Shown here: positions 1 through 64,000 of the stretch, piece by piece
How positions within the stretch are numbered: the stretch's first letter is position 1
Layout of the letters: every line of letters starts with the position of its first letter
DNA from: Sulfobacillus benefaciens
GTDB lineage: Bacteria; Bacillota; Sulfobacillia; Sulfobacillales; Sulfobacillaceae
Assembly: GCA_003023725.1 (NCBI GenBank)
Contig: PXYT01000001.1
Location: 62,001-126,000, forward strand
Length of the DNA stretch: 64,000 nucleotides
Reading direction: 5' to 3'
Position numbers and translations under genes: made by a program
The notes under the pieces: generated by a model
Seen by the model: only the letters and a program-made list of their open reading frames with translations
What the model was told of the DNA's origin: nothing
Database searches by the model: none

Positions 1-2584
1 ACTTTTCCAGACCGATCCCACACTCAAAGCCGGTGGCCACTTCCCGAACATCATCTTTAAACCGTTTCAGTGAGCCGATATTTCCTTCATGGACAACGAC
101 CCCATCCCGTATCACCCGGGTTTTACCGGTACGCAGAATCTTTCCGTCAGTCACGTAACATCCTGCCACTGCGCCGACCTTTGGCACACGGAAGACTTCC
201 CGCACCTCAGCCCGTCCAAGAATAACTTCCTCATATTTAGGTTCGAGCATTCCTTTGAGCGCCTTGTTAATATCGTCAATCGCGTCATAAATAACACGGT
301 AGCTCCGAATGTCAACGTGCTCCTTTTCCGCAATCTGGCGTGCCTTGTTTTCCACGCCCACTCCGAATCCTACAATAATTGCGTGAGATGCCTGAGCCAG
401 CATAACATCGGTTTCGGTCACCGTACCAACGCCTGAATGTAAGACTCTCACCCGCACTTCGTCATTCGACAACTTAACCACAGATTGTCCCAATGCTTCC
501 GCCGAACCATGTACATCAGCCTTAATAACCAAATTCAGTTCCTTAACCGCTTCGTCCTTCAGACGCTGCAAAAAGTCGTCTAAGGAAACACCATGCGCCC
601 CACCCTCGGATTGACGGCGTAAGCGGTCTTGGCGGGAGTCCGCAATCGCTTTGGCTTGTTTTTCGTCGGCTAAGATCACAAAGTCATCCCCCGCTTCAGG
701 CAACTGATTGAAGCCCAGCACCTCCACAGGGAGAGACGGACCCGCATTCTTCACTCGCTGACCTCGATCATTGATCAAAGCCCGTACGCGCCCGTAAACG
801 GATCCCGCAACAAAAACATCGCCCACCTTCAACAATCCGCGGGAAACCAGTACCGTAGCAACAGGTCCCCGGCCTTTATCCAATTTGGCTTCAATGACTG
901 TCCCCTGTGCGGCCCGGTTGGCGTTAGCCTTTAGTTCCAGAACATCAGCCTGAAGAATTAAGGCTTCCAACAATTGGTCGATACCTTCTCCGGTCCTGGC
1001 AGACACGGGCACCATGATAGTATCCCCGCCCCATTCCTCTGCAATAAGGCCAAAATTGCTCAACTCGGTCCGTACCTTTTCGGGATTGGCATCGGGCAAA
1101 TCGATTTTGTTAATAGCCACGACAATAGGAACATTTGCCGCCTTGGCATGATTAATCGCCTCAATGGTCTGAGGCATGACCCCGTCATTTGCCGCAACGA
1201 CCAGCACAGCCACATCGGTAACTTGTGCACCTCGCGCACGCATGGATGTGAATGCCTCATGACCTGGAGTATCCAAAAATACCACTTTCCGGTCGTGCCA
1301 TTCAATGACCGAGGCTCCAATATGCTGGGTAATGCCCCCGGCCTCAGATTGCGTCACTCGTGTAGCTCGAATGCGGTCCAACAGGGAGGTTTTCCCGTGA
1401 TCCACATGCCCCATCACCGTCACCACCGGCGGTCTCTCGGTCCTGCTTTCGGGACTGTCCTCTTCCCCCTGCAAGATCAATTCTTCCTGTTCTTCCTGAG
1501 TGGCCCTTTCCTCCACCGTGGCGCCAAGTTCCGTTGCCACAATGGTTGCGGTATCCCGGTCGAGTTCCTGATTGACTCCCGCCATGATGCCTAAAGCAAT
1601 CAGGCGTTTTATCAGTTCGTTAGCTTTGACTCCTAGCTGATCCGCCAAGTCTTTAACCACGATAGATCCGGATAAAACGATGTGACGCTGAACCGGCGGC
1701 ATGGACACGTCATGCTGTTGCATGTTGGCTGATTTTTGCGACTTGCGTTTCTTACTGCCATAACGATCTTCGTCCCATCCTCCACGGCGGCGCGCTCCCT
1801 GGTCGTGTACATTGCGACGGTCCTTGTTATTGTAACTACCGCGCCTGTTTTGCTCCTTGCCAGGGCGTGTCGTCTGGGTTGGAGCAGGCGGAACCGATAG
1901 CGGTTTAGGCCCTGACCGATAGGGAGCGTTGCCCCGCTGGGCCCCAGGATGTCCGCTGGTATTGGACCTTTGATAACCGCCACTCTGGGGCCTCCCCGAG
2001 GACGCGGGTGGTGAACCGGATGATCTGCGCTCGGAACCAGGGGCAGGCCGTGAACCGGAACCGGAATATCCCGAAGGCCGCCCGCCGTTTTGCGGTCGTT
2101 GATTCACCGCCGTACTGGAACGCCGTGCATTCTGCGACGAATCATAACGGGTGTGTTCTCGGTTGGGCCCTGGTTGCTGTCCACGCCGTTCATTATAATT
2201 GCGTCCCGGCGAATTACTCCCTTGCCTTACAGGACGATTGCCCCCAGGGGCAGACCCCGGTCGGGGGCGGTTCGCCGACGGCTGAGGAGTACTCGATGCG
2301 CCGCGTGGCTTATCTGAAGGACTCTCTGCCACCCGCCGAACCGGAGTCTCCGGCACTGGGCTCGTTTCAGTTCTTTTCGCCGCGGTGGTTGTGCTCGCCG
2401 GTTCGGGCGGCAACTTTCCCTCCATGATATCTTTGACGGTTTGGACCGCTTCGGGTTCCACTGTGCTCATATGATTCTTGATGTTCTCGACGTGCAAACG
2501 ATGCAGCAGATCGATTAGACGCCGGCTGTCCAGTTTTACTTCCTTTGCTAACTCGTACACGCGAACCTTTTCCTTTTCTGTCAA
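1..2584 (-). CDS. infB: Translation initiation factor IF-2 (C-terminal end cut by window edge)
   Basis: GTPase that brings initiator tRNA to the ribosome. Reading leftwards from a TTG at 2584, the protein has the IF2 N-terminal helix motif ([10 protein letters not shown]), a long Arg/Gly/Pro/Asn/Ser-rich linker to about residue 280, then the G domain with [10 protein letters not shown] at about residue 391 (nt 1414), DTPGHEAF and [12 protein letters not shown]. The C-terminal domain ends at the window edge within FECGIGLEK, so about 25 residues are missing. The TTG start is preferred to the ATG at 2470 because the conserved N-terminal helix begins here and a G-rich Shine-Dalgarno (complement of 2586-2598) sits just upstream. 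The start lies inside the annotated ylxQ frame, which is unusual. Last visible gene of the nusA-ylxR-ylxQ-infB operon. Confidence 0.95.
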
Positions 2585-2900
2585 ACCTGATCCCCCCCGA
2601 TGAAACTCCCAACTGGTTCGCCAGCCGGTTGGCGATGTTCTTGTCCAATATCGCAAGTACCGCGTGCGGGCCCATACCCATGGCACGTCCGAGGTCCAAC
2701 ATAGTTCCCGCCTGAGCCATGGGAATACCTAAGTTTTGGGCCCACAGGTGATACTTGCGATAAACTGACTCACCGGAATCAAGAGCAATAAGAACGAGTT
2801 TTGCCGTTCCTTCGTTCATTGCCTTTTGCACTTGATTATGCCCAGGAGCCAATTGGCCAGCACGTTTCGCCAAACCTATCCAGTTTAACCAGTTATCCAC
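2367..2900 (-). CDS. ylxQ: L7Ae-family RNA-binding protein YlxQ, with anomalous C-terminal extension
   Basis: Small ribosomal-protein-like (L7Ae/L30e/Gadd45 fold) kink-turn RNA binder, normally about 100 residues. GTG start at 2900, nine bases or so after an AAGGAG; it overlaps the ylxR stop by 8 bp. Residues 1 to about 105 fit the family ([42 protein letters not shown]). After a run of seven G (complement of 2592-2598) the frame continues for about 70 more residues that are simply infB sequence in another frame. One extra G would end the protein at a TGA that overlaps the infB TTG start. Either a sequencing indel or a real read-through gives the long form; the family assignment itself is firm. 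Confidence 0.85.
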
Positions 2901-3171
2901 TGACGTTCTCCTTCTCAACTAACTGCCGCAGTTGCTCAATGACTTCACCTTGTAGTGTCACGTCCAGAGCTCCTTCAAGCCGATTAGATTTCAATGCTTG
3001 ATCGAAACAGGCAATCGTTCGGCAGATATAAGCCCCCCGTCCCGACATCTTGCCCCGGCCGTCGATGGTTACCGTGCCTTGAGGCGTTCGGACAATCCGG
3101 ATCAATTCCCGTTTAGGTCTTGTTGTTCGGCACGCAACACAAGTCCGCATCGGAATTTTTTTCGGTTTCAT
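2893..3171 (-). CDS. ylxR: YlxR family nucleic-acid-binding protein
   Basis: Conserved small protein (DUF448) always found between nusA and infB in Firmicutes; family members bind RNA and have been linked to transcription regulation. Visible features: MRTCVACRTTRPKREL with the CxxC pair, the GRGAYIC motif, and a basic N-terminus. About 92 residues, normal for the family. The ATG at 3171 shares a base with the nusA TAA stop (TAATG junction) and has GGAG nine bases before it, so translation is probably coupled to nusA; a GTG two codons earlier would also be possible. Confidence 0.93.
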   Translation of the reverse strand: MKPKKIPMRTCVACRTTRPKRELIRIVRTPQGTVTIDGRGKMSGRGAYICRTIACFDQALKSNRLEGALDVTLQGEVIEQLRQLVEKENVSG

Positions 3172-4223
3172 TACCACCAGCTCCCGTTATTGGACACTTG
3201 CGATTCAGAACGCAAATCAACCTTCCATCCGGTTAACTTCGCTGCCAAGCGTGCGTTCTGCCCTTCTTTGCCAATTCCTAAAGAAAGTTGGTTATCGGGT
3301 ACCACCACACGGGCCACCCGTGTACTGGGCTCCACGGCAACTTCACTGACCTGGGCCGGAGACAGGGCATTCGCAACAAAAATTGTCGGATCCGGATCCC
3401 ATCGGATAATATCTAATTTTTCGCCATGGAGTTCCTGAACAATGGCTTGAACGCGTACTCCTTTATTTCCAACACAGGACCCCACAGGATCCACATTGGG
3501 ATCTTCGGCCCACACGGCAATTTTCGTACGTGCTCCGGCTTCCCGTGCTATCCCTTTGATCTCCACAACTCCATCGTGAATCTCCGGAACTTCCAGTTCA
3601 AACAACCTTTTTATCAGTCCTGGATGATTTCGAGAAACAAAGATTTGCGGACCTTTATTGGTCTTTTTGACCTCCACGACGTACAGTTTTACCCGCTCGT
3701 TCGTCCGCAACCGCTCTCCAGGCACTTGTTCGTTTGGCATCATAATAGCTTCTGCCCGTCCTAGGTCAATATAGACCAGTCCGCGTTCGGCCCGTTGAAC
3801 CAGTCCGTTGACGATATCGCCTTCTCGTCCGACAAATTCTTCATAGATAAGACCGCGTTCCGCTTCCCGTATGCGTTGCACAATGACTTGCTTTGCTGTC
3901 TGCGCCGCAATTCGGCCGAAATTCTTCGGCGTAACTTCAAACTCCAGGACATCACCTTCTACAGACCCCGGGCGAATTTCATTAGCCTCATCGAGGCTGA
4001 CTTCCAGACGATGGTCCTGTACCTGTGCCACCACGGTCTTCTGAGCCCAGACTTGCGTAGCACCGGTCAATCTGTCAATTCGCACGCGCACATTTTGGGC
4101 GGAGGCAAAATTACGCCGATATGCCGAGATTAATGCCGACTCGATGGCCTGAAAGAGAATTTCCTTGTCAATTCCCTTTTCCCGTTCAAGCTCATCCAAG
4201 GCACTCAGCAGTTCCGAATTCAC
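3171..4223 (-). CDS. nusA: Transcription termination/antitermination factor NusA
   Basis: RNA-polymerase-associated pausing and termination factor. The 350 residues contain the N-terminal RNAP-binding domain, an S1 domain (GDIVNGLVQRAERGLVYIDL at about residues 133-152), and two KH domains with GNKGVRVQAIVQEL and the SLGIGKEGQNARLAA motif. Length equals the Bacillus-type NusA that lacks the acidic repeats of E. coli. GTG start with an AGGGGGG seven bases upstream. In most Firmicutes rimP precedes nusA; here it does not, and a separate promoter plus a hairpin lie directly upstream. Confidence 0.96.
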   Translation of the reverse strand: MNSELLSALDELEREKGIDKEILFQAIESALISAYRRNFASAQNVRVRIDRLTGATQVWAQKTVVAQVQDHRLEVSLDEANEIRPGSVEGDVLEFEVTPKNFGRIAAQTAKQVIVQRIREAERGLIYEEFVGREGDIVNGLVQRAERGLVYIDLGRAEAIMMPNEQVPGERLRTNERVKLYVVEVKKTNKGPQIFVSRNHPGLIKRLFELEVPEIHDGVVEIKGIAREAGARTKIAVWAEDPNVDPVGSCVGNKGVRVQAIVQELHGEKLDIIRWDPDPTIFVANALSPAQVSEVAVEPSTRVARVVVPDNQLSLGIGKEGQNARLAAKLTGWKVDLRSESQVSNNGSWW

Positions 4224-4263
4224 CCAATATCCCCCCTAAAAGGAGCCATGGCCCCTGTCAAGC

Positions 4264-4288
4264 GAAAAGAGTGGGAAGATCCCACTCT
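4264..4288 (-). terminator. Hairpin with short T-tract in the nusA leader
   Basis: A perfect 9-bp inverted repeat (4268-4276 / 4280-4288, 3-base loop) followed on the minus strand by TTTT then CGCTT. It sits between the putative nusA promoter and the nusA start, about 40 bases before the GTG. It could end transcripts of the upstream MFS gene or act as an attenuator in the nusA leader. The T-tract is short, so termination strength is uncertain. Confidence 0.4.
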
Positions 4289-4342
4289 GAGTCTGATCAA
4301 TGATCAGCCACCCCGTAAAATTACTAAAAGTGTCACGAACTC

Positions 4343-4372
4343 ATTTTACCACATGAAACCAAAACAGAACAA
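4343..4372 (-). promoter_or_regulatory. Putative promoter of the nusA-ylxR-ylxQ-infB operon
   Basis: On the minus strand TTGTTC (4372-4367), an 18-base spacer and TAAAAT (4348-4343). It lies in the 247-bp gap between the MFS gene and nusA and would give a leader of about 110 bases containing the hairpin at 4268-4288. Fits the vegetative consensus at 4/6 and 5/6 positions. Confidence 0.5.
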
Positions 4373-4470
4373 CCGGAGTTTTGAGCGCTTCGTCCACAAA
4401 GTCTCACTCATGCCCCCTCGTCGTACCCCGACTTTACCCCCGGCTTCCAAAATGACCATCGGCTTTATGG

Positions 4471-5676
4471 TTAATCAGGTCCCACGGATGGATTTCGGCT
4501 CGAAACCCGTGTCCCGGTCATCCTTTGCCAGACGAACGCCATGGTTATAAAGAGAAATAAAACCAAAGCCCCGACGCGAAACGCCGCAGCTGCACCATAT
4601 GGCAGCAAGTAACCGCTCAAAAGAGCCAGTACAAATGCGCCCAATGTTCCTGCCGACTGAAAAATCCCCTGAATCCGGCCGCGTGTGGCTGCGGTAGCCA
4701 GCGACATCACGTCCGCATTCAAAGCCGGGGTAATCAAACTCATGGCGATTGCCTCTAAGGAAGATAACGCGATAGACAACCAAGGGTAATGGGACAGAGT
4801 GTACAAAATCACTATGACGCCGTTCAACACTGCTCCTCCGTAAATGAGAAGCGGGCGAGACGCCGAAGAGTCGGCCAGCCGTCCCGCCAAAAAATTAAAC
4901 AGTAGATAAGGCAGGGCAAATAATGTCCAGGACAAACTAATCAGCAAAGGTCCGGCACCAATGTTCCGCATGTAAATACTCCAGCTGACATCATACATAC
5001 CCCCCAACCCCATCCATGCAAAATTGATGAGCAGCCACGCCATAAGATTTCGCCAGTCAATGTGATTTGTTTGCTCACGACGGCCGGTATGGTGAAAGCG
5101 GGGCGGTGCGGGAGAATCGGTAATTCCGAATATGATTGCAAAGAGTGCTAAAAGATCCAACGCGGTGCCGACCCAGAAAGGCGCTGTCAGCCTTCCTGTT
5201 GCGGTCGCCAGACCTCCGATCATGGGTCCCACAGCGAACCCAGCCATATAAAAGGACGACATTAGGGCATAAGCGCGCCCGCGACCATCCTCATCCACGT
5301 AGTCCGCCACCAACGCATTGGCAGCCGGAAGAAATGCCGCCGCTCCCATCCCTTGAAGGGATCGGAACAGCAAATAGTAGCCGGGAGGCACGGGCAAAAG
5401 GAAGAGAGCGGTTCCCAACGCACTGAGACATGTCCCGAGGATGAGAAATGGCCGACGTCCCCAGCGGTCGGATAACGGACCGAAGAGCAATTGTCCCAAA
5501 AATGCAATGAGTGCATAGAGAGCCGCCATAAATCCCAACCAGGTTAAGGGCATTCCCCGATCGTGAACAAATAAAGGCAAAAGCGGTAAAATCGTTCCAA
5601 ACCCGCTTTGAATAACCATACTGGCCACTAAGAGAGGCCAGATGGATCCCTTGCCTTCGTACTTAAAAAAACGCAA
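4471..5676 (-). CDS. MFS transporter, DHA1-like drug/metabolite efflux type
   Basis: Integral membrane secondary transporter of about 401 residues with twelve predicted hydrophobic segments. The MFS loop 2-3 motif is clear (GPLSDRWGRRPFLILG, about residues 66-81), and the first half carries GFAVGPMIGG in TM5, a feature of the proton-antiporter efflux (DHA1) branch. Substrate cannot be read from the sequence. TTG start at 5676 with AGGAGA upstream; it overlaps the end of polC by 14 bp, so it is likely co-translated with polC. It occupies the position where rimP is normally found, which makes it an insertion into the conserved cluster. Confidence 0.85.
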   Translation of the reverse strand: MRFFKYEGKGSIWPLLVASMVIQSGFGTILPLLPLFVHDRGMPLTWLGFMAALYALIAFLGQLLFGPLSDRWGRRPFLILGTCLSALGTALFLLPVPPGYYLLFRSLQGMGAAAFLPAANALVADYVDEDGRGRAYALMSSFYMAGFAVGPMIGGLATATGRLTAPFWVGTALDLLALFAIIFGITDSPAPPRFHHTGRREQTNHIDWRNLMAWLLINFAWMGLGGMYDVSWSIYMRNIGAGPLLISLSWTLFALPYLLFNFLAGRLADSSASRPLLIYGGAVLNGVIVILYTLSHYPWLSIALSSLEAIAMSLITPALNADVMSLATAATRGRIQGIFQSAGTLGAFVLALLSGYLLPYGAAAAFRVGALVLFLFITMAFVWQRMTGTRVSSRNPSVGPD

Positions 5677-8600
5677 GCTGATTTGTCTCTCCTAGATCTT
5701 TCAGCGCCCCCTGAGCTCTTAACAGATCAATGACGCTTTTACTGAGCCGGGCCCGCTGTCGTAAATCGTCAATGGATAAAAATGGGGCTTCCTGCCGGGC
5801 CTGAATAATATTTTCCGCCGCAGATTGACCCAATCCCGGCAATGCCGCAAAGGGTATGCGCAGACCATCATTTTCAATTTCAAAGCGGGTCGCGTGTGAT
5901 TTCTCCAGACTAACCGGAAAAAAGCGGTAACCACGGGCCAATAATTCGCGCGCAATTTCTAGTACGGTTATCAGACCCTTCTCCTTGGCTGATGCCTGAT
6001 TCCCTTTTTCTTCAATATCTGCTAGTTTCTTGTTGATTACTTTGATTCCGCCTAAAATCGGCTCCGGATCAAAATCGGATGCCCGGACCGAGAAATAGGT
6101 ACCGTAAAAAGCCAGTGGATAATGTACTTTAAACCAGGCAATGCGCCATCCCATCATGACATACGCTGCCGCATGGGCCTTGGGAAACAGGTAGCTGATT
6201 TTACGGCACGATTCAATATACCACTGAGGTACATTGTGATCCTTCATCAACGTTTCCTGTTCCGGTTTGAGCCCGCGTCCCTTTCGAACGGATTCCGACA
6301 CAGCAAAGGCCGCTTTTGGCTCAATGCCGCGCCCTATCAAGTACAGCATGATGTCATCACGTGTGGCGATCACCTCTGACAACCCGGCCAGATTCTGCCG
6401 AATGATGTCCTGGGCATTGTTTGCCCATACTTCCGTTCCATGGGATAAACCGGAAATGCGAACGAGTTCCGCAAAAGTCTTCGGCTTAGTATCAATGAGC
6501 ATTCGCCGGACGAAAGTTGTTCCAAATTCTGGGATTCCCAGGATTCCTACCGGCGTGCCAATGTCGTCCGCTTTCACCCCTAAAGCTTCAACGCTCCGAA
6601 ACAGACTCATCGTCTTGTCGTCGTGAAACGGCACACTTTTCCCTGATATGCCCGTGATATCCTCAAGCATGCGAATTGCGGTAGGATCATCATGCCCCAG
6701 CAAATCCAATTTCAACAGACGGCCTTCGATAGAATGATAGTCGAAATGTGTGGTAATAATCTCGGAGTTCCGGTCATCAGCAGGATGCTGGACGGGGCAA
6801 AAGTGATGAATATCTTCGTCTCGGGGCACTACCATAAGACCCCCGGGATGCTGTCCCGTCGTTCGTTTCACTCCCGTTATTCCGGAGGCCAGCCATTCCA
6901 GTTCGGCTCCGGAAACTTCCCGCCCCTTTTCCCGGGCCCACGCCAAAACATGTCCTATCGCTGTTTTTTGTGCAATGGTGGCAATCGTTCCGGCACGAAA
7001 GACATGGCCTTCGCCAAAAAGAACTTCCGTGTACTTATGAATTTCCGGCTGGTATTCCCCGGAGAAATTCAAATCGATATCCGGTACCTTATCTCCTTCA
7101 AATCCGAGAAATGTCTCAAAAGGAATATCCTGGCCATCTCCAATAAGAGCACTTCCGCATCGGGGACAATTCTTTTCGGGAAGGTCAAAACCCGAACCAT
7201 AAGATCCGTCCTTAACGAATTCGGTATATTGACATCCGGGACATCGGTAATGCGGAGGCAATGGATTAACTTCAGTAATGTCCAGAAATGTCGCAACCAA
7301 AGATGATCCGACCGAACCCCTGGATCCCACCAGGTAGCCATCGTCCAGCGATTTTTTAACCAGCCGGTGAGCGATATAGTAGATGGACGAGAATCCGTTA
7401 TGCACGATGGAACGAATTTCCTTGTCCAGTCGACTTTGAACAATGTCTGGCAAGGGATCTCCGTACAGTGCCTTGGCCCTCGCCACCGGGTACTCTTGAA
7501 CGGTTTTTTCGGCTTCTTCCAGCTTTGGGGAATACAAACCGTCCGGCACAGGTTTGATAGCCGGAATCTGCTCGGCGAGATACCGGGAATCCTCGACGAC
7601 GATCTTATTTCTCACATCCGGATCTAACCAATCAAATTCTTCCAACATTTGTGCAGTAGTGCGCAAGTGCAGTGCATCTACGGCATCGTGAAGTTCCACT
7701 TTTGCCGTGGTTGACAAAATCTCCCGGAATATCTTCTGCTCCGGCCGGATGTAATGAGCGTCCGACACAGCGGGCGTGGGTTTTCGATAACGCTGCCCCA
7801 GTTCAATCAAGTCCTGGATAAATTGCTGAACATGCTGGACATCTCCGAGCTGCTCCTCCGGGGTTAGAGACTGCAGGGCAGTGACCGGGCCGACTTCCCA
7901 GTAATCATAAAATTGCTGGATATGCCTTATGTCTTGATCCAGGGCCCCTCGAAACACCGCGTCCTGGATTTCTCCTCCGTGTAAGGGAGAACCGATAAAC
8001 CAATAATGCCTTTCGGCCTCCAAACGGCTGCGACTCACCCGGGGCATGCGATGAAATGTCTTCAAATGGGACTCGCTGATTAGGCGATACAGCGCTTCCA
8101 CGCCTTCTTGAGACTTCAACAAAAGCGTCACGGGAGTTGGACGTCCGAGGCTGAAAGACAAAGGACCAGGATTTGCCAAAGACTCCAGGGAGTCCATTGA
8201 CCCGTCCTTATTTTGGAGTAACTTCAAAAGCAACAACCCAGTGGCCTCTGCATCGGCCAGGGCCCGGTGATGTTGAGACAAAGGAATTTTCAAGTAACTT
8301 GTCAGAGGACCGAGTCCGTGACTCTTTAACTCCGGCAACCGAATACGGGCCAAGGCGAGGGTGTCAATAACCAAAAAGCGCCACTCGTCCGCAGGAAAAA
8401 CCTGATAAAAGGCCCGACTCATGAACCCCATATCAAATCGGGCGTTATGCGCGGCTAGTATGGCACCGGCAGCAAAGCCAAAGAAGTCACGAAAAACCTC
8501 TTCCGGCGATGGAGCGTTGAGCACTTCCTCCGCACGGATACCCGTAATGGTTTGGGTGCTCTGCGAAATCTTTCCTTTCGGCCGGATCATGGAATGAAAA

Positions 8601-9817
8601 CGGTCAACAATCGCTCCGTCTTTGATTTTAACGGCACCGAGTTCGATTATTTCATGTGCCCTGGGAGATAATCCTGTAGTCTCCACATCCAACACCACTA
8701 TAGGACGGCTGGCCAATGATCCGTCGCGGTCAGCATCATAACCCGTCAAGGGAGCCACAGCATCCTCGACCATATTGACCTCGACACCGTAAATAGCCTG
8801 AATACCGGTTTTTTTGCTAAGAGATTCAAGTTCCGGATACGTTTGGACCACCCCGTGATCCACTATGGCCACGTGGGTATGACCCAAAGTCTTTAAATGC
8901 TGAAACAAGTCAGGCAAACCAATCAAACCATCTCCCGCGCTCATGCGACTGTGAACATGGAGTTCGACCCGTTTGTGCTCCACACGGTCCTCATCCTGCA
9001 GCCACGACGGTATGATCCCGGCGTGTTTGATACGCAATACCTTCTCGCCACGATATTTGTCCTCTTCCATCTGTCCTTGGGCCTTGACAAAGACACCCTG
9101 ACCAAACTGGGACAAATCTGGAAGCGATTGCCCCCGCCTTTCCGAATAGCGAATTCGCAAGGCATGATGCATGTCTGTAATAACCGCGCTCCAATGCCGG
9201 AGGTTGTCGCGCCCCGTTCGCATCTCCGTGCTGACAATTTGACCCGCAACCACCACGTCCCCGGTTTCCGGGAGGGACCCAAGGTCTCCCGGATCGCCAT
9301 TCGGTACCCCATTCCCGATAACTGATTCGCTGGACGCGGCTGGCTGAATAGCAACCGCCATAATCGGATCGGGTTTGGATGGACCAGCCTCCAAGACCTC
9401 GTCATGCCAGTTGGGCATATCAGGCCAGTATTGACGAAGCCTGGGTAGACCACCCCATTGCTCAAACAACGTGTATGCCATTTTATTGGGAAAGCTCACG
9501 AGCAGTCCATCCTCGGACTCTCTAACGTTTTGGGAATCCAACAATTGGCCAATTCCCGACCCCGTAAGGGAAAATATTTGTTGAAGACGTTCTGCAGCAT
9601 TATTTGCCCATGAATATTCAACCCACAGAACCTCCCGCCCCCACTCGCGGGTCAAATGGGCAGCCAGCGAATCCAACCATTGCCGGGATTCAAAATTCTT
9701 TTCCACCAGAATAATGCGTACCTGCGTGGGGCTGACTTCCACCCATAGGGGCAAAAAATGCCCCGGGTTCGTAACGTGTTGTTCATGTAACCATGTTTGC
9801 AAACGATCTGTCAGCAT
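5663..9817 (-). CDS. polC: DNA polymerase III alpha subunit, PolC type (Gram-positive)
   Basis: Replicative DNA polymerase of low-GC Gram-positives with built-in proofreading. The 1384 residues show the family order: N-terminal domain, OB region (about 190-270), PHP domain starting with VELHVHSRMS (about 284), the DEDDh exonuclease inserted in the PHP domain (VVLDVETTGLSPRAHEIIEL at about 374, HNARFDMGFM, ALADAEATG), a zinc finger with two CxxC pairs (CPGC, CPRC), and the polymerase core with PDIDLNFSGEYQ carrying the catalytic aspartates, ending in a helix-hairpin-helix region (LPGLGQSAAENI). ATG start with GGGGGAG upstream. Slightly shorter than the B. subtilis protein (about 1437). Confidence 0.98.
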   Translation of the reverse strand: MLTDRLQTWLHEQHVTNPGHFLPLWVEVSPTQVRIILVEKNFESRQWLDSLAAHLTREWGREVLWVEYSWANNAAERLQQIFSLTGSGIGQLLDSQNVRESEDGLLVSFPNKMAYTLFEQWGGLPRLRQYWPDMPNWHDEVLEAGPSKPDPIMAVAIQPAASSESVIGNGVPNGDPGDLGSLPETGDVVVAGQIVSTEMRTGRDNLRHWSAVITDMHHALRIRYSERRGQSLPDLSQFGQGVFVKAQGQMEEDKYRGEKVLRIKHAGIIPSWLQDEDRVEHKRVELHVHSRMSAGDGLIGLPDLFQHLKTLGHTHVAIVDHGVVQTYPELESLSKKTGIQAIYGVEVNMVEDAVAPLTGYDADRDGSLASRPIVVLDVETTGLSPRAHEIIELGAVKIKDGAIVDRFHSMIRPKGKISQSTQTITGIRAEEVLNAPSPEEVFRDFFGFAAGAILAAHNARFDMGFMSRAFYQVFPADEWRFLVIDTLALARIRLPELKSHGLGPLTSYLKIPLSQHHRALADAEATGLLLLKLLQNKDGSMDSLESLANPGPLSFSLGRPTPVTLLLKSQEGVEALYRLISESHLKTFHRMPRVSRSRLEAERHYWFIGSPLHGGEIQDAVFRGALDQDIRHIQQFYDYWEVGPVTALQSLTPEEQLGDVQHVQQFIQDLIELGQRYRKPTPAVSDAHYIRPEQKIFREILSTTAKVELHDAVDALHLRTTAQMLEEFDWLDPDVRNKIVVEDSRYLAEQIPAIKPVPDGLYSPKLEEAEKTVQEYPVARAKALYGDPLPDIVQSRLDKEIRSIVHNGFSSIYYIAHRLVKKSLDDGYLVGSRGSVGSSLVATFLDITEVNPLPPHYRCPGCQYTEFVKDGSYGSGFDLPEKNCPRCGSALIGDGQDIPFETFLGFEGDKVPDIDLNFSGEYQPEIHKYTEVLFGEGHVFRAGTIATIAQKTAIGHVLAWAREKGREVSGAELEWLASGITGVKRTTGQHPGGLMVVPRDEDIHHFCPVQHPADDRNSEIITTHFDYHSIEGRLLKLDLLGHDDPTAIRMLEDITGISGKSVPFHDDKTMSLFRSVEALGVKADDIGTPVGILGIPEFGTTFVRRMLIDTKPKTFAELVRISGLSHGTEVWANNAQDIIRQNLAGLSEVIATRDDIMLYLIGRGIEPKAAFAVSESVRKGRGLKPEQETLMKDHNVPQWYIESCRKISYLFPKAHAAAYVMMGWRIAWFKVHYPLAFYGTYFSVRASDFDPEPILGGIKVINKKLADIEEKGNQASAKEKGLITVLEIARELLARGYRFFPVSLEKSHATRFEIENDGLRIPFAALPGLGQSAAENIIQARQEAPFLSIDDLRQRARLSKSVIDLLRAQGALKDLGETNQLAFF

Positions 9818-9862
9818 AATTCTCCCCCACGAATCATAAGTTGATCTTTGGCCCTTTCCAGC

Positions 9863-10504
9863 TTATATTCTTGGAATCTCTCGAATTATTTCCCAGTACA
9901 TGCGCATCCGGGCGGCAAAACCTTTGGCCAGCCCAAGTTTTTCTTCTTTCATGACCTGTGACACATCTTTCAAAATGACTTCTTTGGGGACCTTACCCAT
10001 TCGTTTCAACTGACGATGGAGTTGCAGTTCGACACCGTAACGTGAGGCGTCGATATGATCTACTCCGGTCAACAATGTCCGCCGTAACACACGCTGCCCT
10101 GATAGAAAAGGCGCCAAAGCCTGGGCCCAGTCGGTGCTCGTCCGCCCGCCGTCGAATATCCCGACCGTGGCTTCCGTTTCCCCGTCAAGAACCGGCTCGA
10201 TGAGTTGTTGGACGTGAGACACTGTCAGACCAATGAGGTCGGCATCCAAGAACAATAAGATATCTGCATCCGCAGATTCGGCCCCCACTTTTAAGGCTGC
10301 ACCTTTTCCCTGATTTTCTGTCTGGTCGATTACAAGGACCTTGGGAAACCCAGCAGCCACAGCTCCCGTGCGATCCAAGGATCCGTCATTCACCACAATA
10401 ATCTGGTCGATTTCAGGAACATCACACAGTACCTGCAACACACATGCGATATTCGCCTCCTCATTATACGCCGGCACAATCGCAGCAACGCGCTCTCTCG
10501 ACAT
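9863..10504 (-). CDS. Family 2 glycosyltransferase
   Basis: Cytosolic GT-A fold transferase of 213 residues. Motifs: AAIVPAYNEEANI at the N-terminus, the VVNDGSLDRT nucleotide-binding segment and the metal-binding LFLDADLIGL (DAD in place of DxD). The sequence continues with a VGIFDGGRTS segment resembling glucosyl-3-phosphoglycerate-synthase-like and dolichyl-phosphate-mannose-synthase-like proteins, but acceptor and sugar cannot be assigned. ATG start after GAGGG. Lies between proS and polC, 26 bp downstream of the proS stop; not a usual member of this cluster. Confidence 0.8.
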   Translation of the reverse strand: MSRERVAAIVPAYNEEANIACVLQVLCDVPEIDQIIVVNDGSLDRTGAVAAGFPKVLVIDQTENQGKGAALKVGAESADADILLFLDADLIGLTVSHVQQLIEPVLDGETEATVGIFDGGRTSTDWAQALAPFLSGQRVLRRTLLTGVDHIDASRYGVELQLHRQLKRMGKVPKEVILKDVSQVMKEEKLGLAKGFAARMRMYWEIIREIPRI

Positions 10505-10530
10505 GGACCCACACCCTCATCCGCATGAAC

Positions 10531-11961
10531 TTAATAGGCCCGGGCGAATAACGCACGGTATTGGCTTGGTTCATCACAAACAACGCAGTGGTCTGTCACG
10601 GGAGATTCTTCAAGGGGCAAACACCGAATTGTGATACCCGTTTCAGTTTTTAGACGCGTTGCACAATCTTCACTTCCACACCAATCGCCACGAAAGAATC
10701 CTCGATATCCATAATGATCCATTTCCTGGTAATTATCAATGGCATACGAATGGGCCTGCTGAAATTCATGAGCCTGACGAAACAATTCATCCTGCACATC
10801 TTTCAGCAACTCCGGAATCCTGGTCATGAGCTGATCTTCCGCCACGCTGATCTTGGTTCCTGTATCGCGACGTGCCAGAGTAATCTCATTCTTAGCTATA
10901 TCCTTGGGACCAATTTCAATCCTCAGTGGAACGCCGCGCATTTCCCAGTCGTTAAATTTATAGCCCGGCGTAAATTCGTCCCGATCATCTAATTTGATTC
11001 GCACGATCTCTCGCAGTCGCGCAACGAGAGCCCGTGCATGGGCCAAAACTCTGTTCCGCTCCTCTCCCCGTCCAATGGGCACAACCACAACCTGAATCGG
11101 CGCGACAAGGGGAGGCAGGCGCAACCCTTTGTCATCCCCATGCACCATGATCAACGCCCCAATCATACGAGTCGAGCTTCCCCATGACGTCGTCCATCCA
11201 TACTTCAGGACACCATCTTCATCAAGAAACCGAATGTCAAATGCCTGTGAAAAGTGTTGGCCCAGAAAATGGGACGTCGCCGCCTGCAAAGCCCGTCCAT
11301 CACCCATTAAGGCTTCCAATGTGTAGGTATCCACTGCGCCGGCAAACCGTTCACCAGCACTTTTGACTCCTTGAACCACTGGAATGGCCAGGTAATTCTC
11401 AATCACGGTCCGGTAAATTTCTAATTGCTGCCGTGTTTCCTGTATCGCTTCCTCCGCAGTACGGTGTACGGTGTGCCCTTCTTGCCAGAGAAATTCAGTC
11501 GTTCTCAAAAATGGCCGGGTAGCCTTTTCCCAGCGTATCACATTGGCCCACTGATTAATGAGAAGAGGAAGGTCGCGGTAGGAGTGGATCCATTGGGAGT
11601 ACATGGCCCCAATAATCGTTTCGGAAGTGGGCCGGACAGCCAGTCTTTCGGGCAATACTTCACTGCCTCCCATAGTGACCCATGCCACCTCGGCGGAAAA
11701 CCCTTCAATGTGCTCCGCTTCTTTGGCTAAAAGATGTTCGGGGATCAGTAGAGGAAAATAGGCATTTTCATGGCCGGTTTCTTTGAATCGCCGATCCATC
11801 GCCTCCTGGATAAATTCCCAGATGCGGTAACTATAGGGCTTCATAACCATGAAGCCCTTCATTGGTGCGTAGTCGACCATGTCTGTCTTACGGATGACGT
11901 CGACATACCACTGGGAAAAATCACTTGATTTTGGCGTGATGTCCTTGAGAACCTTTTCCAC
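10531..11961 (-). CDS. proS: Prolyl-tRNA synthetase, archaeal/eukaryal type (ProS type 3)
   Basis: Class II aminoacyl-tRNA synthetase charging tRNA-Pro. At 476 residues it is the short form: it begins with the ITPKSSDFSQWYVDVIRK motif, has class II motif 2 (RPFLRTTEFLWQEGHT) and motif 3 (TSWGSSTRMIGALIM), and ends in a zinc-binding C-terminal domain with cysteines in CGSEDC and CVVC and a terminal Tyr. It lacks the long editing insertion of bacterial-type ProRS. The GTG at 11961 is chosen because GAGGAGG lies nine bases upstream and the family motif starts right after; the longer in-frame ATG at 12012 lies deep in ispG. It overlaps the ispG end by 41 bp. The matching tRNA-Pro(GGG) is at 56216. 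Confidence 0.95.
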   Translation of the reverse strand: MEKVLKDITPKSSDFSQWYVDVIRKTDMVDYAPMKGFMVMKPYSYRIWEFIQEAMDRRFKETGHENAYFPLLIPEHLLAKEAEHIEGFSAEVAWVTMGGSEVLPERLAVRPTSETIIGAMYSQWIHSYRDLPLLINQWANVIRWEKATRPFLRTTEFLWQEGHTVHRTAEEAIQETRQQLEIYRTVIENYLAIPVVQGVKSAGERFAGAVDTYTLEALMGDGRALQAATSHFLGQHFSQAFDIRFLDEDGVLKYGWTTSWGSSTRMIGALIMVHGDDKGLRLPPLVAPIQVVVVPIGRGEERNRVLAHARALVARLREIVRIKLDDRDEFTPGYKFNDWEMRGVPLRIEIGPKDIAKNEITLARRDTGTKISVAEDQLMTRIPELLKDVQDELFRQAHEFQQAHSYAIDNYQEMDHYGYRGFFRGDWCGSEDCATRLKTETGITIRCLPLEESPVTDHCVVCDEPSQYRALFARAY

Positions 11962-13012
11962 CCGTACGGACCTCCTCGGCAGCATCCAGAATTTCTTTCC
12001 ACAACTCCTCAACCATGTCTTCCTGATTCACACGGCGCACAATCTCCCCATGGCGAAAAATCAAACCCATGTTCTTTCCCCCGGCCAATCCGACATCCGC
12101 CTCCCGCGATTCCCCGGGCCCATTCACAGCACATCCCATCACCGCTACGGTGATCGGTTCGGCAATACTTGCCAGGCGCTTCTCTAGCTCGTCGGTTACG
12201 GGCCACATATCAAATTGCAATCGCCCGCATGTGGGACAGGCTACGAGATTGGCACCACGATCCCGTAACTTAAGACTTTTGAGAATTTCCCACGCTACTC
12301 GTATTTCCTCTTCCCCCGGCGCAGTCAAGGACACACGAATAGTGTCGCCAATGCCCTCTGCTAATAGCGTGCCGACACCGATGGCGGACTTGATGGTCCC
12401 TTGAAACATCGTGCCGGCCTCGGTCACGCCCAAATGCAAGGGATAATCATAGGTTTTGGCCATCAAGCGGTAGGCCGCTACCATCGTCGGAACATCCGAC
12501 GCTTTCAGCGACACAACAATATTGTCATAATCGAGGTCATTGAGGATCTGAATATGACTCGCCGCTGACTTCACCAAGGTTTCAGCATGGCGGCCATAAT
12601 CTTGAAGCAAGCGTTTTTCAATCGACCCCGAATTGACTCCAATCCGAATAGGAATCTCACGTTCCTTGGCTGCACGAACCACTTCTTCCACTCGCTCGCG
12701 CGCGCCGATATTCCCGGGATTAAGCCGCAATTTGTCGACTCCGTTTCGAATAACCTCAAGAGCCAAACGATAGTCAAAGTGAATATCCGCCACCACTGGC
12801 ATGGGCGAGTGCCGTACAATTTCCTTTACGGCTTCCGCAGCTTCGTGATCGGGCACCGCAACCCGCACCATTTCACAGCCAACGTCGGCGTAACGAGAAA
12901 TTTCTTCGAGTGTTGCCTTCACATCTCTGGTATCGGTTTTGGTCATTCCCTGTACGACAACAGGAGCACCGCCACCAATCGTTAAATTTCGCACGCGAAC
13001 AGCTTTGCTCAT
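11921..13012 (-). CDS. ispG: 4-hydroxy-3-methylbut-2-enyl diphosphate synthase (flavodoxin)
   Basis: Penultimate enzyme of the non-mevalonate isoprenoid pathway, converting methylerythritol cyclodiphosphate to HMBPP with a [4Fe-4S] cluster. Visible: IGGGAPVVVQGMTKTDTRDV at the start of the TIM barrel, KLRLNPGNIG, and the cluster cysteines in ACPTCGR and GCAVNGPGE. About 363 residues from the ATG at 13012. An AAGGAGG lies 23 bases further up, separated from this ATG by a small CCCGG/CCGGG hairpin that would shorten the gap to about nine; a GTG at 13039 is in frame but overlaps the Shine-Dalgarno. Together with dxr and uppS it puts isoprenoid synthesis and its use for undecaprenyl carrier in one cluster. 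Confidence 0.96.
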   Translation of the reverse strand: MSKAVRVRNLTIGGGAPVVVQGMTKTDTRDVKATLEEISRYADVGCEMVRVAVPDHEAAEAVKEIVRHSPMPVVADIHFDYRLALEVIRNGVDKLRLNPGNIGARERVEEVVRAAKEREIPIRIGVNSGSIEKRLLQDYGRHAETLVKSAASHIQILNDLDYDNIVVSLKASDVPTMVAAYRLMAKTYDYPLHLGVTEAGTMFQGTIKSAIGVGTLLAEGIGDTIRVSLTAPGEEEIRVAWEILKSLKLRDRGANLVACPTCGRLQFDMWPVTDELEKRLASIAEPITVAVMGCAVNGPGESREADVGLAGGKNMGLIFRHGEIVRRVNQEDMVEELWKEILDAAEEVRTGGKGSQGHHAKIK

Positions 13013-13092
13013 AGGCACCCGGCTTTGATCCGGGCACACCTCCTTTTATCGAACGTTTTCCCTCTTGTTATCTTAACATGAGACTCTATCGC

Positions 13093-14112
13093 TCACGCAT
13101 GGAATAAATGTTCGACATCATGAAACGTAACCACAATGACCAATGCCATCAAAATCACAAACCCGACAAAGTGAATCATGTTTTCCCGATCCGCATCCAT
13201 GGCTTTGTGACGGATCCCCTCGACGATCAAAAAAAACAGGCGGCTTCCGTCAAGAACCGGAATTGGCAGGATATTAAACAATCCCAGATTCGCAGATAGA
13301 GCGGCGGATAACACCAACAAGTTAACAAATCCGGACTGGGCCGCACTACTCACAAGTTCTGCAATACCTACGGGACCGGTTAAGTCGAAAGGTCCCCGGC
13401 CTTCAACCAGTCTGAACAAGGCGCCAAACCATGATCCCGTTAGCTGAACCGTCTGAATCACGCCGTCGTGAATAGCTTGCAACGGATTGACATGCACAGT
13501 GACAACAGTGGGCTTAATGCCTACGACATATCGGTGCAACGCCTTGTCATAGCGTGTCTTCATGCCATAAGTGTGAAGACGGCCATGTCGGATAACCGAA
13601 ACATCGATATGTTTCTGATGGGATGTGATGGCCGAGGCGAGTTCCTCCCAATTTGTTATGCGGGTATGATCAATTTTGACAATCTTGTCACCGGGACGAA
13701 TTCCCGCTTCATAGGCGGGATAATGCGGCAAGGCCTGCTGAATAGTGGTTGTGGCGGTGGGAATTCCCACCGGTCCGAAAGCTACGGCGTAAAGGATAAC
13801 CGCCAGCACCAGGTTCATAAAAGGTCCTGCCAGCACGACCAAGAACCGTTGCCACAAAGGGCGATTGGGGAATTCCCGAGGGTCTTCCGTCTTGTCCCCC
13901 TCCATCCCTGCCAGCCGGACATAGCCGCCCAAAGGAATAATCCGCAGGGCATATTGGGTTTCTCCCCATTTGTGCTTAAACAGCGATGGTCCAAACCCCA
14001 AGGAATATTCGTTTACCCGCATGCCAAAGGATTTTGCCACAAAAAAGTGTCCCAACTCATGCCAGGCAACCAGTACGCCAAAGACGACAATCACCGCAAT
14101 AACAGTTGTCAC
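13093..14112 (-). CDS. rseP: RIP metalloprotease RseP/RasP (site-2 protease)
   Basis: Intramembrane zinc protease that cleaves anti-sigma factors and signal peptides within the membrane. The 339 residues have the first-helix HELGH zinc site (AWHELGHFFVAKSFG at about 17-31), a central PDZ domain (YEAGIRPGDKIVKIDH), and the second motif NILPIPVLDGSRLFFL that supplies the third ligand Asp, with C-terminal transmembrane segments. GTG start at 14112 with GGGAGG upstream. Located between dxr and ispG, as usual for the family in Firmicutes. Confidence 0.95.
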   Translation of the reverse strand: MTTVIAVIVVFGVLVAWHELGHFFVAKSFGMRVNEYSLGFGPSLFKHKWGETQYALRIIPLGGYVRLAGMEGDKTEDPREFPNRPLWQRFLVVLAGPFMNLVLAVILYAVAFGPVGIPTATTTIQQALPHYPAYEAGIRPGDKIVKIDHTRITNWEELASAITSHQKHIDVSVIRHGRLHTYGMKTRYDKALHRYVVGIKPTVVTVHVNPLQAIHDGVIQTVQLTGSWFGALFRLVEGRGPFDLTGPVGIAELVSSAAQSGFVNLLVLSAALSANLGLFNILPIPVLDGSRLFFLIVEGIRHKAMDADRENMIHFVGFVILMALVIVVTFHDVEHLFHA

Positions 14113-14142
14113 CGGCTTCCTCCCTTCAGGCTGGTCAGCCCA

Positions 14143-15297
14143 TTACGGCTGATAATGGTGAGCAGCCTCCAAAGCATGATTCCTTGCCCACTGGTCAGCA
14201 TCCATAATCTCTTCCGGTGTCGTCGGTACCCGATTGTGCTCGAAGCGATCTAGCACATCTTTAATAATACGGGTGATTGATAAGAATCCAATGTGATGGG
14301 ACAAAAATAATGAGACCGCCTCTTCATTTGCCGCATTAAGAACTGTCGGGTACAATCCCCCCTTCATCCCGGCTTCCCGTGCGATTTGCAGACCCTCAAA
14401 CGTTTCAATATCCGGTGCCTCAAAAGTCAGGGCCCGCTGCGTTAAATCCAAGGGTCTTTGTGGTAAGGGCCATCTCTCCGGCCAACTTAATGCCACTTGC
14501 ACGGGAACCGCCATGTCGGGCCATCCGAGCTGCGCCATAGTTGCCCCGTCGACAAACTCGACGAGAGAGTGGACAATGCTCTGGGGGTGAATGACCACAT
14601 CAATTTGATCATAAGAAGCGTCAAAGAGATAGTGAGCTTCAATAATTTCGAGGCCTTTATTCATCAGGGTGGCGGTGTCAATTGTGATTTTTGCTCCCAT
14701 GTTCCAGTTGGGATGCTTAAGAGCATCCTCCACCGAAACAAAAGCCAAATCCTGCCGCTTCCGTCCGCGGAACGGACCGCCCGAACAAGTTAGCAGGATC
14801 CGGCGAACGGGTTGGTTCAAAGCCAGACACTGGAAAATAGCAGAATGCTCACTGTCTACTGGAATAATTCGACTACCGCTGTCCGCGGCCATTTGGCGCA
14901 CCAAGTCTCCGGCTGCGACCAATGTCTCTTTGTTCGCCAGCAAAATGTCCTTGCCATGTTCAAGGGCCGTCAAGGTCGGCCGTAACCCTGCAAACCCCGT
15001 CATTGCTCCCAGAACCTTTTGCGCTGGCGATGCCGCAATTTCCTCCAGAATTGCATCCATTCCAATGACCACGCGTGGGCCCTGACCCCTTGGGGCACCC
15101 TCGTGATTTTTCCACGCCGTGGAGTCGGTTAACCCAATCCACCGGGCGTGAAGGGTTGTCCCCATCTCCCATAACCGCTCGAAATGCCGATGAGCTACAA
15201 GGCCATCAACAGCAACCCGGTCCTGGTCATGCCGGAGAACTCGAAAGGCTGTTTCCCCTACTGAGCCGGTTGCCCCCAAAACGATAATTTGTGTCAC
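14143..15297 (-). CDS. dxr: 1-deoxy-D-xylulose 5-phosphate reductoisomerase
   Basis: First committed enzyme of the MEP isoprenoid pathway: rearranges and reduces DXP to MEP with NADPH and a divalent metal. The 384 residues start with the NADPH-binding IIVLGATGSVGETAFRVL, and show LANKETLVAAGDLV, IIPVDSEHSAIFQCL and the metal/substrate stretch NWNMGAKITIDTATLMNKGL. GTG start with GGAG upstream. Neighbours rseP (30 bp) and the AI-2E-type permease (31 bp) are on the same strand, consistent with one transcript. Confidence 0.97.
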   Translation of the reverse strand: MTQIIVLGATGSVGETAFRVLRHDQDRVAVDGLVAHRHFERLWEMGTTLHARWIGLTDSTAWKNHEGAPRGQGPRVVIGMDAILEEIAASPAQKVLGAMTGFAGLRPTLTALEHGKDILLANKETLVAAGDLVRQMAADSGSRIIPVDSEHSAIFQCLALNQPVRRILLTCSGGPFRGRKRQDLAFVSVEDALKHPNWNMGAKITIDTATLMNKGLEIIEAHYLFDASYDQIDVVIHPQSIVHSLVEFVDGATMAQLGWPDMAVPVQVALSWPERWPLPQRPLDLTQRALTFEAPDIETFEGLQIAREAGMKGGLYPTVLNAANEEAVSLFLSHHIGFLSITRIIKDVLDRFEHNRVPTTPEEIMDADQWARNHALEAAHHYQP

Positions 15298-15328
15298 TGC
15301 TGTTCATCTCCTATGGCATTTTACCTCT

Positions 15329-16372
15329 TTATCGCAAGGACACGCTATCAGGAGGAGGGGGTGGATCAAACACCTCTGCGATAGCTCGAATGATAACGGC
15401 TGAAATGGGTCCGACAATAAAACCGACTGGTCCAAAAAACTGAACACCTAAGTATAAAGAAAAAATCGCGATGAGCGGATGGAGCCCCATCTTTTGCCCG
15501 ACCAGACGAGGTTCGGCGATTTGCCTCATAAACGCTACGGTCAGCAAGACGCTCAAAACTTTCAAAGCCGTCAGGGTATTCCCCATTAAGAATTCCGTCA
15601 CCGCCCAGGGAACCAAGAGAGTTGTCGGTCCCATGTATGGAATGAAATCCAGAATCCCGGATAACAGTCCCATCAAAACCGCATAATGAAATCCCATTGC
15701 AACCAGTCCGCCGGTCGTCCCTAAAGTTGTCAACCCTACCAGTATCATCTGTGCCTGTATAAAACCCAAAGCGCCTGACGTAATATCCGTTTCGATGGAG
15801 AAAAGTGAAGAGCGCAGGGCCGGAGGTATCCAGTTCGTGATATGCCGCACCAGCAGCTCCTTATCCCTCATAATAAAAAAAGCTGCCATGACGGCTACCA
15901 TTAACATTAACATGGTATCCGGTAAATGGACGAGAAAATTTGCAAGAATGCGCAAAAAGGCTTCGATCACTTGAGAAGCCGTGCTTGTCGGTATTCGCAA
16001 GATGTCGCGGCCATATGCAAAGTGATGACGAAACTGCCCAAATTTCTTAACAACAGAATGTGCGGTCCGCTCGAAAGTTGCAATGATCACAGGTAGCCGC
16101 CGTGCCAGTTGCCTCAATTCTGCAACCAACACCAAAGTTAACAAGACAACCATTACAAAGAGAGCTGCAATCGAAAAGACCAAAGCCGAGACGACGGCAA
16201 TACCCCGGGACAGTCCCCATCGCTCCATTTGGCCAACAGCGGGTTCGAGCCACAGTGCAAACAACACGGCCAAAACAAACGGCATAAGAAGAGTGCTATA
16301 CCATCTCCAAAACGCATAAACCGAAAAACAAATAACAACCCACGTGCTCAAGCGTTTGACATAACTCCACAT
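15329..16372 (-). CDS. AI-2E family transporter / membrane permease (PerM type)
   Basis: Polytopic membrane protein of about 347 residues with the family arrangement: two N-terminal hydrophobic helices, a long amphipathic soluble stretch (about residues 85-140), then five or six more helices including GLLSGILDFIPYMGP and the C-terminal FFGPVGFIVGPISAVI motif. The family was named for autoinducer-2 export but members also include Na+/H+ antiporters and uncharacterised transporters; substrate cannot be read here. The second ATG (16372) is preferred because GGAGG is seven bases before it. Inserted between cdsA and dxr, where most Firmicutes have no gene. Confidence 0.85.
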   Translation of the reverse strand: MWSYVKRLSTWVVICFSVYAFWRWYSTLLMPFVLAVLFALWLEPAVGQMERWGLSRGIAVVSALVFSIAALFVMVVLLTLVLVAELRQLARRLPVIIATFERTAHSVVKKFGQFRHHFAYGRDILRIPTSTASQVIEAFLRILANFLVHLPDTMLMLMVAVMAAFFIMRDKELLVRHITNWIPPALRSSLFSIETDITSGALGFIQAQMILVGLTTLGTTGGLVAMGFHYAVLMGLLSGILDFIPYMGPTTLLVPWAVTEFLMGNTLTALKVLSVLLTVAFMRQIAEPRLVGQKMGLHPLIAIFSLYLGVQFFGPVGFIVGPISAVIIRAIAEVFDPPPPPDSVSLR

Positions 16373-16390
16373 TAGCATGCCTCCATGCAG

Positions 16391-17173
16391 CTAATGTATG
16401 CCCAAGCCTCGCAATAAATAATAGGCAACAGGCAAAGTCAGCAAAGATGAATCAAAACGGTCTAAAACCCCGCCGTGTCCGGGAAGAAGCCCGCCGGAAT
16501 CCTTTACTCCGCTATACCGTTTTATGGCCGATTCTAACAAATCACCGATCTGCCCTACAATACTGATCACAAATCCAAACACAATTCCGTCGAATACTTT
16601 AGCATGGATCAAATAAAAGGCACATGCAGCCACCAAAGTTCCGCTGAACGTTCCTCCTACCAGTCCTTCCCATGTTTTGCTTGGACTGACACGCGGCATG
16701 AGCTTATGCCTTCCAAACTGCCGTCCGACGAAAAATGCCATGGTATCTGTCGTCCAAATAACCGCAAAGAATGAATAAGCGAGGGACTGTCCATGATCCA
16801 TCTGGCGAATAAGGGGAAGAAAGGCAAAGAACAAACCGACATAGAGCGCCACCCAGGTTGTTGTGACGGCTCCTTGAAAACTCTCTTGGGGCGAGCTTAG
16901 AAATGCCACAATCGCCACCACGGCCACCCCTATAACCAACATCGGCATAAGAGGTTTCCCTAAACCAACGGCCAACAAAATAGCCCAAATCCAGGCGATC
17001 GCCAGCCATGGATAAAATACGATACCACGAGAGTGAAACATCCGCTGAATTTCAACAACTCCAACAGCCGTTAATACAGCGACGCCCACCACCAAAAACC
17101 AGCCTCCCAAATACACCAGGAGAATGATGACGGGAATTCCAAAGGTCGCGGTCAGTATTCGAAGTCCCAGCAC
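16391..17173 (-). CDS. cdsA: Phosphatidate cytidylyltransferase
   Basis: Membrane enzyme making CDP-diacylglycerol from phosphatidic acid and CTP, the branch point of phospholipid synthesis. The 260 residues have about eight hydrophobic segments and the complete C-terminal CDS signature: SAIKRYSGVKDSGG followed by LLPGHGGVLDRFDS. GTG start at 17173 with AAGGAG upstream. It follows uppS by 12 bp, the standard order in this cluster. Confidence 0.96.
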   Translation of the reverse strand: MLGLRILTATFGIPVIILLVYLGGWFLVVGVAVLTAVGVVEIQRMFHSRGIVFYPWLAIAWIWAILLAVGLGKPLMPMLVIGVAVVAIVAFLSSPQESFQGAVTTTWVALYVGLFFAFLPLIRQMDHGQSLAYSFFAVIWTTDTMAFFVGRQFGRHKLMPRVSPSKTWEGLVGGTFSGTLVAACAFYLIHAKVFDGIVFGFVISIVGQIGDLLESAIKRYSGVKDSGGLLPGHGGVLDRFDSSLLTLPVAYYLLRGLGIH

Positions 17174-17185
17174 ACCCGTTACTCC

Positions 17186-17944
17186 TTACTCCCGAAGGCC
17201 ACCGAAACGCCGATCTCGATTTTGGTAGGCGTGAATTGCCTTGTGGAGCTCCATCGGGTTGAAATCTGGCCACAATGTAGTCGTCACATAGATCTCCGCA
17301 TAAGCAAGTTGCCATAATAGAAAGTTCGAAATGCGCAATTCCCCGCTCGATCGGATCAACAGATCAGGATCCGGCAAGCCAGCAGTGTCCAAATGCTGTG
17401 CAATAGCGTTCGCCGTAACATACCTTTCTTCCGGCACCGGGCGCTGCTCGTCAAGCCAACGGTTGACCGCACGCACCAATTCATCTCGCCCACCGTAATT
17501 CAATGCCAGATTCAACACCATGCGTGTTTGTTCAGCCGTATCGTGTTTCGCCGCATCGATAGCCCTTTGCGCCCGGGGAGGCAAGGCCCCCACATTCCCA
17601 ATGGTTTGAATGCGTACCCCTTCTGCTTTAAGCTCCGGAGTTTCCGAACGCAAAAACTCCACGAGCAAGTCCCACAAGGCATTGACCTCAACCTGGGGTC
17701 TTGCCCAATTTTCCGTGGAAAATGCATACACTGTCAGGACTTGAATACCAAGTGCCGCGCATTCTTTGACAATGGGCTTCAATGCCTGTACTCCAGCGCG
17801 GTGTCCCTCAGCGCGGTTGAGCCCCCGCTGCTGAGCCCATCGCCCATTACCGTCCATGATAATGGCAATGTGCCGGGGAAGTTTTCCTCTCCGGCCAAGG
17901 CTCTGGCTATCCACGATAAGAGGTTGTCGAGCATCTGTGTCCAT
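17186..17944 (-). CDS. uppS: Undecaprenyl diphosphate synthase (cis-prenyltransferase)
   Basis: Cytosolic enzyme elongating farnesyl-PP to the C55 lipid carrier for wall synthesis. Motifs: HIAIIMDGNGRWAQQRG with the catalytic Asp, GHRAGVQAL, YAFSTENW, LNYGGRDEL, and the C-terminal DLLIRSSGELRISNFLLWQ and TLWPDF. The ATG at 17944 is chosen over the upstream TTG at 17974 because TTGGGAGG lies six bases before it; this gives 252 residues, normal for the family. Confidence 0.96.
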   Translation of the reverse strand: MDTDARQPLIVDSQSLGRRGKLPRHIAIIMDGNGRWAQQRGLNRAEGHRAGVQALKPIVKECAALGIQVLTVYAFSTENWARPQVEVNALWDLLVEFLRSETPELKAEGVRIQTIGNVGALPPRAQRAIDAAKHDTAEQTRMVLNLALNYGGRDELVRAVNRWLDEQRPVPEERYVTANAIAQHLDTAGLPDPDLLIRSSGELRISNFLLWQLAYAEIYVTTTLWPDFNPMELHKAIHAYQNRDRRFGGLRE

Positions 17945-17978
17945 CAGGCCTCCCAACAGGACGACGTGGTACAATCGA

Positions 17979-18536
17979 TCAAGGCGTCAAAAGATCTTGT
18001 TCCCGACCTTCTGCCACGCCCTCAAGTTCCTTAATGAAACGATCGGTCACCTTTTGAATGTCGCTCTGAGCACGCCGCTCCTCATCTTCGGTAATGTTAT
18101 GCCCTTTTAGCTCTGTCTTCAACTGATCCAACGCGTCACGGCGTATGTTACGAACAGCGACCTTTTCCTCTTCCAATCGCTTCCGTAATTGTCTTACCAG
18201 ATCTTTTCGGCGTTCCTCAGTCAGCATTGGCACAGTAACCCGCAACACTGTCCCGTCAACCCGGACGGATACTCCCAAATCCGCTTTCATAATCGCCTTT
18301 TCAATGGCCTGAATGGCCTGGCGGTCAAAAGGCTGGACGAGCAAAGAGCGGGGTTCGGGCACCGAAATCGCCGCTAAGTGCTGCAAGGGCGTCACAGCAC
18401 CATAGTAATCCACAGGAACTTTTTCTAACAGCCCCGGATGCGCACGTCCCGTGCGCATCGAATTCAGGTCACGTTCAAAAGTCTCGATGGCTTTTCTCAT
18501 TCTATTTTCGGTATCGCTCAAGATATCTTTAAGCAT
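17979..18536 (-). CDS. frr: Ribosome recycling factor
   Basis: Splits post-termination ribosomes together with EF-G. The 185 residues match the family length; key parts are the N-terminal helix with [39 protein letters not shown] (split by the family's beta domain) and the C-terminal three-helix region ending [20 protein letters not shown] start at 18536; it overlaps the pyrH stop by 8 bp, so coupling with pyrH is likely. Confidence 0.97.
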
Positions 18537-19260
18537 GGTGATCGCTCCTTACAAAGGTGCCAATAGCTTCGCCGAGTACGACCTTTCGGATGTTGCCATA
18601 TTGATTCATATTAAAGACAACGATAGGGATATCGTTATCCATGCATAAGGAGGTGGCCGTCGCATCCATAACCCGCAAGTTATCCTTAAGGACATCAAGA
18701 TACCCAATTTCGTCCAATTTCTTCGCTTCCGGATTTGTCCTGGGATCGGCATCATATACTCCGGCTTCCTTTGTTGCCTTCAGCATGACATCCGCTTCAA
18801 TTTCGGCTGCCCGCAGTGCCGCTGTCGTATCGGTAGAAAAATACGGATTGCCGTTGCCCGCGGCGAAAATCACAACTCGGCTCTTCTCAAGATGGGTTAT
18901 GGCCCGCCGGCGGATATAGGGCTCGGCCACTTCCTTCATCTCGATGGCGGTTTGCACCCTGACCGGCACCCCGTGTTTTTCTAACGCATCCATGAGCGCC
19001 AAGGCGTTAATCACGGTCGCCAGCATCCCCATATAGTCGGCTGTGGCACGATCCATCCCCTTGGACGACCCGGACTGACCTCGCCAAATATTACCTCCTC
19101 CGACTACAACGGCAATCTGTACACCTAAACTTAACACGTCCTTGATTTGACGGGCAATACTATCCACAACGGTTGGATCAATACCGAACCCGGCCGACCC
19201 CGCGAGAGCTTCACCGGACAGTTTAAGGACTATGCGTCGGTATTTTGGCTGTTCGGACAT
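18529..19260 (-). CDS. pyrH: Uridylate kinase
   Basis: UMP kinase of the amino acid kinase fold, making UDP for nucleic acid and wall precursors. The 243 residues contain [13 protein letters not shown] at the N-terminus, [30 protein letters not shown] and the C-terminal [23 protein letters not shown] start with GGGAGGAG upstream. Located between tsf and frr as in nearly all Firmicutes. Confidence 0.97.
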
Positions 19261-19285
19261 TGTAGCTCCTCCCTTTCAACGTGCT

Positions 19286-19308
19286 TGAAGGGCACTATGT
19301 GCCCTTCA
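19286..19308 (-). repeat. Perfect hairpin between tsf and pyrH
   Basis: Inverted repeat with 10-bp arms (19286-19295 / 19299-19308) and a 3-base loop, in the 60-bp gap between the tsf stop and the pyrH start. No T-tract follows on the minus strand, so it is more likely an RNA processing or stability element, or a partial terminator that lowers pyrH relative to rpsB-tsf. Confidence 0.55.
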
Positions 19309-19320
19309 TACTTGTTCCAC

Positions 19321-19926
19321 CTAGGTGCTAAGAAGCTCTTCCCCGCGTTCGAAGCGGACAAAGCGCCGAACAACAATGTGCTCACCCAACCGGGCAATAT
19401 GCTCCTTCAACAACTGGTCTACCGTCACGTCCGGGTTTTTAATGAACGGCTGATCCACTAAACAAACGTCCTTGTAGAATTTTTCAATGCGTCCCGCGAC
19501 CATCTTCTCTATGATAGCAGGAGGTTTTCCTTCATTTTCGGCTTGGGCACTCAAAACCCGCTTTTCGTGTTCGACTACATCAGCAGGAACCTGGTCACGG
19601 TTAACGAAACGGGGATTCGATGCGGCAATGTGCATGGCAATGTCATGTGCCAATGTGTGAAAATCCGGGGTATTGGCAACAAAGTCCGTCTCGCAGTTAA
19701 TTTCAAGCAAGACCCCAATACGCCCTTGAAGATGTATATAGCTTTCGATCAATCCTTCGTTTGCCTCTCTCCCCGCTTTCTTCGCGGCTTGAGCCAGTCC
19801 ACGTTCACGAAGAATGTCGATCGCCCGCTCGAAGTCCCCATTGGCCTCTTGAAGGGCCTTCTTGCACTCCATCATCCCCGCACCCGTCATTTCGCGAAGT
19901 TTCTTTACATCGTTAGCGGAAATCAC
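19321..19926 (-). CDS. tsf: Translation elongation factor Ts
   Basis: Nucleotide exchange factor for EF-Tu. Starts at GTG 19926, where [18 protein letters not shown] matches the family N-terminus and GAGGAGG lies eight bases upstream; the open frame extends 28 codons further up but those lie in the intergenic hairpin and have no start with a ribosome site. The protein is about 201 residues, the short Thermus-like form with one core subdomain; [17 protein letters not shown] and [13 protein letters not shown] are diagnostic. Confidence 0.96.
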
Positions 19927-19946
19927 AAAAAATCCTCCTCGTAATG

Positions 19947-19968
19947 AGAGCGACCTCTCGGTCGCCCT
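19947..19968 (-). repeat. GNRA-type hairpin between rpsB and tsf
   Basis: Arms 19947-19955 / 19960-19968 pair over 9 positions with one G-U and close a GAGA tetraloop on the minus-strand RNA, immediately upstream of the tsf Shine-Dalgarno. Stable intergenic structure, probably for mRNA stability or coupling; no T-tract. Confidence 0.5.
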
Positions 19969-19993
19969 CGTCTTAACTGTGGAATTGTCCGAG

Positions 19994-20716
19994 TTACTGA
20001 GCTTCAACAACCACTTGTTGCTCTTCGGTCACGCCGCCCTGTCTGCCCTCGATTAAGGCATCCGCCATCTTACCTGTTAACAGCCTTACTGCCCGAATAG
20101 CATCATCATTCCCGGGAATAATGTAATCAATCTCATCGGGGTCACAATTGGTGTCCACGATTCCCACAATAGGAATATGGAGCTTCCTGGCCTCTGTTAC
20201 AGCAATGTGTTCCTTGCGCGGGTCTACCACAAACACAGCAGCGGGAAGCTGACTCATTCCTTCAATGCCACCCAAATACTTTTCTAACTTCTCCTTTTGC
20301 CGCATCAGCGTGCTGACTTCTTTCTTCGGTAAACGTTCCCATTGTCCGCTGCTCTCTTGCTCTTTGAGTTCAGCTAAGCGCTTTACACGTTTCTTAATGG
20401 TGTCGAAATTGGTCAGCATTCCACCGAGCCAGCGCTGATTCACGTAAAAGTCACCGGAGCGTTGAGCTTCCTCCGCTACGGCTTCCTGCGCTTGTTTTTT
20501 TGTCCCGATGAACATCATGCGTCCACCGCTAGCGCCAATTTGACGAACAAAATTGTATGCTTCATCAACTTTGCGGACTGTCTTCTGCAAATCAATGATG
20601 TAGATACCGTTTCGTTCTGTAAAAATGTAGGGTTTCATTTTCGGGTTCCAGCGCCGCGTTTGATGCCCAAAGTGCACCCCGGCTTCCAACAGTTGCTTCA
20701 TCGAAATTACGGCCAT
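19994..20716 (-). CDS. rpsB: 30S ribosomal protein S2
   Basis: Small-subunit ribosomal protein, 240 residues. Family motifs: [20 protein letters not shown] at the start, [31 protein letters not shown], and [23 protein letters not shown] start with AGGAGG. First gene of the long cluster; a good promoter and a folded leader lie directly upstream. Confidence 0.98.
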
Positions 20717-20742
20717 ATTCTTCTACCTCCTGGTTTGTCCTC

Positions 20743-20787
20743 CGCAGCTCCGTTCGCTCGAACCATCAGCACCAGGAAAGAACTGCG
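20743..20787 (-). promoter_or_regulatory. Structured 5' leader of rpsB
   Basis: Between the promoter and the rpsB ribosome site the RNA can form an outer 8-bp stem (20780-20787 with 20743-20750, one G-U) enclosing a 5-bp hairpin (20752-20756 / 20759-20763). Ribosomal protein operons often have such autoregulatory leaders; binding of S2 here is inference. No match to a named leader family was recognised. Confidence 0.45.
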
Positions 20788-20809
20788 TGTGTGGTGAAAA
20801 GCCTAGCGA

Positions 20810-20838
20810 ATTATAGCACAATTACCTGTTACCGGCAA
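20810..20838 (-). promoter_or_regulatory. Promoter of the rpsB operon
   Basis: Minus-strand TTGCCG (20838-20833), 17-base spacer, perfect TATAAT (20815-20810). Transcription would start near 20803, giving a leader of about 85 bases to the rpsB ATG. No other gene intervenes. Confidence 0.75.
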
Positions 20839-20877
20839 GATGGATCGCGCCAAATCCAGCTCCCTCAATCCAGCCCG

Positions 20878-21339
20878 CTACTGAATGCGGATACGAACCG
20901 GTATGGAGAAAGGTCCCCATGACGCCCCAATCCGAAGCTCCTGAGGATGGGCCAGTAGTACGCGTGTCAGATTGTGGGCCATTGCTGACGACTTCAGTTG
21001 GTGATTCAAATAGCGCGCCATTGATGCGTTCATATCGTGAATCAACTGATGTTGCAAGCGATACTCATTCGCGCGGTTGATATCTAAGGTAATTCCGTCA
21101 ACTTGAATACGAACGGTATGTACGAGTTGTGTCATTCTCTGGTCCATCACCGGTGCGATGCCATGTTCAAGCCACGAGGTTAGAGACTTCCGGGGTAGCC
21201 CACTCAGATTTTGTGCCATCCCGGCCGCAACGACTTCTGGTGACAGGGATATGGTGATCCCCATGACACTGAACCACAATATCTGCGTCAAAACAGTCAG
21301 ACCACAGCCTGTCAACAAACCTTTAAGCCATGCCGCCAT
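20878..21339 (-). CDS. Hypothetical membrane-anchored protein, possibly YunB-like
   Basis: About 153 residues from the ATG at 21339, which has GGGGAGGG upstream. One N-terminal hydrophobic segment (LLTGCGLTVLTQILWFSVMG) followed by a mostly polar extracytoplasmic part with a short conserved-looking end (LRIGASWGPFSIPVRI). The size, single anchor and terminal GP-IPV pattern recall the sporulation protein YunB, but the similarity is weak and I do not assign it. The frame is open further upstream, without a ribosome site. It is transcribed towards rpsB but lies upstream of the rpsB promoter. Confidence 0.6.
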   Translation of the reverse strand: MAAWLKGLLTGCGLTVLTQILWFSVMGITISLSPEVVAAGMAQNLSGLPRKSLTSWLEHGIAPVMDQRMTQLVHTVRIQVDGITLDINRANEYRLQHQLIHDMNASMARYLNHQLKSSAMAHNLTRVLLAHPQELRIGASWGPFSIPVRIRIQ

Positions 21340-21760
21340 GCTGCCCTCCCCAACACAACCCCTATTTCTTTCAGTATGGCCCAACTCGGTTGCTGTCATA
21401 ATATGAGCGTTGCATTTTGGCCACTGAGGAATCGGCGAAGACGACGGCCGAGAAGCCCAATCCCGGAATCCATGGCAGCGGCAGTATGCTTTCCGGTCGC
21501 TTCCCCCCATGCCCATTTATTGATATTCGGCTGGGGCGCCTTGATGACACGAAAAATCAAAACGGCAACGGTATATATAAAGGCATCGGAACGGTTTCTT
21601 CGCTCTCATCCCCTGTTTTTAGGGCCCTCACGCCCGCTAAAGCGTCATTCTTCCTGACCCGACATCTGCGAGTTGGCACAAGATGGTCTTCCGTTGCCCG
21701 AAGCGAACAACCGCACCTCGCAGGACCTTTCGCCACACCCCCATGACCAAGTTTCCGCTA
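21340..21760. other. Intergenic region, no supported gene
   Basis: About 420 bp between the kdpD-like gene and the membrane protein gene, both on the minus strand. Two overlapping open frames on the plus strand (21376-21657 and 21417-21746) have no ribosome sites or recognisable motifs. No clear terminator with T-tract was seen after the kdpD-like gene. Confidence 0.5.
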
Positions 21761-22906
21761 TTAATCCCGGTCTCGTTCATGGCCAACCACGAGAATATCA
21801 ATGTTACTCGTTTGCCGCAAAACCTCGTTAATAACAGAACCCTTGAATACTTCCTGCCAACGCGTTCTGAGCGACTCACCCATAACAATTTCAGTAACAT
21901 GGTGTTCGCGCGCAAAATTCACCAGGGTACGCGGAACATTGTTGTCGTGTAACTCAACAACCCGTGCTCCCAGTTGTTTAGCCAGATTGATATGCGCTTG
22001 CAGAGTCTGTTCGTCGGCGGAAGAAAAGGAGCGCCCATCCGCGGGGCGGACGATAACCACATAAAATTCCGCTTTTAGCCGCTGAGCTATCCGATATCCG
22101 CGTCTCAAAAGCCTGGCTCCGTTGGGAGACGGCGTGACGGCCACCATAATCCGATCGTGTGTTGGCCATGGACCCTCAATGGCATGGCGGTTCATATAAG
22201 TTTCCAGACGATCGTCAGTGTCATCGGCTACCACGCGTAATGCCAATTCGCGTAATGCCGTGATGTTCCCAGTGCGAAAAAAATTTTGCAACGCTTGATC
22301 GATTCGGCGCCCCTGATAGACTTTCCCTCTCCTGAGACGTTCTATCAGAGCCTCCGGTGTCAAATCTACAAGGCGAATTTCGCTTGCTTCCCGCACAACC
22401 GAATCCGGCACCGTCTCTCTCACACGCACTCCCGTAATCTGCCGCACCGTGTCGTTTAATGATTCCAAATGTTGAATGTTGAGGGTCGACCATACGTTGA
22501 TCCCCGCAGCCAGAAGATCCTCAACGTCTTGATAGCGCTTACGATTTTTGCAGTTATCGGCATTAGTGTGTGCCAGTTCATCCACCAGCACAACATCGGG
22601 TCCCCTTGCCATCACCGCTCCGACATCCAGTTCCCCTACTTCCAACCCTTTGAATGTTCCGGTCGCTAAGGGAACCGCTTCCAGCCCCTCGGTCAATTCA
22701 GCGGTTTCTTCCCGTCCATGGGTATCAATGATCCCAATGACAACGTCAATGCCCTGCTGCTTGGCAATGTGGGCATCGCTCAGCATCGTGTAGGTTTTCC
22801 CCACTCCGGGAGCGGCTCCGAGGTAGACACGATGTTTGCCGCGTGACATACGGCGGATATCTTCCAGAATTTCTTCTGGGGTTCTGCGTTTATAAACAGA
22901 GGCCAA
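21761..22906 (-). CDS. Truncated KdpD: N-terminal KdpD domain plus Usp domain, no histidine kinase
   Basis: 381 residues that match the cytoplasmic N-terminal half of the K+ sensor KdpD. The P-loop YLGAAPGVGKTYTM is at about residues 28-41, then VLVDELAHTN, NIQHLESLND, and a universal-stress-protein domain from about 250 (HDRIMVAVTPSPNGARLL). The transmembrane and kinase domains of full KdpD are absent; the protein ends naturally after the Usp fold (SNIDILVVGH). In Staphylococcus the Usp domain binds c-di-AMP through an SxS-x20-FTAxY motif; here the matching place reads TPS-x20-FYVVI, so only the spacing and part of the residues are kept. TTG start with AGAGGA nearly abutting. No kdpFABC genes are in the window. 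Confidence 0.85.
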   Translation of the reverse strand: MASVYKRRTPEEILEDIRRMSRGKHRVYLGAAPGVGKTYTMLSDAHIAKQQGIDVVIGIIDTHGREETAELTEGLEAVPLATGTFKGLEVGELDVGAVMARGPDVVLVDELAHTNADNCKNRKRYQDVEDLLAAGINVWSTLNIQHLESLNDTVRQITGVRVRETVPDSVVREASEIRLVDLTPEALIERLRRGKVYQGRRIDQALQNFFRTGNITALRELALRVVADDTDDRLETYMNRHAIEGPWPTHDRIMVAVTPSPNGARLLRRGYRIAQRLKAEFYVVIVRPADGRSFSSADEQTLQAHINLAKQLGARVVELHDNNVPRTLVNFAREHHVTEIVMGESLRTRWQEVFKGSVINEVLRQTSNIDILVVGHERDRD

Positions 22907-23335
22907 ATCCTCTATCGCCCTTTCCGAGAAAATGCCGTACCGCTACGGCAGCTGTCACAAAAACTCTTCAAATTAAATTTTAATTATTCAGATCTGAGAC
23001 GATGACCCGCTGATAGCCAAAATGTGGACTCGCGCATGTTCCCTTCTTGCTCCAAATCGCGAGACAAGACTCGCTCCACGTCAGATTATCGTGAACCCTG
23101 ACATCCCAACAATCAGGCACCGGTGTCAGCGCCCGTTAATGATCGAGCACAATGACCACCGCCACTCTTTCATGTATCCATCAGGACTCTGCTGTCTATA
23201 CTCACGTATGCGGGTACCGAATGAACTGGAGCGCAATCGTAGTCTCTCGACGCGATTATATCACGCCTCACCGAATCTGCGCACTTTCGGGATGTCTCGG
23301 TCCAGGCTCCAAAGACATTTGACTGCTATCTCGCT
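22907..23335 (-). promoter_or_regulatory. Long leader region of the kdpD-like gene
   Basis: A 429-bp gap. An extended -10 on the minus strand (TGATATAAT, 23263-23255; weak -35 TGCGCA at 23283-23278) would start a transcript with an untranslated leader of about 340 bases before the TTG at 22906. Near its end a GCCGTA/TACGGC hairpin (22934-22949) is followed by ATTTTCTC, which is terminator-like. I compared by eye with c-di-AMP (ydaO), T-box and SAM leaders and saw no match. Alternatively the region is partly just the downstream spacer of the response-regulator gene. Confidence 0.4.
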
Positions 23336-24058
23336 TTAATTTTCCTCCTGGCCGTGAGGCGACGGATACAGAACATAGCCGATGCCGGCTTGAGTTAAAA
23401 GATATACCGGTAACCTGGGGTTGGGTTCTATGTAAGATCGCAATTTACGCACATACACCCTCAAGTACTCGTGGTCTCCTTGATATTCGGGTCCCCAGAC
23501 TGCCGCCAGCAATCGATCATGCGTTAACACCTTGCCGCAATGTCTCATAAACTCCTTTAAAAGTTTCCATTCCGTGGGCGTTAAATGAATCGAGCGGTTC
23601 TCCACCAATAAATTGTGATATTCCTCATCCAGTCTCAGTCTCCCGCAGTTGGGCATAGGCTGTTCGACCGCCGATTCGTAAGTTCGTCGCAGGAGGGCGC
23701 GGATCCTGGCCAGCATCGCTTCCGGAGAAAAGGGCTTCGTCACATAGTCATCCGCTCCCAAATCCAGGGCACGTATCATGTCCTGATCTGTATTCAGAGC
23801 TGTCAGTACTAAAATAGGTACATTTCCGGTTTTGCGAATCCGCTGGCAGACCTCAAAGCCGTCCATTTCCGGCAGGCGCAAATCCAACACGACCAAATGG
23901 GGCTCTTCCGTAAACACCTGGCGGAGGGCATCCCATCCATCGCGCGACTGCAAAACCCGGTATCCCGAAATCCGTAAATAAGTGGTAATGAGACGCAGAT
24001 ATTTTGGTTCGTCTTCAACGACCAATATCCGGTATTCAACGTCAGGACGTGTAGCCAC
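23336..24058 (-). CDS. OmpR/KdpE-type response regulator
   Basis: DNA-binding response regulator of 240 residues. Receiver domain with the acidic pair VVEDE, phosphoacceptor Asp in LVVLDLRLPEMDG (about 58) and Lys in YVTKPF; then an OmpR-type winged helix (HLTPTEWKLLKEFMRHCGKV, YLRVYVRKLRSYIE). The wing sequence resembles KdpE more than PhoB. GTG start at 24058, overlapping the kinase gene by 17 bp, so the two are a coupled pair. The truncated KdpD gene lies directly downstream on the same strand. Confidence 0.93.
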   Translation of the reverse strand: MATRPDVEYRILVVEDEPKYLRLITTYLRISGYRVLQSRDGWDALRQVFTEEPHLVVLDLRLPEMDGFEVCQRIRKTGNVPILVLTALNTDQDMIRALDLGADDYVTKPFSPEAMLARIRALLRRTYESAVEQPMPNCGRLRLDEEYHNLLVENRSIHLTPTEWKLLKEFMRHCGKVLTHDRLLAAVWGPEYQGDHEYLRVYVRKLRSYIEPNPRLPVYLLTQAGIGYVLYPSPHGQEEN

Positions 24059-25667
24059 TGTCCGAACCCCCTTCCCCCGATTCTGCCACTGGTAGTTCTA
24101 CCGACACCACAAAACCCCGGGGGGTGATATTTTCGGCCCAGACGCGCCCGTGATGAGCATCCACAATACGTTTTACAATACTGAGTCCCAGTCCGGAACC
24201 ACGCTTTTCCGATTGTGCAGCTCCGGGACTCCGGTAGAATCGCTGAAAGATCCTCTCCAAATCGTGAACCGCCACTCCTGAACCCTCATCGCGCACGCTT
24301 AAGGTCCAGGAACACTCGCTAAAACTTATGATAATGGAAACTTTCTCTGGTGAATATTTAAGACTATTCTCTACCATATTGACGAGAGCCTCAAACAAAT
24401 ATTCGGGATCTCCATAGGCCATCTGGTCATCGGCAGTAATGCTGATCCGTTCCCGGTCTTCCGGCACGATCCGGTTTAATAATCCAAAAATCCATGGTCT
24501 CACCAAGAATTTCCGAGCATGTACCGTAATGCCCTGTTCCTCGATTTGAGACATGGTGAGCAAATTGTCAATCAGCTTTTCCAGTTGCTGACTCTCTTCG
24601 ACGATGGTTGCCAAAAATTCCTGCCGTTCATCCGTTTTTAACCTATCAAACATCTGCAGCAAAGTTTCTCCATACCCTTTAATCAAACCCAAAGGGGTAC
24701 GGAGCTCATGGGACACATTGGCAAGCAGTTCCGACCGCGCTTTGGCCATTTGTTGATAGACTTCGGTCTGACGCGCCTGTCTTTCCAACTCCGTATGCGT
24801 TAGCATAGTACTAATTTGCGTGGCGATAATTTTGAGTACATCCCGATGTTGATGATACCATCCACGATCGTCTCGCCACAGAACAAAGAAGCCCCACAGA
24901 TTATCTTGCATGTACAGCGGCAACAACGCCACGTTCGCCATACGAAGGCCCGGCAGCACGCCCATAGTGTCAGGGTATTCCTCTGAATAGACCGGCCTCT
25001 GTTCGAGAATCACTCGGCCCAACAGTGCCATTCTCGGGTCCAGAAAAATCTGGGGCACGGGTATAGACTCGTTCAATACAGAAGGGCTTGTAGAAGCTAG
25101 AACCGACAGCGCATTTTGAGGGTCGCTCCGCCATTGCCATATTTCGCCTCCATCCAAATTCATTTCCTTTTTGACCTGATCCAAAACCCTCGTGATGACT
25201 TCCTGTGAGTGGTTGAGAATATGATTCCCGGTCCAGGCCGTGGTAATAGCCATCCACTGTGAATATAAATGTTGGCGCTCATCCTGCAGGCGGTCAATTC
25301 GCATTTCCTCTAACCAAAAAATGGCAAGAACCATGATCGTTAAACCCATCCAGATTACCATTTCACCAGGGCTAAAAGACAATCCCAGCGGGCTAAGTCT
25401 CGCATAGACAATCGTCAACGCGGAAGCTAAATGACCCGCGGTCAAAGAATAAGGCGGCACGCCCGACAATTGCTCTGCCCGGACAAATAACAAATTTGCC
25501 TGGTGCAAACGGTGATGAATCAGATCCGACTGAACTTCCGTGAGCAATTGTAAAGAAAAAAAGGCCCGGCGCACCGAAAGGTACACGCGGCGCAACAACA
25601 CACCGCCCGCCACCAGCGCCAGCGCCAATGCCAACCCCACTCCTAACCACAGGTATTTACGTTTCAT
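24042..25667 (-). CDS. Membrane sensor histidine kinase with GAF domain
   Basis: 541 residues. Two N-terminal hydrophobic segments (about 5-27 and 102-120) enclose an extracytoplasmic loop of about 75 residues; then a GAF-like domain (about 150-300), a HisKA dimerisation helix with the phosphoacceptor His in NVSHELRTPLGLIKGYGE, and the HATPase domain with N box (NMVENSLKYSP), DEGSGV, FQRFYR and GSGLGLSIVKRIV. Signal unknown. ATG start at 25667, 7 bp after the miaB stop; it may be on the miaB transcript. Partner of the KdpE-like regulator immediately downstream. Confidence 0.93.
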   Translation of the reverse strand: MKRKYLWLGVGLALALALVAGGVLLRRVYLSVRRAFFSLQLLTEVQSDLIHHRLHQANLLFVRAEQLSGVPPYSLTAGHLASALTIVYARLSPLGLSFSPGEMVIWMGLTIMVLAIFWLEEMRIDRLQDERQHLYSQWMAITTAWTGNHILNHSQEVITRVLDQVKKEMNLDGGEIWQWRSDPQNALSVLASTSPSVLNESIPVPQIFLDPRMALLGRVILEQRPVYSEEYPDTMGVLPGLRMANVALLPLYMQDNLWGFFVLWRDDRGWYHQHRDVLKIIATQISTMLTHTELERQARQTEVYQQMAKARSELLANVSHELRTPLGLIKGYGETLLQMFDRLKTDERQEFLATIVEESQQLEKLIDNLLTMSQIEEQGITVHARKFLVRPWIFGLLNRIVPEDRERISITADDQMAYGDPEYLFEALVNMVENSLKYSPEKVSIIISFSECSWTLSVRDEGSGVAVHDLERIFQRFYRSPGAAQSEKRGSGLGLSIVKRIVDAHHGRVWAENITPRGFVVSVELPVAESGEGGSDSGYTS

Positions 25668-25674
25668 CGGCGTG

Positions 25675-27066
25675 TTACACCAGTGGCAGTTCTACCCGGC
25701 GCCTACGAGAACGTTCGGAAACCGGGGCACCAACCACTTCGCCGCCAAGATAAAATGTCTTGGCCTGTGTAATCTTGACAGGGACAAAACGGTCAATCAA
25801 GTCGACATCCGGATCCCGTTCCAGCAACACGACCTTATTGGTATGTGTGCGTCCTGCCCACACATTGGGGTTTTTCTTGCTCAAGCCCTCCACCAAAACC
25901 AGTTCCGTACGTCCCACGAGTCGTTGATTGGCTTCCAGGCTAATTCGATACTGAAGGTCCATTAATCGATTGAGGCGGTCCTTTTTAACGGGATTTGGCA
26001 CCGGATCGCGTCCTTCCCAACGCGCTGCCGGCGTTTTCTCACGCGGAGAGTAGATAAACGTAAACGCCGCATCGTACCGCACCGTTTTAATTAAATCCAT
26101 GGTTTGTTCAAAATCGTCTTCGGTTTCACCTGGAAACCCCACAATAATATCCGTCGTTAATACGGCATCGGGAATAGCGGCCTTAACCCGTTCCATTAAG
26201 TCGAGATACTGCTCTCGGGTATATTTGCGGTTCATGCGCTTAAGAATCGAGTTGGATCCCGATTGCACCGGAAGATGCACATGACGCGTGACTTTGTGAC
26301 TTTGGGCAATCACGTCAATGAGTTTTTGACTGAAATCCCGCGGGTGAGATGTCGTGTACCGCAGCCAACGCACTCCGTCCACTTTTTCCAATCTAACCAG
26401 TAAATCGGCCAGGTCGACAGGAGGAGTCAAATCGTGTCCGTAGGAATTGACATTTTGCCCAAGAACGGTAATATCCTGGTATCCCTCCCGGGCCAAAGCC
26501 TCCACTTCCTCAACAATAGCTGGAATTTCGCGGGAGCGTTCCTTCCCACGTGTAAAGGGCACAATACAATACGTACAAAACTTATCGCAGCCATAAATGA
26601 TGTTGACGTAGGCTTGGACTCCATCAGCCCTTTGGGACGGCAAATGCTCCACGACCTCGCCCGCGGTTTTCCAAACGTCAACCACCATTTCGCCCCGTTC
26701 CTCAACCTCGTCAAGAAGCTTAGGCAATTCATGCAAGTTGTGCGTGCCAAAAACTAAATCCACATGAGATGCATATTTCTTCAACCAAGCAATCGTTCCC
26801 GGTTCCTGGGACATACACCCAGCCACCGCCAGCTTCATTGACGACTTTTGATCCTTCAATTGTTTGAGCTGCCCGACGTAGCCTAAGGCATGTTGTTCGG
26901 CACTGCCTCTTACTGCGCATGTATTGACAATAACCAAGTCAGCGGACTTCTCATCGGGAACCGGGCTATACCCCATTTCTCGTAACTGTCCCGCCATAAT
27001 TTCAGAATCCCTCTCGTTCATCTGACAACCGTAGGTTCTAATGTAAAACGTGCTGGAATTTGTCAT
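25675..27066 (-). CDS. miaB: tRNA-2-methylthio-N6-dimethylallyladenosine synthase
   Basis: Radical-SAM methylthiotransferase modifying A37 of tRNAs reading UNN codons. About 463 residues: N-terminal UPF0004 domain with YIRTYGCQMNERDSE and the second cluster cysteines (VNTCAVR, AGCMSQ), the radical SAM CxxxCxxC in CDKFCTYCIVPFTRG, and a TRAM domain at the end. ATG at 27066 chosen (a TTG two codons earlier is possible). The ribosome site is weak (CAGG), but a 40-codon open frame ends 9 bases before this ATG, so coupling is possible. Confidence 0.95.
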   Translation of the reverse strand: MTNSSTFYIRTYGCQMNERDSEIMAGQLREMGYSPVPDEKSADLVIVNTCAVRGSAEQHALGYVGQLKQLKDQKSSMKLAVAGCMSQEPGTIAWLKKYASHVDLVFGTHNLHELPKLLDEVEERGEMVVDVWKTAGEVVEHLPSQRADGVQAYVNIIYGCDKFCTYCIVPFTRGKERSREIPAIVEEVEALAREGYQDITVLGQNVNSYGHDLTPPVDLADLLVRLEKVDGVRWLRYTTSHPRDFSQKLIDVIAQSHKVTRHVHLPVQSGSNSILKRMNRKYTREQYLDLMERVKAAIPDAVLTTDIIVGFPGETEDDFEQTMDLIKTVRYDAAFTFIYSPREKTPAARWEGRDPVPNPVKKDRLNRLMDLQYRISLEANQRLVGRTELVLVEGLSKKNPNVWAGRTHTNKVVLLERDPDVDLIDRFVPVKITQAKTFYLGGEVVGAPVSERSRRRRVELPLV

Positions 27067-27074
27067 CGTCAATT

Positions 27075-27197
27075 TTAACCTGACGCAACTGGACGCCTCT
27101 CGTTTTCGAAATCCGGAGGATTTTCCAAACGAGACGTCTTCCGTGTTACGGGCAGGCAGCCTCCTTTCTTGTTGAAAAGGTTCGAAGCATTATTCAT
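27075..27197 (-). CDS. Candidate small protein (40 aa) upstream of miaB
   Basis: Open frame of 40 codons (ATG 27197, TAA 27077-27075) in the otherwise empty miaB leader. It begins MNNASNLFNKKGGCLPVTRK and has a charged Pro-rich end (ENPPDFENERRPVASG). A GAAGGA lies 13 bases before the ATG, further than ideal. The stop is 9 bases before the miaB ATG. Inside the frame is an inverted repeat whose arms (near 27089-27102 and 27126-27137) flank a smaller AAATCC/GGATTT hairpin. It may be a leader peptide or a real small protein; function unknown. Confidence 0.4.
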   Translation of the reverse strand: MNNASNLFNKKGGCLPVTRKTSRLENPPDFENERRPVASG

Positions 27198-27258
27198 GGA
27201 GAAAAGGAATCCTTCGGTCTATTATGCGCTCATGACCATATCGTTACCTAATTGAATC

Positions 27259-27268
27259 ATTATATCAC
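27259..27268 (-). promoter_or_regulatory. Putative extended -10 promoter upstream of miaB
   Basis: Minus-strand GTGATATAAT (27268-27259): TATAAT with the TGn extension; no convincing -35 at 17 bases (TTTATG). It would drive the 40-codon frame, miaB and possibly the kinase and regulator genes. Confidence 0.5.
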
Positions 27269-27366
27269 GGTTAGTATCGCCATAAAGGCAGAAAAGCGCT
27301 GACCCCAATCCCCGCAGTAAGCCTCTTCGCCCTTGTCTTTGAAGTGACAAGTCCCGTTGCAAAGAC

Positions 27367-28605
27367 CTAATTTTCTTCAACGGAACCGGTTAAAAGAGGA
27401 ATTAAGTGGGCAGGTGCCCGAACCAGCATACGAGCCCCATCTTCGGTATCCTGGCGCTGGACAATTTGAACGTCCTGATAAATCCTTTGCCATGTGCGCA
27501 CGTCATCCCAGCGAACAAATATCCAGCGTTCCAGGTAAAAATCCGTCAACTCGTGCGCAATAGCCATGTACAATTCTTCAAAACCTGTGTCGTAGCGGGC
27601 CGAAATTGCCACCCCGTCTTGAGGTTTCACCGTATCCTGAGGCAATTTATCCCATTGGTTATACACCTTGATGCGTTTGATGTGATGGGCGCCAATTTCT
27701 CCCAGCACCTGTTCAATAGCTTCTTGCTGGTGGTCTAAGGTGGGAACCGAGGCATCCAACACCTCAAGAAGCACATCAGCCTCTGCGACTTCGTCCAGGG
27801 TAGCGCGAAAAGCAGCCACCAGCGTGTGAGGCAGTCTCTGCACAAAACCCACCGTATCGGTCAGAAGTGCAGGGCCGGTGCCGGGAATAAGAATGCGGTG
27901 AACACTAGGGTCCAGCGTAACAAATAATGCATCTTGTGTGAGTTGAGGGCGGCGGGTCAAACGCTGAAACAACGTCGATTTGCCCACATTGGTATATCCC
28001 ACCAGGGTTATGAGCGGAACACGGTGATACTGCCGCCGCCGGCGCCTGGCCGTGCGTTCCCGCTGCAAGGCGGCAATCGATTGCTCCAAATTTTTGATTC
28101 GGGCTCGAATTTTTCTGCGGTCCATCTCCAGATGTGTTTCCCCCGGTCCCCGAGTCCCTATTCCCGCACCCGCTCGTGACGGGGTACGGCCGCTTTGGCG
28201 TAATCTTGGCAATAAATATCTCAACTGGGCCAACTCTACTTGAATCCGTCCTTCTCGTGTCTGAGCCCGTTGCGCAAAAATATCCAAGATAACTTGGGTT
28301 CTGTCCACTAGCCTGACTTCAGGCCCCAGAATCCGTGCCCATTGATGCAAACGGGACGGGGCCAGATCATCATTGGACACGACCACAAAACTTTCAAGTT
28401 CCGCAACTTTGCTTGCAATCTCATGAAGAGCGCCGGGACCTAAACCGTCATCCGGGTTGTCACGGGACTGCAAATATCGGTAAGTGACTACTCCTCCTGC
28501 CTGGGCCGCCAACAGTTCCAGTTCATCCAATTCCTGCAATCCTCGTAGTCGCGCGGCTTCGCCTTTTTCAGAGGTTCCCACAAGGATCACGCGCTCTGGT
28601 TGCAT
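27367..28605 (-). CDS. hflX: Ribosome-associated GTPase HflX
   Basis: GTPase that splits stalled or heat-damaged ribosomes. About 412 residues from the ATG at 28605 (GAAGGAGGG upstream; an open frame of 27 codons further up has no ribosome site). N-terminal HflX domain, the glycine-rich linker (GAGIGTRGPGETHLEMDRR), then the G domain with G1 GYTNVGKSTLFQRLT, G3 DTVGF and G5 SARY. The G4 motif reads NQWD instead of the usual NKxD, a departure at a guanine-specificity residue. Gene order with the upstream lipoprotein gene is tight (38 bp). Confidence 0.94.
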   Translation of the reverse strand: MQPERVILVGTSEKGEAARLRGLQELDELELLAAQAGGVVTYRYLQSRDNPDDGLGPGALHEIASKVAELESFVVVSNDDLAPSRLHQWARILGPEVRLVDRTQVILDIFAQRAQTREGRIQVELAQLRYLLPRLRQSGRTPSRAGAGIGTRGPGETHLEMDRRKIRARIKNLEQSIAALQRERTARRRRRQYHRVPLITLVGYTNVGKSTLFQRLTRRPQLTQDALFVTLDPSVHRILIPGTGPALLTDTVGFVQRLPHTLVAAFRATLDEVAEADVLLEVLDASVPTLDHQQEAIEQVLGEIGAHHIKRIKVYNQWDKLPQDTVKPQDGVAISARYDTGFEELYMAIAHELTDFYLERWIFVRWDDVRTWQRIYQDVQIVQRQDTEDGARMLVRAPAHLIPLLTGSVEEN

Positions 28606-28643
28606 CGTACTCCCTCCTTCTCGAGCCGATGTCACGACAACGT

Positions 28644-29423
28644 CTATGGTACCCGGGTTCGTGGCAAGGACTGTAATAAAAGCCACACAGCCGAGCTTCC
28701 GGGATTATCAGTTAATGCCTGGTGCAAATCCCGGATGGCCGCCGAAATTTCACCCCAATGAATCTCCACGACGGCCAAATCGTAATATCCTTGCCACCAG
28801 TTCGGGTTAGCCGAAATCGCGTCATGATAAAAGGTAGCCGCATTCCTCCAGTTGTTTTCCTGCTGATTCAGTTGTCCGTCCAAAACGAAGATGGGGCCTT
28901 GTGGTCCGCCGAATTTTAGCGCCTCCGCTCCATCGACTTTGGCCTGGGCGGCATTGTGAAGTGCCAGAGCTACCTGACCCAGTCCGACATACGCCGCCCA
29001 GTTACCGGCATCGTGAGACAGTGCCTCGGTAAAAGCCTCATTCGCCTGATTCAAATGATGCGTCACAAGGCATAATTGACCCAAATTCGTCCAGAATATT
29101 ACGTTACCGGGCTGAAGCCGACAAGCCTTCTGTGCCTCCTCAATGGCGGCCCCAGGTTCATGATTGTCCCAAAAGAGTTGTGCCAGTTTGCTGTAACCTA
29201 GAGCATAAGTTGGATCGTGCGCTAGAACACTTTCCTCTGTCGCTATCGCACGGGTCAGATTGAAATCAATACTTTTGACCCTTTGCTCCACCGCCTGTTG
29301 TCCCTGAACAACCCCTTGTGGCGCCTGGCGCCCCTGGGCGGGTACCAAATACGCCGTTGATCCGCATGCTGCCAGCCACGGCAGCAAAATCGCAATGACG
29401 CCGAACAACATGTTTTTAGTCAT
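28644..29423 (-). CDS. TPR-repeat lipoprotein
   Basis: About 259 residues. N-terminal lipoprotein signal ending in the lipobox LAAC (Cys at about residue 20), then tetratricopeptide-like helical repeats (YALGYSKLAQLFWDN, FWTNLGQLCLVTHHLNQA, WAAYVGLGQVALALHNAAQA, WWQGYYDLAVVEIHWGE). Expected to be anchored to the outer face of the membrane and to act in protein-protein contacts; partner unknown. The ATG at 29423 forms an ATGA overlap with the NUDIX gene stop; ATG 29429 is an alternative. Confidence 0.85.
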   Translation of the reverse strand: MTKNMLFGVIAILLPWLAACGSTAYLVPAQGRQAPQGVVQGQQAVEQRVKSIDFNLTRAIATEESVLAHDPTYALGYSKLAQLFWDNHEPGAAIEEAQKACRLQPGNVIFWTNLGQLCLVTHHLNQANEAFTEALSHDAGNWAAYVGLGQVALALHNAAQAKVDGAEALKFGGPQGPIFVLDGQLNQQENNWRNAATFYHDAISANPNWWQGYYDLAVVEIHWGEISAAIRDLHQALTDNPGSSAVWLLLQSLPRTRVP

Positions 29424-29836
29424 ATACATAGAAAATCCCGCACATTGTGGTCTTGAAAAAACGATTCCATTCCCTCTGCCCACGCAATCCGGTTGTAATC
29501 CCCTGTTAAGGCAATCCACTGTGCTTCTGACGCATCCGATTGGGGACGTATCACATCGTCTCCGACCACAGACGCAGCAAAATCCAGAACAACGAAGTGG
29601 GCACAGGGCAATCGAATTTCCGCGACATACAAAAGGCGTCCCGGCTTAATGGCCAATCCAACCTCTTCACGCACCTCGCGCTGAACCGCTTCGGCTAGCG
29701 TTTCCCCCCACTCTAAATGGCCTCCGGGTAAGGCCCAGCGCCCCATCTCGGGTTCGTGCCCGCGACGGATAGCCAAAAGACTTCCTTCAGCATTTTTTAT
29801 GACTGCCGCAACGCCAATTTTAGGGTTCTTTGACAT
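29420..29836 (-). CDS. NUDIX hydrolase
   Basis: Hydrolase of nucleoside diphosphates linked to another moiety; about 138 residues. The Nudix box is complete: GGHLEWGETLAEAVQREV followed by REEVGL. The sequence resembles MutT/NUDT15-like members, but the substrate cannot be assigned. The start is uncertain: ATG 29836 (PKIGVAAVI follows at once) or ATG 29851; both overlap the end of the upstream small gene. Ends in an ATGA overlap with the lipoprotein gene, so the two are probably co-translated. Confidence 0.85.
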   Translation of the reverse strand: MSKNPKIGVAAVIKNAEGSLLAIRRGHEPEMGRWALPGGHLEWGETLAEAVQREVREEVGLAIKPGRLLYVAEIRLPCAHFVVLDFAASVVGDDVIRPQSDASEAQWIALTGDYNRIAWAEGMESFFQDHNVRDFLCI

Positions 29837-30014
29837 GTTCCGAAATGTCATAGATGGTTAATTCGTTATCCTCGTCCAACTGACGCAGGCCGAAAATAAC
29901 CCCTCGTTCTTTAAGAATCTGGTTTAAAAACGTTACGACCTGATAGGGGGTGAAGCCGTTAAAACGGCGTTGCCCTAACATAACTAATTTTTCGTGATCG
30001 GCCGAAACTTTCAC
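29820..30014 (-). CDS. YpmA-like small protein (DUF4264)
   Basis: 64 residues with the pattern of the YpmA/DUF4264 family of spore-forming Firmicutes: PYQVVTFLNQILKERGVIFG, then an acidic segment (LDEDNELTIYDI). The family's function is unknown to me. GTG start at 30014 with GGGGGC upstream. First gene of a tight three-gene unit with the NUDIX and TPR lipoprotein genes, divergent from the SASP gene at 30225. Confidence 0.6.
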   Translation of the reverse strand: MKVSADHEKLVMLGQRRFNGFTPYQVVTFLNQILKERGVIFGLRQLDEDNELTIYDISEHVKEP

Positions 30015-30150
30015 TCAAAACGCCCCCACTCCCTACTGTTGTTCTGATATTATACCAGTTTCCTGCCACCAGAAATCAGATGCTGCATTATCTTTGGATA
30101 AATAACGGCCAGACTGCCTCAAATCTGCCTTACGGTCCATGAACATCCTA

Positions 30151-30180
30151 ACATGATATAGCCACTGACCCATCATACTA
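30151..30180 (+). promoter_or_regulatory. Sigma-G-type promoter of the SASP gene
   Basis: ACATG (30151-30155), 18-base spacer, CATACTA (30174-30180). The forespore sigma-G consensus is GHATR-N18-CATHHTA; the -10 and spacing match exactly and the -35 at 4 of 5. It lies about 35 bases before the SASP ribosome site, as expected for a forespore gene. Confidence 0.7.
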
Positions 30181-30224
30181 GATTACGTATCAGGCTCCTC
30201 ATAAACCAAAGGAGGGCGATGGCG

Positions 30225-30446
30225 ATGGGCAAGAAATGCGGGCCGTCCTTGTTATCTGAATCAATTCGCGATCGTTTCAAATACGAATTGGCGAATGAAC
30301 TGGGTTTCATCCGGGACATCGAGGAAAAAGGGTGGGCAGACATGCCCAGCCGCCAACTCGGTCAAATCGGAGGAAAGATTGGCGGTAACATGGTCAAGGT
30401 CATGATCCGCGAAGTCGAACAGGCTCTAGATAAATCCTCTTCGTGA
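30225..30446 (+). CDS. Small acid-soluble spore protein, alpha/beta type (divergent)
   Basis: About 73 residues. DNA-saturating spore protein made in the forespore. The family core is visible: RDRFKYELANELGF matches the helix carrying the germination-protease site, and QIGGKIGGNMVKVMIREVEQ matches the second helix with GG-x-x-x-K/R. Differences from the Bacillus proteins: a Trp in KGWADM and loss of the usual SRANGSVGGE wording. The ATG at 30225 is nine bases after GGAGG; ATG 30219 is also in frame. Preceded by a sigma-G-type promoter, followed by a strong terminator. Confidence 0.88.
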   Translation: MGKKCGPSLLSESIRDRFKYELANELGFIRDIEEKGWADMPSRQLGQIGGKIGGNMVKVMIREVEQALDKSSS

Positions 30447-30455
30447 CAACCTGTA

Positions 30456-30485
30456 TATTCCCAGATGGATCTCCATCTGGGAATA
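30456..30485. terminator. Bidirectional terminator hairpin
   Basis: Perfect 14-bp inverted repeat (30456-30469 / 30472-30485) with a 2-base loop between the SASP gene (+) and the convergent LysM protein gene (-). No long T-tract on either side, but the position and stability fit a shared terminator. Confidence 0.65.
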
Positions 30486-30507
30486 ATATGGGCCTCAGTC
30501 TCTCGCG

Positions 30508-31869
30508 TTATTCTCCTGCCCAAATCTGTCCCAAGCTCAAAAAAACAAAGTGATGGCGCTGCAATTGGCCGAAAAACCGCTGCCATCCCGCGGCGTTGGT
30601 CGGGCATGCATTTGTGCCGACAATCTGATCAGGATGGGCTAACAGCAAAGATACCATTTTTGCGGACGACCATGGGGATGGTGCCATGACATCCGGAGAC
30701 TGACTTATCACGTTCAAGGCACTCATGTCGTTACGGGCTGTTGAATTAAAAGGTTCGGATTGGCTGACAAACACCGGCTTGTTTCCGGTAATCTCCTCGA
30801 TAGCCTTTTGGGACCATTGAATCTCTTGCCGAATTCCCCATCCGGGCAATTGGTTCAAAGGCACGCCGGTGTAACCGGATATGATAATCTCATTGCCACT
30901 TTGGCCTAACTGCCTCATCAGTGCCGAATGGTTCACCGCCCACTGACCAGTCACGGCGATGTTGATGAGATCATGAGGATAACTTTTTTGCGACCGCAAT
31001 AAGGCCGCCAGGGAACCGCTGGACGCATGGTAAACTGTAAACGCCGCAATCGGCTGAATATTGCTCAAAACCCCGGACGACGCCGGAGGAGAAACCGTAG
31101 TCTTGGAGGAGTAACGGGAAGAATGAGAGTGGGTCGGTGTGCGAGGTTGGGCTATTCTTTTTCGGGTAGGTCCGGAACGTTGAGGCTCATGGTTTGGGCG
31201 AGGAAGTGAGTGCAAAACCTTGGCAGACTTTGAAAAATGAACAACCTGCCCAACCCATAACGTCTGGTTATGTTGTGTATTCATTGATTCAAACTGCTTC
31301 AAGGGAATTTGCGCTGCCCAGGCAAGCTCCCGCATTTGATCCCCTGGCTCAGCCGTATATCTCCAGTGGTGGACGGCAGCTTGCCTCACGACGGCTAAAT
31401 GGGCCAACGTGGCCAGGGTTTCGCCATTGAATTGATTGGTTTCAGGTATTCCCACATCTCTTTGAAACACGTTGAGAGCATGAATCAGAGCGGTCGACGA
31501 TTGACCGTTTAAAGGCCCGTGATACAGATGCCATGAGGATAACCAGGATTGCATGGCCAAAATACTGGCGCCCGACAAATGAGTCCCTAAATCCGGCAAT
31601 GACTGAACAATATGCGCTACCTGAATATTAATAGGTTCCGATGACTTTTGCCCAAATTGAGTGACGAATGTCGCCATGGCTTTATACGATGCTTTGCTGA
31701 TATGACCATCCGGCGCTCCCGCATTAAATCCCAAAACATCCAGATTAGCTTGCAGCGACGCCACGGAGACTGGATCGGATCCGTAAAACTGCAGCGTATT
31801 CGTACCGCTTGATGCCAGCAATGACAAAGACAAGGCACTCGCGACAAGATTCACAGAAATTTCCGCCAT
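30508..31869 (-). CDS. Secreted peptidoglycan-binding/LysM protein with polysaccharide-deacetylase-like C-terminus
   Basis: 453 residues with an N-terminal signal-like segment (VNLVASALSLSLLASSG). Two peptidoglycan-binding_1-like repeats (SLQANLDVLGFNAGAPDGHI and MQSWLSSWHLYHGPLNG), a LysM-like repeat (YTAEPGDQMRELAWAA to LWVGQVVHF, about 170-212), a Ser/Pro/Thr/basic linker, and a C-terminal domain of about 170 residues that weakly resembles a deacetylase barrel without a visible metal triad. ATG start with AAGGAGG. Between two SASP genes, which suggests a role in the spore or wall, but this is inference. Confidence 0.7.
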   Translation of the reverse strand: MAEISVNLVASALSLSLLASSGTNTLQFYGSDPVSVASLQANLDVLGFNAGAPDGHISKASYKAMATFVTQFGQKSSEPINIQVAHIVQSLPDLGTHLSGASILAMQSWLSSWHLYHGPLNGQSSTALIHALNVFQRDVGIPETNQFNGETLATLAHLAVVRQAAVHHWRYTAEPGDQMRELAWAAQIPLKQFESMNTQHNQTLWVGQVVHFSKSAKVLHSLPRPNHEPQRSGPTRKRIAQPRTPTHSHSSRYSSKTTVSPPASSGVLSNIQPIAAFTVYHASSGSLAALLRSQKSYPHDLINIAVTGQWAVNHSALMRQLGQSGNEIIISGYTGVPLNQLPGWGIRQEIQWSQKAIEEITGNKPVFVSQSEPFNSTARNDMSALNVISQSPDVMAPSPWSSAKMVSLLLAHPDQIVGTNACPTNAAGWQRFFGQLQRHHFVFLSLGQIWAGE

Positions 31870-31929
31870 AAGGACATATCCTCCTTAATTCCCAGAATGC
31901 ACCATTTGGCGAAAATTATTCCTATCAAC

Positions 31930-32292
31930 TCAATATTGGCTTCCGGCTGCCCATATCCCCCCCAGCATGCCAGCAACCAAAGAAACTCCTAACCCAATCC
32001 ATAAATGATTCCCGGAGCCCATGTGCAAGTTCTCGGCAATGACCTTTCCAGCCAGGTACACACTCAGTGCCGCCAGAGTGCCGTGAATCCAAGCCGCTTG
32101 ATCTGCGGCTCTTCCTGCCGCCCACCCGCTAATTCCTGCGACAACAATGGTTCCCAACCAAAGACTCAAGGAAATGGCTGTCGTGCTTAGTACCGTATTG
32201 AAATCGATTAAAGCCAGGGTTATTGCAATGAGCGCGGATGCTAGAGCACCTGCAACAAAACCGCGCAATATCACTCCAACACGCATTGTCAT
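31930..32292 (-). CDS. TIGR04086/YrzE-type membrane protein
   Basis: 120 residues with four hydrophobic helices rich in Gly and Ala (GFVAGALASALIAITLALI, WLGTIVVAGISGWAAG, GTLAALSVYLAGKVIAE, IGLGVSLVAGMLGGIWA). Size and Gly-patterned helices match the YrzE / TIGR04086 family of Firmicute membrane proteins of unknown role. ATG start with GGAG upstream. Same strand as the LysM gene, 60 bp apart. Confidence 0.65.
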   Translation of the reverse strand: MTMRVGVILRGFVAGALASALIAITLALIDFNTVLSTTAISLSLWLGTIVVAGISGWAAGRAADQAAWIHGTLAALSVYLAGKVIAENLHMGSGNHLWIGLGVSLVAGMLGGIWAAGSQY

Positions 32293-32429
32293 TTATCTCC
32301 TCTCCCGATTTAATTCACTGTACGCATCCGTTCGCATATCCATGACATGTTTACGGCAAATCCAATGAAACCGCCTTGCTCATGGCAAAAGCGGCTTGAT
32401 TGGCAAATCTTTGAGTGACAAAGTGGAGC

Positions 32430-32642
32430 TTATTTGTTCTTGCGGGTAAGCTCTGATTCGGCTCTTTTTACAAGGCGGCGAACCATATTGCCGCCAATCT
32501 TGCCGACTTCGTGCGTGGTCATATTTTCCCATCCCCGAGTGCGGATATCATCGTCCAGTCCCAGATCATCAGCCACTTCACGCTTAAGCCGTTTCAAAGC
32601 TTTCTCGGTTTTGGGTTCAATAGGACGATTATCCGACGCCAA
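32430..32642 (-). CDS. Small acid-soluble spore protein, alpha/beta type (second copy)
   Basis: About 70 residues: KALKRLKREVADDLGL (protease-site helix) and HEVGKIGGNMVRRLVKRAE (second helix). Like the gene at 30225 it has a Gly-Trp in the loop (RGWENM), so the two form a divergent SASP pair. The TTG at 32642 has GGAGG eight bases upstream; the GTG three codons earlier overlaps that site and is less likely. I did not find a clear sigma-G promoter directly upstream. Confidence 0.87.
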   Translation of the reverse strand: MASDNRPIEPKTEKALKRLKREVADDLGLDDDIRTRGWENMTTHEVGKIGGNMVRRLVKRAESELTRKNK

Positions 32643-32841
32643 ATTCCCCACCTCCTTTTCAAATTATTCTTTCCCCAAAAAATAAGCGTCCAAGGCGTCA
32701 GCTTTTACCAAGACTGGGACAGCTTCGACGAGGGTCAGGTAAAGACGGTATGGATTTGAGTGAAATCGCTACCTAGACAGAATTGCTTGCCAGGGGGTAA
32801 ACTCGAAGGGCAGCGAAGTCTTTATTGGCGGGGAGATTTTG

Positions 32842-33333
32842 ATGTCTGACTCACGACTGGAAATTGCCGCGGATTCGTTAGGACGTTGTCATTTTTGCGG
32901 GTTGGTGCGGCCCGAATCAGGAATGATTCGCCACTTACAGGCATGCACGACCCGACGCCAGGTTTTTCACTTACCCAGCTCGCCAGCAACGGCCGCCAGT
33001 TTTCACTTATTAATTACCCCGTGCGGCTCTCCCCGGGTTTGGCAGCACATCGAAGTGCCAGCCCATCTAAGAATGGAGCAATTTGCCGAATGGCTGACCC
33101 ATTTGTGGCCCATGCTTCCCCAGGGTGCGTTGCTTATCAACCATCAACGAGTCAGTGACCATGATCCGATTAATAACCTATTCGTTCCCGGTTTGATTGT
33201 TCGATATGAAACGCAAGACTTTTGTCTGCACATGCAAGTTGTTTCCTGGTACGACGGTTACTCTCAGTCTGATCACACGTTTGTTCTCATGGCTCAAAGT
33301 CTGGAAACCCCGTTGAATCAATCGTCTAATTGA
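32842..33333 (+). CDS. Zinc-finger protein, pRiA4b ORF3-like
   Basis: About 163 residues. N-terminal Cys-His finger (CHFCGLVRPESGMIRHLQAC, C-x2-C...H-x4-C) followed by a domain whose start (FHLLITPCGSPRVWQHIEVP) matches the pRiA4b ORF-3 / IS1096 passenger-type fold, in which the finger and a W-H-L-E segment occur together. Function of the family is not known. ATG 32842 with GGGGAG upstream. It ends 8 bp inside the convergent surE gene. Confidence 0.65.
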   Translation: MSDSRLEIAADSLGRCHFCGLVRPESGMIRHLQACTTRRQVFHLPSSPATAASFHLLITPCGSPRVWQHIEVPAHLRMEQFAEWLTHLWPMLPQGALLINHQRVSDHDPINNLFVPGLIVRYETQDFCLHMQVVSWYDGYSQSDHTFVLMAQSLETPLNQSSN

Positions 33334-34105
33334 ACAGCGCATCGATCGTGATTGCCGTAGTTTCCGGGATGACACCATAGGCGGTGGCATCCATGTGCAG
33401 TGGCGTAATCGTAATGTTTCCGGCCATTAGCGCCCCAACGTCGGTATTGACATCTTCGCCGGTATCCTGGGGACGGCCGGCCAGCCAAAAATATTCCCGG
33501 CCTCTCGGATCCACTCTCTTGTGAAAATCATTGGCATATTCGTGGCGCCCGAGTCTGACCCAACGCATGAACGAAGGCACACCACGGCTTAAAGCGGGAA
33601 AATTTACGTTATATAAGACCCCGGTTGGTGGAACCCGGAACCATTGACTGTGAATCCATCTTTGAGTAAATTCAGCGGCCCATTTCAGTCCTTCGCTATC
33701 TTGTCCATCATACGACAACGCGATTGACGGCACACCCAAAAACATCCCTTCCATGGCTGCCGACACGGTTCCCGAATAATAGATATCCCGGCCCAGATTA
33801 GCTCCGTGATTAACTCCCGATAATACCAAATCCGGTTTTTGGGGCATCAATATTTCCACCCCCAATTTGACACAGTCGGACGGTGTCCCGTTAATGCGCC
33901 ACGCCTTTTGCGCACCATCAAATGCCGTCACCAGGTCGGCGTGTAACGGCTTGTGCATGGTAATCGCGTGACCCATGGCACTCCGTTCCAATTCCGGAGA
34001 CACAACGTAGACATCTGCGCCATCCCTCAGAACCCGGGCCAGCGAAGACAAACCTTCCGCGTCAATGCCATCATCGTTCGTCAATAATATTTGTAGCCGT
34101 TTCAT
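33326..34105 (-). CDS. surE: 5'/3'-nucleotidase SurE
   Basis: Metal-dependent survival phosphatase acting on nucleoside monophosphates. The 259 residues show the N-terminal metal site LLTNDDGIDAEGL, SELERSAMGHAITM-like VSPELERSAMGHAITMH, INGTPSDCVKLG and LSGVNHGANLGRDIYYSGTV. ATG start; it overlaps the end of the helicase gene by 35 bp, so the two are co-transcribed. Confidence 0.95.
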   Translation of the reverse strand: MKRLQILLTNDDGIDAEGLSSLARVLRDGADVYVVSPELERSAMGHAITMHKPLHADLVTAFDGAQKAWRINGTPSDCVKLGVEILMPQKPDLVLSGVNHGANLGRDIYYSGTVSAAMEGMFLGVPSIALSYDGQDSEGLKWAAEFTQRWIHSQWFRVPPTGVLYNVNFPALSRGVPSFMRWVRLGRHEYANDFHKRVDPRGREYFWLAGRPQDTGEDVNTDVGALMAGNITITPLHMDATAYGVIPETTAITIDALFN

Positions 34106-36797
34106 CCAGGCCTCCTATGCCAATGAACTTATGAATACTCCGGTGCAATTGATCACTCGGCTTAACCAGAAGTGATGGTCCGGCCAAGGCTTTTAGAAAC
34201 TTCGTACCATATCGGCTGCGGATAACCCGGGGATCATAGACCACCACCACTCCACGGTCGGTTTTCGTCCGCAGAAGCCGCCCAAATCCTTGTTGAAACC
34301 GCAAAACCGCCTGAGGCAAGGTACGCCGGTAAAAGGGTGAATTCCCCGACTTGGCAATCCGCTCCAATCGGGCTTCTTCGAGCGGATCTCCCGGTGCGGC
34401 GAAGGGCAAACGGGCTATGACCACCAATGACAGGTCGTTTCCCGGTACGTCAACCCCTTCCCACAAACCAGCCGCCCCGATCAAAACAGCCCGGGACGAC
34501 TTTTTAAATTGCCCAATCAGCCTGACACTTGGTCCGTCAAGTCCTTGAGCCAGCGTCACAATGCCGAGTTGATCAAACGCGGGACGAATTTTTTCTGCCA
34601 AAATCCGTAAACTCCGGTGCGACGTCGTCAGAACCAGTGTTCTTCCTTGAATACATGGCACAACCTTTATCAAAAACTCCGCCAGACCATCCAAGTGCTC
34701 CGGGCTATTCACTTCGGGAACATCCGAAGGAATAGCCAAGAGACTGTTGGCCTTAAGGTCAAAGGGTGATGGCAGTTTCACGGTACTGAGACGCTCTTTG
34801 GGAATACCAAGGCTCTGTGCCATATAGTCAAAATCCCCTGCCACACTGAGTGTCGCCGACGTTAGCACGCCTGTCTTGACCTGATTCCACAGCTTATCCG
34901 CAACAATCGGCGCTACGTCCACTGGCCCAAATCGCATGATTACCTGGGGAGTGGAATCCAAATGCACAGTTTCCCACCAACTTACAATCTCATGCGTGGG
35001 AGCCCCCCATTGATCAAGCTGAAGACTATAGGCCGCCATGTCGTCAGCCCATTTTTGAAAGCGCAGCCAACTTGGCTCATTTTTGATCACATCGCCCAAT
35101 AGCGCTTCCCCGGCGTTCCATGTATCCTGTGCCGCCTGGGCCAGATTCCCGATGACCTCTCTTGTGCCACTCACAGTTTCTTCGAGAAGTGTTCCCCGCC
35201 AACTGTCGAAAAGTTCCTGAGTCACGCGAACCGCTTGACGGTTGTAATCCGTTGCAGGTGTTTGGGTGATCAGAAGTTGTTCCAGTTTCGTCAGCCAATC
35301 CTGAAGCACAACCGTTTGCGTACGAACATATTCTATGGGACTGAACAGGTCCGGATGCGTTTTCAAATGGTCGAACAAGCCGTTTCTTCCGCAATTTTCA
35401 ACCAGAACCCGTAAAAACTCGCCGATGACCAATTCCATTCCGAAAGTACGTTCGACCACGTCCGCAAAATGGTGGGCCTCGTCAATGATGATATGGTCAA
35501 AGTCCGGTAAAACTACCGGATTTGCCATATGGGAAGCCAACAACGCATGATTGACAATGACAAGGTGACTTTGCTCCGCTTGCCTGCGCGCCAGGCGCAT
35601 GTAACACGATCCGGCATAAGGGCAACGAGGACCGGAACAAGCGTGTCGATCCGCTATTACATCCTGCCACAAGTCCCTAGCTGTCCGTGACGATGGATTA
35701 AAGGCGTCCAAGTCACCGCGATCGGAGAGCGCAATAAAAGTTAGCAGCCGGGCGATAGCAACCCGGCGGTCCCGCGACTCATTGAGGACCGTGGTTGTTT
35801 GACGAATTTCATCGGCCTTCAGCAAGCAGACATATTGGCCTCGCCCTTTGACCAGAGCCGCCCCCAGGGGCAAATCCTGCTGCGCCATAGGCAAATCCTT
35901 GTTCCACAACTGTTCTTGAAGCGCCAAAGTATAGGTAGCGACCACGGTGCGCTCACCTGCTCTCAACGATTCCAGCACCGCCGGGATAAGGTAAGCCAAA
36001 CTTTTCCCGGTCCCGGTTCCGGCTTCCACCAGCAAAATTGACTGATCCCGGTACGCTTTTTCGACCGCAGTCATCATTGCCTCTTGGGCAGGGCGCTGTT
36101 CAAAATGCTCAAAATTCTTGCCGGTATTGGCAGGATTCTTCAGCCAGTCGTGAGGATGAAGATGATGAGGAAAAGACACCACATCGGCATTCGTACTCTG
36201 TTCAGCATGCGGTTGATCCAGTGGAGAAGTGGCGGAAGAAGGCCCCTCCGCTACCTGCCACCAATCCCACTCGTTACCCAGCAAATACCGCAAGTCCCTT
36301 TGCGTGGTCAAGGGCAACTGGCCCAAGGCCGCGTGGATGCGTTCCAACAAGCGGTACGTGGCAAGAACATCATTGCGGGCATCATGAAACCGTTCCTCGT
36401 CCGGAATTAGGCTTTCCAGACGATAAGAAGCCTCCCGTGGCAAGGCAATGCGGGCCCACTCCAGTGTGTCCAGCCATCCTTCGACGACTAGACCGGCGTT
36501 TCTGAGAAACGCTAAATCAAAAGTTATTTGGTGTCCGATGACCAAACACTCGCCAATGAAGTGCCGCACCGTGTCTATCACTTCATCAAGACGGGGATAT
36601 CGGGAAAAATCCATGTCACCAAAACCTGTTAAACGGCGTACAAAAGCAGGAACCGATTTTTCGGGATTAACAAAGAAATCTAATGTTTCCAGTTGATCAT
36701 TATGCTTCTTAAGCATGGCAATCTGAATGACCCGGTCTCCTTCCGGGTTCAAACCCGTCGTTTCCAGGTCGAGGATCACGAAATCTGTTCGCATCAT
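34071..36797 (-). CDS. dinG: DinG-family helicase fused to DnaQ-type exonuclease
   Basis: About 908 residues. N-terminal DEDD exonuclease (FVILDLETTGLNPEGDRVIQ), then an XPD/DinG helicase: Walker A (EAGTGTGKSLAYLIP), four cysteines for a 4Fe-4S cluster (YVCLLK and CSGPRCPYAGSC), DEAHHF, and C-terminal helicase motifs (GLWEGVDVPG, QGFGRLLRT). B. subtilis DinG is reported to lack the Fe-S cysteines and helicase activity; here the cysteines are present, so an active helicase is more likely. ATG 36797 (or the next ATG, 36794) follows AAGGGG; a longer open frame upstream lacks a ribosome site. Confidence 0.92.
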   Translation of the reverse strand: MMRTDFVILDLETTGLNPEGDRVIQIAMLKKHNDQLETLDFFVNPEKSVPAFVRRLTGFGDMDFSRYPRLDEVIDTVRHFIGECLVIGHQITFDLAFLRNAGLVVEGWLDTLEWARIALPREASYRLESLIPDEERFHDARNDVLATYRLLERIHAALGQLPLTTQRDLRYLLGNEWDWWQVAEGPSSATSPLDQPHAEQSTNADVVSFPHHLHPHDWLKNPANTGKNFEHFEQRPAQEAMMTAVEKAYRDQSILLVEAGTGTGKSLAYLIPAVLESLRAGERTVVATYTLALQEQLWNKDLPMAQQDLPLGAALVKGRGQYVCLLKADEIRQTTTVLNESRDRRVAIARLLTFIALSDRGDLDAFNPSSRTARDLWQDVIADRHACSGPRCPYAGSCYMRLARRQAEQSHLVIVNHALLASHMANPVVLPDFDHIIIDEAHHFADVVERTFGMELVIGEFLRVLVENCGRNGLFDHLKTHPDLFSPIEYVRTQTVVLQDWLTKLEQLLITQTPATDYNRQAVRVTQELFDSWRGTLLEETVSGTREVIGNLAQAAQDTWNAGEALLGDVIKNEPSWLRFQKWADDMAAYSLQLDQWGAPTHEIVSWWETVHLDSTPQVIMRFGPVDVAPIVADKLWNQVKTGVLTSATLSVAGDFDYMAQSLGIPKERLSTVKLPSPFDLKANSLLAIPSDVPEVNSPEHLDGLAEFLIKVVPCIQGRTLVLTTSHRSLRILAEKIRPAFDQLGIVTLAQGLDGPSVRLIGQFKKSSRAVLIGAAGLWEGVDVPGNDLSLVVIARLPFAAPGDPLEEARLERIAKSGNSPFYRRTLPQAVLRFQQGFGRLLRTKTDRGVVVVYDPRVIRSRYGTKFLKALAGPSLLVKPSDQLHRSIHKFIGIGGLDETATNIIDER

Positions 36798-36918
36798 GCC
36801 CCTTCTGCTCCATCCATTGACATCACTATATTGAAGCAATTGTAGCACACAACCAAACATAGTCTTGTGGTAAATTACCCACACTAGGGTCATCCTAGAC
36901 TGAAGGAGCTGAAAGAAC

Positions 36919-37245
36919 GTGGAAGAAAGGAATATCCTCGCATTTTTTCGTACGCTGGAAGAGGCTGAAAAATGCCAGCAAAAGCTCCGCGACCGAGGAT
37001 TTGACGTCGTTCAGATTGATAGCGTTGCGGCGGACATGGGCACCCAAGTGCCAAGCCATTCACCCTTAGTCGACTGGGGGCGCTATGGCTATGATGTGGG
37101 CCGTTTAGACGACAAATGGACCGCTTCTGGAGCCTTGGTGGAACACGGACTTAGTGTCGGTGTCTGGATTTTGACCGCTGTAGTCCCCCCGGAAGATCAA
37201 GACGATGCTTCCAAAATTATCCAGGCTTCCGGCGGACAGTTTTAG
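36919..37245 (+). CDS. Small stress-type protein (YflT / GsiB-like alpha-beta domain)
   Basis: 108 residues; GTG start at 36919 with GAAGGAG upstream. The start (NILAFFRTLEEAEKCQQKLRDRGFDV) and the end (VVPPEDQDDASKIIQASGG) follow the pattern of general-stress-protein domains that fold as a small ferredoxin-like module with a glycine-rich middle. No catalytic residues. Alone on the plus strand between dinG and the thioesterase gene. Family assignment is tentative. Confidence 0.6.
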   Translation: MEERNILAFFRTLEEAEKCQQKLRDRGFDVVQIDSVAADMGTQVPSHSPLVDWGRYGYDVGRLDDKWTASGALVEHGLSVGVWILTAVVPPEDQDDASKIIQASGGQF

Positions 37246-37591
37246 CTGCTCCTGAATATTAAGGGACATTGCCGGCAATTCACTGCTTGAACCCATGTCT
37301 TCGGTACAGTGCGATGCGCCAGACTCTGTCCGATGAACCATGTGTCGGTGCGTCAGTCCTGTCCCGTCAAATTGGTTGCCCCGTTACGGTGGATACAATC
37401 TTCCGTACTGCGGAGACAGGACTGATGGTCTTAATCTTGCAGGAAGCCACACGGACCCGGATTCGGCACGATCATCCCCCTATTATACTTAGGCCAAAAA
37501 CGAACCCCTGTCGCCATTTCTTTCTGGAGAAACATGATGTGGACCCGTCCCCGGCTCGGCACCCCTCGAAGGCGGTCGGGTCAATCGTCAA
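37246..37591. other. Intergenic region with long inverted repeat
   Basis: 346 bp between convergent genes. It contains an 11-bp perfect inverted repeat (37353-37363 / 37415-37425) enclosing an inner TACGG/CCGTA plus GAT/ATC stem, so a nested structure of 73 bases can form. No T-tract follows. No open frame with a ribosome site was seen. Could be a shared terminator region or an RNA element. Confidence 0.5.
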
Positions 37592-38002
37592 TCATTCATG
37601 AAGCTCCCGAGCCGGCAAGAACACTGCCTCGGAGGTCGCCACAGTGATATTCTGTTGCTCGATACGGGCTTCGGCTTTGGCCATGCGTCGATTGGCTTCT
37701 CTCAGCGTTCCGACAATAGTCAAAGGGATTCCAATTCGGGCGGGTTTGTGATAACGCACCCGCAAGTCCGCCGTCATCGTCATGACATGAGTTTCATGCC
37801 ACAAGGCGTGCCACATGGCATCGTCGAGAAGACCCGCCAGAATTCCGCCATGAACGATCCCTTTAAATCCCTGCCACGCTTCGCCCACCCTAGTTTCGGC
37901 GCGAACGTGGCGGTTTTCGGGGACATACGTAAAATGGACGTGCATTCCCCGATCATTTTGCTCTCCACAGACAAAACAGCCGTTCTCTCCCCATTCGTCC
38001 AA
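37592..38002 (-). CDS. PaaI-type hotdog thioesterase
   Basis: 136 residues. Acyl-CoA thioesterase fold with the active-site helix IVHGGILAGLLDDAMWHAL and a Cys pair at the N-terminus (CFVCGEQNDRGMHV), as in the 4HBT subfamily whose members start with C-x2-C-G. Substrate unknown. TTG start at 38002 after GGGAGG. Last gene of the SAM by-product cluster, 30 bp after mtaD. Confidence 0.85.
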   Translation of the reverse strand: MDEWGENGCFVCGEQNDRGMHVHFTYVPENRHVRAETRVGEAWQGFKGIVHGGILAGLLDDAMWHALWHETHVMTMTADLRVRYHKPARIGIPLTIVGTLREANRRMAKAEARIEQQNITVATSEAVFLPARELHE

Positions 38003-38032
38003 TGCTCATCACACCTCCCTCTGACTTTGGTC

Positions 38033-39313
38033 TTATGCGGAAAGCAATGCCTTGGCGCGTTCTTGTGCCTCTCGCCGAATGTCGGCTTCATTTAACGTTG
38101 TCAACAGACCCTCCGCCAAGAGAATTTGTCCATTCACCACCGTGTATAAAACATCGGCACCCGTAGCCGCATACACAATATTGGCCACGGAATCAATATC
38201 GGGTGTCATGTGAGCGCTTTGAGAATCTACCACAATGAAGTCTGCCGGGCGTCCCGCCTCGAGAATACCCCCAGAAAATCCCAGAACAGCGGCTGTCCCC
38301 CGAGTCGCCATAGTTAAGGCCGTTTGCGCACGAAAGGCTTCTGGGTTCCCCTCCCGCACCTTTTGCATCCACGCCATCGCTTTCATTTCCTGAAACATAT
38401 CCAGTGAATTCGTCGAGGCAGCCCCGTCGGTTCCCAGTCCGACAGCAATACCCGCTTGTTTTAACAGCGCGTAGGGCAGGATGCCATTGCCCAGTTTGGC
38501 ATTGCTGATAGGACAAGACACTACCCCGCCTTTGAGATTTTCTAAATAGGGAAGATCATCCGGTTCGATGTAGACGCCATGGGCAATAAGTATCGGTACT
38601 TGAAACAGCCCCGCTCGGGAGGCTAGCTGGATGGGGGTGAGTCCGAACTTAGCCCGCGTGTCGTTGACCTCATCGCGGCTTTCGGAGAGATGGATATGCA
38701 CTCCCAAATAATGGGCCGAAGCTATTTCGGCAACCCGTTCCAGATACCATGGTGAACAGGTATAAGGAGCGTGAGGACCGAGCATCGGCGTGATCAAGGG
38801 GTCGTGGCTAAAGCGCCTGGCGAATTCTGCTGCCTCTGACAATTTATCCAAAGCTGTGTTGTCTTGTCCGACTAATCCCCGACTTAACCATCCCCTGAGA
38901 CCGCTCTCTTTTGTGGCCTTGGCCACCGCATCCATCTCAAAATACATATCCGCATACCCTACAGTGCCGGATTTAATCATCTCCGCGGCTGCCAATAGCG
39001 TGCCGACATAAATATCATCTGCCGTCAGTTTAGCTTCTCTGGGCCAAATGTGTTTTTCCAGCCACTCAAAAATTGGGCTGTCGTCGGCTAGACCGCGAAA
39101 CAGCGTCATCGCCGCGTGATTATGGCCATTGTAAAACCCCGGCAACAAAATTCCGGAAGGAATCTTAATAACCTGGTCCACCGCGATCGATTCACCGCCG
39201 ATACCGCCCACACTGACAATCGTCCCGTCCTGCCATGTGATCTGCCCAGGGCGAAAAACACGAAACATGTCATCCATCGTTAGAACCGTATCGGTCTCCA
39301 GTCGATAGCGCAT
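38033..39313 (-). CDS. mtaD: 5-methylthioadenosine / S-adenosylhomocysteine deaminase
   Basis: Amidohydrolase that deaminates SAH and MTA to the inosyl forms. The 426 residues show the metal-site motif GFYNGHNHAAMTLFRG, LGPHAPYTCSPWYLE, HLSESRDEV, IAHGVYI and GLGTDGAASTNSLDMF, which are diagnostic of the MtaD branch of the TRZ/ATZ-like family. ATG start with AAGGAA. It directly follows ahcY on the same strand (83 bp, with a hairpin between them) and shares its substrate, so a combined SAH to S-inosylhomocysteine route is possible. Confidence 0.92.
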   Translation of the reverse strand: MRYRLETDTVLTMDDMFRVFRPGQITWQDGTIVSVGGIGGESIAVDQVIKIPSGILLPGFYNGHNHAAMTLFRGLADDSPIFEWLEKHIWPREAKLTADDIYVGTLLAAAEMIKSGTVGYADMYFEMDAVAKATKESGLRGWLSRGLVGQDNTALDKLSEAAEFARRFSHDPLITPMLGPHAPYTCSPWYLERVAEIASAHYLGVHIHLSESRDEVNDTRAKFGLTPIQLASRAGLFQVPILIAHGVYIEPDDLPYLENLKGGVVSCPISNAKLGNGILPYALLKQAGIAVGLGTDGAASTNSLDMFQEMKAMAWMQKVREGNPEAFRAQTALTMATRGTAAVLGFSGGILEAGRPADFIVVDSQSAHMTPDIDSVANIVYAATGADVLYTVVNGQILLAEGLLTTLNEADIRREAQERAKALLSA

Positions 39314-39353
39314 TCGCGACTTCCTTTCATGCAGGGATTTTTCGGGTTTGTAT

Positions 39354-39397
39354 AATTAAAGAGGGGAAGAGAGCGGCATACACGTCCCCTCTTCCCC
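39354..39397 (-). terminator. Terminator-like hairpin after ahcY
   Basis: Nine-bp stem (39389-39397 with 39363-39371) directly at the ahcY stop, followed on the minus strand by TCTTTAATT. May cause partial termination between ahcY and mtaD. Confidence 0.5.
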
Positions 39398-40632
39398 TAC
39401 CACGAAGCCAGATAGCGTTCTTGGTCAGGGGTAAGTCTGTCGATGGCTATACCCAAAGCCTTTAAACGGATTTCCGCCACCCATTGGTCGACGGAAGAGT
39501 CAACGGGATAAAGGCCTGGTTCAAGTGGGTGTTCCAGCAAATATTCCAAGGATAATGCCTGGAGTCCAAAGGTCAAATCCATAATTTCCACCGGATGGCC
39601 GTCTCCGGCGGCCAAGTTGACTAAACGGCCCTCAGCCAGTAACCACAGGGTCTGACCTGTCGGCAGCACGAATCCTTGGACATCCTCGTTCCTCCCCGGA
39701 ACAAGCTCAGTGGCCATGGCACGCAATCCTCTGACATCAACCTCGACATCGAAATGACCCGCGTTGGCTAAAACGGCGCCGTCTTTCATTTTGGTGAAAT
39801 GTTCAGGCTTAATCACGTCGCGGTTGCCGGTTACGGTGACGAAGAAATCCCCATAAGATGCCGCCTGGTCCATCGTCATGACATGGTGTCCATCCATTAA
39901 CGCTTCATTCGCCCGCACGGGATTCACCTCAGTCACAATAACCCGAGCGCCCAGACCCCGGGCTCGGTCTGCGACGCCTCGGCCACACCACCCATAGCCC
40001 GCCACAACCACTGTGCTTCCCGCTATCAACAAATTGGTGGTCCGCATAATTCCATCCCATGTCGACTGTCCGGTTCCATAACGATTGTCAAAGAGGTGTT
40101 TCATATCGGCATCATTCACAGCAATCATGGGATACAAGAGTTTTTTGTGTGCAGCGAGGGCTTTTAGACGGCTCACGCCCGTCGTGGTTTCTTCTGCACC
40201 GCCTTTAACATTGATGGCCAAATTTCGGCGGCTAGTATGAAGACGGTCGGTCAATTCTCCCCCGTCATCAATAATTAAAGTCGGTTCCAGATCCAAAACC
40301 TTCTGTTGAAATCCGTCAAATTCCTTTTCATCCGCACCCCGGAAGGCATGGACCTCCATCCCCTTGGATGCGAGGGCCGCGGCCACATCATCCTGAGTAC
40401 TCAAAGGGTTCGAGCTGGTTATGCTGACACTCGCTCCCCCCATATGTAAAAGTTCTGCCAAAATGGCCGTTTTGGCCTCAAGATGCAAAGATATCGCAAT
40501 CCTCTCGCCCTGAAACGGCAAGTCTCGAATGTATCGTTCCCTTAAGGCCATGAGTACCGGCATTTTGCGGCGGACCCAATCCATCTTGTCATGACCTAAT
40601 GGAGCCAACTCGGGATTTCGTAACGTAGACAT
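39397..40632 (-). CDS. ahcY: Adenosylhomocysteinase (or S-inosylhomocysteine hydrolase)
   Basis: NAD-dependent hydrolase of SAH. The 411 residues match the short form found in archaea and Thermotoga, without the about 40-residue insert of plant and many bacterial enzymes. Seen: the NAD loop VVVAGYGWCGRGVADRARG, GQSTWDGIMRTTN (substrate), GHFDVEVDV and the C-terminal RYLASW in place of the usual Lys-Tyr tail (here Trp). In methanogens a homologous enzyme uses S-inosylhomocysteine made by a deaminase; the mtaD neighbour makes that possible here. ATG start; order mtnP-ahcY-mtaD. Confidence 0.95.
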   Translation of the reverse strand: MSTLRNPELAPLGHDKMDWVRRKMPVLMALRERYIRDLPFQGERIAISLHLEAKTAILAELLHMGGASVSITSSNPLSTQDDVAAALASKGMEVHAFRGADEKEFDGFQQKVLDLEPTLIIDDGGELTDRLHTSRRNLAINVKGGAEETTTGVSRLKALAAHKKLLYPMIAVNDADMKHLFDNRYGTGQSTWDGIMRTTNLLIAGSTVVVAGYGWCGRGVADRARGLGARVIVTEVNPVRANEALMDGHHVMTMDQAASYGDFFVTVTGNRDVIKPEHFTKMKDGAVLANAGHFDVEVDVRGLRAMATELVPGRNEDVQGFVLPTGQTLWLLAEGRLVNLAAGDGHPVEIMDLTFGLQALSLEYLLEHPLEPGLYPVDSSVDQWVAEIRLKALGIAIDRLTPDQERYLASW

Positions 40633-40791
40633 ATTTCCCTTCCCCCTGCTCTAATCGACATGATTTGCCCCTACAGGCCCTGGTTAACCCGCCAACCAAG
40701 AAGAACACCAATACCGCGCCCGAGACAATCTTTCCTCCCTCGGCCGGTTCCACCCTCGGATTCTTTCACGGGATATCTGGGGGATCGCGTG

Positions 40792-41580
40792 CTATTTCGT
40801 CAAACCGTCCTGATGGGTAAAACAATGGCAATCACGATGTTGCTGAATTAAAGGCAAACTACCCCGAATCAACTGGTTGAGCGACGTTTTGTACTGATCC
40901 ATCAGGTCCAAAACCTCCTGATGAGTTAAATAATGGGAAGAGATTCCAGCTGCATAATTGGTGACAAGGGCCACCGTGGAGTAACAAAGTCCTAGTTCCC
41001 GCGCCAAGACCACTTCTGGAACACTGGTCATGCCCACCACATCTCCGCCAAGAATTCGAAAGGCTCTGATTTCAGCAGGCGTTTCGAATCGAGGCCCTTC
41101 GGTTGTGACATAGCATCCGCCGTTCGCGACCGACAGACCCGAGGCTCCGGCATGTTGAAAGAGAATGGAACGCAGGTGGGGACAATAGGGATCAGTCATA
41201 TCAGTATGAACGACTCCATGCTGACCCCCTTCAAAAAAAGTCCCGCTGCGAGATTTCGTGAAATCAAGGAACTGATCGCAGAGGACAACCATTCCAGGAA
41301 ACAATGTCGCGCTCAGAGACCCCACGGCAGCTGTCGCTACAATACGTTCTACTCCAACTTGATGCAGGCTCCATATGTTGGCGCGGTAGTTTACCAGATG
41401 CGGAGGGACATGATGTCCGGGACCATGGCGATTCACAAAATAGACGTCGTCCCCATTTTCCCCGACTCGCCCCCGCATCATCGTCACGGAGCCGTAAGGC
41501 GTTTGTAGGCGTAACTCCTCTGCCGCGGTCAACCACGACGAATCGTAAACTCCGGTTCCACCGATAATGCCAACTTTCAT
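40792..41580 (-). CDS. mtnP: 5'-methylthioadenosine phosphorylase (MtnP type)
   Basis: Purine-nucleoside phosphorylase family enzyme that splits MTA into adenine and methylthioribose-1-phosphate. The 262 residues have VGIIGGTGVYDSSWL, VNRHGPGHHVPPHLVNYRAN, the GCYVTTEGPRFETPAEI signature and GMTSVPEVVLARELGLCYS. The RHG..H.-PP motif separates it from guanosine phosphorylases. ATG start at 41580. MTA is the by-product of spermidine synthesis, which fits speD five genes upstream. Confidence 0.93.
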   Translation of the reverse strand: MKVGIIGGTGVYDSSWLTAAEELRLQTPYGSVTMMRGRVGENGDDVYFVNRHGPGHHVPPHLVNYRANIWSLHQVGVERIVATAAVGSLSATLFPGMVVLCDQFLDFTKSRSGTFFEGGQHGVVHTDMTDPYCPHLRSILFQHAGASGLSVANGGCYVTTEGPRFETPAEIRAFRILGGDVVGMTSVPEVVLARELGLCYSTVALVTNYAAGISSHYLTHQEVLDLMDQYKTSLNQLIRGSLPLIQQHRDCHCFTHQDGLTK

Positions 41581-41649
41581 TATGGCTAAATATCTCCCTC
41601 CGCCATGGTATGTAGCATATACCAGATATTGTACCGCTTCTATCCCACT

Positions 41650-42438
41650 TCACGCACGATACAGGAAAATTTGAACAACCTCCGGGCGCGACCCGAATCT
41701 GATGGGAAGTTCGGATTCCCCCAATCCTCGTGACGTAACGAGAATAGTGTTGCCAGGGCCCATCCATTTCCCGGCAACATACTTCCTCCCCACGCGAGTA
41801 TGCCGCACCGGGGCCCAACGTCCCCCAAACGTCACCTGTCCTCCATGCGTGTGGCCCGATAAAATAAGATTAAAGCGTGAACTCTGCGGAAGTAAAACCG
41901 CATCAGGGCGATGAGACAACAAAATCGCGATCGCGCCGTCCGGAATCTGGTTTGCCACACTGGCCAGAGAGGGTTTCCCTTTAACCAAATCCGGTATGCC
42001 CGCGAACCATATCGCGTCCCCGGCCCTGTTCACCGATATCGCCCGGTTATCCAGCAGCCGGCCATCAACATCCCATGGTTCTATGTTCAGTTTCCCGTGA
42101 TGGTAATCGTGATTGCCACTCACGTAAAACACTCCGTTCGGAGCTTGGAGCGTGTCTAGAGCCCAGGCCATTCTCTTCCGCGGCAATGTGATCCAGGAAA
42201 ATAAATCTCCCGTAATTACGATAACGTCGGCCGAAATTTTATTCCGCTGCAAGTAAGAAAAAGCCCCCACCCGGCCATGAAAATCGGATAGATGGAGGAT
42301 AGAAAACCCCTCAAAAGATTTGGGCAGATTCGGTATAGCAATATCGTACCGTGATAACTGGATCCACTGCGGCTCTACGATCACACTATAGAAAATAATG
42401 CCGGCCACGACTAGTGGCACAAAAACGGACCCTATCAT
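41650..42438 (-). CDS. Membrane-associated metallophosphoesterase
   Basis: 262 residues. One N-terminal hydrophobic helix (VFVPLVVAGIIFYSVIV), then a calcineurin-like phosphoesterase domain with all metal motifs: LHLSDFHG, VITGDLF, VSGNHDYHHG, LLSHRPD and LSGHTHGGQ. Resembles YkuE-type enzymes, which act outside on lipid-linked phosphoesters, but the substrate is not known. ATG start at 42438, 5 bp after ndk. Confidence 0.88.
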   Translation of the reverse strand: MIGSVFVPLVVAGIIFYSVIVEPQWIQLSRYDIAIPNLPKSFEGFSILHLSDFHGRVGAFSYLQRNKISADVIVITGDLFSWITLPRKRMAWALDTLQAPNGVFYVSGNHDYHHGKLNIEPWDVDGRLLDNRAISVNRAGDAIWFAGIPDLVKGKPSLASVANQIPDGAIAILLSHRPDAVLLPQSSRFNLILSGHTHGGQVTFGGRWAPVRHTRVGRKYVAGKWMGPGNTILVTSRGLGESELPIRFGSRPEVVQIFLYRA

Positions 42439-42443
42439 GAACC

Positions 42444-42857
42444 TTAAAGGATTTCCTGTGGAGAGAAATAAATAGAAATTTCCCTTTGAGCAGATTCTGA
42501 ACTGTCTGAACCATGTACAATATTTTCGGTAATGGCTAACGCCAAGTCGCCACGAATCGTGCCTGGCTGCGCCTTAATCGGGTCCGTTGCACCCATCAAC
42601 GTACGCGCCACTTGAACAGCCTCACGCCCTTCCCATACCATGGGAACGGAGGGTCCGGACGTAATAAAGGAAATCAACTCCCCATAGAACGGCTTATCCC
42701 GGTGTTCTTCATAGTGTCTCGATGCCAATTCAGGTGTGAGCTGAATGAGTTTCATCGCTTTCAGTTGTAGACCCTTTTGTTCCAGTCGGCGAATAACTTC
42801 CCCGACGACACCCCGCCTAACACCATCCGGTTTCACCATAACAAATGTCTGCGACAC
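42444..42857 (-). CDS. ndk: Nucleoside diphosphate kinase
   Basis: Phosphorylates NDPs from ATP through a phospho-His. The GTG at 42857 (GGGAGG nine bases before it) gives 137 residues, starting [18 protein letters not shown]; the catalytic His lies in [17 protein letters not shown]. The in-frame TTG at 42881 overlaps speD and is less likely. Sits between speD (20 bp) and the phosphoesterase. Confidence 0.94.
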
Positions 42858-42877
42858 GCTCGAGATCCTCCCACTCG

Positions 42878-43261
42878 TCAAATCGCTGCTTTTTCTGTAG
42901 TAAGATTAGATTCAACCAAGACACCCCGGAGGGTTTCTGAAGCGGTGAAATTTTGCGCACGGAACTGTTCGACGATATAATTACAGGCGTCCCAGGGGTT
43001 GACAGAATCACCGCAGGTAAAAACGTCCACTGCGGCATAGCCGTGTTCGGGCCATGTGTGCACGGCTAAATGCGATTCTGAAATGACCACCACCCCGCTT
43101 ACTCCCTGCGGGCTAAACTTATGGAAAGCCACTTCACGCACCTCAGCGCCTGCCTTTAAGGCAGCTTCCACCATTATTTTCTCCACGCTGGTGATGTCGT
43201 TCAACACGTTGGAATCACAACCATAAATCTCTGCCAAAATTTGTCGTCCCAATGCGTTCAT
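42878..43261 (-). CDS. speD: S-adenosylmethionine decarboxylase proenzyme
   Basis: Pyruvoyl enzyme making decarboxylated SAM for spermidine. 127 residues from the ATG at 43261; [15 protein letters not shown] is the family start. The self-cleavage Glu-Ser and the catalytic His are in [15 protein letters not shown], followed by [11 protein letters not shown]. Length and sequence fit the small bacterial (SpeH) class. The frame runs 40 codons further up into the promoter, so the ATG is firm. First gene of the cluster behind a strong promoter. Confidence 0.95.
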
Positions 43262-43329
43262 CGCATTCCCAACCCCCTTATTTACCCGAGTTGAGCTCGC
43301 CAACAGTATCCTGTCCGACGGCCAGAATA

Positions 43330-43357
43330 ATTTTATCAAAATAAGTCCTTCTGTCAA
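43330..43357 (-). promoter_or_regulatory. Promoter of the speD operon
   Basis: Minus-strand TTGACA (43357-43352), 16-base spacer, TAAAAT (43335-43330) with TG one base before. Transcription would start near 43323, about 60 bases before the speD ATG. Confidence 0.8.
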
Positions 43358-43405
43358 CAAAATAATGCGTTTATGTGGCAAAAGACGGACTTTTTTTATT
43401 TCTTT

Positions 43406-43440
43406 GCGACAAAACCTCCGGATTTCTCATTCTTTGTCGC
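43406..43440 (-). repeat. Inverted repeat upstream of the speD promoter
   Basis: Eight-bp arms (43406-43413 / 43433-43440) with a 19-base loop, about 50 bp upstream of the -35. No T-tract on either strand; possibly a protein-binding site. Confidence 0.4.
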
Positions 43441-43475
43441 GATCTCTCAACCTAGCTGTGGCATGCACTGAAGAC

Positions 43476-43511
43476 CTTGGCATCAATACCCTGCAGGGTA
43501 TTGATGCCAAG
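43476..43511. repeat. 36-bp perfect palindrome
   Basis: 18-bp arms without a loop, centred on CTGCAG at 43491-43496, between the START-type gene and the speD promoter. No T-tract on the minus strand, so a terminator is less likely than a stable RNA hairpin or a dimeric protein-binding site. Confidence 0.75.
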
Positions 43512-43532
43512 CCAAACGGATCTCGCCCGAAG

Positions 43533-43973
43533 TCAGAACGACTTCGCCACCTGATCCCCTATGGCCCGAATCATTGCTTTGGCATTATCCCGCAATGCTA
43601 ATTTCGCAACAGGATTTAAGAGACTCGCCAGCATCGGCATACCGAATTCAAACGTGGTTTGCAATATGACCCGGGTCCCCTCACTGACCGGCTCAAGTTG
43701 CCAATATCCCTCGAATGTTTTTAGATCACCCTCAATTTGCCGGTAGGTAATCCGTCCCTCGTCCGGGAAAAAATCATCACGCTCGGTCCATTTAAACGTC
43801 GCTCCCTGCAACTTTACAACCCATTGGGAATGCGTGAAGCCCTCTCCTCGTTCGACAACACTCACCGACTGCACATTCTTCATGAACCGAGGAAACGCCG
43901 CCATATCACTCAACACCGAATATATCGGAACCCCATCCGCCCTCACCACTTCCGCCACCGTCACCGTTGGCAA
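43533..43973 (-). CDS. START/SRPBCC domain protein (polyketide cyclase / COQ10-like)
   Basis: 146 residues of the helix-grip ligand-binding fold: DGVPIYSVLSDMAAFPRFM near the start, the mid segment KWTERDDFFPDEGRI, and the long C-terminal helix NPVAKLALRDNAKAMIRAIG. Such proteins bind hydrophobic ligands (quinone-, lipid- or polyketide-like); ligand unknown. TTG start at 43973 with GGGGG upstream. 45 bp downstream of the aminotransferase gene on the same strand. Confidence 0.8.
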   Translation of the reverse strand: MPTVTVAEVVRADGVPIYSVLSDMAAFPRFMKNVQSVSVVERGEGFTHSQWVVKLQGATFKWTERDDFFPDEGRITYRQIEGDLKTFEGYWQLEPVSEGTRVILQTTFEFGMPMLASLLNPVAKLALRDNAKAMIRAIGDQVAKSF

Positions 43974-44017
43974 ATCTCGACACCCCCGTTATTATTTTCC
44001 GGCGTTTTGGACTATCC

Positions 44018-45286
44018 CTATTCTTCCATCAAATCTTCCACCTGCGAATCTAGGGTGTTGAGAACGTCGTCAAACGCCCCCAGCACCTGCTGCAATTGCT
44101 CACGTGTAATGACCAAAGGGGGAATTAACCGAATCACCCGTTCATTATTCAACGTATAAACTGCCAAAATATGGCGTTGCAACAATTCAGCCATAATAGC
44201 CCCTCCTACTCCCGGGTGAGGCACTTCCAGCCCAATCATTAACCCGCGACCGCGGACCGCTGTCAGCACCCGGGGATAGCGGGTCTGAAGGTCACCCAGA
44301 GCAGAGAGGAGCCACTCCCCCAGCATGGCTGCGCGTTGGGGCAGCCCCTCTTCGACGATCACCCGCAATGTTTCATGGGCAACGGCACAGGCCAAGGGGT
44401 TGCCACCGAAGGTTGATGTGTGAATTAACGGCTGTGTGTCAAAAAACGTCCAGGCCGAAGGACGTCCTATTACCGCCCCAATGGGCATTAATCCTCCTCC
44501 CAACGCCTTAGCCAAGCATAAATAATCGGGCACGACTCCAGCATGCTCTACAGCAAACAAACGTCCAGTCCGCCCCAGTCCCGTTTGCACTTCATCCGCA
44601 ATCCAAAGTGCACCAGTTCTATCGCAGAGTTCCCGGATCCGAGGCAAGTAAGAGTCCGGCGGGACGATAATGCCGCCTTCTCCTTGAATGGGTTCCACGA
44701 TTACGGCGGCAGTCTCCTCATCTATTGCTTCGGCCAGTGCCTGGACGTCGCCGTAGGGGACATGAACAATATCGGGAACAAGAGGAGTAAAAGGCTGACG
44801 GTAAGTGTCCCGGCCGGATACCGACAAGGCTCCAAAAGTTTTGCCGTGAAATGCTCCGGTAGTGGCGATAATCCGGGATCGTCCCGTCTGAATCCGAGCA
44901 AATTTCAGTGCCGCCTCGACAGCCTCCGCACCACTATTACAGAAAAAACTGTACTGCAGATCCCCCGGAGTAAGACGGGCCAGACTTTCAGCCAGCTCTA
45001 CCATGGGCCGGTTGAGCAAAACCCGGGAAGACAACGCCAATTTGGCCAACTGCGCCTGGGCCCGCGCCACAATGCGGGGATGTTGATACCCCGGGATGAA
45101 GACCCCATAGCCTCCCGCACAATCCACATATTCTTCGCCGTCTTCCGTGACCACCACGGCACCGTGCCCTTTGTGTTCCACTGCTGTCAGCCCCATAAAC
45201 CGAAGAGCCCGCGCCAAACCGGGATTGACAAACTGTTCATACTGAGTCAGCACATCCCCTTCGTCTCGGGTCGCACCTTTCTCCAC
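44018..45286 (-). CDS. Class III aminotransferase, putrescine/ornithine type
   Basis: PLP enzyme of 422 residues. Visible: the N-terminal YEQFVNPGLARALRFMG segment typical of putrescine aminotransferases, FFCNSGAEAVEAALKFA, TTGAFHGKTFGALS, AVIVEPIQGEGG, LWIADEVQTGLGRTG and the PLP lysine in DYLCLAKALGGGLMPIG. The NPG start and the speD cluster next door favour putrescine or a related diamine, but ornithine or acetylornithine transaminase cannot be excluded. GTG start at 45286 with AAGGGG upstream and its own promoter. Confidence 0.85.
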   Translation of the reverse strand: MEKGATRDEGDVLTQYEQFVNPGLARALRFMGLTAVEHKGHGAVVVTEDGEEYVDCAGGYGVFIPGYQHPRIVARAQAQLAKLALSSRVLLNRPMVELAESLARLTPGDLQYSFFCNSGAEAVEAALKFARIQTGRSRIIATTGAFHGKTFGALSVSGRDTYRQPFTPLVPDIVHVPYGDVQALAEAIDEETAAVIVEPIQGEGGIIVPPDSYLPRIRELCDRTGALWIADEVQTGLGRTGRLFAVEHAGVVPDYLCLAKALGGGLMPIGAVIGRPSAWTFFDTQPLIHTSTFGGNPLACAVAHETLRVIVEEGLPQRAAMLGEWLLSALGDLQTRYPRVLTAVRGRGLMIGLEVPHPGVGGAIMAELLQRHILAVYTLNNERVIRLIPPLVITREQLQQVLGAFDDVLNTLDSQVEDLMEE

Positions 45287-45345
45287 GCAATCACCATCCC
45301 CTTATATCGCCGACGTTGCCGTTTATCCTTGCAAAAAGCCTGGCC

Positions 45346-45373
45346 ATTATAGCAACCCCGCGCAGTCGTTCAA
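45346..45373 (-). promoter_or_regulatory. Promoter of the aminotransferase gene
   Basis: Minus-strand TTGAAC (45373-45368), 16-base spacer, TATAAT (45351-45346); about 55 bases upstream of the GTG start. Confidence 0.65.
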
Positions 45374-45488
45374 TAAGGCAATGAAACATTAAGTTAAAAG
45401 ACATCTAGTATTCCCGCGTACGCCTGCCCACGCCAGCGAGAATTGGTTTGGTACTATTCCCGTTGAACAAACCTTTTTCATCTTAAGT

Positions 45489-45644
45489 CTATTGCCTGTA
45501 AAATTCTAGTTTCTTCGACGCGGCCAGGGCAATCAGATGCTGCACAATGTGTGTCTGACAGACCTTCAGCACCTTAACCACAACCACCATCACATCGAGA
45601 AAATTGGCCTCGACAGAAACCTCAAAAAGGGGTGCCGTATCCAT
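45489..45644 (-). CDS. Candidate small protein (51 aa)
   Basis: Open frame of 51 codons (ATG 45644, TAG 45491-45489) with a GGGGTGA about ten bases before the start. Predicted peptide starts MDTAPLFEVSVEANFLDVMV, then a Val-rich hydrophobic stretch and a basic end (KKLEFYRQ). Could be a remnant of a larger gene or a genuine small protein; no family recognised. Confidence 0.3.
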   Translation of the reverse strand: MDTAPLFEVSVEANFLDVMVVVVKVLKVCQTHIVQHLIALAASKKLEFYRQ

Positions 45645-45706
45645 CGGATCGGTTCACCCCGTTTCGATAAACTATAGATGACAAAAAGTTCTCCTGGTCC
45701 GCTGTC

Positions 45707-47455
45707 CTAATGCGTTATCGTCCACGAGTTAGGCCAGTTCAAGTTAAGAACCGGGTTGTAATTTTTCATCACTCCGTGCACATAATTCGCATTTTCGAAA
45801 TACTGCTCAGCTTCCGGCATAAAGATCACCGGCAAATGTTTGGCCACAAAAGTTTGGTAGGCGTACATTCGGGAAATGATCTGCGCCCCAGTGCCGGGCT
45901 CATAGGTGGTTTTAATCAAAGAATCCAGGGTCGAGTTACTGTAGCCTCCGGTATTCGATCCCGCGTTAGTCGCAAATAGACCGCCCCCGGTGGGAAAGTA
46001 ATCCGGCTCGTAAGACCATCCGCCACCCCAGAATAACGCCTGCCATTTACTCGCGGTGGACTGGTTATTGGAAATTACGCTGTCAAAAGGCTCACCTTCT
46101 AATGTGACATCGATACCCTCAGCAGCAAGGTCCTGTTTAAGTAGCTGCACCTCGTCCGTTATGAGAGTCGAACCCGTCGCATACATCAAGGTGAACTTGA
46201 AAGGAATCCCATTTTTGGTCATCACCCCGTTTGTCAACTTGAATCCGTGTGCCAGCAGCAATTTCTTTCCGGCCGAAGGGTTGTAGGGATACGCATTGGT
46301 TAAGCTTTGGTCGAAGTACGGTGTTAACGGTTTTGACGGCACCGGGCCAATGGACGGTGTGCCCAAACCATTGGCAAAGGAACGAATCATCGCGGCCTGG
46401 TCTATGCCCATTTGCAAGGCTTGCCGCGCATAAGGGTTCTTGATGAGAGTCCCGAAATGTCCCGGTGCAGCCGAATTATAGTTGACAACAAAATAATTAA
46501 AGCCAAACGGATAGGCAGCTGCAAACTTGTCCTGGGTTAGTTTCGAGCGTTCTTTATAGAGGTGGAAAGGCAAATATCCTACGTTGATGGTCCCCTTTTG
46601 TAATGAAGAAAATTCGGAAGTCGAAGAGGTGAAATAATCATAGACCAACTTGCCAATAGAGGCCTTTTGTCCGTCAAAACTCTTGTTGGGTACAAATGTC
46701 CAGTACTGGTTATTCGGTTTTGAAAGAGCGGCATCGTACTTGAACGGCCCGTCGACAACCTTGTAATACGACAACTGTGGGCTGTTCCCGACTGATTTAA
46801 TGAAGTTCATTTCATTAATCATGTTCTTATGAATATCCCACACCGATTTGGGTGCCGGCACAATCTGACCCAATCCGTTGCGGATAAACCAAGCCGGATT
46901 GGACGGTGTGTTAAGCGTCACAATGACTTTATAAGGCCCATCGGCCTTCACGCTTTTCCACCGCGTCGGAAGTCCGCCGATACCGGCCCCTCCATTCATC
47001 CACGGCAGCTTGCTGTTACTGGTATTGCTGCTATACATTAAGAGCTGGGTTGTCCATACGACGTCTGCTGATGTCACCGGAGTTCCGTTGGACCAGCGGT
47101 ATTTGTGATTCAGATTAATCGTGTATACCGTTCCGTTGCTGTTGGCCGTGATGCTGGAGGCCAAAGAACGACTGTAGTCCAATTTGTCTTGGGATGTCAC
47201 GCTGATTAATGGCACATACATATTAAATTCGGTCTGGTTGTTGTACACACTGTAAGCCGTCGCGGGCATAATGGGAAAGAACCAGTTCAAGGATACTTGG
47301 GCAGGCAAACCCACCACAGCGGCATTACCAATAGAAGCCGGTGCCTTGGCGGAAGTTGGCGCGGATGGGCTTGTGCTTGTGCCGCATCCGGCCAGAATCA
47401 CGGACGTCCCGGCCAGAGCCGAAGCCAATAGAGCAACTGAGCGTAGCTTAATCAT
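45707..47455 (-). CDS. Oligopeptide-type ABC transporter solute-binding lipoprotein (copy 1)
   Basis: SBP_bac_5 family, about 582 residues. Lipoprotein signal with lipobox LAGC (residue about 24) and a Ser/Thr/Pro-rich linker, then the family body with SVYNNQTEFNMYVPLI, YTINLNHKYRWSNGTPVT and a C-terminal WPNSWTI end. ATG 47455 has GAGGAGG seven bases upstream; TTG 47461 is in frame but too close. Closely similar to the next gene (47842): shared wording such as KSVWDIHKNM and GGAGIGGLPTRW points to tandem duplication. No permease or ATPase adjoins it. Confidence 0.9.
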   Translation of the reverse strand: MIKLRSVALLASALAGTSVILAGCGTSTSPSAPTSAKAPASIGNAAVVGLPAQVSLNWFFPIMPATAYSVYNNQTEFNMYVPLISVTSQDKLDYSRSLASSITANSNGTVYTINLNHKYRWSNGTPVTSADVVWTTQLLMYSSNTSNSKLPWMNGGAGIGGLPTRWKSVKADGPYKVIVTLNTPSNPAWFIRNGLGQIVPAPKSVWDIHKNMINEMNFIKSVGNSPQLSYYKVVDGPFKYDAALSKPNNQYWTFVPNKSFDGQKASIGKLVYDYFTSSTSEFSSLQKGTINVGYLPFHLYKERSKLTQDKFAAAYPFGFNYFVVNYNSAAPGHFGTLIKNPYARQALQMGIDQAAMIRSFANGLGTPSIGPVPSKPLTPYFDQSLTNAYPYNPSAGKKLLLAHGFKLTNGVMTKNGIPFKFTLMYATGSTLITDEVQLLKQDLAAEGIDVTLEGEPFDSVISNNQSTASKWQALFWGGGWSYEPDYFPTGGGLFATNAGSNTGGYSNSTLDSLIKTTYEPGTGAQIISRMYAYQTFVAKHLPVIFMPEAEQYFENANYVHGVMKNYNPVLNLNWPNSWTITH

Positions 47456-47461
47456 TAACAA

Positions 47462-47765
47462 TCCTCCTCATCTCTTCTTGACGAAATGCCTAAAACAACC
47501 GATGCTGATCTCCTTGATATAAAAGACACGAGGGAGGCGTCATCGTTTCTTAAAGAATGATTCGACACCTCCTTGCGTTTATCCTCCATTTCTTGACTTC
47601 ACCGATAAAAAAATTTATCCAAGTCGGAAAACACCCTCTCCGAGAACAAAGTATCTTTACGAAAACCAACCCTATGGAAGCACACCTATCTGTCTTGACA
47701 TGGCCCTTGAATACATGGTCGCCGGCCTCTGTCCGTTACGAATTTAGCTTTGGCCGGTCATTTGC
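47462..47765. other. Spacer between the two tandem binding-protein genes
   Basis: About 300 bp upstream of the first binding-protein gene. Several AGGAGG-like runs occur on the minus strand but no open frame follows them with family features. I did not identify a convincing promoter. The terminator of the second gene lies at its right edge. Confidence 0.45.
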
Positions 47766-47817
47766 AAAAAAAGAAAAGCAGGAGACATCCGTTGAATTTC
47801 GGTGGGATTTCTCCTGC
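47766..47817 (-). terminator. Rho-independent terminator of the second binding-protein gene
   Basis: GC-rich 8-bp stem (47810-47817 with 47778-47785) followed on the minus strand by TTTTCTTTTTTT, 25 bp after the stop. The loop is long (24 bases). Confidence 0.8.
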
Positions 47818-47841
47818 CCCAATTTTTTGCTCGAGAATAAA

Positions 47842-49575
47842 TTATTGGTGGATTGTCCAATAATTGGGATATTGCGTATCGGTGATGGGGTTGTACGTCG
47901 AATTTACACCGTGGATATAACTGGCGGTTTCGTTAAACGTCGGCGTCCATGGCATCCACAATACCGGCAATTGCGACGAGGCGTAACTCACGTAAGCGTT
48001 CAACCGGGAACGGATCTGACTGGGTGACCCGGGCTGATAGGTAGACTGCACAAGGCGATTCATCGTGTTGCTCTGGTATCCTCCATAATTGGCGGCAGAT
48101 CCTGTGGCAAACAACCCACCTCCTGTTGGATAGTAATCGGGCGAATACGTCCAGCCGCCTCCCCACCACGCCATTTGCCATTTGCTGGCATTCGCCTGGT
48201 CTGTGCTGGCTATCAAAGTATTGAAGGGTTGAGATTCCAGATGAACCTGTACACCCTCTTTCGCCCAGTCTTGCTTAATTAACTGCACCTGGTTGGCCAC
48301 GGCCGATACACCTGAGACATAATCCAGGGTGAAGGCTAACTTGAGAGTTCCTTTGGTCATCACCCCATGATTCATTTTCCAGCCATGCTGCAACAGAATC
48401 TTTTTGGCAGCTGCCGGATTGTACGGAGCAGGGTTTTTCAATCCCGCATCATAAAACTGCGTTCGGGGTTTGGACGGGATTGGACTGAACTCTGTGACGC
48501 CGTGACCATGATAAAAAGCATCGATCATGCCTTTTTGGTCGATTCCCATCTCTAGCGCTTTCCGTACATACCCGAATCTGATGATCTTTCCGAAGTTTCC
48601 GGGGGCCTTGGAACTGAAATTGGTCACAAGGTAATTGAATCCAAATGGGTAAGTCGTGCTAAAACGGTCTCCGGCAAGCTGGGCACGAGAGTTATACAAG
48701 GAAAACGGCAGATAACCCACATTAACCTTGTTTCCCTTTAATGCCCCAAACTCCGAGCTATTGCTCGATTCATACAGATAAACCAATCTTTTGATGGACG
48801 CCTTATGCCCGTCATAAGCAGGGTTCGGCACAAATGCCCAGTACTGATTGTTGGTCTTGGATTGAGCCGCATCGAACTTAAAAGCTCCGTCGACCACACT
48901 GTAATATTTGGAACCCGGGTTATTGGCTTCCGATTTAATGAATTTTAGTTCGTTGTTCATGTTCTTATGAATATCCCACACCGACTTGGGTGCCGGAATA
49001 ATTTGGGCCAAGCCATTATGCATGAACCACTGAGGATTCGATGGTTTGTTAAGGGTCACAATGACTTTGTAGGGCCCATCGGCCTTCACGCTTTGCCACC
49101 GCGTCGGAAGTCCACCGATTCCCGCCCCTCCGTAGCCCCACGGCAAGGAAGACGAATTGGAACTGGTTGCCATAAGCAGTTTCGCCGTCCAAACGACATC
49201 CCGGGATGTCACCGGCTTCCCATTTGACCAATGCCACTTCTTGTTCAGTGTGATCGTGTAGACCGTACCGTTCGAATTCGAGGAGACATTCGAAGCCAGG
49301 GACCTGTGATAATTAATGCCGTCACTCTTGGAAATGTGCAGGAGTGGCACATACATCAATGAATTCATCTGGCTGTTATACACCGAAAAGGCCGTTGATG
49401 CCTCGACCGGGAAAAACCAGTTGGGAGACACTTGTACAGGCAAAGAGACCAACGCCACGTTTCCCACTGGAGATTTGGCCGCCCCTGCCGACGCTCCAGC
49501 CGTGCCGCAACCAGCCAATATTAATGAAGAACCGACAATTGCCGATGTAAGTCCTACGATTGATCGACGCCTCAT
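47842..49575 (-). CDS. Oligopeptide-type ABC transporter solute-binding lipoprotein (copy 2)
   Basis: SBP_bac_5 family, 577 residues, lipobox LAGC (about residue 23). Body parallels copy 1 throughout: SVYNSQMNSLMYVPLL, WHWSNGKPVTSRDVVW, KSVWDIHKNM, YGGAGIGGLPTRW, GWTYSPDYYPTGGGLFAT. ATG at 49575 with AGGAGGAAG upstream. Ends in a strong terminator, so it is a separate transcript from copy 1. Expected to bind peptides or similar solutes outside the membrane; ligand unknown. Confidence 0.91.
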   Translation of the reverse strand: MRRRSIVGLTSAIVGSSLILAGCGTAGASAGAAKSPVGNVALVSLPVQVSPNWFFPVEASTAFSVYNSQMNSLMYVPLLHISKSDGINYHRSLASNVSSNSNGTVYTITLNKKWHWSNGKPVTSRDVVWTAKLLMATSSNSSSLPWGYGGAGIGGLPTRWQSVKADGPYKVIVTLNKPSNPQWFMHNGLAQIIPAPKSVWDIHKNMNNELKFIKSEANNPGSKYYSVVDGAFKFDAAQSKTNNQYWAFVPNPAYDGHKASIKRLVYLYESSNSSEFGALKGNKVNVGYLPFSLYNSRAQLAGDRFSTTYPFGFNYLVTNFSSKAPGNFGKIIRFGYVRKALEMGIDQKGMIDAFYHGHGVTEFSPIPSKPRTQFYDAGLKNPAPYNPAAAKKILLQHGWKMNHGVMTKGTLKLAFTLDYVSGVSAVANQVQLIKQDWAKEGVQVHLESQPFNTLIASTDQANASKWQMAWWGGGWTYSPDYYPTGGGLFATGSAANYGGYQSNTMNRLVQSTYQPGSPSQIRSRLNAYVSYASSQLPVLWMPWTPTFNETASYIHGVNSTYNPITDTQYPNYWTIHQ

Positions 49576-50621
49576 GAAACTTCCTCCTAGGTGCTCAAAA
49601 TTTTCGCAAAAGTTCCAACACTACATGACAATAATATTCGACAAATACAACTGCGTTTAGCATTGTATATCAGAAGAAAATTGTCGTCTAGAGGGGATCA
49701 CGAAGAGGTAGAGAGGATTGGCTACACTTATCAAATGCGCTGTCAACCTCCGTACTTGAGCGATGGGGATATCAGGCGCTCGGCGTTAGGCGACATTTTG
49801 GATCGATCCCCGTCCACAAGTTGCTTGCTAGAGATAGATAGTGTATCCATAGAAACGTGGTGGTTCAGGTGTACCCACCACAAAGTCAGATTAAAGGCTT
49901 AACGAAAACCGAATACGAAACGTTGCGAGAAAGGTGTCGGTATGCGAACAATCTCCACCAGGTTCGGATTGTATTCGCTTCGGCCATATTTTTCTCGAAG
50001 GCGAGCTGGTGCGACGAACAGCCCGCCCGAATGCTGAACATACCCCAGGTCTGTGACATGTTCAGCGCGGCACAGTGGTCGATACAGCGGGATGAACGGG
50101 GGACGCTGCGATCTCAGCGGACCCCCAAACCCCATCCACGAGAAGGCTGGGGGATACCTAAACGGGAAATCATAGGCGAACGGTTTCCTAAAGATGTGGA
50201 TGAGGCAGCCCTGGCGACCACGACAACAGCGTATACAGTTCATCACGGGGAGAGGCGAGGCTTGCACGGCGTAGCCAGTGTCGTTGACCCGTTTAGAGCT
50301 CTTTTTGACACGAAGAAGGCACCGACCTATAAGGGTAGCCGAAGTTGGATGGTGGCCAAGAGCAGTCAGAGCACCTTCATAGCAGCGTCGCAGCCCCGAA
50401 AGCATACCTCGATGTGACGTAAAGGAAGGCGCCGTTACCGAACCATTCATTCAGGAACAAACATGTCAATCGGTAAGCTTCCGTGTTAAATCACTCCCGA
50501 GAGGGTTCTGCTTACGAGGAGATACTCCAAGCGTGAGAGTAAATAACATAGAGCGGTGTGCGGGCAAACTGCACGCACTGTTCATTGAGGAGCCAGCTTC
50601 GTCAGAGGTCGGCCTTCTCCA
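49576..50621. other. Long gene-poor region with a decayed transposase
   Basis: 1046 bp between the binding-protein gene and corA. Besides the TnpB-like remnant listed separately it has only open frames without ribosome sites on both strands (for example 49899-50450 minus). Possible weak minus-strand promoter for the binding-protein gene: TACAAT at 49667-49662 with TAGACG 17 bases before it. The remainder shows nothing I recognise. Confidence 0.45.
49855..50070 (+). pseudogene. TnpB-like (IS200/IS605 OrfB) remnant
   Basis: From GTG codons at 49855 the frame reads VVVQVYPPQSQIKGLTKTEY and ETLRERCRYANNLHQV, the N-terminal pattern of IS605-type OrfB/TnpB proteins (YETLRELCRYANNLYN). Similarity continues only by shifting frame (LYSLRPYF near 49966, then FLEGELVRR near 49990) and then stops near 50055. 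It looks like a frameshifted N-terminus left after internal loss. No RuvC residues remain. Confidence 0.5.
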
Positions 50622-51536
50622 TCAAATCCATTTCCTTCGTTTGAATATCCATAGGAGTAGCGTGGAAATCACAACAACCGTTCCAATTACCATGTAAAAT
50701 CCCCAAGGATTATCAGCTCCCGGAATGTCTCTGAAATTCATACCATAAAGGGCCGCGATGACCGAGGTTGGCATGAACAACGCCGTCACAATCGTTAGGG
50801 TTTTGACAATTTCATTGAGCCGGTTTGATACACTTGACAGATAGATGTCCAAGATAGTATCCATCATTTCCCGGTAAGTATCGGCGGTGTCGGATAAACG
50901 AATAACATGGTCGTAGAGTTCAAATGAGTAGATGGCGTCCATGCTCGCTTCACCGCTCCAATAGCGCGCCAGTTGATAGGCCACGTCGCGCTGTGAACTC
51001 AAAATCCGTCTCACCTGCATCGTCATCCGTTTCAGGCGAAAAATTTCCTCCTTGATGTGCGTGCCGTGGTTTTCATGCAAAGTTTGGTGTTCAATGTGCG
51101 CGACCCGGTCGTTAAACTCGTCAAAAAACGGAAACGTCGCCTCCAACAAGTCATCGACAACATAGAATGCCAAATGATTGCTCGATTGAATAAGACCAGG
51201 ATGTGAGAGCAGTTTACTGCGGGTTTCCTCAAAATCCTGGGCCACGCTGGGATCCATACTCCAAGACACTATGCTGGTATCGGTCACTACCAAATGAATG
51301 GCAATGGTCTCCAGTTCAGAGCGGCCTATGTCATCCGGATTCAATTTAAATACCCGGAGGTAAAAAAAGTTCGGATACCGATCAAACGCCGCCCGGCTTT
51401 GTTTCCCATCCCGTAAGGGAAGGCGAATGTTGAAAGAACCCAGCCGGGAATCCAGTTCCCGTTTTGATGGATTGTCCAGATGTATCCAGTTGATCGGTGG
51501 GTTGGTGTGCTCAAACGTTGCTTTCCGGATACCCAT
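50622..51536 (-). CDS. corA: CorA-family Mg2+/divalent metal transporter
   Basis: About 304 residues. Large acidic cytoplasmic domain with a long helix, then two C-terminal membrane helices with the signature YGMNFRD in the pore region (TSVIAALYGMNFRDIPG), and a basic tail. The ATG at 51536 has CAGGAGG upstream; a GTG three codons earlier overlaps this site. Single gene, divergent from the permease operon that follows. Confidence 0.93.
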   Translation of the reverse strand: MGIRKATFEHTNPPINWIHLDNPSKRELDSRLGSFNIRLPLRDGKQSRAAFDRYPNFFYLRVFKLNPDDIGRSELETIAIHLVVTDTSIVSWSMDPSVAQDFEETRSKLLSHPGLIQSSNHLAFYVVDDLLEATFPFFDEFNDRVAHIEHQTLHENHGTHIKEEIFRLKRMTMQVRRILSSQRDVAYQLARYWSGEASMDAIYSFELYDHVIRLSDTADTYREMMDTILDIYLSSVSNRLNEIVKTLTIVTALFMPTSVIAALYGMNFRDIPGADNPWGFYMVIGTVVVISTLLLWIFKRRKWI

Positions 51537-51921
51537 ATTTCCCACCTCCTGGAATATGGTGTCCCAAACAACTAAAACTCATCCTCATTGCAGCACCTTA
51601 AGCCGCCACAATGTCGCAGATCTCAAGACACTCCACACCTCATGGACGTCTATTCAGGGTAATCTTCAAGGATCGGGAGATTCAAAGAATCCGCAAACCG
51701 CCTTTGGACATCACCCATAAGGGCACTGCGGAATCTCCGCCCCTTCCCTTGATCAGTGTGTGTCTTGCGGGAGAACAATGAGATTGCGAACCGTTGTGGG
51801 GTGGGTTCCGAGAATGCGAGATGGCCAGAAAAGCCCGAAGTCTTCGCACACATTCTGTGCCATTGCCCAATTGTTGTGGTGATTTTTTCACTGGTAAGTA
51901 GGAAGCCGCCGAAGTGTATAA

Positions 51922-51951
51922 TTGACATAAAAGTCAAGGCTAAATTATAAT
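51922..51951 (+). promoter_or_regulatory. Promoter of the dppC-dppB-type operon
   Basis: TTGACA (51922-51927), 18-base spacer, TATAAT (51946-51951). Start near 51958 gives a leader of about 130 bases containing the tandem repeats. Confidence 0.8.
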
Positions 51952-52042
51952 TCATTGTTGTGGTTTCTCAAACAATTGCGGGTCCCGAGTGCAAGATTTG
52001 TTAAACTTGGGATACTTGATATGAGCAAAATTCAACCATGAT

Positions 52043-52069
52043 AACACGAGTAACACGGGTAGCACGGTT
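52043..52069 (+). repeat. Three tandem 9-base repeats in the operon leader
   Basis: AACACGAGT, AACACGGGT and AGCACGGTT in direct succession, about 20 bases before the dppC-type start. Possible operator or RNA-protein site; not long enough to exclude chance. Confidence 0.4.
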
Positions 52070-52090
52070 GAGGCAGGAGCGGATAACAAC

Positions 52091-52999
52091 ATGATTTCAC
52101 CAGAACTCGAACCGCGAGATACCCTACGCGGGAATCAACCGGCACAAGAAAAACGAAGAGCCTCCCGTGAATGGCGAGCGTTTTGGAAAAGTCCGCTAGC
52201 CCGATTTGGTGTAGCCGGGCTCATTTTCCTTGTCCTGTTCACGTTTGTCGGTCCTCTTTTGTATCACGTCAGCGCCTATCAGCCCAACCTTCTTTATACA
52301 CTGAACCCCCCCAGCGCAAAATTCCCGCTGGGCACCGACAGTCTGGGGAGGGATTATCTTTCCCGCATGATGATTGGAGGACAGCTATCGCTGGAGGTGG
52401 GCTTTGCAGCGGCATTCATGACCACGGTAATCGGAGTGATTTACGGCTTAACCGCCGGTCTCATCGGTGGGGCATTGGATTCGTTGATGATGCGGCTGGT
52501 TGACATTTTTATTGCCATTCCCAGCTTATTTCTGCTGCTCTTCGTTGATTCCGTCTTCCGGCCCAATGCTGTATTGCTCATTATTATCATCGCGGTGCTG
52601 TCGTGGTTTGGCGTCGCTCGTCTTGTTCGTTCAGAAGTCCTCTCTCTGAAACGGCGTGATTATGTCGAGGCCGCACGAGCTTTAGGGGCCAGTAACTGGC
52701 GGATAATGATCCAGCACTTATTGCCCAATGTCATGGGTGTGGTTATTGTTAACGCAACATTTCAAGTAGCAGATGCCATCCTCACGGTAGCAGCCTTAAG
52801 CTTTTTAGGATTAGGCTTACCACCGCCGACGCCAAACTGGGGAGAAATGCTATCCTCCAGCATGTCATACATGTTCCAAAATGCGTGGTGGCTGATTTAC
52901 CCTCCGGGGCTGGCCATCTTAATTGTAGAATTATCGGTCAATTTCATCGGCGACGCATTGCGTCAGGCATTTGACCCACGACTGCGTAAATCCGCGTGA
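52091..52999 (+). CDS. Oligopeptide ABC transporter permease, DppC/OppC type
   Basis: 302 residues. N-terminal cytoplasmic segment and first helix typical of OppC_N (WKSPLARFGVAGLIFLVL), the LGTDSLGRDYLSRMM motif, five or six helices and the EAA loop YVEAARALGASNWRIMIQHLLP that docks to the ATPase. ATG with CAGGAG upstream. Partner of the DppB-type gene 19 bp downstream; the order C-B is the reverse of most dpp/opp operons. The ATPase is not in the window. Confidence 0.93.
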   Translation: MISPELEPRDTLRGNQPAQEKRRASREWRAFWKSPLARFGVAGLIFLVLFTFVGPLLYHVSAYQPNLLYTLNPPSAKFPLGTDSLGRDYLSRMMIGGQLSLEVGFAAAFMTTVIGVIYGLTAGLIGGALDSLMMRLVDIFIAIPSLFLLLFVDSVFRPNAVLLIIIIAVLSWFGVARLVRSEVLSLKRRDYVEAARALGASNWRIMIQHLLPNVMGVVIVNATFQVADAILTVAALSFLGLGLPPPTPNWGEMLSSSMSYMFQNAWWLIYPPGLAILIVELSVNFIGDALRQAFDPRLRKSA

Positions 53000-53018
53000 A
53001 GAAGGGAGGCAATAGATT

Positions 53019-53972
53019 ATGCTAAAATACATCATCCGGCGCGCCATTCAGGCGATACCCTCCCTTTTGGGTGTAACACTTATTGGATTTTTTCTGGTAC
53101 ACATTGTGCCTGGCGGTCCAGCCCAGGCCATGCTCGGACCCCGAGCCACCCCAGCTCGAATTGCGCAGGTCAACCAGGAGTTTGGGCTCAATAAGCCTCT
53201 GCCTCTACAATATATTCAGTGGTTGGGACAGTTATTACACGGCAATTTGGGAACATCCTATTTTTATAACGAAACTGTCTTGCATCTAATAGCTGTAAAC
53301 ATGCCCAGAACCCTGGCAATTGTTGGTTTAGGCGTCTTGTTTGCCCACGTTTTTTCTATTCTTTTAGGAAGCTTGCAGGCTTATTATCATGACACAAAGT
53401 TCGATTACATCATGACGTCCTTAACCTACTTCTTTTATTCCATGCCAATATTCTGGCTGGGTATTATGATTATCATGTTGTTTTCCATTACTCTCAACTG
53501 GTTCCCGAGCGGTGGGCTGTCTAATCCTCTCACGCCCAATCCCGGATTGGGATCGTGGATAGCGCACACCACCTTACCGGTGCTAACGATTATGCTCACC
53601 ACGGTAGCGGGATGGGGGCGATATATGCGCACAGCAATGAGTGAGAACCTTATTCAGGACTATATCCGGACCGCTCGCGCAAAAGGGATCAAAGAATCCG
53701 CTGTTGTGCTGAAACACGCGCTTCGCAATTCGGTCTTGCCCCTCATCACCCTACTGGGATTTGCTTTGCCTCAGTTATTCTCCGGAGCGTTATTGGTCGA
53801 AGTCATCTTTAACTATCCGGGAATGGGTTTGTTATTCTGGGATGCAGCCAATCAAAGAGACTATCCAGTAATTTTGGGCATTGTGGTCATTACCGGATTC
53901 CTTACGATTCTGGGAAACCTCTTGGCCGATCTTCTTTACGGGATGGTGGATCCCCGCATTCAATATAACTAG
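53019..53972 (+). CDS. Oligopeptide ABC transporter permease, DppB/OppB type
   Basis: 317 residues with six predicted helices. Family markers: N-terminal YIIRRAIQAIPSLLGVTLIG, FFLVHIVPGGPAQ, the EAA loop (IRTARAKGIKESAVVLKHAL), the NYPGMGLLFWDAA segment and the C-terminal ADLLYGMVDPRIQYN. ATG after GGGAGG. Forms the channel with the upstream DppC-type protein. Its stop is followed by an inverted repeat shared with the convergent editing-domain gene. Confidence 0.94.
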   Translation: MLKYIIRRAIQAIPSLLGVTLIGFFLVHIVPGGPAQAMLGPRATPARIAQVNQEFGLNKPLPLQYIQWLGQLLHGNLGTSYFYNETVLHLIAVNMPRTLAIVGLGVLFAHVFSILLGSLQAYYHDTKFDYIMTSLTYFFYSMPIFWLGIMIIMLFSITLNWFPSGGLSNPLTPNPGLGSWIAHTTLPVLTIMLTTVAGWGRYMRTAMSENLIQDYIRTARAKGIKESAVVLKHALRNSVLPLITLLGFALPQLFSGALLVEVIFNYPGMGLLFWDAANQRDYPVILGIVVITGFLTILGNLLADLLYGMVDPRIQYN

Positions 53973-53987
53973 AAATAAAGCAACAGG

Positions 53988-54041
53988 CTGAACGTCCCAA
54001 GCTATTCCGAGCTAGCTCACAAGGATACATCGGACGTTCAG
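53988..54041. terminator. Inverted repeat between convergent genes
   Basis: Perfect 10-bp arms (53988-53997 / 54032-54041) around a 34-base loop that contains a further AGCT-rich palindrome. It overlaps the stop of the minus-strand gene. Possible bidirectional terminator; no T-tract. Confidence 0.5.
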
Positions 54042-54448
54042 TTGTGGGGGCAAACGATGCGACCTTTGCTTCCGATTTCGCCGATGTCTTGAATCAGAAG
54101 CTCATATACCCAACCGAAGGTAGTCCACTCGACAGCTCGGATACCTTCGGCATAAATACGCTCGGGCAGTGCTTCATACAGTTTTCTGGCATCATTGAGA
54201 GCCATAGGACGGTTTGACAAGTGATTAAATGAATGCAAAATCAACGGAAGAGCGCAGCGCCCTCGCGTCCGGACAAAATCTCCTAGACAATGACCGATTT
54301 GGTTCAAAGTATCCCCTTCTTCCAATGCCAGATACACGACCGTCGACTCCAATGTCCCAACAGAACGTGCTTCGGGAGTGGCTTGACGAATAACCGGCAA
54401 TCGGGGTTGCGCTTTGAAAATTCGGGCATAAAAGTACAAAGCGATCAT
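54038..54448 (-). CDS. Freestanding archaeal-type threonyl-tRNA synthetase editing domain protein
   Basis: 136 residues. From memory, it follows the archaeal ThrRS N-terminal editing domain (a D-aminoacyl-tRNA-deacylase-like fold that removes serine from tRNA-Thr): a beta strand VVYLALEEGD, a helix, then LPLILHSFNHLSNRPMALND (compare the VYPFAHLS...P motif), helix ARKLYEALPERIYAEGIRAV and the FGWVYELLIQ strand (compare APFGYYKAFKI). The first about 35 residues are less like the family. There is no synthetase body in the window. ATG at 54448 with GGAGGAAAT. Promoter overlaps that of the divergent binding-protein gene. Alternative: a related DTD-like protein of other specificity. Assignment is by motif only. 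Confidence 0.65.
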   Translation of the reverse strand: MIALYFYARIFKAQPRLPVIRQATPEARSVGTLESTVVYLALEEGDTLNQIGHCLGDFVRTRGRCALPLILHSFNHLSNRPMALNDARKLYEALPERIYAEGIRAVEWTTFGWVYELLIQDIGEIGSKGRIVCPHN

Positions 54449-54496
54449 GAAATTTCCTCCTGCATACGATGTGTGAAAAATTCACCGAGGTGTCTC

Positions 54497-54505
54497 TGAT
54501 ATAAT
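54497..54505 (+). promoter_or_regulatory. Extended -10 promoter of the binding-protein gene (54532)
   Basis: TGATATAAT at 54497-54505, no clear -35. Start near 54512, about 20 bases before the GTG. The -10 overlaps the -10 of the opposite promoter. Confidence 0.5.
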
Positions 54506-54528
54506 ACTTAAACATGAAGAAAGGACAA
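54501..54528 (-). promoter_or_regulatory. Promoter of the editing-domain gene
   Basis: Minus-strand TTGTCC (54528-54523), 16-base spacer, TATTAT (54506-54501). Leader of about 45 bases to the ATG at 54448. The -10 is on the opposite strand of the TATAAT used by the divergent gene. Confidence 0.45.
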
Positions 54529-54531
54529 ACG

Positions 54532-56082
54532 GTGCAACAAAACGTGCGGCGAACAGCAATTCTTGCGGGATTCGTCATAAGTCTTGTTACTCTCTTGGCA
54601 GGGTGTGGGCCCAAGGTTAGCTTGCCTCATGTTCGTTTGCCTCATGTTCGTTTGCCGCACCCGCGAATTTTCTATCGACCCGAAATGATATTGGGTGTTC
54701 CCCGTTGTTCGCTGAACCCGTTGTCGTCGCATACCAAAAATCGGAACTGGTTCATAAGCCTTATGTATGACAGCTTAGTCAAGATTCAGCCCGACGGTGA
54801 AGTCATTCCGGACATTGCCAACAGTTGGAGTATACGCAATCATTACACCACGTACGTCTTCCATTTGAACCCGCATGCCAAATGGTGGAACGGAAGACCG
54901 ATCAGTGTTCATGATGTCGCATGGTCTTATTGGCTGTACGCAAATCCTCAAGCACCCATAAGCAACGCAAAATCGTTGACTTCACTAATTCGTGGAATTC
55001 ATATTATTAACGCCGGAACGGTCGAAATTCAACTGAAGTATCCTGATCCGGCTTTCTTGAGTAACGTGGCAGCCTCCGGCAGCGGGCACCCAATATTACC
55101 GGCATTTATGTTATATCATGTGCCGATCAAAAATTTGCCATTCTCGCCCATATTCAATAAAATCCCTGACATGATGGGCTCTGGCCCGTATCGGCCCTTC
55201 TCTGCTAATGCACAAGGTGTTAAGTGGGTTGCAAACCCTCATTATTTCTTAGGCGCCCCGAAAAGCCATGTGCTAATTACAACCTGGACGAACTCACCCG
55301 CTCCGGATATCAACTGGACTTCCGAAAAAACCGACGGAAAATCGCATGTTCTGACTTACTCTGGACCCAGCTATTACATGTTGCTGTATAACAGCCCAAA
55401 AATTCCCTCGGCCGTTGGCACCGCCTTGCCGGAAATGATTAACCGTCTTGCCCTGGCACGATCGGAAGCCCCCTCCTTCACCCCGGCATATCAGCCTGTG
55501 ATTCCGGGGAGTCCCTACACCGTTGTGCAACCGTTCCAGAATCCTCGTGCCATTCTACATGACGCCGGATACAAACAGATTCATCATACGTGGGTTGATC
55601 CTCACGGACATAAAATAGACCTGGGAGTCGTCACCGGCAGTGACCCTTCTGCTGTTCGTTTAGCTTCGGCCATTCATCGTCAATTAACGGCCGCCGGATG
55701 GAATATTCGGGTCACAACATCTCATAACCTGCTGCACACGGAGGAGACACATGCTTTTACAATGGCCCTTGTAGAGCGCCGTGTACGCCCGTACCCCTTA
55801 TTGGTACAAGAATACGGCCCTCGGAGTCGCCACAACTATGGCGAATATGATTCATTGCCTTTCCGTCAATCCTTGCAGAATATTTTGACCTCACCCAATC
55901 CGACCACTGCAACCAAAGAGGCGCTAACCGCCCTTCTCCAGTCACCGCCCGGCGCTTTTCTATTGTGGCGCGCACATCATATTTTTATCACGTCGCACGT
56001 GCATGGATTTCGGGTCAATCCTTTCGACCCCCTGTCTAGTGTTCAAAATTGGAGTGTCACACCATCCACAAGACAATCGTAG
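54532..56082 (+). CDS. Oligopeptide-type solute-binding lipoprotein (divergent member)
   Basis: About 516 residues from the GTG at 54532, seven bases after AAGG; the ATG six codons earlier is only about two bases after the predicted transcription start and has no ribosome site. Lipobox LAGC, then a repeat LPHVR-LPHVR-LPHPR and an SBP_bac_5 body (YDSLVKIQPDGEVIPDIANS, FHLNPHAKWWNGRPISVHDV). Shorter than the other binding proteins here and less similar; several of their shared stretches are missing. Same strand as the dppC-dppB pair, with the editing-domain gene inserted between on the other strand. Confidence 0.88.
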   Translation: MQQNVRRTAILAGFVISLVTLLAGCGPKVSLPHVRLPHVRLPHPRIFYRPEMILGVPRCSLNPLSSHTKNRNWFISLMYDSLVKIQPDGEVIPDIANSWSIRNHYTTYVFHLNPHAKWWNGRPISVHDVAWSYWLYANPQAPISNAKSLTSLIRGIHIINAGTVEIQLKYPDPAFLSNVAASGSGHPILPAFMLYHVPIKNLPFSPIFNKIPDMMGSGPYRPFSANAQGVKWVANPHYFLGAPKSHVLITTWTNSPAPDINWTSEKTDGKSHVLTYSGPSYYMLLYNSPKIPSAVGTALPEMINRLALARSEAPSFTPAYQPVIPGSPYTVVQPFQNPRAILHDAGYKQIHHTWVDPHGHKIDLGVVTGSDPSAVRLASAIHRQLTAAGWNIRVTTSHNLLHTEETHAFTMALVERRVRPYPLLVQEYGPRSRHNYGEYDSLPFRQSLQNILTSPNPTTATKEALTALLQSPPGAFLLWRAHHIFITSHVHGFRVNPFDPLSSVQNWSVTPSTRQS

Positions 56083-56187
56083 GACCATAACCCCACAAAA
56101 CTCATATCATTCCCGGTATCCTCTAGGAGGAAAATATTGGCGGAATCAATCTTTGGCAAATTCCCACACTGCAACAAACAGAAAAGG

Positions 56188-56211
56188 GTCGCTTACTCAA
56201 GAGTAAGCGAC
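56188..56211 (-). terminator. Terminator of tRNA-Pro
   Basis: Perfect 11-bp stem with a 2-base loop (56188-56198 / 56201-56211), followed on the minus strand by CCCTTTTC. Begins 4 bases after the encoded CCA. Confidence 0.7.
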
Positions 56212-56215
56212 TAAA

Positions 56216-56292
56216 TGGTCGGACTGGCGGGATTTGAACCCACGACCTCTACCACCCCAAGGTAGCGCGCTACCAAACTGCGCCACAGCCCG
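56216..56292 (-). tRNA. tRNA-Pro (anticodon GGG)
   Basis: 77 bases including an encoded CCA (complement of 56216-56218). Acceptor CGGGCTG pairs with CAGTCCG (one G-U); D arm with TTTGGTAG; anticodon stem CTACC/GGTAG with loop TTGGGGT, anticodon GGG; T arm with GGGTTCAAATCCC. Transcribed leftwards. The only RNA gene in the window. Confidence 0.96.
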
Positions 56293-56307
56293 ATTTGATG
56301 CAGTGAA

Positions 56308-56336
56308 ATTATAGCACGCATACACCCAAGAAGCAA
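56308..56336 (-). promoter_or_regulatory. Promoter of tRNA-Pro
   Basis: Minus-strand TTGCTT (56336-56331), 17-base spacer, TATAAT (56313-56308), ending about 16 bases before the tRNA 5' end. Confidence 0.65.
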
Positions 56337-56517
56337 CCATTCGCCATTGTCATAAACGGATCAACAATTCCCGACTGCACCACGCTCAACTCTTGTGTCC
56401 TCTTGGCATCTGCCAATATCGGTACGTACTTCAGCCAGCACATGCTGTGATATCTCTCGTTCTTCATTCACGCTAGGTTAACACCTGAGCTGGCGGGATC
56501 CCTCAGTGCGGTCTCGT

Positions 56518-57747
56518 TCAGTCGCTCAAGATGATGTTGCTTTCCAGCACAGGACGCGTAAGGAGTGTCAAAACCAATGAAATTACGCTTGACAATCCCA
56601 GGGTCACCAAACCAGCCAGAACAAACCCGGATGGCATCAATGCCGCATAAATCGGTCCTCCAAGCAATGCTCCCACGTTGAAGACGAGAAATAGCCACCC
56701 AGTGACTGTCCCGGCAATGGAGTCGTCCACAGAGTCTTGGCCCATTGTCGCAACCAGATCGACATAGATACCCCACCCAGCCCCGAAGGCAAACGTCATC
56801 ACGCTGAGAGCCGTGACGTTCCGCGATACGGAAAACATTCCCAGACTGCCAATCATAATGAGAAGGGCAGACAAACTGACGATGTATTTACGTCCAAACC
56901 GATCAGCTAAATAGCCAATGGGATAAGCACAAATCAACCCGCCCAATCCACCCATTGAGGCAATTCCGGCCGCAACTCCCGGGGAAAGTGCCAATCCTTT
57001 CAGTAAATAATCCGAATAGTAGCCAAGATACCCAAATAGGACAATCCCAAACATAAAAATCGATCCTGATAAAATCACGACATTGCGATGAAAAATTCCT
57101 GAAAACCGTATTGTCCTCTTCTCCACTTCTTTATAAGTTCGGGGAATAACGAAATAAAAGACAATCAACGATATCACGGCGGCCACCCCGGAAATTATAA
57201 AGGGCGTTTGATAGTGAGGAAGGAAAGGCGTAATTAATAACGGGCCCACAAACAGCCCTCCCCCAAAAAAGATCGCAAAAGCAGATACGGCCCGTCCGCG
57301 AGTTTCAAAGAAAATGTCGCCCAACAGCGCTACAATAGCCGGCTGAAATATCCCCACACCAATACCCACCAAAAATCTTGCCAGAAACAATGTTGCAGGT
57401 GTTGTGGCATAGCCGGTCATGACGGTGAACACCGCAAAGATCGTCACCGATAACATAACGGTATATTTCACGGAAAATCGGTCAAATAAATACCCACCGA
57501 CTATGCTGAATATCGCAATTCCTAAAGCAAATCCCGTCCCCACAGATCCCAGCAGCGCTGCCGTGGCATGCACATTGTGAACAATATAAGGCGATCCGAA
57601 AAAATATAATTCGGAATCAAATCCTTCGAGAAACGCCGGAATCGCAGCGATCAGCACAATCAGCAAAAACCATGTCCGACTCTTTTGGGCCATGGAACGG
57701 ACTGTAGGGGAGGGTGAAGATTCCAGATTCGACTTATGGATAGACAA
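56518..57747 (-). CDS. MFS transporter, metabolite:H+ symporter type
   Basis: 409 residues with twelve predicted helices. MFS motifs occur in both halves: GGYLFDRFSVKYTVMLS (about 85-101) and IGYLADRFGRKYIVSLS (about 275-291). The helix 1 region AAIPAFLEGFDSELYFFGSP carries the conserved Asp found in aromatic acid/sugar symporters (compare GFDG). Substrate not determinable. TTG start at 57747 with AAGGAGG eight bases upstream. Convergent with nothing; the tRNA-Pro gene follows on the same strand. Confidence 0.87.
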   Translation of the reverse strand: MSIHKSNLESSPSPTVRSMAQKSRTWFLLIVLIAAIPAFLEGFDSELYFFGSPYIVHNVHATAALLGSVGTGFALGIAIFSIVGGYLFDRFSVKYTVMLSVTIFAVFTVMTGYATTPATLFLARFLVGIGVGIFQPAIVALLGDIFFETRGRAVSAFAIFFGGGLFVGPLLITPFLPHYQTPFIISGVAAVISLIVFYFVIPRTYKEVEKRTIRFSGIFHRNVVILSGSIFMFGIVLFGYLGYYSDYLLKGLALSPGVAAGIASMGGLGGLICAYPIGYLADRFGRKYIVSLSALLIMIGSLGMFSVSRNVTALSVMTFAFGAGWGIYVDLVATMGQDSVDDSIAGTVTGWLFLVFNVGALLGGPIYAALMPSGFVLAGLVTLGLSSVISLVLTLLTRPVLESNIILSD

Positions 57748-58495
57748 CTGCCTCGCCTCCTTTATGGTGATATCTGATAACTCAAGTGTTCATCCGGTGT
57801 CCAAAAAATTGGCAGACAAGCCGATTGGCAGTCCCGTGCCAGTGACAAGTCAGGGCCATTATACCCTACACCTCACATGAAATCTTATAGGCAATGAACC
57901 TAAAAACTGTGGCTACTGATGCACGGAGAAACAAGTAAAATACATTCTCCGCTATTATTTTTTTCTTCCTAATTTTCAGTCGATTATTAGTGTAATGACT
58001 TGCTTTCGGTAAATCAAGGGTAAATGTAAACCCTACATCCTCCATAGGCCAACCCGCACGTGAGTGCGCAGATCGATGCCGGCAGGTGATAAACCACAGA
58101 ATTGACGATGCCTCCAAGACACGTAGAGAACAACGTGTCCTAACAAGAGGGCTCAGAGCGCGCGAAAGCTGTGCGCAGCCCAGTCTTGGTAACTCCGGAA
58201 TGCACACGTATGCCCCCAAGCATGGAACAAAGCGGCACAGCCTCAGCATCTCTGGGGTGTGTCGAGGGCGCCGGCACCTGGTCATTCGTGTAGTAGTGAC
58301 CCCCATTAGCTAAAGGAGCATCTCTCTCCGAACAGCGATCCCGGACCGAGCTCGCTGCGAATCATGGCACTGCAGCAAACTTCCTCGTCCTGCCTAAACC
58401 GCTATTGTTGGTGCGCTCTGTCCCGGTCAGAGTGAAGAAAATCAGAAACCGAATGGCGAGCTGGACTCATGTGAGCCTCACATTAACACAAAACA
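57748..58495. other. Intergenic region of low coding content
   Basis: About 750 bp. A minus-strand TATAAT at 57863-57858 without a good -35 may serve the MFS gene. On the plus strand a terminator-like hairpin lies at 57924-57964 with no gene before it. Open frames at 57866-58306 (minus) and 58086-58313 (plus) have no ribosome sites. The stretch about 58150-58320 is GC-rich and might be a remnant of a mobile element, but I cannot show this. Confidence 0.4.
57924..57964 (+). terminator. Orphan terminator-like hairpin
   Basis: Seven-bp stem CGGAGAA/TTCTCCG (57924-57930 / 57945-57951) followed by CTATTATTTTTTT on the plus strand. No plus-strand gene precedes it. Confidence 0.35.
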
Positions 58496-58526
58496 GGATG
58501 ATCACCACCAGATTGGGTGATCATCC
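58484..58526 (-). terminator. Terminator of the second permease operon
   Basis: Eleven-bp stem (58516-58526 with 58496-58506), 9-base loop, then TGTTTTGTGTT on the minus strand, 28 bp after the DppB-type stop. Confidence 0.65.
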
Positions 58527-58553
58527 CTACCGCATCCTTTTCTTAAGAAGAAA

Positions 58554-59507
58554 TTAGCGGTAACTAATCCTGGGATCAACCAGGCTGTATAAGACATCCG
58601 CCAGCAAGTTGCCGATAACGGTCAAAACCCCGATAATCATAATAATACCTAACAAAATCGGATAGTCCCGTTCATTGGCGGCATTCCAAAACAATAATCC
58701 CATGCCAGGGTAATTGAAAACCAGTTCCACCACTAATGCGCCGCCAAACAATGTGGGAATGGAAAGTCCAAATAACGTAATAATGGGCAAAAGCGAGTTT
58801 CTTAAGGCATGTTTAAACACCACCGCGAGTTCCGACAAGCCTTTGGACCGTGCAGTGCGAATATAATCCTGAAGCATCGAATCGATCATAGATGAGCGCA
58901 TAAATCGAGCCCATGAGGCGACCGTCGCCAGTACCAAAACCAAAATGGGCAATACGGCGTGTTCGGCATAACCGACAAACCCGGAAGGTCCCCCACTGGT
59001 GAAGGTAATCCCTCCGGACGGAAACCATCCCAGATAAATCGCAAAAATCAGCACGACCATGATTGCCAGCCAGAATACCGGCATAGACCAGAAGAAAAAA
59101 GTTACGGTGGTAATCACATGATCAAACCATCGGTTGCGAAAATATCCCTGAATGGTTCCTAATATGATGGCAATCAGATGGGAAACCATTATGGCCACAA
59201 CCACGATAGCCAGAGTATGCGGAAGATATTCTCCGATGACTTTTAGCACCGGTTGGTTAAACGTATAAGAATAACCAAAATTTCCATGCAACAAGCTATC
59301 AAACCAGATCCAAAACTGCACATACAGTGGCTTATTAAGCCCCAGGGAACGATTAATGGCCGCGATGCGCTGTGGGGTAGAGTGCTGCCCGAGTAGAGTC
59401 TGTGCTGGTCCCCCAGGAACAATATGCAAGAGGATAAAACTGAAAATGGCTATTCCGATGAGTGCGGGAATCGATTGGATCAACCGCCGAACAATATAGA
59501 CAAACAT
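58554..59507 (-). CDS. Oligopeptide ABC transporter permease, DppB/OppB type (second copy)
   Basis: 317 residues, the same length as the copy at 53019 and clearly its paralogue: IVRRLIQSIPALIGIAIFSF, LLHIVPGGPAQ, EAA loop YIRTARSKGLSELAVVFKHA, NYPGMGLLFWNAA and the C-terminal ADVLYSLVDPRISYR. Six helices. ATG at 59507 with AGGAGG upstream. Third gene of the operon binding protein-DppC-DppB; followed by a terminator. Confidence 0.94.
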   Translation of the reverse strand: MFVYIVRRLIQSIPALIGIAIFSFILLHIVPGGPAQTLLGQHSTPQRIAAINRSLGLNKPLYVQFWIWFDSLLHGNFGYSYTFNQPVLKVIGEYLPHTLAIVVVAIMVSHLIAIILGTIQGYFRNRWFDHVITTVTFFFWSMPVFWLAIMVVLIFAIYLGWFPSGGITFTSGGPSGFVGYAEHAVLPILVLVLATVASWARFMRSSMIDSMLQDYIRTARSKGLSELAVVFKHALRNSLLPIITLFGLSIPTLFGGALVVELVFNYPGMGLLFWNAANERDYPILLGIIMIIGVLTVIGNLLADVLYSLVDPRISYR

Positions 59508-59522
59508 CCGTGGCTACCTCCT

Positions 59523-60416
59523 TTACAACCGGGTATCGAGCGCTGATTGCAACGCTTCCGAAACAAAGTTAATGGAGAGCAACGTCCACAGCAGCGCAAT
59601 ACCTGGAGGATAAATCAGCCACCACGCATTTTGAAACATGTAGTTCATCGACGTCGACAACATTTCGCCCCAGTTTGGCGCCGGTGCCGGCAATCCCAAT
59701 CCGAGAAAGCTTAAGGTGGCTATAGCGATAATCGATCCGGCAATTTGAAAGATCGTCGCCACCATGACCGTACCCATGACGTTCGGCAACAATTCCCGGA
59801 GCATAATATGCCAATTGCTGGCCCCAAAGGCACGGGAGGCTTCCACATAGTCGCGCTGCTTGAGTGATAAGACTTCGGAACGCACAATCCGCGTCACGCC
59901 AAACCATGAAGTGATAGCCAAAATCAAGGTTAATAAAACGGCATTGGGCTGAAACACCGCATCCAAAAATAGTAAGACAAAGAGCGTGGGAATTGTCAGC
60001 AGCACATCAATAATACGCATCATCAAAGTGTCGACAAATCCTCCCACCAAACCGCTGACAAGCCCGTAACCGACGCCGATAATCATGGACGCCACCGCCG
60101 CGGCGAAACCGACTATCAGAGACACTTGCCCGCCCAACATGAGCCGGGCCAGATAATTTCGCCCCAAATCATCGGTTCCCAAGGGGAAGCGGGTGCTGGG
60201 AGGCCGCATCAGATCCGTGATATGGGTCGTATAAGCACTGGCCGGGTATAAAAGCGGCCCAACGAAGCAAAATAACACAATTGCGCTCAAACCGATGACC
60301 CCGGCCAAGCCTAAAGGATGATGCCAAAAAGCCCGCCAGGTACGGGAGTGTTTCGGTTTTTCCTCGGACACGGTCTGGTCTGTCAGAGTTGCCGAATTCA
60401 TTGTTTGTGAAACCAT
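59523..60416 (-). CDS. Oligopeptide ABC transporter permease, DppC/OppC type (second copy)
   Basis: 297 residues, paralogue of the protein at 52091 (shared FPLGTDDLGRNYLARLMLGG and the EAA loop YVEASRAFGASNWHIMLREL). Six helices; the C-terminal part has NWGEMLSTSMNYMFQNAWW as in the other copy. ATG at 60416 with AAGGA upstream. 103 bp after the binding-protein gene, with a hairpin between, and 15 bp before the DppB-type gene. Confidence 0.93.
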   Translation of the reverse strand: MVSQTMNSATLTDQTVSEEKPKHSRTWRAFWHHPLGLAGVIGLSAIVLFCFVGPLLYPASAYTTHITDLMRPPSTRFPLGTDDLGRNYLARLMLGGQVSLIVGFAAAVASMIIGVGYGLVSGLVGGFVDTLMMRIIDVLLTIPTLFVLLFLDAVFQPNAVLLTLILAITSWFGVTRIVRSEVLSLKQRDYVEASRAFGASNWHIMLRELLPNVMGTVMVATIFQIAGSIIAIATLSFLGLGLPAPAPNWGEMLSTSMNYMFQNAWWLIYPPGIALLWTLLSINFVSEALQSALDTRL

Positions 60417-60470
60417 GTGAGGGCATCCTTTCCGTAATGAAAGTCAAACTTTTTTGACGCATCCAAAAGG

Positions 60471-60497
60471 AACGGAGAGAGGGCTTCAAGCACTTCC
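60471..60497 (-). terminator. Attenuator-like hairpin between binding protein and permease genes
   Basis: Arms AACGGA-AGAGGG and CCCTCT-C-TCCGTT pair over 12 positions with one bulge, followed by CCTTTTGG on the minus strand. Hairpins here are common in ABC operons and keep the binding protein more abundant than the permeases. Confidence 0.4.
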
Positions 60498-60519
60498 CTC
60501 TTCCGTTCGTTTTGCTGAT

Positions 60520-62283
60520 TTACTTCGATACCCACCAGTAGTTGGGGGAAATACCTCCGGTAAATGGATTGGAAACATATTTGCTCCCAATATGCACCGT
60601 CTTGGCGACTTCGTTGTAGGCCGGAGGCCATGGCACCCACAACACGGGCAAATCGTGAGCCACGAAAGCCTGGAAATTATATAAAGCCTGCAAGGATTGT
60701 TTTTCCGTCGCATAGGGCTGGTGAGTCAGGGAAATCAAATGAGCCATGGTGGGATTGTAATAGCCCTGGCTGTCAAGTCCAACCCCAGGCTTGCCAAAGA
60801 GACCGCCTCCGGTCGGATAGGAGCCGCCCCAGGAAATCCCGCCGTAATCTTCCATTTGCCAGTGATTGTTGGTCAAACCCACAATCGTGCTAAAGGGTTC
60901 CGCCTTTAAGCTGACTTGAATTCCTTCTTTAGCCCATCCCTGTTGTAAGAGAGTGGCTTCCTCGACGAAGGACTGTGATCCGCTCGAATACACCAGCTGG
61001 AATTTTAGCTGTTGTCCTCCTTTGGTCATGACTCCGTTGACCTCGTGCCAGCCGTGAGCCTTCAGCAGTTTGACACCCTTGGCGGGGTCATAGGGATAAA
61101 TGGTCTTCAAATTGGGGTCGAAAAAGATGGACTTGGGCTTCGGGGGAAGAATTCCCACCTCGGTGACCGCGTTGCCATGAAAGGAGGCCGCGTTGATAGC
61201 ATTTTGGTTAATTCCCATCTGCATGGCCTGCCTGACATACAAGTTCTTAAAGATATTGCCGACGCCGTTCGGGGCATTAAGACTCGCGTTACTGTTCCCG
61301 TGGTTCATATTGACCAGCACGTCGCCATACGCAAGATTATTCTCTACCGACAGATTATAATTGGCATTTAACGCCGCCCGTGAACCCCAAAGCGAGTTGG
61401 GGAGATACCCCACCTGAATCGATCCCGTCTTGAGCGCGGCAAACTCAGCATTGCCACTCGTTTCATACTGAAATATCAGTTTCGACACATAGGCTTTGTG
61501 CCCTCCATACGTCGGATTGGGAACAAACGTCCATTTTTGACTGGACACAGCCTGTGTCAGCTTAAAAGGTCCATCCACAACATGATAGACGCTGGAAGTC
61601 GGGTCCGTCGCCACCTTGCCGAGCCAGGTCAGTTCCTGAGTCATATTCGTGGGATATCTGTCGAAAACCGACTGCGGCAAGGGAGTAAGTTGGTTGAGAC
61701 CATTATAAATGAACCACTGTTGGTTAGCCGGTTTGTTGAGCGTCACCGTAAATTGATAGGTACTGTTGGCTACTACACTCTTGACGCCAGTGGGAATATC
61801 TCCGGTCCCGGCTCCGACGTAAGGCCATGGAGACGGCGCATTTGACGCCGAAGCCGCCTTGATCAAATTCCAGGTAAAGACGACGTCCTTGGCGGTGACG
61901 GAATGGCCGTTCGACCATTTATAGTTCGGGTGCAAAGTCACCACATACTTTGTTCCGGCGGCATTAGGCTTGATACTGCTAGCCAAGGAACGCTGGTAAT
62001 TAATTGACCCAGTGGAATGCAGCGTAATCAGGCTTTTATACATTAAATTCTGAACCCAGGCATTGTAGACACTATCGTTTAACCCGTTCATTAACGGAAA
62101 ATACCAGTTCACATTGCTGTCAGCAGGCAAGGCAAAGACGACGGTGCCGCCCGACTGGGGTTTCAGCGATGTTGGATGCGCCTGAGAAGTGGTAGTCGTG
62201 GTGCCGCATCCTGCCAAAGCCAAGCTTGCTGTGACAACAAGGGCAGATGCCAGCGTAATTTTCTTTGATGTCTTCCCTCTCAC
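60520..62283 (-). CDS. Oligopeptide-type ABC transporter solute-binding lipoprotein (operon copy)
   Basis: 587 residues, SBP_bac_5 family. Lipobox LAGC (about residue 26), Thr-rich linker, and a body similar to the genes at 45707 and 47842 (DSVYNAWVQNLMYKSLI, HPNYKWSNGHSVTAKDVVF, PTGGGLFGKPG, NYWWVSK end). GTG start at 62283 with AGGAGGAG upstream. Heads an operon with DppC- and DppB-type permeases on the same strand, so this is the binding protein of a known transport unit. Confidence 0.93.
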   Translation of the reverse strand: MRGKTSKKITLASALVVTASLALAGCGTTTTTSQAHPTSLKPQSGGTVVFALPADSNVNWYFPLMNGLNDSVYNAWVQNLMYKSLITLHSTGSINYQRSLASSIKPNAAGTKYVVTLHPNYKWSNGHSVTAKDVVFTWNLIKAASASNAPSPWPYVGAGTGDIPTGVKSVVANSTYQFTVTLNKPANQQWFIYNGLNQLTPLPQSVFDRYPTNMTQELTWLGKVATDPTSSVYHVVDGPFKLTQAVSSQKWTFVPNPTYGGHKAYVSKLIFQYETSGNAEFAALKTGSIQVGYLPNSLWGSRAALNANYNLSVENNLAYGDVLVNMNHGNSNASLNAPNGVGNIFKNLYVRQAMQMGINQNAINAASFHGNAVTEVGILPPKPKSIFFDPNLKTIYPYDPAKGVKLLKAHGWHEVNGVMTKGGQQLKFQLVYSSGSQSFVEEATLLQQGWAKEGIQVSLKAEPFSTIVGLTNNHWQMEDYGGISWGGSYPTGGGLFGKPGVGLDSQGYYNPTMAHLISLTHQPYATEKQSLQALYNFQAFVAHDLPVLWVPWPPAYNEVAKTVHIGSKYVSNPFTGGISPNYWWVSK

Positions 62284-62759
62284 GGAAATCTCCTCCTAAT
62301 CTTTTCACAAAACAACTCAATAGACGTACTTTTCAAGCGTTGAGATATTCGCCACCGCAAATTGAAAATCCTTCTCCAAGTAGAACAAATTTCGAAATTT
62401 TGTCGATTGTTCGGATCCGACAAAAATCCCTACGCGGTTCTTGCTACAACGTACGATGCATTATATTAGATCGTGCGAGAATTGGATTGGGAGATCGTAC
62501 AGAACCTTCTCTGCAAGAGACGCATCCCTGGAAATTTTGGCACCCAAGGCAGTCTGGAGACGGCGTTATTGCCTCTCGCAACATTGAAGCCCCGGAGGCT
62601 TTCCAGGGCCTTTTCGGGAATTCTAATGAAGAATGGTATCCCCTTGTCATAGGTAGGAGCTTCCAGTTGCAAAACAGACAGCCCATAGAAAAAGCTGCCC
62701 TTCATCCTGTGCGAAATGGACGGATGACGGGCAGGGACCGCAAAATTCTCAAACTCGGC
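62284..62759. other. Intergenic region between spoIVA and the transport operon
   Basis: 476 bp. A minus-strand TATAAT (62465-62460) with no good -35 could start a transcript with about 170 bases of leader before the binding-protein gene. Near 62390-62410 lies an AAATTTCGAAATTT palindrome that may be an operator. No strong terminator with T-tract was seen after spoIVA. Plus-strand open frames here are shadows of spoIVA. Confidence 0.45.
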
Positions 62760-64000
62760 TCAAATAATAATGCAGATAAGTCCACCGGATCCTTCATTGA
62801 TGATGCGCTGCAAAGTTTCCTGCAATTTCTCCTGAGCGTTGTCAGGCATTTTGAACAACTTGGACTGAATGCTTTCCCGCACCAGGTCGTGCAACGACTT
62901 GCCGAACAAATTCGTTTCCCACAATTTGACGGGATCGTCCTCAAACTGTTCCATCAGATATTGTACCAATTCATCCGCCTGTCTCTCGGTCCCAATGATG
63001 GGAGTCAGTTCGGTTTCGATATCCGCCCGAATCATATGGATAGAGGGCGCTGTCGCTTTAAGTCTGACTCCAAACTGGGCTCCTCGGCGGATCGGTTCGG
63101 GTTCGGCCAGATCGAGTTCAGCCAAACTCGGCGCCACCATTCCATACCCGGTAGCCCGCACTTCATGCACAGCCTCTTCCACCTTATCCCATTCTGATTT
63201 GGCCACAACGAATTCGCGCCACAGTTTCATAATGTCGCCATAGGTAGCCACATGCCGGTCTGCCAATTCTCCCAGTGCCCGAAAAAACAGTTCGTCCGGT
63301 ACCCCAACATAAATTTCGGCGATGCCCGTGCCTAAATCCATGTGCAGTAACCGAACCTCGTCAAGATAGTCATAGCCGCGCAGATTGTTCAAGGCGGTGT
63401 CCACGTCACGCAGACGAATGATCGATGCCTTTGCTTCATCCAAGGATCCCTCAATCTGCTTACGCAGCCAATGAGGTGTCGCAAGGGCCTCAACCCAGTC
63501 CGTTAACCGAAAGACGATATCAGTCACGGGGAACTCATAGAGAACCTGTTCAAGAATATGCACGATGTCGCTCTGCTGAAGTTCCTGGCAATTGACCGGA
63601 ATAACCGGAACATCATATTTGTCTCGCAGTTCGAAAGCCAGATTCATGGTTTCGCCGGACTCCGGCAACAAAGAATTAAGCAGCACCACGAATGGCTTAT
63701 CCAGTTCTTTGAGTTCGCTCACCACCCGTTCCTCGGCATCCAGATAAGCGTCCCGGCCCAAATCGCCTATACTTCCGTCCGTCGTTACCACAAGCCCGAT
63801 GGTGGAATGATCCTGGATAACCTTGCGTGTGCCTATTTCCGCCGCTTCCTCGAATGGCATGGCCTCATCGGCCCATGGCGTCATAATCATGCGGGGGCCC
63901 TCCTCCTCCACATATCCTAAAGCGCCGGGAACCGCGTAACCCACGCAATCCACCAATCGGGCTTGAAAGCTAATCGCATCTGTCAGTTGAATCTCCACGG
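62760..64000 (-). CDS. spoIVA: Spore coat basement ATPase SpoIVA (N-terminus beyond window)
   Basis: Sporulation protein that polymerises on the forespore surface as base of the coat. About 413 residues are visible, continuing to the window edge: LVDCVGYAVPGALGYVEEEG, MIMTPWADEAMPFEEAAEIG, VIQDHSTIGLVVTTDGSIGD, FVVLLNSLLPES and the C-terminal GLICIII end typical of the family. The P-loop part of the N-terminal ATPase domain (about 80 residues) is missing. Confirms an endospore former. Confidence 0.96.
   Translation of the reverse strand, partial: VEIQLTDAISFQARLVDCVGYAVPGALGYVEEEGPRMIMTPWADEAMPFEEAAEIGTRKVIQDHSTIGLVVTTDGSIGDLGRDAYLDAEERVVSELKELDKPFVVLLNSLLPESGETMNLAFELRDKYDVPVIPVNCQELQQSDIVHILEQVLYEFPVTDIVFRLTDWVEALATPHWLRKQIEGSLDEAKASIIRLRDVDTALNNLRGYDYLDEVRLLHMDLGTGIAEIYVGVPDELFFRALGELADRHVATYGDIMKLWREFVVAKSEWDKVEEAVHEVRATGYGMVAPSLAELDLAEPEPIRRGAQFGVRLKATAPSIHMIRADIETELTPIIGTERQADELVQYLMEQFEDDPVKLWETNLFGKSLHDLVRESIQSKLFKMPDNAQEKLQETLQRIINEGSGGLICIII

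Follow-up and report, generated by a model that had tools for sequence, protein, structure and literature searches.

What does a free copy of an archaeal proofreading domain do in a bacterium? The acid-loving genus Sulfobacillus carries a small relative of such a tRNA proofreading domain, encoded in S. benefaciens within the window (the whole stretch of DNA analysed, 64,000 nucleotides of contig PXYT01000001.1). Archaeal threonyl-tRNA synthetase (ThrRS) editing domains remove Gly from tRNA(Gly) (PMC4491819). Since bacterial tRNA(Gly) has the U73 that these domains seem to favour, a free copy should be harmful in a bacterium, as argued in PMC8762117. At stake is whether a few residue changes can turn the fold of D-aminoacyl-tRNA deacylase (DTD, DTD1) to new substrates, or make it safe.

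The gene for the editing-domain (ED) protein is a 136-codon open reading frame starting with ATG and preceded by a strong Shine-Dalgarno sequence (Table 1). Orthologues in G001-G006 show 47 to 64% identity. For the pair G003/G004, the only one with clearly unsaturated dS, dN/dS is approximately 0.15, and the ED gene is under purifying selection. The Pfam match (below), the genus-wide orthologues and this dN/dS confirm that the open reading frame is a true gene and that its likeness to the archaeal domain reflects homology and not chance. The frame proposed in an earlier sequence-only reading is thus borne out; its strand (minus) was absent from that account.

Assignment to the archaeal ThrRS editing-domain family, also proposed there, holds. 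Pfam model PF08915 (tRNA-Thr_ED) matches residues 1-124 of 136 with 37.1 bits (E 4e-9), exceeding the gathering score of 30.2, and matches nine of nine clade members (threshold E up to 1). As a single sequence the protein gives only a marginal match to solved structures (E 0.009, Aeropyrum pernix ThrRS-2 editing domain); a clade profile built from nine relatives reaches the same domain (4rr6/4rrh) at E 1.7e-11 and that of Methanocaldococcus jannaschii at E 0.0024. An AlphaFold model, made with an input of three sequences, has a modest mean pLDDT of 60.9, with values < 50 at residues 2-29 and 112-130, the latter taking in part of the pocket. When this model was searched with Foldseek (E 4e-6 to 4rrh), archaeal ThrRS editing domains filled the ranks up to 23, and a DTD followed at rank 24. 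VIA Z scores of 8 to 11 (10.9 to 4rrl, 11 to DTD) were obtained only for DTD, the archaeal ThrRS editing domain and ATD, the following rows scoring 5. The DTD family model (Tyr_Deacylase, PF02580) has no match in the ED protein (hmmscan, E up to 10), nor has any NCBIfam model. SQFTL and Gly-cisPro motifs are absent, with HSFNHLS and GExGSKGR in their stead, and there is no anticodon-binding domain, the 136 residues comprising the editing domain alone. The ED protein belongs to the tRNA-Thr_ED family, stands alone and has a DTD-like fold.

The gene is kept in seven of seven well-covered Sulfobacillus genomes, the sole exception in the genus being G007, which is 61% complete. Distant orthologues occur in two other families of the same order (G026, 42% identity; G032, 30%), and no search found the gene in other genera of the Sulfobacillus family. 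Of 154 genomes in the class, 12 match the Pfam tRNA-Thr_ED model, as do two of 398 sampled from the phylum (the source genome and G082); in this phylum sample the clade profile gave only weak matches outside the class (E 9e-4 to 0.009). Proteins of the family outside the order are those of G035, G066 and G082, a cut-short one in G074 and a divergent one in G057, none with a ThrRS fused in reading frame. The G074 gene (L066:7780-8139) ends early, before the FGW motif, and its end overlaps the start of a gene for a P-loop ATPase that is CooC-like by eye.

In a tree of 16 sequences, a starred branch parts the Sulfobacillus clade from a group formed by G035, G066 and G082 (the Phe-Asn group, named for residues discussed below), which joins the archaeal sequences; these number three, none of them a full chain, and the long branch of G032 is placed unsurely. 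Earlier publications describe free tRNA-Thr_ED homologues in archaea and fusions in bacteria. What is new is the Firmicute ED clade, its fixed altered pocket and a further altered set, Phe-Asn, among other Firmicutes. No literature treating Sulfobacillus and threonyl-tRNA synthetase together was found, a weak absence as most subscription papers lie outside the search.

The surroundings of the gene are peptide transporter genes, away from any synthetase, as had been noticed from the sequence: oppB lies on one side and the gene for a solute-binding protein (SBP) on the other (Table 1). Five relatives with sufficient sequence have the identical order of SBP (divergent), ED, oppB (convergent) and oppC, and G006 and the window agree over the sequence read. 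The same SBP is encoded in six further genus members, and the region between its gene and the ED gene spans 55 to 79 bp in four relatives. The inverted repeat between the convergent genes is probably a terminator common to both, to judge from its RNA fold.

Table 1. Features at the ED locus, with positions in the window
Feature	Position	Strand	Basis
OppC-type permease	52091..52999	+	Pfam
OppB-type permease, convergent with ED gene	53019..53972	+	Pfam, conserved synteny
Inverted repeat CTGAACGTCC...GGACGTTCAG between convergent oppB and ED genes	53988..54041		RNA fold z -2.57
ED protein gene, 136 aa, free-standing tRNA-Thr_ED family	54038..54448	-	Pfam, clade profile, VIA Z
Divergent intergenic region, 65 bp, between ED and SBP genes	54449..54513		
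Shine-Dalgarno AGGAGG, 7 nt 5' of ED gene ATG	54456..54461	-	Sequence
Peptide ABC solute-binding lipoprotein (SBP_bac_5)	54514..56082	+	Pfam PF00496
tRNA-Pro(GGG), beside SBP gene	56216..56292	-	

In G017, which belongs to the same family and has no ED gene, oppC, oppB and the SBP gene are continuous, with a terminator-like repeat seen by eye in the short oppB-SBP gap. The simplest reading is that the ED gene entered, or survived only in, this gap in the genus ancestor. In Sulfobacillus the ED gene runs antisense to the genes on either side, so it would not be expected to share a transcript with the transporter; this orientation and the G017 arrangement led to a link with peptide transport being dropped, and the setting looks incidental. 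A link with tRNA-Pro(GGG) was also dropped because three relatives that lack the ED gene have the same tRNA in their transporter cassette, as was a plasmid origin, there being no plasmid match. Many family members have this tRNA inside the cassette or next to it, whether the ED gene is present or absent. More widely, positions 47842-62283 of the window hold two similar peptide ABC transporter sets, several SBP_bac_5-like genes, CorA and an MFS gene.

The source genome (G000) encodes a single ThrRS (634 aa in frame) of the bacterial type, retaining the HSSAH and CSGPH motifs of an intact N2 editing site. The premise that a bacterial N2-type ThrRS and the ED protein exist separately is therefore correct, and the second ThrRS for which a search had been proposed is absent from G000. 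The ThrRS editing site is intact in all genomes compared, so editing of Ser-tRNA(Thr) in cis is expected. G000 also has one ordinary DTD and two YbaK-type genes, and its tRNA_SAD domains are confined to ThrRS and AlaRS, meaning that it has no AlaX. AlaX is absent from genomes with and without the ED gene, and most genomes carry YbaK-type and DTD genes regardless of it; the proposal that the ED protein stands in for a missing editing function was rejected, as no gap was seen. Separately, G026 has a second ThrRS-like stretch (C1:988810-990376, L042) broken by stops and frame changes, representing either a pseudogene or sequencing errors, with an intact ThrRS elsewhere.

The ED protein might nevertheless be a backup that removes Ser from tRNA(Thr) in trans, like the free ThrRS-ed of Crenarchaea, for example when the editing cysteine of ThrRS is oxidised. 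The oxidising, metal-rich acid in which Sulfobacillus lives counts in its favour, as do the tRNA-Thr_ED family match and the retention of His83. In E. coli the ThrRS editing cysteine is oxidised by H2O2 (PMC4041444), and archaeal domains are thought to need U73 (PMC11295145), which is found in four of the five tRNA-Thr genes read in G000. However, in G011, a member of the same family without the ED gene, 400 kb yielded two tRNA-Thr genes, and each of them has U73 too. U73 was therefore dropped as an ED-linked trait; it allows the presence of the gene and does not account for it. With the ThrRS editing site intact throughout and with the pocket changes described below, a backup of this kind is unlikely. 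An extra tandem tRNA-Thr pair was seen in G000 (C105:28604-28753, L109; CGT with C73, TGT with U73), with bodies unlike those of the other tRNA-Thr genes and lying among unassigned small open reading frames, possibly in a mobile element.

The bases at position 73 also bear on a second chiral proofreader, which would clear D-amino acids from U73 tRNAs poorly served by bacterial DTD. Bacterial DTD calls for a purine at position 73 (PMC11295145), the tRNA-Cys and tRNA-Gly genes read in G000 are, like those for tRNA-Thr, mostly U73, and the fold is that of DTD. Such a role is highly improbable given that SQFTL and Gly-cisPro, two motifs that are key to the chirality of DTD (PMC3845328), are missing and that the genome already has its ordinary DTD.

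It is the pocket that sets the Sulfobacillus protein apart. Seven residues neighbour the scissile bond in Pyrococcus abyssi: P80, F81, A82, H83, Y120, K121 and E134 (PMC4491819). At the first six of these positions the Sulfobacillus residues are S, F, N, H, V or I, and Y, so that His83 corresponds to an invariant H76 and, in an alignment anchored by FGW, Tyr120-Lys121 is replaced by Val/Ile-Tyr. The position of Glu134 is taken by Lys128 in the MAFFT alignment, where it adjoins a gap in a region in which the model is poor and which lies beyond the Pfam match (ending at 124) and the profile alignments to solved structures (1-120). The seven genus members show no variation at the equivalents of F81 and H83, at the new S, N (N75) and Y (Y115), or at K128. 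Mean pairwise identity among these members is 0.86 in the three pocket segments and 0.44 elsewhere, which ranks top among 136 circular shifts, a descriptive rank as the segments were picked after viewing the alignment. The invariant new residues and the dN/dS of 0.15 point to a site that appears to be maintained in altered form, as opposed to decaying. In the other free Firmicute group (G035, G066 and G082), positions 120-121 are Phe-Asn and position 134 is Arg.

The functional weight of these replacements differs. In archaeal enzymes K121M is severely compromising, whereas Y120A and E134A mutants remain active and selective (PMC4491819). The tolerance of the latter two favours the backup trans-editor; the change of Lys121 to Tyr speaks against it, as does replacement of Pro80 and Ala82. 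Loss of the same Lys, required for placing the catalytic water, raises the possibility of a catalytically dead descendant that binds tRNA or aminoacyl-adenosine, or acts as a regulator, and the C-terminal KGHPLxEL segment is unrecognisable in the ED protein. This is unlikely, as the retained His and the invariance of the new N75, Y115 and K128 better suit an active site, and DTD is active with Met at the Lys position (PMC4491819).

On balance, we favour the view that the ED protein is a DTD-fold aminoacyl-tRNA deacylase turned to a substrate other than the canonical Ser-tRNA(Thr). With the pocket rebuilt and fixed, and ThrRS expected to edit Ser-tRNA(Thr) in cis, the substrate is probably another charged tRNA. 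The Ser-tRNA(Thr) trans-editor put forward in the sequence-only reading fits poorly with a ThrRS that keeps HSSAH and CSGPH and with the loss of Tyr120, Lys121 and probably Glu134; its alternative, a deacylase of other use, appears to suit the evidence better. Loss of the residues positioning the tRNA 3' end was to count against the proposal; residues of this kind, holding the substrate in the archaeal domain, are indeed largely replaced, which weakens the canonical substrate and leaves family and fold standing. All told, a function beyond canonical Ser-tRNA(Thr) editing would be the better bet.

By analogy with the archaeal relatives, from which the dimer, the catalysis and an aminoacyl-tRNA as substrate class are all taken by homology, the protein is likely to be a homodimer and to act in trans as an aminoacyl-tRNA deacylase. 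The CCA end would lie in a groove between the segments H72-S-F-N-H-L-S78 and T109-T-F-G-W-x-Y-E116, with recognition mostly by protein backbone, as in those relatives. Archaeal catalysis employs the 2'-OH of the tRNA (PMC4491819), and here too the ester would be hydrolysed by water that the tRNA's own 2'-OH activates. Several points speak against a deacylase with a new substrate. The protein could be inactive on any ester, since it has Tyr where the archaeal enzymes place the catalytic water with Lys. The archaeal enzymes can largely do without side chains for specificity, so a changed pocket may still serve an unchanged substrate. The modest quality of the model, low over part of the pocket, counts against it as well.

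A more specific form of the deacylase, a new trans-editing activity that is doubtful and offered as a lead only, would either clear an acidic or N-blocked aminoacyl group from a tRNA or strip U73 tRNAs of small amino acids while sparing Gly-tRNA(Gly), on which archaeal domains would act in a bacterium. It draws on the Lys near the place of Glu134 and on the Tyr that has replaced the water-positioning Lys. In the archaeal enzymes Glu134 reaches across the dimer to hold the alpha-amino group of the substrate (PMC4491819); provided that the alignment is correct, a charge swap at this position would make binding of a free alpha-amino group less favourable.

Among the closest known systems is the trans-editing ThrRS-2 of A. 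pernix (4rr6, 4rrh), whose editing domain is the best match of the clade profile among solved structures. It shares family, fold and domain length with the Sulfobacillus protein and is likewise separate from the catalytic ThrRS. In contrast to the ED protein, it has an anticodon-binding domain, and where its pocket has Tyr115 and Lys116, Sulfobacillus has Val/Ile and Tyr. Furthermore, archaeal ThrRS-ed has a partner ThrRS without an editing domain, whereas the Sulfobacillus ThrRS has its intact N2 site. The in-cis archaeal domains (P. abyssi, 1y2q; M. jannaschii, 4rrf) have the DTD-like fold, His83-Leu-Ser and Phe-Gly-Trp/Tyr in common with the ED protein. They are 13 to 15% identical to it over the alignment, and it differs in being free-standing and in the replacement of P80, A82, Y120, K121 and probably E134. 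DTD (DTD1) shares the fold and the free-standing state, but has the SQFTL and Gly-cisPro that the ED protein lacks; the latter has no Tyr_Deacylase match, and DTD is encoded separately in the genome.

Stand-alone tRNA-Thr-ED occurs beside SepCysS in archaea and as SepRS fusions in bacteria (PMC5424206, PMC8762117). As in Sulfobacillus, these are tRNA-Thr_ED domains without ThrRS, and the SepRS fusion is likewise bacterial. The Ser-recognition motif is reported to be completely conserved in the SepRS fusions (PMC5424206, PMC8762117), which is not so in the ED protein, and the neighbours of the latter are peptide-transport genes, unlike those of the SepCysS- or SepRS-associated homologues. The proteins of G035, G066 and G082 resemble the ED protein in being free-standing and bacterial and in having lost Lys121, but retain Pro80, Ala82 and KGHP and are only 20 to 22% identical to it. 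The free bacterial copies described here thus form two separate groups, neither of which has the Lys that the archaeal enzymes need.
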